From a virus, in the IMG/VR virus record IMGVR_UViG_3300045772_000004, positions 1-22,145 of that record: a DNA stretch of 22,145 nt; one strand, written 5' to 3'. The notes under the pieces were generated by a model. That model was not told the DNA's origin. It worked only from the letters and a program-made list of their open reading frames with translations, and searched no databases. This document shows, piece after piece, positions 1-22,145 of this stretch (its first letter is position 1; each line of letters begins with the position of its first letter). Position numbers and translations under genes: made by a program.

Positions 1-998
1 GCCGCGCCGTAAGCATCATAGACACTCGCGCCAATCGCTGTCTGGATGTTTGCGCTGGTTGCTTGAGCCGGGGCCGCGCTGGTGGCGTACCAGGCTAGCC
101 CGGTAAACGGTGTAACACCCGCCACAACCGCGCCACCGCCCGTCGGGTAGTAAGCCGGAGAATAGGCCGTGCCACTCTGCACTGTGCCACTGCCTGTGCC
201 TCCCGTAAAGGTGCAGGTCGTAGTAGTGCAGCTTACCCCGGCGCCTGTGAACGTAAACGCACCTGTGTTGCTATTGATGCTTGAAACGCCGCCGCCATTC
301 GCAATCCACGCTCCCGCTGCATCGCATACCTGCGTGCCCGTTCCCCCGGTCGGGCAAGTCACCACTTGCGAATTGGCGCTACTGCTGCTGGTCCATTCCG
401 TCCCTCCATTCAGCGTGAATCCCGGCGTAGAAATCGCCCCGGTAAATGTTGCTCCAGCAAGAGGCGCATAGGCGCTCAGATTTAGAAAGTTCGCTGGAAT
501 CTGATTGGTCGCGTTGTAGGTGCTTCCCCATGATGTGCCGCTATTCACTTCCGGTATTCCTGTGCCGTCAGGGTAGATCATGCCGCCGCCGCTGCCCTTT
601 ATCTCTTGTTCAATCTCCGTCACCTTATCCAAACTGCTTTCGACATTTGCGGGAAGATCAGGCATATATGGAGTGTATTGAGTCAACTGTGTAATGGGTG
701 TAACCCTTTGCAGGACAAGCGTCTGCGCAGTGGGGCAGGCCGTGTTCAGCGTTACACTTCCACCGTTATCGTAGTTGTTGTTTACCGGAACGATGGTATA
801 GGCAGACGACGATAGAACAGTACCGTTCTGCACTACAGTCATAGCCGTAGGGGCGCTGATAGGAAAGGTGAACGGAAATGGGCCTTGGCTATTGGAGCAA
901 ACAAAAGAGGCGCTGGTCGCGATTCCAGTAACGGTCGCGTTGGCGAGTACCGGCAGCAACATCGCAGCAAATAGAATTAACAGTAGTTTTTTCACCAT
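1..998 (-). CDS. Tail fibre / receptor-binding protein with N-terminal signal peptide (3' end beyond window)
   Basis: The reading frame opens with ATG at 998 and stays open to base 1, giving 332 visible codons with no stop, so the gene is cut by the window edge. Residues 1-21 look like a Sec leader: Lys3-Lys4, a Leu/Ile/Phe/Ala core, then A-N-A at 19-21 as a cleavage site. Residues about 25-135 resemble the T7-fibre-type attachment domain: beta-rich, then an R-x-TP-x-TQ motif (98-104) and a helix (about 118-134) like the ERRTPxTQ...LDxxT region of podovirus fibres. After it come Gly/Thr/Ser-rich beta repeats such as YAPLAGATFTG (177-187), GAFTFTGAG (from about 247) and a C-T-T-T-T-C segment. 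The start overlaps the ATP-grasp gene stop by 7 bp. Fibre role is inferred from domain style and position after the ejection proteins. A host-exported adhesin is the alternative. Confidence 0.72.
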   Translation of the reverse strand, partial: MVKKLLLILFAAMLLPVLANATVTGIATSASFVCSNSQGPFPFTFPISAPTAMTVVQNGTVLSSSAYTIVPVNNNYDNGGSVTLNTACPTAQTLVLQRVTPITQLTQYTPYMPDLPANVESSLDKVTEIEQEIKGSGGGMIYPDGTGIPEVNSGTSWGSTYNATNQIPANFLNLSAYAPLAGATFTGAISTPGFTLNGGTEWTSSSSANSQVVTCPTGGTGTQVCDAAGAWIANGGGVSSINSNTGAFTFTGAGVSCTTTTCTFTGGTGSGTVQSGTAYSPAYYPTGGGAVVAGVTPFTGLAWYATSAAPAQATSANIQTAIGASVYDAYGA

Positions 999-2245
999 AA
1001 TCCCCATCCCCTCAGTTCTGCGATCTTCTTCTCGATGATCGGGAATGACCGCGTAAACGCTTCCACTTGAAGTCCCTTGAGCGAGCCGCTGATTTCTTTG
1101 CACTCTTCCATGCAATTCTCGATAGAGTCTCCGCACGCAACCACAGCGGCGATGCGTGGCCCCGCCCCTTGTGGCATAATCCATGTCTTCCCTTTGAATT
1201 CGCTGTTGTAGCGGAACTTGATCTGCGAGCGGTGCTCATGGGGAAAGTCTACCATGAGTGGATGGTTATTGGCCCAGTCGGAATGGATGTTCAACTGCAC
1301 CCCGAACTTGCCTGCATACTCCGGCTCTACCATCTTTCCTGTAGACCCTTGCCATAGAATATCGGCAAGATTCTTGATCCAGTTCAACTCCAACTCCATC
1401 GGCGGCGATCCGGCGCGGCAGCATGGGTCTTGAAGGTAGATGTGAGTTTTGTCCGCTCTCGATTCCAGTGACAGAAAATTCCGGTATCCGTAGCTTTTGA
1501 GTGTGTGAGATAATTTGGCGTAAATGTCCCTCAGCTTTCCCGGCATCTTTGCCCACGGCTTCACTTCGCCAACGTAGCACTCGCCCTTCTCTTCGGTCCC
1601 TAAAACGGCTGTAGAGGGATACTGGCCGTCAATACAATGCGTGTCGATAGCCAGGTCCAGCGTGTCTTTCAGGTTCGGCTCAACGATGTACGTCATGCTC
1701 TCGGCTACCGGACCTAGCCTCGCTTCAATGTCGTCCAGCTTGCTCTTGCCGAGGTCGTAGCCCTCCACCGCAAAGCTCTCGAAGTCGCCTCGCGCCTTGT
1801 TGCCCTTGATCCACAATTTCTCATTGTCGTGAGCCTTGATGTACTTCCGCACCGCCGTCATGCCCTTGATGGCTTCATACGGCCCCTGCGAGATGCCAAG
1901 CTCGGCAAAGTGTTCCTTTGCGTCCTTGCGGTAGATTTCCAGATCGTCACCGTCGAAAGAACCCCATACTCGCTTGCCGATGGATTGCAGATGTGCCTGT
2001 ACCGGCCCCTGGTAGATGTCTGGGAAGATGAACAGATCGCAGTCGTCTATGACTTGATGCAGATCGTCGATGCGCTCTACCTTTTCATCGCCCTCGCCGA
2101 CTTCAAGATGGGCGCTAAAGGGGAAGCCCGACACCCAATTTGATGCGTAATAGACCTTCCCGAACGAATCTGCCAGCGTCCGGGAAAGCTCAGAGAACAG
2201 CCCATTGTCGATGACCGCACAACTTCTCGTAGAATAATCACTCAA
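992..2245 (-). CDS. ATP-grasp protein related to phosphoribosylamine-glycine ligase (PurD-like)
   Basis: This 417-aa protein resembles the ATP-grasp family, nearest in layout to PurD (GAR synthetase), of similar length. Residues 1-90 form a pre-ATP-grasp alpha/beta region. Residues about 143-158 (KLWIKGNKARGDFESF) fit the ATP-lysine and glycine-rich loop. YIVEP (186-190) fits the adenine-hinge strand ending in Glu. DPCCRAGSPP (273-282) lines up with the metal-binding EFNxRFGDPE of PurD, and a G-D-S-x-E helix (372-) matches PurD's C-terminal domain. Asp and Cys replace the usual Glu and Asn metal ligands, so the chemistry may differ or be lost. The start is TTG at 2245, preceded by a near-perfect AAGGAGG 9 bases upstream, and it overlaps the stop of the ejection-protein gene as TTGA. 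Family membership is my reading of motifs. The substrate is unknown, and purine synthesis is unlikely given the setting between ejection and fibre genes. Confidence 0.6.
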   Translation of the reverse strand: MSDYSTRSCAVIDNGLFSELSRTLADSFGKVYYASNWVSGFPFSAHLEVGEGDEKVERIDDLHQVIDDCDLFIFPDIYQGPVQAHLQSIGKRVWGSFDGDDLEIYRKDAKEHFAELGISQGPYEAIKGMTAVRKYIKAHDNEKLWIKGNKARGDFESFAVEGYDLGKSKLDDIEARLGPVAESMTYIVEPNLKDTLDLAIDTHCIDGQYPSTAVLGTEEKGECYVGEVKPWAKMPGKLRDIYAKLSHTLKSYGYRNFLSLESRADKTHIYLQDPCCRAGSPPMELELNWIKNLADILWQGSTGKMVEPEYAGKFGVQLNIHSDWANNHPLMVDFPHEHRSQIKFRYNSEFKGKTWIMPQGAGPRIAAVVACGDSIENCMEECKEISGSLKGLQVEAFTRSFPIIEKKIAELRGWGLW

Positions 2246-5200
2246 AAGAGTTTACCTCCTTGGCGAATTACCCCCTTAGCTCCCGATAGAGGTTTCCCGG
2301 ACGCTGGCAGCACTCCCTTTTCCTTTTCGCCGGTCGCTGCGGCGCTTTTATCTTGTGTGGTGGTCATGCCTGCAACCGCCGTAGTGTATTCGAGTAGGCT
2401 GTGTTGCTCCTGGTCCGTCGCCATCTCCACGATGTTCTTTAGAGTGAACGGAGCGAAATGGCTGGCTACATACAAGCCCTGATGCCAATCTTTCTCTAGA
2501 TGGGTATCATCTGGCTTGTTGATAGGCTTGCCGCCATATTGTTTATTCTCCGCAAGGCCGATGACAGATTCGCCTATCGGCCCCAACTTGCCGACAATGA
2601 ACTTCGCTGTGCCCATCAACTCACCGTCGTTTATCATCCGGTGCGTCCACGTGATGAAATCTTTCGGCGCTCCTGCAAAGAACCAATTTGCGCTCTTTCC
2701 GCCACCTAATTGCACCATCTCAGGATGCTTCGGATCGTAGGTTCCACCGATCATCTTGCTTGCTGCCGCAGTCATGGCAAAGCCGGTAGCGGCAGACTTG
2801 AAGAAGAAGGCGCGGGAGGCAGAGCCAGCCGGACCACCTTGCAGAGCGTACTTTACGTTGGCGATATTCGAGAATGTCCAGTCGGGAGCAAGCATCACCA
2901 TTCGCGCCAATGCGACTGCATTACGTCCCATGCCCATCATCTCGAAGTTCAGACCACCGTAAGCCGCATTTACCTCTTTGGCTATCGAGCGGCGGGCCGC
3001 GAACATCTCTGCGTTGCTTGCCTCTGGGTTCTTTGCAATCCATCGGGCAATCTTGAGTGAGGAGTCCATCACTTTGAATTTGGTCTGGATTACATCGAAA
3101 GTCTCATGCGTCAACCAGTGCGCTATGGCCTCTGACTGTTTGATACCCGGAAGTTCACGCGCCCGGTCGAAGAAGGAAAGCGTCTCCGCGCTCGTAGGTT
3201 TGAATCCTTCAATCACTTCGTACTGATGCCCGGACTTGGTTGTCTTTAGTCCATCCGCCGCCCACTCGCGCAACGCAGCCTTAAACTCAGGAGCTTCAAT
3301 ATCGGAGACAAGAGCCTTGCCGAAGTCGGTAAACGCCATATTGTTCATGGCGGTGATGGTCAGCGCCTTCATGTGAAAGACAGATAATCCAAGCTCGATT
3401 CCTTTCGTATACGCCTGGACGTGCAAGAACTTTGCAATGCCGGGAATCTTTGATAAGACATTCTTTTCAAAGATGGGATTCAGCGCCTCAGCTACGATCT
3501 TGGGAACGTAGAGGCTGCTTTGTCCTGGGCGTAATGGTGCCCACCCGTCCGGGTGATCTTCCGGCGTTCCTTCTACTCCAAGCCTTGTGTTTTCCAACTC
3601 CGTCTCAAGCATCTTGGTGGCGACTTTTTGCGCATGACTCTCGCCGTAAACCTGCATCGAATCGAGCGCGTTGAGCGTCCGGTAATCAACCTCACTCTTC
3701 TTTAGAGAATCAAGTAGGTGAACTCCCGTTCTTTCTGCGGAGAACTTGCCAAGCGGCCCCGGCTCTTCGCCCTTCACCAAAATGCGGTGCGTGTAGTTCT
3801 CAGGCGGTATTCTGCTCTCAAGGAATCCGAGTTCGCGTCCTTCGTTGAGTGCAGGCGTGTAGTACGCAGTCAGCTTTTTATCTGCCTCCAACATCGCCCT
3901 AGTCGGGTTCAATGCGCGTTCGATTACGGGGATGAGCGGCTTTAACTTTGGGTCATCGCCGACTTTGATACGCTCAAGTTGTGAGCGCAACCCGTCCGGG
4001 CCTTCAACGAACCCTTTGTAATCGCGGTAGAAAGTTAGCGCCTCTTGATCTACCTGCTCAGGTGTCAACTTTTGAAGGCTTTCGCGCAACTGATTCGTGA
4101 AGGCTACGCGGGTATCACGCTGGCCCACATAGAGGATTCGCAGCACTTCTTTCGCATAGCCGCTACTGACGTTTCCGGCCTTGATGTCGTTCAACCCTTT
4201 GCGGAGCACTCCCAGGCGTTGAATGTTCTCTCTGGACATTCCGCCGATTCCATCTTCGCCTTCCAGCAAGTCGCGCCCATGCACACGATTCCGCGCTTCC
4301 GCGTAATCTTCGGAGTGAAACTCCTGATTCTTCCCGCCCGCAACATCTTCCCACATTTCAGCCACAAGAGGCTCGTTTACCTTCATCCACGCCCGCGCCA
4401 CAGGACGTGTAAGGAATTTGCCATCGGGAGTGACGAATCCCCGCCCAGATTTCATCTCAGCGCGGTTGTAAAGTTCGTCGATGGTTTCAGTTCCCTTGTC
4501 GCCGCCTCCAGCTTCCAGCGCCTCTTTTTTCAGCGCCCACGCCCGGTCAATCGTCTCCTGATCGTGGATTGCTGGATTTTGCAACACGTCATCCGCGAGT
4601 GCGGGGTCGGCTTCCAGTTCAGCCATCGTTACCGGCTTTTGAGCCAAGACGCGCTCTGCAAGGTTCGCGTGATGTTCACCGTCGTCCGCCTCAATGAAAC
4701 CCTCTCCTACCCGAATTGCGGACCGTAGACCCGGCTGAGGCTCAGGCTTAACAGGAGGCTGTGCGGCCATCTTCTCGCCTGTCTCTTGCGGTGTAGTTCC
4801 ATCCTTGGCGTACACGTCCATCGCGGCCTGTTTGATGTCTGCCCTCTTGAGCAGCAAACCGCCCGTCGCCAGATTCAGCGGAATGACCATTAGGGCTGAA
4901 TCCTCAAAGTCTCGCAAGCGTGGAACCTGCCCGTTCAATAGCGAGCCAACCGTGGTAATCGCCGCCGCCTGGTATGCACCCTTCATGGCGATGGTAGACA
5001 GCGGTTTCCCGGCCAGCATACCGGGCACAGGAAGCTCCCCGGCGATAGCAAAGGCTTCCGCCCCTAATCCGCCCTTGGTAGCCTCCCAGAGCGCATCCCC
5101 GGCCCTCGTGGTCAAGTCCTGAAAGTCTTTTACGTCGCCTTTTTGGTAGTGGTCCATCATCGTCTTGCGAAGACCTGCATCAAAAGCGGAACCGCCGACG

Positions 5201-5679
5201 AATCCACCTATCGCCGCGCCCGGTACTACCGCATCCGCGAGTGCGCCGCCGATAGTCGGAATCAAGACCACCGGATCAGTGGCGAAGCTAACGGCGTTAT
5301 GGACAAACCGCTCAAGGGCGTTGGTAGACTTAAATGGTTCTGGGGCTTTGCCGCGCAAGAGCATACCTAGAGGGGTTTCCTCAAACCCGGTTTCCGCCGC
5401 ATCGAGAAATCCCTTGTCATTGTCGTAATCTCCGCCTGCATCTCGCAGTTGGCGCTCGATCTCTTCGCGGTTCTGATAGGCGTAACCAGCATCTACCCCA
5501 AGCATCTGCGAATGAACTCCCGCCTTGAATGAATCTGAGGCGAGGTCTGGTGTGATCTCCGGTCCAGAATACAGCCGTTCACCTGTCGCTGGATCAATTT
5601 GAGGCGCGGCATATTGGTCCCACTTATCAGGAGCAGGTTGGGTTGGCACCGCGTACTGGTCCCACTTGTCACCTGGCAT
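2242..5679 (-). CDS. Large internal virion / DNA-ejection protein (gp16-like position)
   Basis: This is a 1145-aa protein whose length and position, third after gp14- and gp15-like genes, match the largest ejected core protein of podoviruses, which helps form the trans-envelope DNA channel. The N-terminus carries a short tandem motif, DKWDQYA at residues 4-10 and 18-24, of the type common at the start of phage ejection proteins. Gly/Ala-rich hydrophobic stretches (about 125-170 and 200-280) could insert into membrane. The C-terminal third has an AYGGLN...LAPDWT motif, which I recall from very large phage proteins. I see no lytic transglycosylase active-site motif, unlike T7 gp16. I chose ATG at 5679 because AGAAGGA lies 8 bases upstream and it overlaps the upstream stop by 11 bp; an in-frame ATG at 5703 has a weaker site. 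Function is inferred from context. Confidence 0.7.
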   Translation of the reverse strand: MPGDKWDQYAVPTQPAPDKWDQYAAPQIDPATGERLYSGPEITPDLASDSFKAGVHSQMLGVDAGYAYQNREEIERQLRDAGGDYDNDKGFLDAAETGFEETPLGMLLRGKAPEPFKSTNALERFVHNAVSFATDPVVLIPTIGGALADAVVPGAAIGGFVGGSAFDAGLRKTMMDHYQKGDVKDFQDLTTRAGDALWEATKGGLGAEAFAIAGELPVPGMLAGKPLSTIAMKGAYQAAAITTVGSLLNGQVPRLRDFEDSALMVIPLNLATGGLLLKRADIKQAAMDVYAKDGTTPQETGEKMAAQPPVKPEPQPGLRSAIRVGEGFIEADDGEHHANLAERVLAQKPVTMAELEADPALADDVLQNPAIHDQETIDRAWALKKEALEAGGGDKGTETIDELYNRAEMKSGRGFVTPDGKFLTRPVARAWMKVNEPLVAEMWEDVAGGKNQEFHSEDYAEARNRVHGRDLLEGEDGIGGMSRENIQRLGVLRKGLNDIKAGNVSSGYAKEVLRILYVGQRDTRVAFTNQLRESLQKLTPEQVDQEALTFYRDYKGFVEGPDGLRSQLERIKVGDDPKLKPLIPVIERALNPTRAMLEADKKLTAYYTPALNEGRELGFLESRIPPENYTHRILVKGEEPGPLGKFSAERTGVHLLDSLKKSEVDYRTLNALDSMQVYGESHAQKVATKMLETELENTRLGVEGTPEDHPDGWAPLRPGQSSLYVPKIVAEALNPIFEKNVLSKIPGIAKFLHVQAYTKGIELGLSVFHMKALTITAMNNMAFTDFGKALVSDIEAPEFKAALREWAADGLKTTKSGHQYEVIEGFKPTSAETLSFFDRARELPGIKQSEAIAHWLTHETFDVIQTKFKVMDSSLKIARWIAKNPEASNAEMFAARRSIAKEVNAAYGGLNFEMMGMGRNAVALARMVMLAPDWTFSNIANVKYALQGGPAGSASRAFFFKSAATGFAMTAAASKMIGGTYDPKHPEMVQLGGGKSANWFFAGAPKDFITWTHRMINDGELMGTAKFIVGKLGPIGESVIGLAENKQYGGKPINKPDDTHLEKDWHQGLYVASHFAPFTLKNIVEMATDQEQHSLLEYTTAVAGMTTTQDKSAAATGEKEKGVLPASGKPLSGAKGVIRQGGKLF

Positions 5680-7852
5680 TGGGATGGTCCTTCTTGAACG
5701 CATCTACCTGATCTACGGGAATGTGATATGTCTTTCCGCCATCTGTGAATGTTTGCGGTTTGGTTTGCCTTAACCACGCTGGCACACCAGGAGACGACAA
5801 TGGGAGAACACTCATGAGGCGATTCCAGTTCTGAGTAACCAAATCTTGAGGAGTTTGTACAGGGAACATCTGACTCACCCTGTCTGCAATCTGCTTCTGA
5901 ACGGCCGGTTTTAGCGCATCTTGCATGACCTCCATCTTGTTCCGCTCTGGATGCGCGTTGACCTCTTGGCGGAACGCAGCCCATGTCTCAACTGCCATCT
6001 CGTTGTCTCGTGCCGCTTGCTGCACATGAATCGTAGTCTGCCCTTCGGACGCATTCTTCGGCAAAGGCGGAAGGGTAAACGTATCGCTTAGTAACCCAAT
6101 CGCTGCGCGGTAAGTTGGGTCTTTTTGCGATTCCGTCGCCGCATCTATCAACTGCGTCCTATCCCTGGAAACGAGTCCCGGCATGGTGCGAAGTTCTATC
6201 GGCGTATAAATCTTCCCCGACTTAATTTCCGTAAGAACATTCAACGCCGTATCGCTGCTTTTCTGCTCTTGCTCCTGCCGCGCTTCCTGTCGTTCGGCTA
6301 AAGATATTGAACGGTTGACGCGATAATTCTCATCCCACTTCGACAAAAGATAGCTTCGTCCATGAGCGGAGATTTCCGAGTCAGGAATCTGGAATATCTG
6401 AGGGCGTGTCATTTTCGCAATGTTCGGCTCGTACTTGTCGATAGCCTTTATGTCATTGTCTGCTGCTTCTTTCTCCCACTCCGCTCTCTGACGCGTGACC
6501 TCCTGCTGCAACTTCTCGCCCATAACGCGGTCAGGTTTCCCGTCAGGAGTAACGGCCCCTATGCTCTTGAGAAAGTCTCCGTCGTCAACGGCATTCTCTC
6601 GCGCCTCGTAATCGCCCTTCCCGTTGTTTGTATACGGGAACTTCCCGAAAGCATCGTGCATGTTGTTGAGGACGCTGTTCAAGTTCTGAGATTCGGCAAG
6701 GTTATTCAGTTCACGGTCCTTCATCTCCGCTGCCGTCAGAGTTGTGTTTCTTTCGTCCAGGTTCATGCCGTCTACCAGCGGATGGTCAGACGGTGATCCA
6801 CTCACTGATGGTCGAGAATCCCCCCTATTGTGGAGTTTATTGGCGTAGGCGTCGGCATCATCTGGATTGTCAAACTTACCAAGGTTCTCCCCAGTAGAAA
6901 GATAGTGCTGCCGTGCGGCCTCAAACATGGCCTTCTCTTCCGCGCTTCCCTCTGCGGGTTTCTTCCCGTCGGGAGTCAGAAACTTTCCATCTACAACCGT
7001 TGGTACAAGAACCTCTTTTCCGTCCTGCTCGAAGGATGTTGAATACTCGCTGCTGTGCGTACCATCTTCATTTTGAACAGTTGGACGATTCCATATCGGG
7101 AGATTTCCTTCCTCTACCATTCCTTTCGGCTTAGCCCCAACCGTAAAATTCGTGGACGCATCGCCGCTTCCGCGCAGCATTTTAATTACCCGTTGCCTGT
7201 CTTCCGCTTTAGGGCTGTTCGCCAGCGCCCCAATCGTGTCCATCTTGGAAGCCTTCAGCCACTTGTCGTAATGCGCGTCGGCCTGCTCCTGGGTCATGGT
7301 CCCATGCTTGACTGAGGATGCAAGCAAAATTCTCTCATCGTTCTCAGCTAAGGTCGTATCGCCGCCACTGGCAGCCGCAAGCACGTAATCCCCGCTGTAC
7401 TTTGTGCCCAACATCTCGTTCGCGGCCAGGTCATTTTCCGTGGTGACTTTCGCTTGCCTTACAGTCGCCAAATCCTGTATGCCTAGACTTTGATGTGCGC
7501 TGTAAAACTGCAACGCTCTGGACACTTTTGGATTCTTTTGTGAATTTATAGCCTCTTGCGCTTGCTCATCAAAACCCCGCCGAATGTCTTGCATCTGCTC
7601 TGGGGTAGTAGCCTTTCCTATCGCCCCATGAGCTTGAGCCTCAAGAGCATCTATCGCTATCTCGCCCTGCTTTACCTCTACTGTCTCTTGCGCCTCCTGC
7701 ATTTTCTGGGCAACATGGAACCCCATTTCTGCCACGCTGCCCATTTGCTCCGCAGCGTTCGCCATTGCCGCGCCTGGTTCTCCGGCGATACGGGGGTTCA
7801 TCTCCGGCTTAGGAGTCATTGTGGGCGCTACGATTTGGGGAATTTCGGCCAA
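5669..7852 (-). CDS. Internal virion protein (gp15-like position) with embedded small virion-associated domain
   Basis: This 727-aa protein is mostly helical and rich in Gln, Glu and Ala (coiled-coil-like around 30-140 and 470-560), as expected of a core/ejection protein. Residues about 243-344 form a distinct compact domain: G-N-L-x-x-x-NRP at 249-256, then KEVLVPTVVDG, H-Y-x-x-TGENLGKFD and ADAYANKLHNR. I recognise this as a domain that recurs in many unrelated phage virion proteins (NRPxVxNxDGT...VLIPTV...GxHLGxFDxPxxAxxYAxxLH). It seems inserted between helical parts. Start is TTG at 7852, with AGGAGG 8 bases upstream. The gene follows the 155-aa core protein after 12 bp, and its end overlaps the next ejection gene. 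No enzymatic motif is evident. The role is inferred from position and composition. Confidence 0.68.
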   Translation of the reverse strand: MAEIPQIVAPTMTPKPEMNPRIAGEPGAAMANAAEQMGSVAEMGFHVAQKMQEAQETVEVKQGEIAIDALEAQAHGAIGKATTPEQMQDIRRGFDEQAQEAINSQKNPKVSRALQFYSAHQSLGIQDLATVRQAKVTTENDLAANEMLGTKYSGDYVLAAASGGDTTLAENDERILLASSVKHGTMTQEQADAHYDKWLKASKMDTIGALANSPKAEDRQRVIKMLRGSGDASTNFTVGAKPKGMVEEGNLPIWNRPTVQNEDGTHSSEYSTSFEQDGKEVLVPTVVDGKFLTPDGKKPAEGSAEEKAMFEAARQHYLSTGENLGKFDNPDDADAYANKLHNRGDSRPSVSGSPSDHPLVDGMNLDERNTTLTAAEMKDRELNNLAESQNLNSVLNNMHDAFGKFPYTNNGKGDYEARENAVDDGDFLKSIGAVTPDGKPDRVMGEKLQQEVTRQRAEWEKEAADNDIKAIDKYEPNIAKMTRPQIFQIPDSEISAHGRSYLLSKWDENYRVNRSISLAERQEARQEQEQKSSDTALNVLTEIKSGKIYTPIELRTMPGLVSRDRTQLIDAATESQKDPTYRAAIGLLSDTFTLPPLPKNASEGQTTIHVQQAARDNEMAVETWAAFRQEVNAHPERNKMEVMQDALKPAVQKQIADRVSQMFPVQTPQDLVTQNWNRLMSVLPLSSPGVPAWLRQTKPQTFTDGGKTYHIPVDQVDAFKKDHPNAR

Positions 7853-7864
7853 TTTACCAGCCTC

Positions 7865-8332
7865 CTACATTGAACCCATGAATCCTGTACTCGGCGAATT
7901 CATTGAAAGTGAGGCCATCATTCCGGCCTTAGACAAGCCAGCGATTGCTGTGCTGATTCCGCCTATTGTGCCAGACCACGCCGCTACCTTGCCGTAATAC
8001 TTTTGCAGCACCGCCTCTTCCGTTCCGGCCTGAGATTCGCTTTCCTGCTCCACTCCACTCTGCGCGGCAGTGTGCGCCATCATCAGCAAGGGAGAGCCGG
8101 AAGCAATGTCCACTCCAGCCCGCGCGTAAGCCGTTGCCTGTTTGCCAATGAGGTTGGAATACTTCGCCTCAGAGGTCTGCATTTTCTGCTGCATCTGGTC
8201 AAGAGAGATTTGCGCGTTGTAGTCGTAAGCGCCTTGCTCCTCCTGGCCTTGCTCTAACTGTCCAAACCCGGCGGCGAGTCCGCTAAAGGCACTCTCACCG
8301 GCGAAGAGCATCATCAGAGATTGCGGGTCCAT
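7865..8332 (-). CDS. Internal virion protein, gp14-like
   Basis: This 155-aa protein has the layout of small podovirus internal core proteins (T7 gp14-like). An N-terminal Gly/Ala-rich segment (9-25) leads into a Gln-rich helix with YNAQ at 38-41. An ARAGVDIASGSPL motif (70-82) resembles the ARAGVxxxSGSPL signature common in this group, and a Gly/Ile/Ala-rich hydrophobic C-terminal stretch (about 118-140) may contact membrane. In T7 such a protein is ejected first and is thought to form a pore in the outer membrane. The start ATG overlaps the tail tubular B stop by one base (TGATG), with GGAGG 4 bases upstream, so translation is probably coupled. It leads the trio with the 727- and 1145-aa proteins. 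Confidence 0.75.
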   Translation of the reverse strand: MDPQSLMMLFAGESAFSGLAAGFGQLEQGQEEQGAYDYNAQISLDQMQQKMQTSEAKYSNLIGKQATAYARAGVDIASGSPLLMMAHTAAQSGVEQESESQAGTEEAVLQKYYGKVAAWSGTIGGISTAIAGLSKAGMMASLSMNSPSTGFMGSM

Positions 8333-11300
8333 CAGCCCTCCTCGGCCACGGAAAGCCGTGGGGTGACACTGCGCAAACAGAATGGGAACGGGTCACTATG
8401 CACAATATGGATTGTACCTTCATCGGTCCACTCTGAGTCCAAATCGTTGATTACGTTGCCTGTAAACAGCGTTGCCGGACTTCCGGGCGGGAGCGGGTTC
8501 GGAGTGCCCTGCGTGTAGTCGATGCTGTAGAGATGGTTTGCGTCCGTTCCCACCATGCCGCCGATTGATTCAAACATCGAAAGGTTGACGCGAGTGAATT
8601 TTTGCCTCTTGCTCTTCGAGGTCTGCTTCTGATCGCCGAGGATTGGATTCATAGGTTCAATCGTGCTTGTGTAGGGAAGCCCGATGGTAATGAGGTTGGC
8701 GTAGGAGCCAAAAACAACTGTGTCCGCCGTCACAATTCCGGTGAAGATCACTTGCTCATCCCCTACGGCCACAACGGTTTGGCCTAGAAGATAGCTCATA
8801 CCTGTAATCTGATTAGTCACCTGCTCAACCGTTCCCCCGCCCGTGTAGGCTCCCCAGGCGGTTGAGTCGCTGCCTTGAAGCTGGAACGTGTTGCCACTCA
8901 CCCCGGCGACTGTCCATGCCTGCAAGGGATTCGTGTTGACCTGGGTCATACCCAGCACGTCCGCAATAGCTACTGTCTGCCCATCCACGAGCGTATGCCC
9001 AGGCGCTGTCACTACGGCTGGAACTGCATTGGTTATCCCGGTGATGGTGAACGGCCCGACTCCCTGCCACTGCTGGCCGCAATTCACAAAGAAGGCATTG
9101 GACAACTGGCCGAACAATTCCTGCGGCATGAAGTATTCCACGAACCGCTGCGTTACGCCGTTGATGGTCCGGTTGACATCCGCCACGATCTGATCTTCCT
9201 GATTCTGCCCGGAGATAACGGCTGCGGACTCGATCAATCCGGCTCCCATATTCACCCGGAACCATGCGTAGACCTGATCTTGCGTATTGAAGACCTGGCC
9301 GATCAACTGACCATCGTTTCTTACGGCCCAGTAAATCGGGTATGGCTCCATCTGAAAAGCCGTCTGCGCGAGACCTGAGGTTTCCGCCGACGTTCCGATG
9401 GTGATGTTGCGGTTGAGCCGGGTAAGGTCGGTATTGTCCCACTGGTTCGTTACGAAGTTGTAGGCCAGAAACGTGACAATCCGTGACGACCGGCTAACGA
9501 AGATAGCCGAGCCGTTCACCACTTGCGGCTGCAATGAACTTACGCCTCCAGAGCTTTGCTGAGACGCGGTTACATTGGTCTGACTCAGTGCGGAACTATT
9601 GGACCCAGCCACAATCCACACGCCGCCCGATGTGCCGATAACCAGAGCATTGGGAGTCCCCACCATGTTGAGAAGCTGGTTCACCTGGTTCGAGACGAGG
9701 TTGTACTGTACGGCATAATCGTCCGCGTTTGGATCGCAGATAAAATCAGGGTAGTCGTCCTCGACAGAACCGTTCAGTTGCGTCGGATGGTTGTCGCTCC
9801 CGCCAACCATTAGCCGTTCCTGATACAAAGCTCCGCAAGCTGGGTAATCTCCCGTAGCGGCGAACATTGGCACAACTTCTACAGCGAAACCTCCGCCAGC
9901 GTATTGCAATGAACTGGCGGTGTTTACGGCTATGCTGGTGCCTGGTATCAGCAGATTGAAGTACCACGCGTCGCTGGCTGGCGTTATGGTGGAAACAGCG
10001 CCAGTACTATCAATCACCGTGATCGCAGGTGCCCCGAAGGTGATCCCTGAAACTATAAATTCGCCCTCATTTAGATTCACCATCCCGGCACATTCGTTGA
10101 TGTAAATTCTGTCTCCGTCGCTGAACGGGTCTGCGTCTGTGTTTGAGGCCAACACTACAATGGCAGGGTTTGATTGAGAAATAAGGCCGATGCTTTGGCC
10201 TAGCGCCGAATACCCCGTAGTCACTACATCCTGCGTGCCACGATACGCGGCCTCGCCTACCTCCTGGCCGGGAAGCGATAGGCTGTACTGCCATAAGTTT
10301 GCGCTCAGGCGCTGGATCATTCCCGGTGGATAGTTAGGATGGAATATCCATAATACGTCCGCGCTCTGCGTGCTGCAATCGAGATCGAACAGATCGGCTT
10401 CGAGGTATGGAGTCGTTATTTCTAAAGGAGTGCTTATCAACGAACTGCCATCCTGCCAATAAGTTGAGTTCCATGCGGTCGGAGAGATAAGCGGAAACTG
10501 GTCGTACTCATTTGCTAAAACGCATAATGCTACCCAATTCTGATTCACGCACGAGAAACTGCTAGAACCTAACGCGGGAGTGGGTGCCGTTATCCAGGGA
10601 GAAGCATAATAAACCGAGTCCGGCGTAACCGTCCATGCCGCTACGCTTAGGAGGTTGCTTCCCGAAGTATTCAAAGAGACAAGCGCTTGCACTGCTATCT
10701 GTATCAAAGCAGCAGCGTTCTTGCTCGCTGTCGCGTTCGCCAATGCGATATTGATTCCCTGATTTGGGGAAACCCCCGTCTTGGTCACACTTAGAGCGTC
10801 TGTTCCGTTCACTGTGAATGTGATTGGCACACTGCCGGCATTGGAAGTACCATAAGGCGCAGCGATATAGAGATTGCCCGCCGGAGTTCCGGTCGATGAG
10901 GAGATAAAAGCTGTAGGTCCGACCAACACGATAGTCCCAGCCGCATACGGCACAGGACTACCCCCAGTTGATCCACTCATAATGCCGTTAGCTATAGGCG
11001 TGTAAACTTCATCTCCGCCGCTGAACGATATCGTGACCGGGCCCGTGTAACTCCCGCCGTTTGACACCACCACGAAGATCACTCGATAAACGCCAGGCCC
11101 ATAGAGATACATCCCCGCATACGCCGTTGCTCCCCCCACGCCCGGCCCTGTGATAACCACGGTCGGAGGAGTGCTTGAGGAATATACCCCTGGATCGGTG
11201 ACGTTCACCGATACAAGGGTAAGTGCTGAAAAACCATTAGAAGCATTGTAGTTGTTTTCCGTAAGCGTTTTTTCTACTATCCCCAATGACCATGATCCCT

Positions 11301-11784
11301 GAGTTGCTCCTTCCCACACGCGAGCAAGTCCAGCGGATAATTCGAGAATTGCGCCCTGATCCGTGGAGAACTGGAAAGGAACCAGCCGACTCTTTCCGCT
11401 ACTGGCCGTTTGCATGGTCTCGCTGGAAACCGTCTGAGACGCGCTGACTGTGTATATCCCAATCCCGCCGGACCCTACGGTAATGGTCGTGCCAGACGTT
11501 ACTCCAACCCCCACAATCGTCTGCCCGACCTGTAGAACGCCGTAATTGACCGCTGTGACGGTCATGGTTGTTCCAGCGATGGAGGCGGTGAACATTGCCC
11601 CGCCGTTGGCCGTCGTTCCGGCGAAATACGTCCCCGGCATCTTCTTTGCGCCGCCCTCGACCAGGGGTATCGCGTTCTCTAGCTTCCGGCAAGCGGATGA
11701 AAATTTGGCCAAGTCCGAGCGCGACTCGCAGAGACCAGAAATTTCGCCCGTGTTGAAGCTGTTAATTAGGACGTTGGCGTTCAC
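8332..11784 (-). CDS. Tail tubular protein B (nozzle), large mosaic form
   Basis: This 1150-aa protein belongs to the podovirus tail-nozzle family (T7 gp12-like). The N-terminus shows the family signature: [20 protein letters not shown], then [21 protein letters not shown], and a downstream [10 protein letters not shown]. The family in T7 is about 790 aa, and the extra length is beta modules. One (residues about 64-127) splits the family motif. GVY...[10 protein letters not shown] and [16 protein letters not shown] (about 195-265) form another. [16 protein letters not shown]...W-x-V-x-x-V-x-GNTFQL...[11 protein letters not shown] stretch near 870-950 is like the FCCH-type domain often found in phage proteins. 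I chose GTG at 11784 because it overlaps the adaptor stop as GTGA and begins where family homology begins; an in-frame ATG at 11829 would add 15 unrelated residues. Modules may decorate the tail or bind polysaccharide, which is inference. Confidence 0.82.
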
Positions 11785-12527
11785 CGATGCGCCCCCCACG
11801 GCCCGAAGCAGCGACCTGCAGACTGCCAACTTACGCTCCCACTCTCATCCTGAAGGTAGTCGCACTCCTGCTGCGCCGCTGCGGAGTTGAGCGTGGTGAA
11901 GTACATCTGCATCATGCTCTGAGCCTTCTTCGCGTCCTCTGTGATCGCCAGCGCGAGTTCTCCAGCCAGCCGATATGCAAGGCAGTTCACGAAGCCGGGG
12001 AGCAACTGAGTAAAGTCTGTGATGAGCCTAATGTAGTTGATAACGATGGGACAGACATTCGTGTAAGTATCACACCACGGATAATTGGTCAGGAGGTTGT
12101 TGGTGTACGAAACCCCATCGGCGCTCAGAACCGCTTCGATAACATACGGTACAGCCTCGTGCGGGTGTACAGGAATATCGCGATGGCGAAACCATCCATA
12201 TCCTTCACCGCCCCAACCCCACACGGCTCCATCGGCAATGCGGCGCTCTTCCGGTATCTCCCTGGGGCTAACCAGCCTCAGATAATCGGACGGCAGAGCG
12301 TAGGCAAACTTGTACCCCCCCGCTGGAGCTTGCGCGTTCTGCTGCAAAGCGACGCGAGTCTTGGCAAACTTCCATTCTCGCTCCGACAAAACCTCTTGCA
12401 GGACAGCATCCCAGCACACATTTACCTTGATAGCGTTGGGAGTTTGTTCTGTGAGAGAGCCGATAGTTCCACGCGCCCCGATGCGCTGCAAACTCATATT
12501 GGCAATGGCGACCGGACTATAGTTCAT
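11781..12527 (-). CDS. Tail tubular protein A (head-tail adaptor), gp11-like
   Basis: This 248-aa protein is recognisable as the adaptor family that joins portal to nozzle in podoviruses. Diagnostic stretches are an N-terminal A-N[15 protein letters not shown] (about 9-25), then [16 protein letters not shown] (43-61), which matches the family's LxxHPWNFAxxRxxL, and [11 protein letters not shown]-type text (about 75-84). The C-terminal half is helical ([15 protein letters not shown]), as in the family. Length is typical, as T7 gp11 is close to 200 aa. ATG at 12527 has an AAGAGG ribosome site about 7 bases upstream. A 119-bp gap with a hairpin separates it from the preceding gene, the second longest non-coding gap in the window. 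Its stop overlaps the GTG of the nozzle gene (GTGA), so the two tail proteins are likely made together. Confidence 0.85.
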
Positions 12528-12646
12528 TGTCTGCCTCTTTCAAGCAACTCGTTTTTCCAGATCCGCGTATGCCAAGGCCCTCCCCCTTAAAGAAAAAGGG
12601 GGACGAGGCATCGAAGCCGCGCCCCCTCGGTGAATGGTGAACCGTT
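12528..12646 (-). other. Intergenic gap with GC-rich hairpin
   Basis: This 119-bp gap separates the small Lys/Ala-rich protein gene from the adaptor gene. It holds a perfect 7-bp inverted repeat (CCCCCTT / AAGGGGG) at 12582-12588 and 12596-12602, around a 7-base loop. No run of U follows the stem on either strand, so it is a poor rho-independent terminator. A role in mRNA processing, pausing or stability between head and tail genes is possible. I found no convincing -35/-10 promoter here. Confidence 0.55.
12582..12602 (-). repeat. Inverted repeat, 7-bp GC-rich stem
   Basis: The arms 12582-12588 and 12596-12602 are perfectly complementary (five G-C and two A-T pairs) with a 7-base loop. It lies between head and tail genes in a stretch that codes for nothing I can recognise. 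Confidence 0.6.
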
Positions 12647-13015
12647 CTAAGCAGCAGCCATTTCCGCTATTCGCGCCCTCTTCGCGGCGCGTCCCTTTGC
12701 GAGTGCTGCCGCGAGTTGAGCCTTTCGTTCGGCAGTCATCGGCACCTTGCGCTTGTCGGGCTTGACCGGCTTGGCCTCGACAACTTCCTTAATCGTTGCC
12801 GTTGCCGCTACAGGCTTGTCTTCCGGCTTTGGACGCCCCTCATGGCCGGGATACTGGAACAGCCAGTCGCCTCTAATTGTCTTCAAGGTAGCCAGTTGGC
12901 TATCCGTGTCGATCTCATAGAGGCCGTCCGGCAACGGCCCAGCATCGGGATTGTACGCTTTGCTGGCAAGACTATCCCAAGCAAACGCAAGGCACTTCGC
13001 ATGAACAAGACTCAC
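12647..13015 (-). CDS. Small unknown virion-cluster protein with basic Ala/Lys-rich tail
   Basis: This is a 122-aa protein of unknown function. The first half (about 1-65) looks folded, with aromatic and acidic residues (AKCLAFAWDSLASKAYNP, then GLYEIDTDSQLATL and GDWLFQYPG). The second half is low-complexity and very basic, with KPVKPDKRKVPMTAERK and then Ala-Lys-Arg helix-like text to the end. Such tails can bind nucleic acid or acidic surfaces, but I do not recognise the family. I chose GTG at 13015: it overlaps the cement-gene stop as GTGA and has GGGAGGAG 6 bases upstream. An in-frame start at 13045 would run 34 bp into the upstream gene. Its place between the cement and adaptor genes suggests a structural or assembly role. 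Confidence 0.7.
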   Translation of the reverse strand: MSLVHAKCLAFAWDSLASKAYNPDAGPLPDGLYEIDTDSQLATLKTIRGDWLFQYPGHEGRPKPEDKPVAATATIKEVVEAKPVKPDKRKVPMTAERKAQLAAALAKGRAAKRARIAEMAAA

Positions 13016-13770
13016 TGCTCTCCTCCCAGCTTCGGTCCCCACCATGAATAAATGGAGCCGACATATCCGTTGTTGGCCGGCGTGTTGACCGCGTTCCAGC
13101 GAAGGAATTCAAGAACAGAGTTCCCCGGAACCGGAATCCAGTAATGCGCTCCGGCCACTTGAAGCTGCGCGATGGTCAAAGACCGGGTGGCGATGATGTT
13201 GGTTGCGTTCGTGGCTGACCCGCTTTCTACGTTGAAAGCGATGCTGGTGAGCGAGTTCCCGTAAACCGGCCCACTGACCACAATGTGAACGCCGAACGGG
13301 ATTCCACCATCTCCCACAACTTCGGGCGGATAGGAGTAGCCCTTCTCAGTCAAAGATGGGAATGCGGAGATAAGAGGATTGGATGTGCCAGGGTTCGGCG
13401 CACCAAAGTCGAGCTCCAGGTTGCTCTGCTGTGAGGTTGCCCCAACAACCAGCAAGTCTCCCAAGAGAGCAGGGGTTGCGAGAATGGTTGCGCTGGCTGA
13501 CAGTTGCGGGTTGCTGACAGTGTAGGTGCCAACGCCGTTTGCGGCGGTGATGGCGGTAATGCCTGTCACGATGGTAGGGCCACCCACGGTAGAGATGTTG
13601 GCTCCCGTAAGAGCGTCCCCAACAAGAAGCTCAGACCCGGCGGTGCCTGCCGTGATGGTCAACACTCCGGTCGTCGCAATCGATCCGGTAAACGATTTGG
13701 CGGTGGAAGTAATCGGACCGAAGGCCGCTGTTCCAGAGCCGTGAAAAAACTGCATTGCGTCTAAAAGCAT
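13012..13770 (-). CDS. Bbp16-like capsid cement / head decoration protein with inserted beta module
   Basis: This 252-aa protein directly follows the major capsid gene. Residues 1-26 (MLLDAMQFFHGSG...) and 107-252 (S-N-L-ELDFGAPN, SLTSIAFNVESGS, I-ATRSLTIAQLQ, HYWIPVPGNSVLEFLR, GSIYSWWGP) fit the layout of Bbp16-type cement proteins: short-chain beta folds with a tolerance-like NVESGS...PVP...LR core. Residues about 27-98 are an extra Gly/Thr/Ile-rich beta module (SFTGSIATTGVLTIT...GTYTVSNPQL) resembling the one in the tail nozzle. I chose ATG at 13770, with AAGGAGAG upstream; the frame extends to 13977, but that part lies inside the capsid gene. Cement proteins bind outside the capsid lattice and stabilise it. 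The assignment rests on position and partial motif likeness. Confidence 0.62.
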   Translation of the reverse strand: MLLDAMQFFHGSGTAAFGPITSTAKSFTGSIATTGVLTITAGTAGSELLVGDALTGANISTVGGPTIVTGITAITAANGVGTYTVSNPQLSASATILATPALLGDLLVVGATSQQSNLELDFGAPNPGTSNPLISAFPSLTEKGYSYPPEVVGDGGIPFGVHIVVSGPVYGNSLTSIAFNVESGSATNATNIIATRSLTIAQLQVAGAHYWIPVPGNSVLEFLRWNAVNTPANNGYVGSIYSWWGPKLGGEQ

Positions 13771-13796
13771 GATGACTCTCCTTCTAGCAACACCGG

Positions 13797-14849
13797 CTAG
13801 CTGATGATGGTTTCCGCGTTGGAAATCTTTTCGGCCATGACAACTTGGATTCCTTGGAAGCGCGTAATGCGCCGCGATCCCCAGATGTCGCCGGTTTCCG
13901 CGTTTTGCGTGTAGTAGCCATTGGTTTTCTGCGAGACCGCCCGAATGTTCATCTCGTTCAGAATGGCGCGACTGCACAGAATCACCGTGCCGGGGGCGTT
14001 ACCCGCACCGGGAAGATTGCCCAGGGCCTGAATAAGCAGGTTCTCATCGAATCCGCCGGCCTGCATCGGAACTGGGTTCACGTTGGCGATGCGCTGGGCA
14101 CAGCGTTCGTCAACGATCTGGATTCCCAAGCTCCACTTGCACTGAGTGACATACGCCATCAACGCCCTGGATTGGCCGAGAACTCCGCTCAAGGCGGTGG
14201 CCATGGTCCACGGAACTTTTCCGATAGTGTTGATTTCCAGTCCTGCTGGAGTTCCAGCGGGATAGATTGCCTGCACCTTGTCTTTGCCGAGTTCAAGAGC
14301 CCAGATGCTTGTGGCGTTGCCGGAGGCCAGACCGCCGTTGTAAGCGTTAGCCGGCCAGCTTCCGTCTCCGTTGGGCAGCGATTCGAGGTTGTTGATTCGT
14401 GTTGCCAGTCCCCTGATTCCGCCAAGATCGGTAGACGGGTTTCCGTAAAACAATACGGATTCGATTTTCTGCTTGAAGCCCTCGATCTTGTTGCTGATCT
14501 GGTCCGACATATACGCCGAGGGATCGGGTTGATGATCGGCAAATGCCGCATCTTGAACATCCCAATTTTCCCACATAGCAATGTCGTCGGTGATGTTGGT
14601 GTTCTTGGAGTTCGTAATCACTGCCGCTTCATTGAACCGGCGCGTTGCAGGAACGTCTAGATAGTCGGTACGCCGAGCGACATTGAAAAGCATGTTGTTT
14701 GCCGTAACGAAAGGCAAGAACTCAAGCAAAGGGCAGGCGCGGGCAAGCACCTTTGCGGGCTGGACAAACTGCGCACGGGCATCCGAAGACGAGTAGCTGT
14801 TGATTACATCCGTCATCGTGGTGTAACCGAGTTGCGAGGCATCTGCCAT
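13797..14849 (-). CDS. Major capsid protein (HK97 fold, Bbp17-like)
   Basis: This 350-aa protein lies directly after the scaffold gene and has the features of podovirus major capsid proteins of the BPP-1 type. It has an N-terminal arm with VLARACPLLEFLPFV (about 34-48), a central GFKQKIESVLFYGNPSTD stretch (123-140) typical of the spine-helix and E-loop region, and a PGTVILCSRA plus IWGSRRITRFQGIQVV C-terminal part like the A-domain of this family. It assembles the icosahedral shell around scaffold. ATG at 14849 has AGGGAG about 8 bases upstream. That site lies within a small potential hairpin (14858-14873). The gene is followed 26 bp later by the cement gene. Family-level identity is secure; the fold is inferred from the family. 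Confidence 0.85.
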   Translation of the reverse strand: MADASQLGYTTMTDVINSYSSSDARAQFVQPAKVLARACPLLEFLPFVTANNMLFNVARRTDYLDVPATRRFNEAAVITNSKNTNITDDIAMWENWDVQDAAFADHQPDPSAYMSDQISNKIEGFKQKIESVLFYGNPSTDLGGIRGLATRINNLESLPNGDGSWPANAYNGGLASGNATSIWALELGKDKVQAIYPAGTPAGLEINTIGKVPWTMATALSGVLGQSRALMAYVTQCKWSLGIQIVDERCAQRIANVNPVPMQAGGFDENLLIQALGNLPGAGNAPGTVILCSRAILNEMNIRAVSQKTNGYYTQNAETGDIWGSRRITRFQGIQVVMAEKISNAETIIS

Positions 14850-14857
14850 GGCGATAA

Positions 14858-14873
14858 TCTCCCTTTAGAGAGA
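14858..14873 (-). promoter_or_regulatory. Possible hairpin over the capsid-gene ribosome binding site
   Basis: On the minus strand TCTCTC (14873-14868) can pair with GGGAGA (14863-14858) around the loop TAAA, with one G-U pair. The GGGAG that serves the capsid start at 14849 is inside the stem. Pairing would hide the site unless ribosomes leaving the scaffold gene open it. The stem is only 6 bp, so its effect is uncertain. Confidence 0.3.
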
Positions 14874-14874
14874 C

Positions 14875-15633
14875 CTAAATCCTTGCTGGCGGAAGATTGA
14901 ATTTACTCAAATCGTACCCGGCTTTAGGCGCTTCCGCCCTCTGCCCTGTCCCGCGCAAAGATGAATCCTCTCCGGTTTTTGCGGCCACGTTCAACATGAA
15001 GCGCATCATCGTAGTTCGGTTGGCGCTGCTTTCAGTTGCAAACGCCTTGTCGAATTCGACTTCTGTTTTTCCCCATTGCTTCCATAGCCGCGACACGAGC
15101 GCTACGCTCGCATCGTATTTGTCGCCCAACTCGGTTTTCAGCGTTTCAGCCGCCTTGGTATTCTCTGCGAGAATCTTGGCGTTGTGCGCTTCCACCATTG
15201 AGGTCAACTGAGCATTCAACTTCGATTGAAGAGCTTGAGCGGTTTTCTTGGGGATGCCTTCCTCGAACAGCGTGTTCTCCCAATACTTGTTCCACTCAGG
15301 TGCGTTCTTCTTCTCAGGGTCTAGCTCGTAACCTTCCGGCTTATCGGGCCGTCCGAGTGAGGTATAAAACCTATCGCGCTCTTCCGGCGTCGCATTCTCG
15401 CTCAGTTTGGGGATCGAATTCGCCAACTTCCCCTCGTACTCTTTGGCTTTGTTCGCTGTTTCGAGATGGGCCTTTGCAAAGTCTCCCACCGTGCGATACG
15501 GCTTGAAAGCCTCATTGTCGCGAAGTTCTGATGGCAGACCCGCCAACCATCCCGGCGTCTGCGTCTGCTGGTTGCCCTGTGCTCCGGTCTCACTTCCCGC
15601 TACGGGTTGATTGACGACTACTTCATCTGCCAT
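14875..15633 (-). CDS. Capsid scaffolding protein
   Basis: This 252-aa, mostly helical, charged protein sits just before the major capsid gene. Residues about 28-37 (GWLAGLPSEL) and 78-100 (NATPEERDRFYTSLGRPDKP, then EGYEL) are the typical opening of phage scaffold proteins (GWLxGLPExLR... and ATPEExxxFYxxLGRPExPxGYEL). A central Ala/Lys/Gln-rich helix (about 130-175) and a short basic-to-hydrophobic C-terminus (SKFNLPPARI) fit the coiled rod and coat-binding end. Scaffolds drive procapsid assembly and then leave or are cleaved. No protease motif is evident. ATG at 15633 follows GAAGGAG by 8 bases. A strong terminator lies just upstream, so expression needs read-through or an unseen promoter. 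Confidence 0.82.
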   Translation of the reverse strand: MADEVVVNQPVAGSETGAQGNQQTQTPGWLAGLPSELRDNEAFKPYRTVGDFAKAHLETANKAKEYEGKLANSIPKLSENATPEERDRFYTSLGRPDKPEGYELDPEKKNAPEWNKYWENTLFEEGIPKKTAQALQSKLNAQLTSMVEAHNAKILAENTKAAETLKTELGDKYDASVALVSRLWKQWGKTEVEFDKAFATESSANRTTMMRFMLNVAAKTGEDSSLRGTGQRAEAPKAGYDLSKFNLPPARI

Positions 15634-15661
15634 TTACTGCTCCTTCAAAAATCTTTGGGCC

Positions 15662-15707
15662 AATAAAAATGGCGACAGAGAGTGGATGAGCACTCATCTG
15701 CCGCCAT
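15662..15707 (-). terminator. Rho-independent terminator upstream of scaffold gene
   Basis: On the minus strand, 15707-15697 and 15679-15669 form an 11-bp stem (ATGGCGGCAGA with TCTGTCGCCAT) with one G-U pair. That pair forms only in the leftward transcript; the plus strand would have an A-C mismatch. TTTTATT follows at once (15668-15662). The 17-base loop contains part of a second small hairpin (GATGAG/CTCATC). It sits in the 144-bp gap (15634-15777) between the 137-aa protein gene and scaffold. I see no convincing promoter between it and the scaffold start. Confidence 0.75.
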
Positions 15708-15777
15708 TGGTCTTGCTTGCGTCTCCCTCAGTCTGGCCGGACCTCAAGAGAACCCAAATTGTGAAAAACCAAACTCT

Positions 15778-16191
15778 TTACGTCAACCCTGCCAAATACA
15801 TCCCGCCGTTGGTTCCCGTATGCACTACCGTTCCCATCTTGCCATAGGTGACAACAGCGGTGTTGGTCGTGTTGCCATTCACTTCGCAAGTGACGGTGAC
15901 GGAGGCTCCGCCCAGGTTTTGGACGTACTGCGACATCCCAGGCTGGCACGTGGGGAACACGAGAACCACATTCCCGGTTGGCGTCAAGGTGATAAGAGAT
16001 GCACCAGCCTGTTGGGCATTGAGAGTGATAGTGCTTGCTCCCATTGTGCCGAGGTCGAGTTCGCCGAAGGTGTTTACTGTCGGTTGTGTCTGCGTGGACT
16101 TGGCGACAAACCCGCCGCGCTCCGTAGGGATTCTAAGAGCATCCGCTCCCGGCCAGTTCACACCGCTATACGTTGGACTTGGATTCGCCAC
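15778..16191 (-). CDS. Beta-rich small structural protein of unknown family
   Basis: This 137-aa protein is rich in Thr, Val, Gly and Asn with alternating hydrophobic residues (ASTITLNAQQ, ASLITLTPTGNVVLVFP, ASVTVTCEVNGNT), which suggests a beta-sandwich. The N-terminus (about 1-35) looks extended. I do not recognise a family, but the style matches small phage head-surface or tail-decoration proteins. GTG at 16191 has GGGGAGGG 6 bases upstream and comes one base after the Bbp19-like gene, so the start is well supported. The gene is the last before a strong terminator, which makes it the end of the terminase-portal transcript segment. Function is unknown; a virion surface role is a guess from composition and position. 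Confidence 0.7.
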   Translation of the reverse strand: MANPSPTYSGVNWPGADALRIPTERGGFVAKSTQTQPTVNTFGELDLGTMGASTITLNAQQAGASLITLTPTGNVVLVFPTCQPGMSQYVQNLGGASVTVTCEVNGNTTNTAVVTYGKMGTVVHTGTNGGMYLAGLT

Positions 16192-16192
16192 T

Positions 16193-16444
16193 TCAACCCT
16201 CCCCGATTCCCATTAGAGCATCAACTTCGCTCATAATACCACTCATCCGGGCAATCGCAATACCCACATTGTACTCGATTCTCTCCGCTTCGTTGTTCAA
16301 AGGAACTCCGAAGTGGCACGTAACGAGTATATCACCAAGAACTTTACGGCCTTCCGCAGAGCCAAACAAGTTACGGTAATACTGCCGCATCTCTTTCTCG
16401 GCAAGCTCTCCGCTGTGCGCTCCTGGAGTCGAGTAGTCGATCAT
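16193..16444 (-). CDS. Bbp19-like small phage protein
   Basis: This 83-aa protein matches the pattern of Bbp19-type domains found next to podovirus portal genes: YYRNLFGSAEGRKVLGDIL (residues 22-40), a Cys-His-Phe (43-45), then an acidic and Arg stretch with N-x-GIAIARM (about 59-67). The family text is close to YRxLFxTxxGRxVLxDLxxxCxxF...xEGxRxxxLxIL. The role in the family is not established, as far as I know. Its constant link with portal genes suggests head-tail assembly. ATG at 16444 overlaps the portal stop as ATGA, and the stop is one base from the next GTG start, so it is translationally coupled on both sides. Confidence 0.72.
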   Translation of the reverse strand: MIDYSTPGAHSGELAEKEMRQYYRNLFGSAEGRKVLGDILVTCHFGVPLNNEAERIEYNVGIAIARMSGIMSEVDALMGIGEG

Positions 16445-18294
16445 TCTCCCGGCTCCTTGCCCCCGCCCATCATGGTTCTGAGTGGGCTATCTGGCTCTGC
16501 TGCCTTGCCGGCCAATGCCGCCGCCTTCGCAATTTTGGGAGCATTGTCGATCTGCTGCTGCTGCTGACGCTCTTTTTCCGCCATTTGGCGAATCTGCGCT
16601 ATAGCTTTATCGCTCAGAATCCCTGTTGCTGGTGCGCTCACCGCATCCCAAGCATGGCGCAATATGTCTACGCTGTCGATATAGTGAGGCGTTAGCGGGT
16701 CTATCTGTGCAACCTGTTGAACGAGAGCTAGACCAGACTGAATCGAACGCACTTCGCTAACATGCTTCTGTGCTTGCGCCAGCATTCCAAGGTATTGAAT
16801 CTTAACACCTTCGTGCGTAGATTCAGACAGAATTTGCGGCGGTTCAGGGATGCGTCCTGCGCGGGCCTCAATATCGAACATCCGCGCAATTATAGGATTG
16901 AAAGCCTCTGATTGCAGATTACCGATTCGGGTTCCTAGAACTGCCGCTTTCTCGCTCTGCATCTCAGAGATTTGCTCTGTTACCGGCCTTCCCATTCCCT
17001 TCTCTTGCCCGATTTGGCTCAGCATTGTGAAGATGTCGGAATGAAAATGTTCGTTGATAATCTGTGCAACCCTGCCCTGATACTCGATGTTAAACGGGAG
17101 ATTTTGAACGCCGGTCGTTAAAGGCTGCGGCATGATTTGGCGAATGTCACCCCGGTTGGCCGGGATGAACGTAAAACCATTCGGACCGCGCTGAATCTTT
17201 CCCCTCTGGTCCTCATACGCCACCATCGGCGGTTCAGCTGCTTTCTGGGCAGTAATCAGATTGGTTCTCCCCATCTGATTCGCTAACGCAATGGCTACCC
17301 ATGCGTCGTGCGCCGGTCCCCGACCATAGAGTTCGTCTGAATTCTTCCTCCATCTTGTAGTTACGATGGGCATGGAGTCGTACCCGCCCTCGGACAGCAT
17401 CGAAATTCCTTGATCTCCACTTTCAGATGTTACGAGTATTTTCCCGCCTTTTCGATAAACCCAATCGGATGCCCACTTCTTCCCCTTCGCATCGATGCGA
17501 CCAGGGTTGTAATCCTTGCGGGGATAGACCGCATGGAGAACTTCGCGCTCCGAGTGCATATTGCTCTCGTAATCCTTCTCGAAGTTATCGTCTGCCTTTT
17601 TCATCACGTCCATTCCAAACTGCTGGACGAACTGGCGAAGAGTCATTTTGTAGACGCGATAGTTTGTATCGACCTGCCCAAATCGGTTTTCAGCTATGTA
17701 GCATTCGCGGAAATGAGGAACAGTAAAAACAGTCCTGGCCGCCGCCACATCTTCCTCAATTATCAGATGAGCCGTTCCGGTTGACGCATCATCACGGATG
17801 AACTCGGTATTAACGTCGTAGAAATTAGATCGGTTAAACGCCGATTCCATCACGTCTTGAGAATCCTGTAACCACTTCTGGACCTCCGGGTAGGAATCAA
17901 CGCTTTTTCCGGTCCAGCTCCGCATCCGGGAAGTTCGGGGGAAATTCAGCATACCGGGAAGTTGCAGCGCAAACCATCGCTGATTGCGAGGGCAGAGATA
18001 CCCCACCATCCCATCAACCAGTTTGCTGCACGCCAGCATAGCGGAATCATCGTAAATCTCTAGTCCGGTAGGCTGCCCCGGCCACAAATCTTTGTCCTGG
18101 ATTGATCGGCGTCCATGATTTACATACATGATTAGATTATCTATAAGCCATTCGTATGGAAGTCTTTCTTGCGCAAGGACTTGTAAGTATTTTTGTGCGT
18201 CTTTAGCTCTGTCGTCCGCCGAGCGGTCGTTGAGCCGGGAGTGTGCATATCCTCCAGAGTCCATGTAAGGAGCGGATATACCGACAGAAGCCAT
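16441..18294 (-). CDS. Portal protein (podovirus head-tail connector)
   Basis: This 617-aa protein has the length and text of podovirus portal proteins, the 12-subunit ring through which DNA is packaged and ejected. Diagnostic stretches are ELYGRGPAHDAWVAIALANQM (from about residue 319), an Ala-Gln-Lys-x-x-EPP segment soon after, and RPVTEQISEMQSEKAAVLG followed by RIGNLQSEAFNPIIARMFDI, which matches the family's conserved helix before RxGxLPxPP (here RAGRIPEPP). The C-terminus has a run of five Gln coded by five CAG codons and an Ala/Lys-rich tail. ATG at 18294 overlaps the stop of the 93-aa gene by one base (TAATG). The stop overlaps the Bbp19-like gene. Confidence 0.88.
   Translation of the reverse strand: MASVGISAPYMDSGGYAHSRLNDRSADDRAKDAQKYLQVLAQERLPYEWLIDNLIMYVNHGRRSIQDKDLWPGQPTGLEIYDDSAMLACSKLVDGMVGYLCPRNQRWFALQLPGMLNFPRTSRMRSWTGKSVDSYPEVQKWLQDSQDVMESAFNRSNFYDVNTEFIRDDASTGTAHLIIEEDVAAARTVFTVPHFRECYIAENRFGQVDTNYRVYKMTLRQFVQQFGMDVMKKADDNFEKDYESNMHSEREVLHAVYPRKDYNPGRIDAKGKKWASDWVYRKGGKILVTSESGDQGISMLSEGGYDSMPIVTTRWRKNSDELYGRGPAHDAWVAIALANQMGRTNLITAQKAAEPPMVAYEDQRGKIQRGPNGFTFIPANRGDIRQIMPQPLTTGVQNLPFNIEYQGRVAQIINEHFHSDIFTMLSQIGQEKGMGRPVTEQISEMQSEKAAVLGTRIGNLQSEAFNPIIARMFDIEARAGRIPEPPQILSESTHEGVKIQYLGMLAQAQKHVSEVRSIQSGLALVQQVAQIDPLTPHYIDSVDILRHAWDAVSAPATGILSDKAIAQIRQMAEKERQQQQQIDNAPKIAKAAALAGKAAEPDSPLRTMMGGGKEPGE
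16552..16566 (-). repeat. (CAG)5 triplet run in portal gene
   Basis: Five CAG codons in a row on the minus strand code for Gln5 near the portal C-terminus. It is in frame, so length change would add or remove Gln without a frameshift. Confidence 0.7.
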
Positions 18295-18575
18295 TAGCCC
18301 CCCAGAGTCGCTTTCCCTACTGTGGCGTTACCGCTGGTCATTGGACTTTGCAGCATCGTGCTTGCCATGCCCCGGCGCTGTGTCAGTGCCTGAGCCTGCG
18401 CCAGAGCCGATGCCTGAGCAGCCTGCGCCGTCTGCTCGTTGGTTTGCGCCTGGGTAGGAGCAGTGGGCGCGGAAGGCTTGCTGACAGCCGCATAGATACC
18501 CTCGCCAACAGCCGCGGCGGCTGTAACGCTTGCGCCGATAATCAATGCCGTAGTTGCTGAAATGCTTCCAGCCAT
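18294..18575 (-). CDS. Small membrane-segment phage protein before portal
   Basis: This 93-aa protein has an N-terminal hydrophobic Ala/Ile-rich segment (about residues 8-31, TTALIIGASVTAAAAVGEGI) and then a Pro/Ala/Gln-rich linker with SAPTAPTQAQ. The C-terminal end has R-R-G-M-A-S-T at 67-73 and K-A-T-L-G-G at the very end. I recall short phage proteins next to portal genes that share this plan: a hydrophobic start, an A/P/Q linker, and RRGxxST...xxTLLG at the end. Their function is not known to me. ATG at 18575 has GGGGAG about 7 bases upstream. The stop overlaps the portal start. The cupin gene ends 3 bp upstream. It could be a membrane-linked virion or lysis-related part, but no sequence evidence decides this. 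Confidence 0.65.
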   Translation of the reverse strand: MAGSISATTALIIGASVTAAAAVGEGIYAAVSKPSAPTAPTQAQTNEQTAQAAQASALAQAQALTQRRGMASTMLQSPMTSGNATVGKATLGG

Positions 18576-18578
18576 CGC

Positions 18579-19043
18579 TTACTCCCCTGTCACAACGATA
18601 ATATCACCGCTCCCGTCGCGACGCGACATCAACTGGTCAGACTCAGCGAAAACCTCGTCCTCGGCTTCCTCGACCGTTCCAAGAGCGGTCGGGTAAATCA
18701 TCGTCATCTCAACCGGCCCGTGAGTCCAAAAGAACTGTTTACGCCCCGCGCATCCGGGTATGACGTTGTAGCCGGTAAGTTCAACCCTCTGGTCGCCGAT
18801 CAGCACTGAGCAGTTTCCATGAACGATTAGAACAGTTGCCAGCTTGATAAGGGAACCCATCATCTTTGTCCCCGGTTGGAGCCGGATGGTTCTAGCGTAC
18901 ATTCCGCCGTGGAATAGATGCTCTGTGGCGAGTTCGATTTGTGGACAAGAGAGAATGATTTTGTTGATTTCGTCTAGTTGAGCGATCATGGCTGGAGTGG
19001 GCGGTACGAGCGCAGCAGTGATTGTCTGGATTGCTGTGCTCAT
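18579..19043 (-). CDS. Small cupin-like phage protein
   Basis: This 154-aa protein fits a single cupin barrel. An early Y49-A-R-T-I-R-L-x-PG (to residue 58) opens the barrel. LIVHGNCSVLIGDQRVELTGY (72-92) is the central pair of strands, and Y-N-V-I-PGCAGRKQFF (92-105) resembles cupin motif 2. The usual two-His-plus-Glu metal site of motif 1 is missing (text GSLIKLATVLIVHG at 63-76), so it may be a binding or structural barrel and not an enzyme. I chose ATG at 19043: it overlaps the GNAT stop as ATGA and has GAGG upstream, while an in-frame upstream start at 19148 would run deep into the GNAT gene. A C-terminal acidic tail (EEAEDEVFAESD) follows. The role in the phage is unknown. Confidence 0.65.
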   Translation of the reverse strand: MSTAIQTITAALVPPTPAMIAQLDEINKIILSCPQIELATEHLFHGGMYARTIRLQPGTKMMGSLIKLATVLIVHGNCSVLIGDQRVELTGYNVIPGCAGRKQFFWTHGPVEMTMIYPTALGTVEEAEDEVFAESDQLMSRRDGSGDIIVVTGE

Positions 19044-19483
19044 AGCCACCTCGTAAACATGGTATGGCTTTCCTTGCAACCGGGGCGGCGCGATAGAACC
19101 ACCTCCAAGGGACTTCCTACCCTGGCCGTGTACAGCAGAGCCACACACCCTGTCACCGCCGATACCCTTTCGACGGTCGTCATCAATTCATTCGCCGCTC
19201 CAGTTGCTCTGTGAGACGGCAAAACGAATAGGCTTTCAATCGTCGCCGTGCGCTTGCCGTTGTGCGGCATAACTCCTGTGATTACAGAGACAAATCCTAC
19301 GAGAATACCATCCGCATACGCGCCGAAGCAGTAAAGCGCCCCTGAATTCTCCAGCGCAGCGTATATATGGCGCTGCGGATTGTAGTCGGGCATCACGCAA
19401 TCCTTCGCGTAGGCATCCAATAGTTCTGCAGAGTTGGGCGCGTCGAGGATTTCCGAGTAGCTGACTGGCCTTATCTCAAGCAT
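19040..19483 (-). CDS. GNAT-family N-acetyltransferase
   Basis: This 147-aa protein fits the GNAT fold, which moves an acetyl group from acetyl-CoA to an amine. G-I-L-V-GFVSVI (59-68) is the beta4 strand. A-T-I-E-S-LFVLP (80-89) is the beta strand before the CoA loop, and R92-A-T-G95-A-A97 is the R/Q-x-x-G-x-G/A pyrophosphate-binding motif, followed by the helix NELMTTVERV. I chose ATG at 19483, with GGAG about 6 bases upstream; an in-frame GTG at 19489 has no spacing from that site. It overlaps the terminase stop by 8 bp and the cupin start by 4 bp. Substrate is unknown. Acetyltransferases occur near terminase or portal genes in other podoviruses, but I do not know of a proven target. Confidence 0.72.
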   Translation of the reverse strand: MLEIRPVSYSEILDAPNSAELLDAYAKDCVMPDYNPQRHIYAALENSGALYCFGAYADGILVGFVSVITGVMPHNGKRTATIESLFVLPSHRATGAANELMTTVERVSAVTGCVALLYTARVGSPLEVVLSRRPGCKESHTMFTRWL

Positions 19484-21170
19484 TGGCACTCCGCAATCCG
19501 TAGCTCAGTGGGCTGTAGTCCGTTTCGTTTCTCGCCGCCAGAAATTGTGCGATCAAATCGTTTTTCTCGTTCGGCGGCGAGTAGACCGGCTGTTCGAGAG
19601 CGATATACCTCACCGTATCGGCAAAATCCTTGTACTCTTCGGCGGGTTTGTCGGTTCCCGCCTTCCACTGATAGTTGAATAAATCCTGAGTTGGCCCCCG
19701 TTCCCCGCGGCAACCCTCTTCGGCGAACATCAATGCCGGTATCTCCTTGCTCTTCACGGTGGAGTAGTGGTTTTGGAGGTATTCTTTCACCCGCTTGTGC
19801 CCCAAGGCAATGTCTCCGGCCTCGGAGTGCGAGAGCCGGATACGCCCGATTCCCGCCTTGTCGAGTTCATCTTCCCACGAGGTATCGTTGAGTTGCGTTC
19901 GCGCTCCGTACTTTGCGTCCAATACTACGAACGCCGGTTCCGAATAGTTGTGTTCTGCGCGTTTGACCTTCACCTGTCGCGCAATCTCCTCAACATTCCC
20001 GTTCGCCAATAGATACGCATAAACGTAGATTCGGTTCGCCGGTTTCCCGTTTATTGTAATGTCCTCCGGCGAGACTGCCGCAAACAGCCAGCGAGTCGGT
20101 CTAGCGTCGTGCGGGTCAACCGCCTCAATCCGCATCCAATCGGCGGGTATTTTGAAATCTTTGTAGAGATGCACCGCCCGGTCGAGCGTTTTGTAAACCA
20201 GCCCGCTCAGGTGGCCTTCCTTGCCGCCAATGTGCGCGTCATACTCCTCTGGATCGGTAAACAGCTTGGCATACTCTTCGATGCCTGCTCTTGGGATGAA
20301 GCCCATAATCTGTCCGCACTTTGGGCAATTGTTTACCGGGCGTTCTGCATGAGGGTCATCCATGTTGACCGGATCGTTTGCCGAGATGTACTCATCGCAC
20401 TGCCGGCAATAATCCTGGCAGTTGTCCCAAGTCGTTCCGGTAAAAATTGCAATCTCTTGATCTTCCCCGCCTCCGTTAAACGCCTTCACGGAGAACATAT
20501 CGTAGAAGTACGGTGCCCCATAGAGCGGGGTCATGGCGAACCAGGAGGGAGCGTTGGTCGTGACCTTGCCGCGCTCGGCAGCAATCAGCAGATCGTGCGG
20601 TGGCGGTTCATCCCAACCGTAGTGGTCGTAGTCGATTCCTAGAAACGTATCTGCCAACTGGTTATACGACCGAACATGGAGGGTGGAACCGCAGGCCCGT
20701 CCAACATAGTCGTACTTCAACGTGACCGACTTCAATGCCCCGGTCGTATCCCGCTTCCAGTCCGGGGCGCAATGCGCCGGGATGAGCATGGCAAGCTCCG
20801 GCTCGATCTTTGCCGACACCGACTGAGCCATCGTCTGACAGCCCATGAACCCTTGATTGGGAACTCGAATCGAAATCTTGTAGTCAGGGTCGTCCTGAGA
20901 AAGCCACGGCCTGAATCCCATCGCGTGAGCTATTGATTCGCAAACGGAAATTCTCGTTTTACCCACCTTCTCGCCAGGCTTAAGTATCCGCCGTCGAGGT
21001 GTGCGCCCGTACTTGTTCTTGATCCTGACGAACGGGTCTTGCACCCGGTTCATCCTCAGCATACCAAGGCGCATCAACTGGTTTGCGGTTGAGACGAGCT
21101 TATCTGGCTCAATCTTCCCATCCGAACCGACAAGCCGCGCCAGCACGTCCGGCTGTTCGCGCTTCGCCAT
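19476..21170 (-). CDS. Terminase large subunit with zinc-ribbon insertion
   Basis: This 564-aa protein is the DNA-packaging motor. The ATPase part has a Walker A variant PGEKVGKT (65-72) and a Walker B ending in D187-E188 (YGWDEPP). The RNase H-like nuclease part has D352 (EAVDPHD), D418 (FVVLDAKYG) and D515/D518 (DFADTVRY) as likely metal-binding acids. Between the two halves lies a CxxC pair at 255/258 and another at 282/285, a zinc-ribbon pattern, which is not usual in terminases I know. C251 is an additional nearby cysteine. I chose ATG at 21170, since GGAGGAG precedes it and it overlaps the upstream stop as TAATG; in-frame sequence up to 21230 would lie within the previous gene. No small terminase is seen in the window. 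Confidence 0.9.
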   Translation of the reverse strand: MAKREQPDVLARLVGSDGKIEPDKLVSTANQLMRLGMLRMNRVQDPFVRIKNKYGRTPRRRILKPGEKVGKTRISVCESIAHAMGFRPWLSQDDPDYKISIRVPNQGFMGCQTMAQSVSAKIEPELAMLIPAHCAPDWKRDTTGALKSVTLKYDYVGRACGSTLHVRSYNQLADTFLGIDYDHYGWDEPPPHDLLIAAERGKVTTNAPSWFAMTPLYGAPYFYDMFSVKAFNGGGEDQEIAIFTGTTWDNCQDYCRQCDEYISANDPVNMDDPHAERPVNNCPKCGQIMGFIPRAGIEEYAKLFTDPEEYDAHIGGKEGHLSGLVYKTLDRAVHLYKDFKIPADWMRIEAVDPHDARPTRWLFAAVSPEDITINGKPANRIYVYAYLLANGNVEEIARQVKVKRAEHNYSEPAFVVLDAKYGARTQLNDTSWEDELDKAGIGRIRLSHSEAGDIALGHKRVKEYLQNHYSTVKSKEIPALMFAEEGCRGERGPTQDLFNYQWKAGTDKPAEEYKDFADTVRYIALEQPVYSPPNEKNDLIAQFLAARNETDYSPLSYGLRSANA

Positions 21171-21448
21171 TACTCCTCCGGCGTGTACTGGAAGGAAATC
21201 ACATCGGCATTCGTGCCGAGAGCGTACCACTGGTCCAGATTGATTGCGCCGCTGGTGAACGGCCCAATCGCCACCGATGGACCTGCCGTGGGAACAGGGA
21301 TACCCTTGGTTGCCGACACCGAACTAGAATCACCCACGTAATAGATGTGACCCGCTGGAGCAAAGATCAACTGCATCGCCCGTATCGGGGTAGTAGCGCT
21401 TAAAACAGAAACAGCAGACCCGCTCATTGTAGCGTTTCCTAGTGGCAT
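21170..21448 (-). CDS. Small beta-rich protein upstream of terminase
   Basis: This 92-aa protein has short beta-type stretches: SAVSVLSAT (11-19), a central MQLIFAPAGHIYYVGDSSSV, and a late NLDQWYALGT. The plan (strand, then an I-Y-Y-V-G-x-S turn, and a P-V-P then G-P-F segment) resembles small phage surface proteins in which an xNxGxxxxYVGxSxVT core carries a beta-sandwich. I cannot name a family. ATG at 21448 has GAGGTGAT about 5 bases upstream. Its stop overlaps the terminase start by one base. It lies in the slot where a small terminase is often found, but it shows no helix-turn-helix or DNA-binding features, so I do not call it that. A head or tail decoration role is only a guess. Confidence 0.65.
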   Translation of the reverse strand: MPLGNATMSGSAVSVLSATTPIRAMQLIFAPAGHIYYVGDSSSVSATKGIPVPTAGPSVAIGPFTSGAINLDQWYALGTNADVISFQYTPEE

Positions 21449-21451
21449 AAA

Positions 21452-21910
21452 TCACCTCACTTGGAGTTTATCACCCCGGATATTGTCTACTACTGCAACA
21501 ATCTCTTTTGCCGAACTCAGACTGTAACCAAGACCGCAATCTCCAATCGCTTCCTCAACAGCTTTGACCGCTCTATCCACTTCCGGCTCCGGCGCGAGGT
21601 ACATCCGGCGCTGCCACTCGATAGGAAGAAATGAACGCAAGGAGTCAGATTCTACTAGCGACTGCCCATTGAATACAGCTACCATCTCTTGTACTTGGTC
21701 ACTTGTTGGCACCCTTGGGTTTTCCGACTGCCAGCGGATGAAGGCTTCGAGAGCTTCCTTAACAGATTTCTTTCTCGCTTCAAGACCTACCAGGTCAAAT
21801 GGAATTGTGTCCTTGCTATAGTTCGGACCCTTATGCATCACTTCGCAAATGTAACCGCACCATGCCGCCGTCCACCCTTCTTCCGGTACTACGTACTTCT
21901 TGTCGCTCAT
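21452..21910 (-). CDS. Unknown 152-aa phage protein
   Basis: I do not recognise this 152-aa protein. The first 30 residues carry Trp, Cys and His (EEGWTAAWCGYICEVMHKGP); the middle is a charged helix (EARKKSVKEALEAFIRW, 45-61), and the C-terminal half is acidic and helical (EPEVDRAVKAVEEAIGD and later SSAKEIVAVVDN). No transmembrane segment or signal peptide is present. ATG at 21910 has GGAG 9 bases upstream. The next gene starts 3 bp after its stop, so it is part of the same transcript as terminase. A small terminase or assembly helper cannot be excluded, but nothing in the sequence singles it out. Confidence 0.6.
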   Translation of the reverse strand: MSDKKYVVPEEGWTAAWCGYICEVMHKGPNYSKDTIPFDLVGLEARKKSVKEALEAFIRWQSENPRVPTSDQVQEMVAVFNGQSLVESDSLRSFLPIEWQRRMYLAPEPEVDRAVKAVEEAIGDCGLGYSLSSAKEIVAVVDNIRGDKLQVR

Positions 21911-21942
21911 AGCTTACACTCCGCTCCGCTGGTGCAGTCCGT

Positions 21943-22145
21943 TCATTTCGCAATCGAATACCGCGTGTCAATCAGACTGCGGTACGAACCATCCGGCTGT
22001 TTCTCCCACTTTTCTTCGCTTTGCTCGAACCTCTTAATATCCGAGCTTACATAGAAAAAAGTTCCATCCGCGCAGAGAACTTCAAAGAAGTGACCCAACT
22101 CAAAGCTGGAATGACCGCCACGATAAGTAGCCTTGACCACCGAAC
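21943..22145 (-). CDS. Small unknown protein, possibly cut at right edge
   Basis: A minus-strand frame is open from the right edge to a stop at 21943. The first possible start in the window is a GTG at 22140, only 5 bases from the edge, which would give 65 aa. With no room to see a ribosome site, the true start may lie outside. The text is charged and aromatic (GHFFEVLCADGTFFYVSSD, then EKWEKQPDGSYRSLID), suggesting a small beta fold with helices. I do not recognise it. Confidence 0.45.
   Translation of the reverse strand, partial: SVVKATYRGGHSSFELGHFFEVLCADGTFFYVSSDIKRFEQSEEKWEKQPDGSYRSLIDTRYSIAK

Follow-up and report, generated by a model that had tools for sequence, protein, structure and literature searches.

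A PurD-fold ATP-grasp ligase family of phages, encoded among virion genes, whose gene neighbours point to arginine- or ornithine-derived amines

The ligase gene and its surroundings

The window, which is the entire virus record of 22,145 bases, carries a gene for an ATP-grasp ligase with a PurD fold (Table 1). The open reading frame shares only a few bases with each neighbouring gene, and on its upstream side the sequence TTGA combines the start of the ligase with the stop of the preceding gene. The strong ribosome-binding site and TTG start mentioned in a preliminary description of this DNA are indeed present, and in one relative (L001) an ATG stands at the residue where the ligase of the window starts with TTG. 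Comparison with L001 gives a dN/dS ratio of 0.089; for a further relative (L002) the ratio is 0.048, with dS close to saturation. The reading frame is a genuine, strongly conserved gene (dN/dS 0.05-0.09).

Table 1. Positions of the ligase gene, its conserved motifs and the flanking genes in the window
Feature	Position	Strand	Remarks
PurD-fold ATP-grasp ligase gene	992..2245	-	417 aa; TTG start
Shine-Dalgarno sequence AAGGAGG	2255..2261	-	9 nt 5' of the ligase TTG; read from the sequence
N-domain motif DNGLFSEL	2186..2209	-	at the place of PurD GNGGREHAL, judged from position; D12 invariant in the family alignment
ATP-site strand and loop, WIKGNKARGDFES	1775..1813	-	VIKADGLAAGKGV in PurD; K146, R151 and E155 invariant
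GTEEKGE	1580..1600	-	near PurD QDHKR, after which PurD GPNTGGMGAYSP is absent; G215, E217 and K219 invariant
LSLESR	1457..1474	-	E260, candidate extra metal ligand, invariant; Gly in PurD
DPCCRAGSPPME	1394..1429	-	residues 272-283; equivalent of PurD E286-F-N288
1153-aa protein at the T7 gp16 (internal virion/ejection) position	2242..5703	-	placed by gene order; stop overlaps the ligase start
T7-type tail fibre gene	3..998	-	runs off the record; phrog_1640, E 9.5e-9; ATG overlaps the ligase stop

Farther upstream are genes for portal, capsid and tail tubular proteins and for a small protein of internal-virion type, so that the window has the gene order of T7-like phages, into which the ligase is inserted after the gp16 position and before that of gp17. 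The 1153-aa product had been called an ejection protein. This name is drawn from the T7-like order and from the neighbours (phrog_394, 376, 418 and 1640); the protein had no family match of its own in the scans.

The N-terminus of the fibre protein (MVKKLLLILFAAMLLPVLANA...) reads as a Sec signal peptide, which is odd for a phage tail part, and an adjacent protein family of about 180 aa in relatives (cluster-16; L133:11255-11809 and L150:11264-11806) has a Sec-like signal peptide start too. The tail tubular-B-like protein (8332-11829, minus strand) contains two E1_FCCH repeats (PF16190, E 1.5e-13). Between the terminase and portal genes, two minus-strand reading frames (18579-19148 and 19040-19489) look like genes for a GNAT acetyltransferase and for a protein of cupin type.

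A viral family with the PurD fold

The protein of the window alone gave nothing useful against Pfam, PHROGs, NCBIfam and the PDB; a match to the PNGM-1 beta-lactamase in the single-sequence scan (E 0.06) was attributed to chance. The first family profile was made from nine close viral relatives. When IMG/VR was scanned with a DNA pattern for DPCxRxGSPPxE, 102 stretches were obtained, and because nearly all of them encode full homologues, the motif match is far above chance. A second IMG/VR scan, in which the Cys was not required, yielded 268 relatives, and the 73 representatives have a median pairwise identity of 46%. The searches of other collections returned very little: tblastn against 50,697 phage records gave insignificant matches only and no family member, and no member was found in a first genome scan with alignment A1. 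When 84,980 genome species were scanned for the motif, a search that needs DPC and would let Met, Thr or Ala variants escape, one true member was found, on a 31-kb prophage-like contig of Bradyrhizobium sp. YR681 that IMG/VR also lists as a virus. The ligase family is almost entirely viral. The enzyme is encoded by hundreds of uncultivated phages, but the searched libraries contain no model of the family and the annotated phage records no match to it.

In some members, intein-like insertions of about 350-380 aa occur at two different conserved ligase motifs (L087:1646-4087, L030:1798-4149 and L250:1806-4205), the sites being between DLW and CFPD in L087 and between RGD and SETW in L030 and L039.

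The preliminary description had assigned the protein to the ATP-grasp/PurD group from its motif order, and this assignment proved right, as judged from the structural model and from the PDB and profile matches. An AlphaFold2 run with eight sequences (pLDDT 44) was replaced by a run with 73 sequences, which gave the full PurD fold with a pLDDT of 95.5. The top 14 Foldseek matches of this model in the PDB are all PurD; the best of them, Aquifex PurD (2yw2), matches over the whole length of the fold (E 1e-19, TM 0.73/0.72). ATP-grasp matches were also obtained among viral predicted structures, and these were weaker. The fold of GspS-type (glutathionylspermidine synthetase) enzymes is absent among the top 50 Foldseek PDB matches. 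At the sequence level, the profile of the 73-member family matches PurD chains with an E-value of 3e-7, and the PurD model TIGR00877 is matched by 34 of the 73 members (best E 3.4e-8), all of them far below its cut-off of 288 bits; the protein of the window has no match to this model. An ATP-grasp fold derived from PurD is virtually certain, and it is very probable that the ligase is nevertheless not a PurD.

The family was aligned by HHalign with PurD of E. coli and 30 other cellular PurDs (residue numbers of the ligase leave out the initiator Met). K146, the ATP-binding Lys on the central strand, aligns with the Lys of PurD VIK and is invariant in 115 of 115 sequences. The glycine-rich loop of PurD, AAGKGV, is replaced by RGDxE, and PurD QDHKR falls near a family motif GxExK. 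The PurD motif GPNTGGMG is lost in the family, and the GPNTGGMGAYSP block, the glycine-site motif of PurD, is absent from the alignment. Both HHalign and HMMER place DPCCRAGSPPME on E286-F-N288-C-R-F-G-D-P-E of E. coli PurD, so that D272-P-C274 falls on E286-F-N288, in which Glu286 and Asn288 are presumably the metal pair of PurD. Throughout the family (about 110-120 sequences), K146, E155, D200, E217, K219, E260 and R276 are invariant and D272 is nearly so.

In the preliminary description, an Asp and two Cys were thought to replace the metal ligands of PurD. The motif is indeed changed, with Asp for Glu and C274 for Asn, but the idea of a special role of both cysteines as ligands was rejected. 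C275 aligns with a variable position of PurD and varies within the family, and among 22 distinct sequences from loci fetched without selection for Cys, residue 274 is Cys in 13, Met in five, Thr in two and Ala in two; C274 is therefore common, not essential. E260 and D272 are each present in all 22 of these sequences, and metal binding at these two acidic positions is predicted, with Cys, Met, Thr or Ala at the position of the Asn. E260 lies 12 residues before D272, presumably the same spacing as in biotin carboxylase, where E276 and E288 would be metal ligands one and two.

Neighbouring genes across lineages

Virion genes surround the ligase gene in 101 nonredundant loci. These belong to two or more types of phage, one T7-like, to which the window conforms, and another that has terminase, capsid and a P22-like portal (PF16510). 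The late position among virion genes emphasized in the preliminary description therefore recurs across diverse phages, whereas the placement beside gp16-position and fibre genes holds for the podovirus-like clade; in others the gene lies between the terminase and a P22-like portal.

The most frequent partner is a gene for a SpeD-like pyruvoyl decarboxylase of 120-140 aa, related to S-adenosylmethionine decarboxylase (AdoMetDC; PF02675, E 1.2e-7; AdoMetDC in the PDB, E 1e-7). By the counts of a simple gene caller, it adjoins the ligase in 42 of the 101 loci and lies within 0.5 kb in 40 of these 42. Conversely, all 38 viral SpeD-like loci that were found independently contain the ligase. The pyruvoyl Ser63 and the catalytic Cys83 are kept in 25 of 25 SpeD-like proteins; the position of His68 of AdoMetDC is Asp in 19, His in five and Glu in one, and because most members have Asp for this catalytic residue, the activity is not certain. 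In most members, Q, T, F and Y around the pyruvoyl Ser have the order of the residues diagnostic of ornithine decarboxylases, in a comparison of order only. On the ligase tree (FastTree, with long branches), gain and loss of the SpeD-like gene amount to at least ten state changes. In 11 records of the clade of the window that were searched whole, up to 48 kb, no SpeD-like gene was found, and the substrate in the window lineage is therefore suggested by homology only.

Other enzymes of arginine-type substrates are also found near the ligase. At locus L022, which is without SpeD, a gene for a pyruvoyl-dependent arginine decarboxylase (TIGR00286, 115.9 against a cut-off of 106.95) overlaps the end of the ligase gene. 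This locus groups on the tree with the SpeD-bearing L059, and at this one locus SpeD has likely been replaced by an unrelated enzyme of similar activity. A gene resembling arginine deiminases and amidinotransferases lies directly upstream (-1) of the ligase in L101 and L030, and in L039 a domain of the same type forms one part of a fusion with a minor-head-like protein, encoded two genes upstream; the C-terminal Cys is retained in these genes (three loci in all). A domain of this kind was also seen at the C-terminus of an apparent Mu-F-like minor head protein in L250 (5693-8974, minus strand). Because three unrelated enzyme families for arginine-type substrates adjoin one ligase, these neighbours are the main functional clue.

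In 39 whole records of relatives, spermidine synthase (PF01564), the arginase/agmatinase family (PF00491), thymidylate synthase (PF00303) and AIRS_C (PF02769) were not found. A spermidine pathway and the conversion by a PF00491 enzyme of agmatine to putrescine or of arginine to ornithine were accordingly rejected for these records. Since these four families are absent, the decarboxylase product is not obviously destined for the synthesis of purines, of a hypermodified base, or of putrescine or spermidine. The earlier statement that the ligase has no link to purine synthesis is in agreement with the lack of AIRS_C and of the glycine-site motif.

A further neighbour, a protein of about 125 aa with HExxE, EPGD and APY..EH motifs, stands beside the ligase in 20 of the 101 loci and belongs to a wider phage family with 336 relatives. 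H47, E51, P91, Y92 and H96 are invariant (loci L284-L363), and no Pfam, PHROG or solved-structure match was found. Among 80 fetched loci with this protein, the DPC-type ligase is present in 32. Another 22 have a divergent sister of it that is likewise PurD-like (L305:2674-3984, L327:2756-4150 and others) and belongs neither to PurD nor to the DPC family.

Possible function and comparison with known systems

The preliminary description had proposed, as speculation, that the enzyme ligates or modifies a virion or envelope component. The neighbours across lineages point instead to the chemistry of arginine- or ornithine-derived amines. Because the glycine-binding motif is lost and, in many related viruses, enzymes of arginine or ornithine adjoin the gene, the reaction is probably the coupling of a small amine with an acid and not a step of purine synthesis. 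The best explanation, for which we see about an even chance, is a virus-specific amide ligase of the ATP-grasp group that descends from PurD and whose amine substrate most likely derives from arginine or ornithine. The analysis shows the fold, the ancestry, the conservation, the operon position and the partner genes, while catalysis, substrates and product are inferred. The ligase is probably catalytically active; the choice of an arginine- or ornithine-derived amine as its substrate is a more evenly balanced matter. ATP would be bound through K146 and the RGDxE loop, and E260 and D272 would provide the metal site at which it phosphorylates a carboxylate; attack of the amine on the acyl phosphate would then give the amide. 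The amine would most likely be a small one, agmatine or putrescine, or a guanidino compound, supplied in many relatives by the adjoining pyruvoyl decarboxylase or amidinotransferase-like enzyme and in the window lineage presumably by the host. Production would be late, in step with the virion genes, and would yield either a modified protein or a small conjugate.

In a broader and more tentative proposal, which we hold to be possible but somewhat less than evenly probable, the ligase would form a widespread, phage-only biosynthetic cassette with an interchangeable pyruvoyl-dependent arginine/ornithine decarboxylase or amidinotransferase-like enzyme. Such a cassette, expressed with virion genes, would make an agmatine, putrescine or guanidino amide for use on the host, on the virion or on the DNA packaged in it.

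The constant association with virion genes, whether at the gp16-position and fibre genes of the podovirus-like clade or at the terminase and P22-like portal elsewhere, could also be explained if the ligase modified proteins late, during assembly, by attaching an amine or an amino acid to one that is ejected or is part of the virion, the decarboxylase link in relatives being secondary. The amidinotransferase-like domain fused to a minor-head-like protein in L250 agrees with this explanation, but no one virion protein adjoins the ligase in every lineage and every one of the independently found SpeD-like loci carries the ligase, and we consider it rather unlikely. Less probable still is a binding or regulatory protein that has kept the fold and lost catalysis. 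The glycine loop, the glycine-site motif and Glu286/Asn288 of PurD are all changed, as would fit such a loss; against it stand the invariant K146, E155, D200, E217, K219, E260 and R276 with the near-invariant D272, the low dN/dS, and the two intein sites within conserved motifs, where inteins are usual in active enzymes.

Amine-producing partners and a phage-only distribution would be compatible with polyamine hypermodification of phage DNA bases, as in putrescinylthymine. This is most improbable, as the 39 records contain no thymidylate-synthase-family enzyme and the gene is in a late virion position. That the protein is a true PurD which boosts purine synthesis during infection hardly deserves credence, in spite of its PurD fold and remote PurD sequence match: the family scores far under the TIGR00877 cut-off, GPNTGGMGAYSP and AIRS_C are missing, and the Bradyrhizobium genome with the prophage ligase has its own full PurD.

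For the amide ligase that we prefer, the partner genes define a class of substrates that is concrete and can be tested, and the family would extend the amine metabolism of phages by a new branch. The known phage decarboxylases had been assumed to feed putrescine or spermidine pools, whereas in the 39 records spermidine synthase and agmatinase are absent and the ligase is the consistent partner of the decarboxylase.

With PurD (glycinamide ribonucleotide synthetase; TIGR00877; 2yw2, 1gso) the ligase shares the whole-length fold, the domain order, the ATP-grasp Lys, and the Arg and Gly-x-Pro of the last motif. It differs from PurD in the loss of the glycine-site motif and of the glycine-rich ATP loop, in the change of E286/N288 to Asp and mostly Cys, in the Glu at 260, in the lack of a purine context and in its identity of 12-15%. 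The sister family (EWTPRFGYDA or EPTCRFGVPA) is likewise PurD-like, phage-encoded and located beside the same HExxE protein; unlike the ligase it keeps the Glu, and some of its members also retain GPNTG; it is nearer to PurD (E 1.6e-26) and forms a separate clade in the tree.

In bacteria, GspS-type ATP-grasp ligases are linked to AdoMetDC (PMC11237479), and E. coli YgiC and YjfC are, according to a title cited in PMC12568646, peptide-spermidine ligases. Like the ligase described here, these enzymes are ATP-grasp ligases tied genetically to AdoMetDC/SpeD homologues and polyamines, but they are of the GspS type and not of the PurD type. Published work has shown that certain SpeD homologues of phages decarboxylate ornithine or arginine, and these reports do not mention an ATP-grasp partner (PMC9992855, PMC10407285); the SpeD-like partner found here differs from these decarboxylases in that the equivalent of His68 is mostly Asp.
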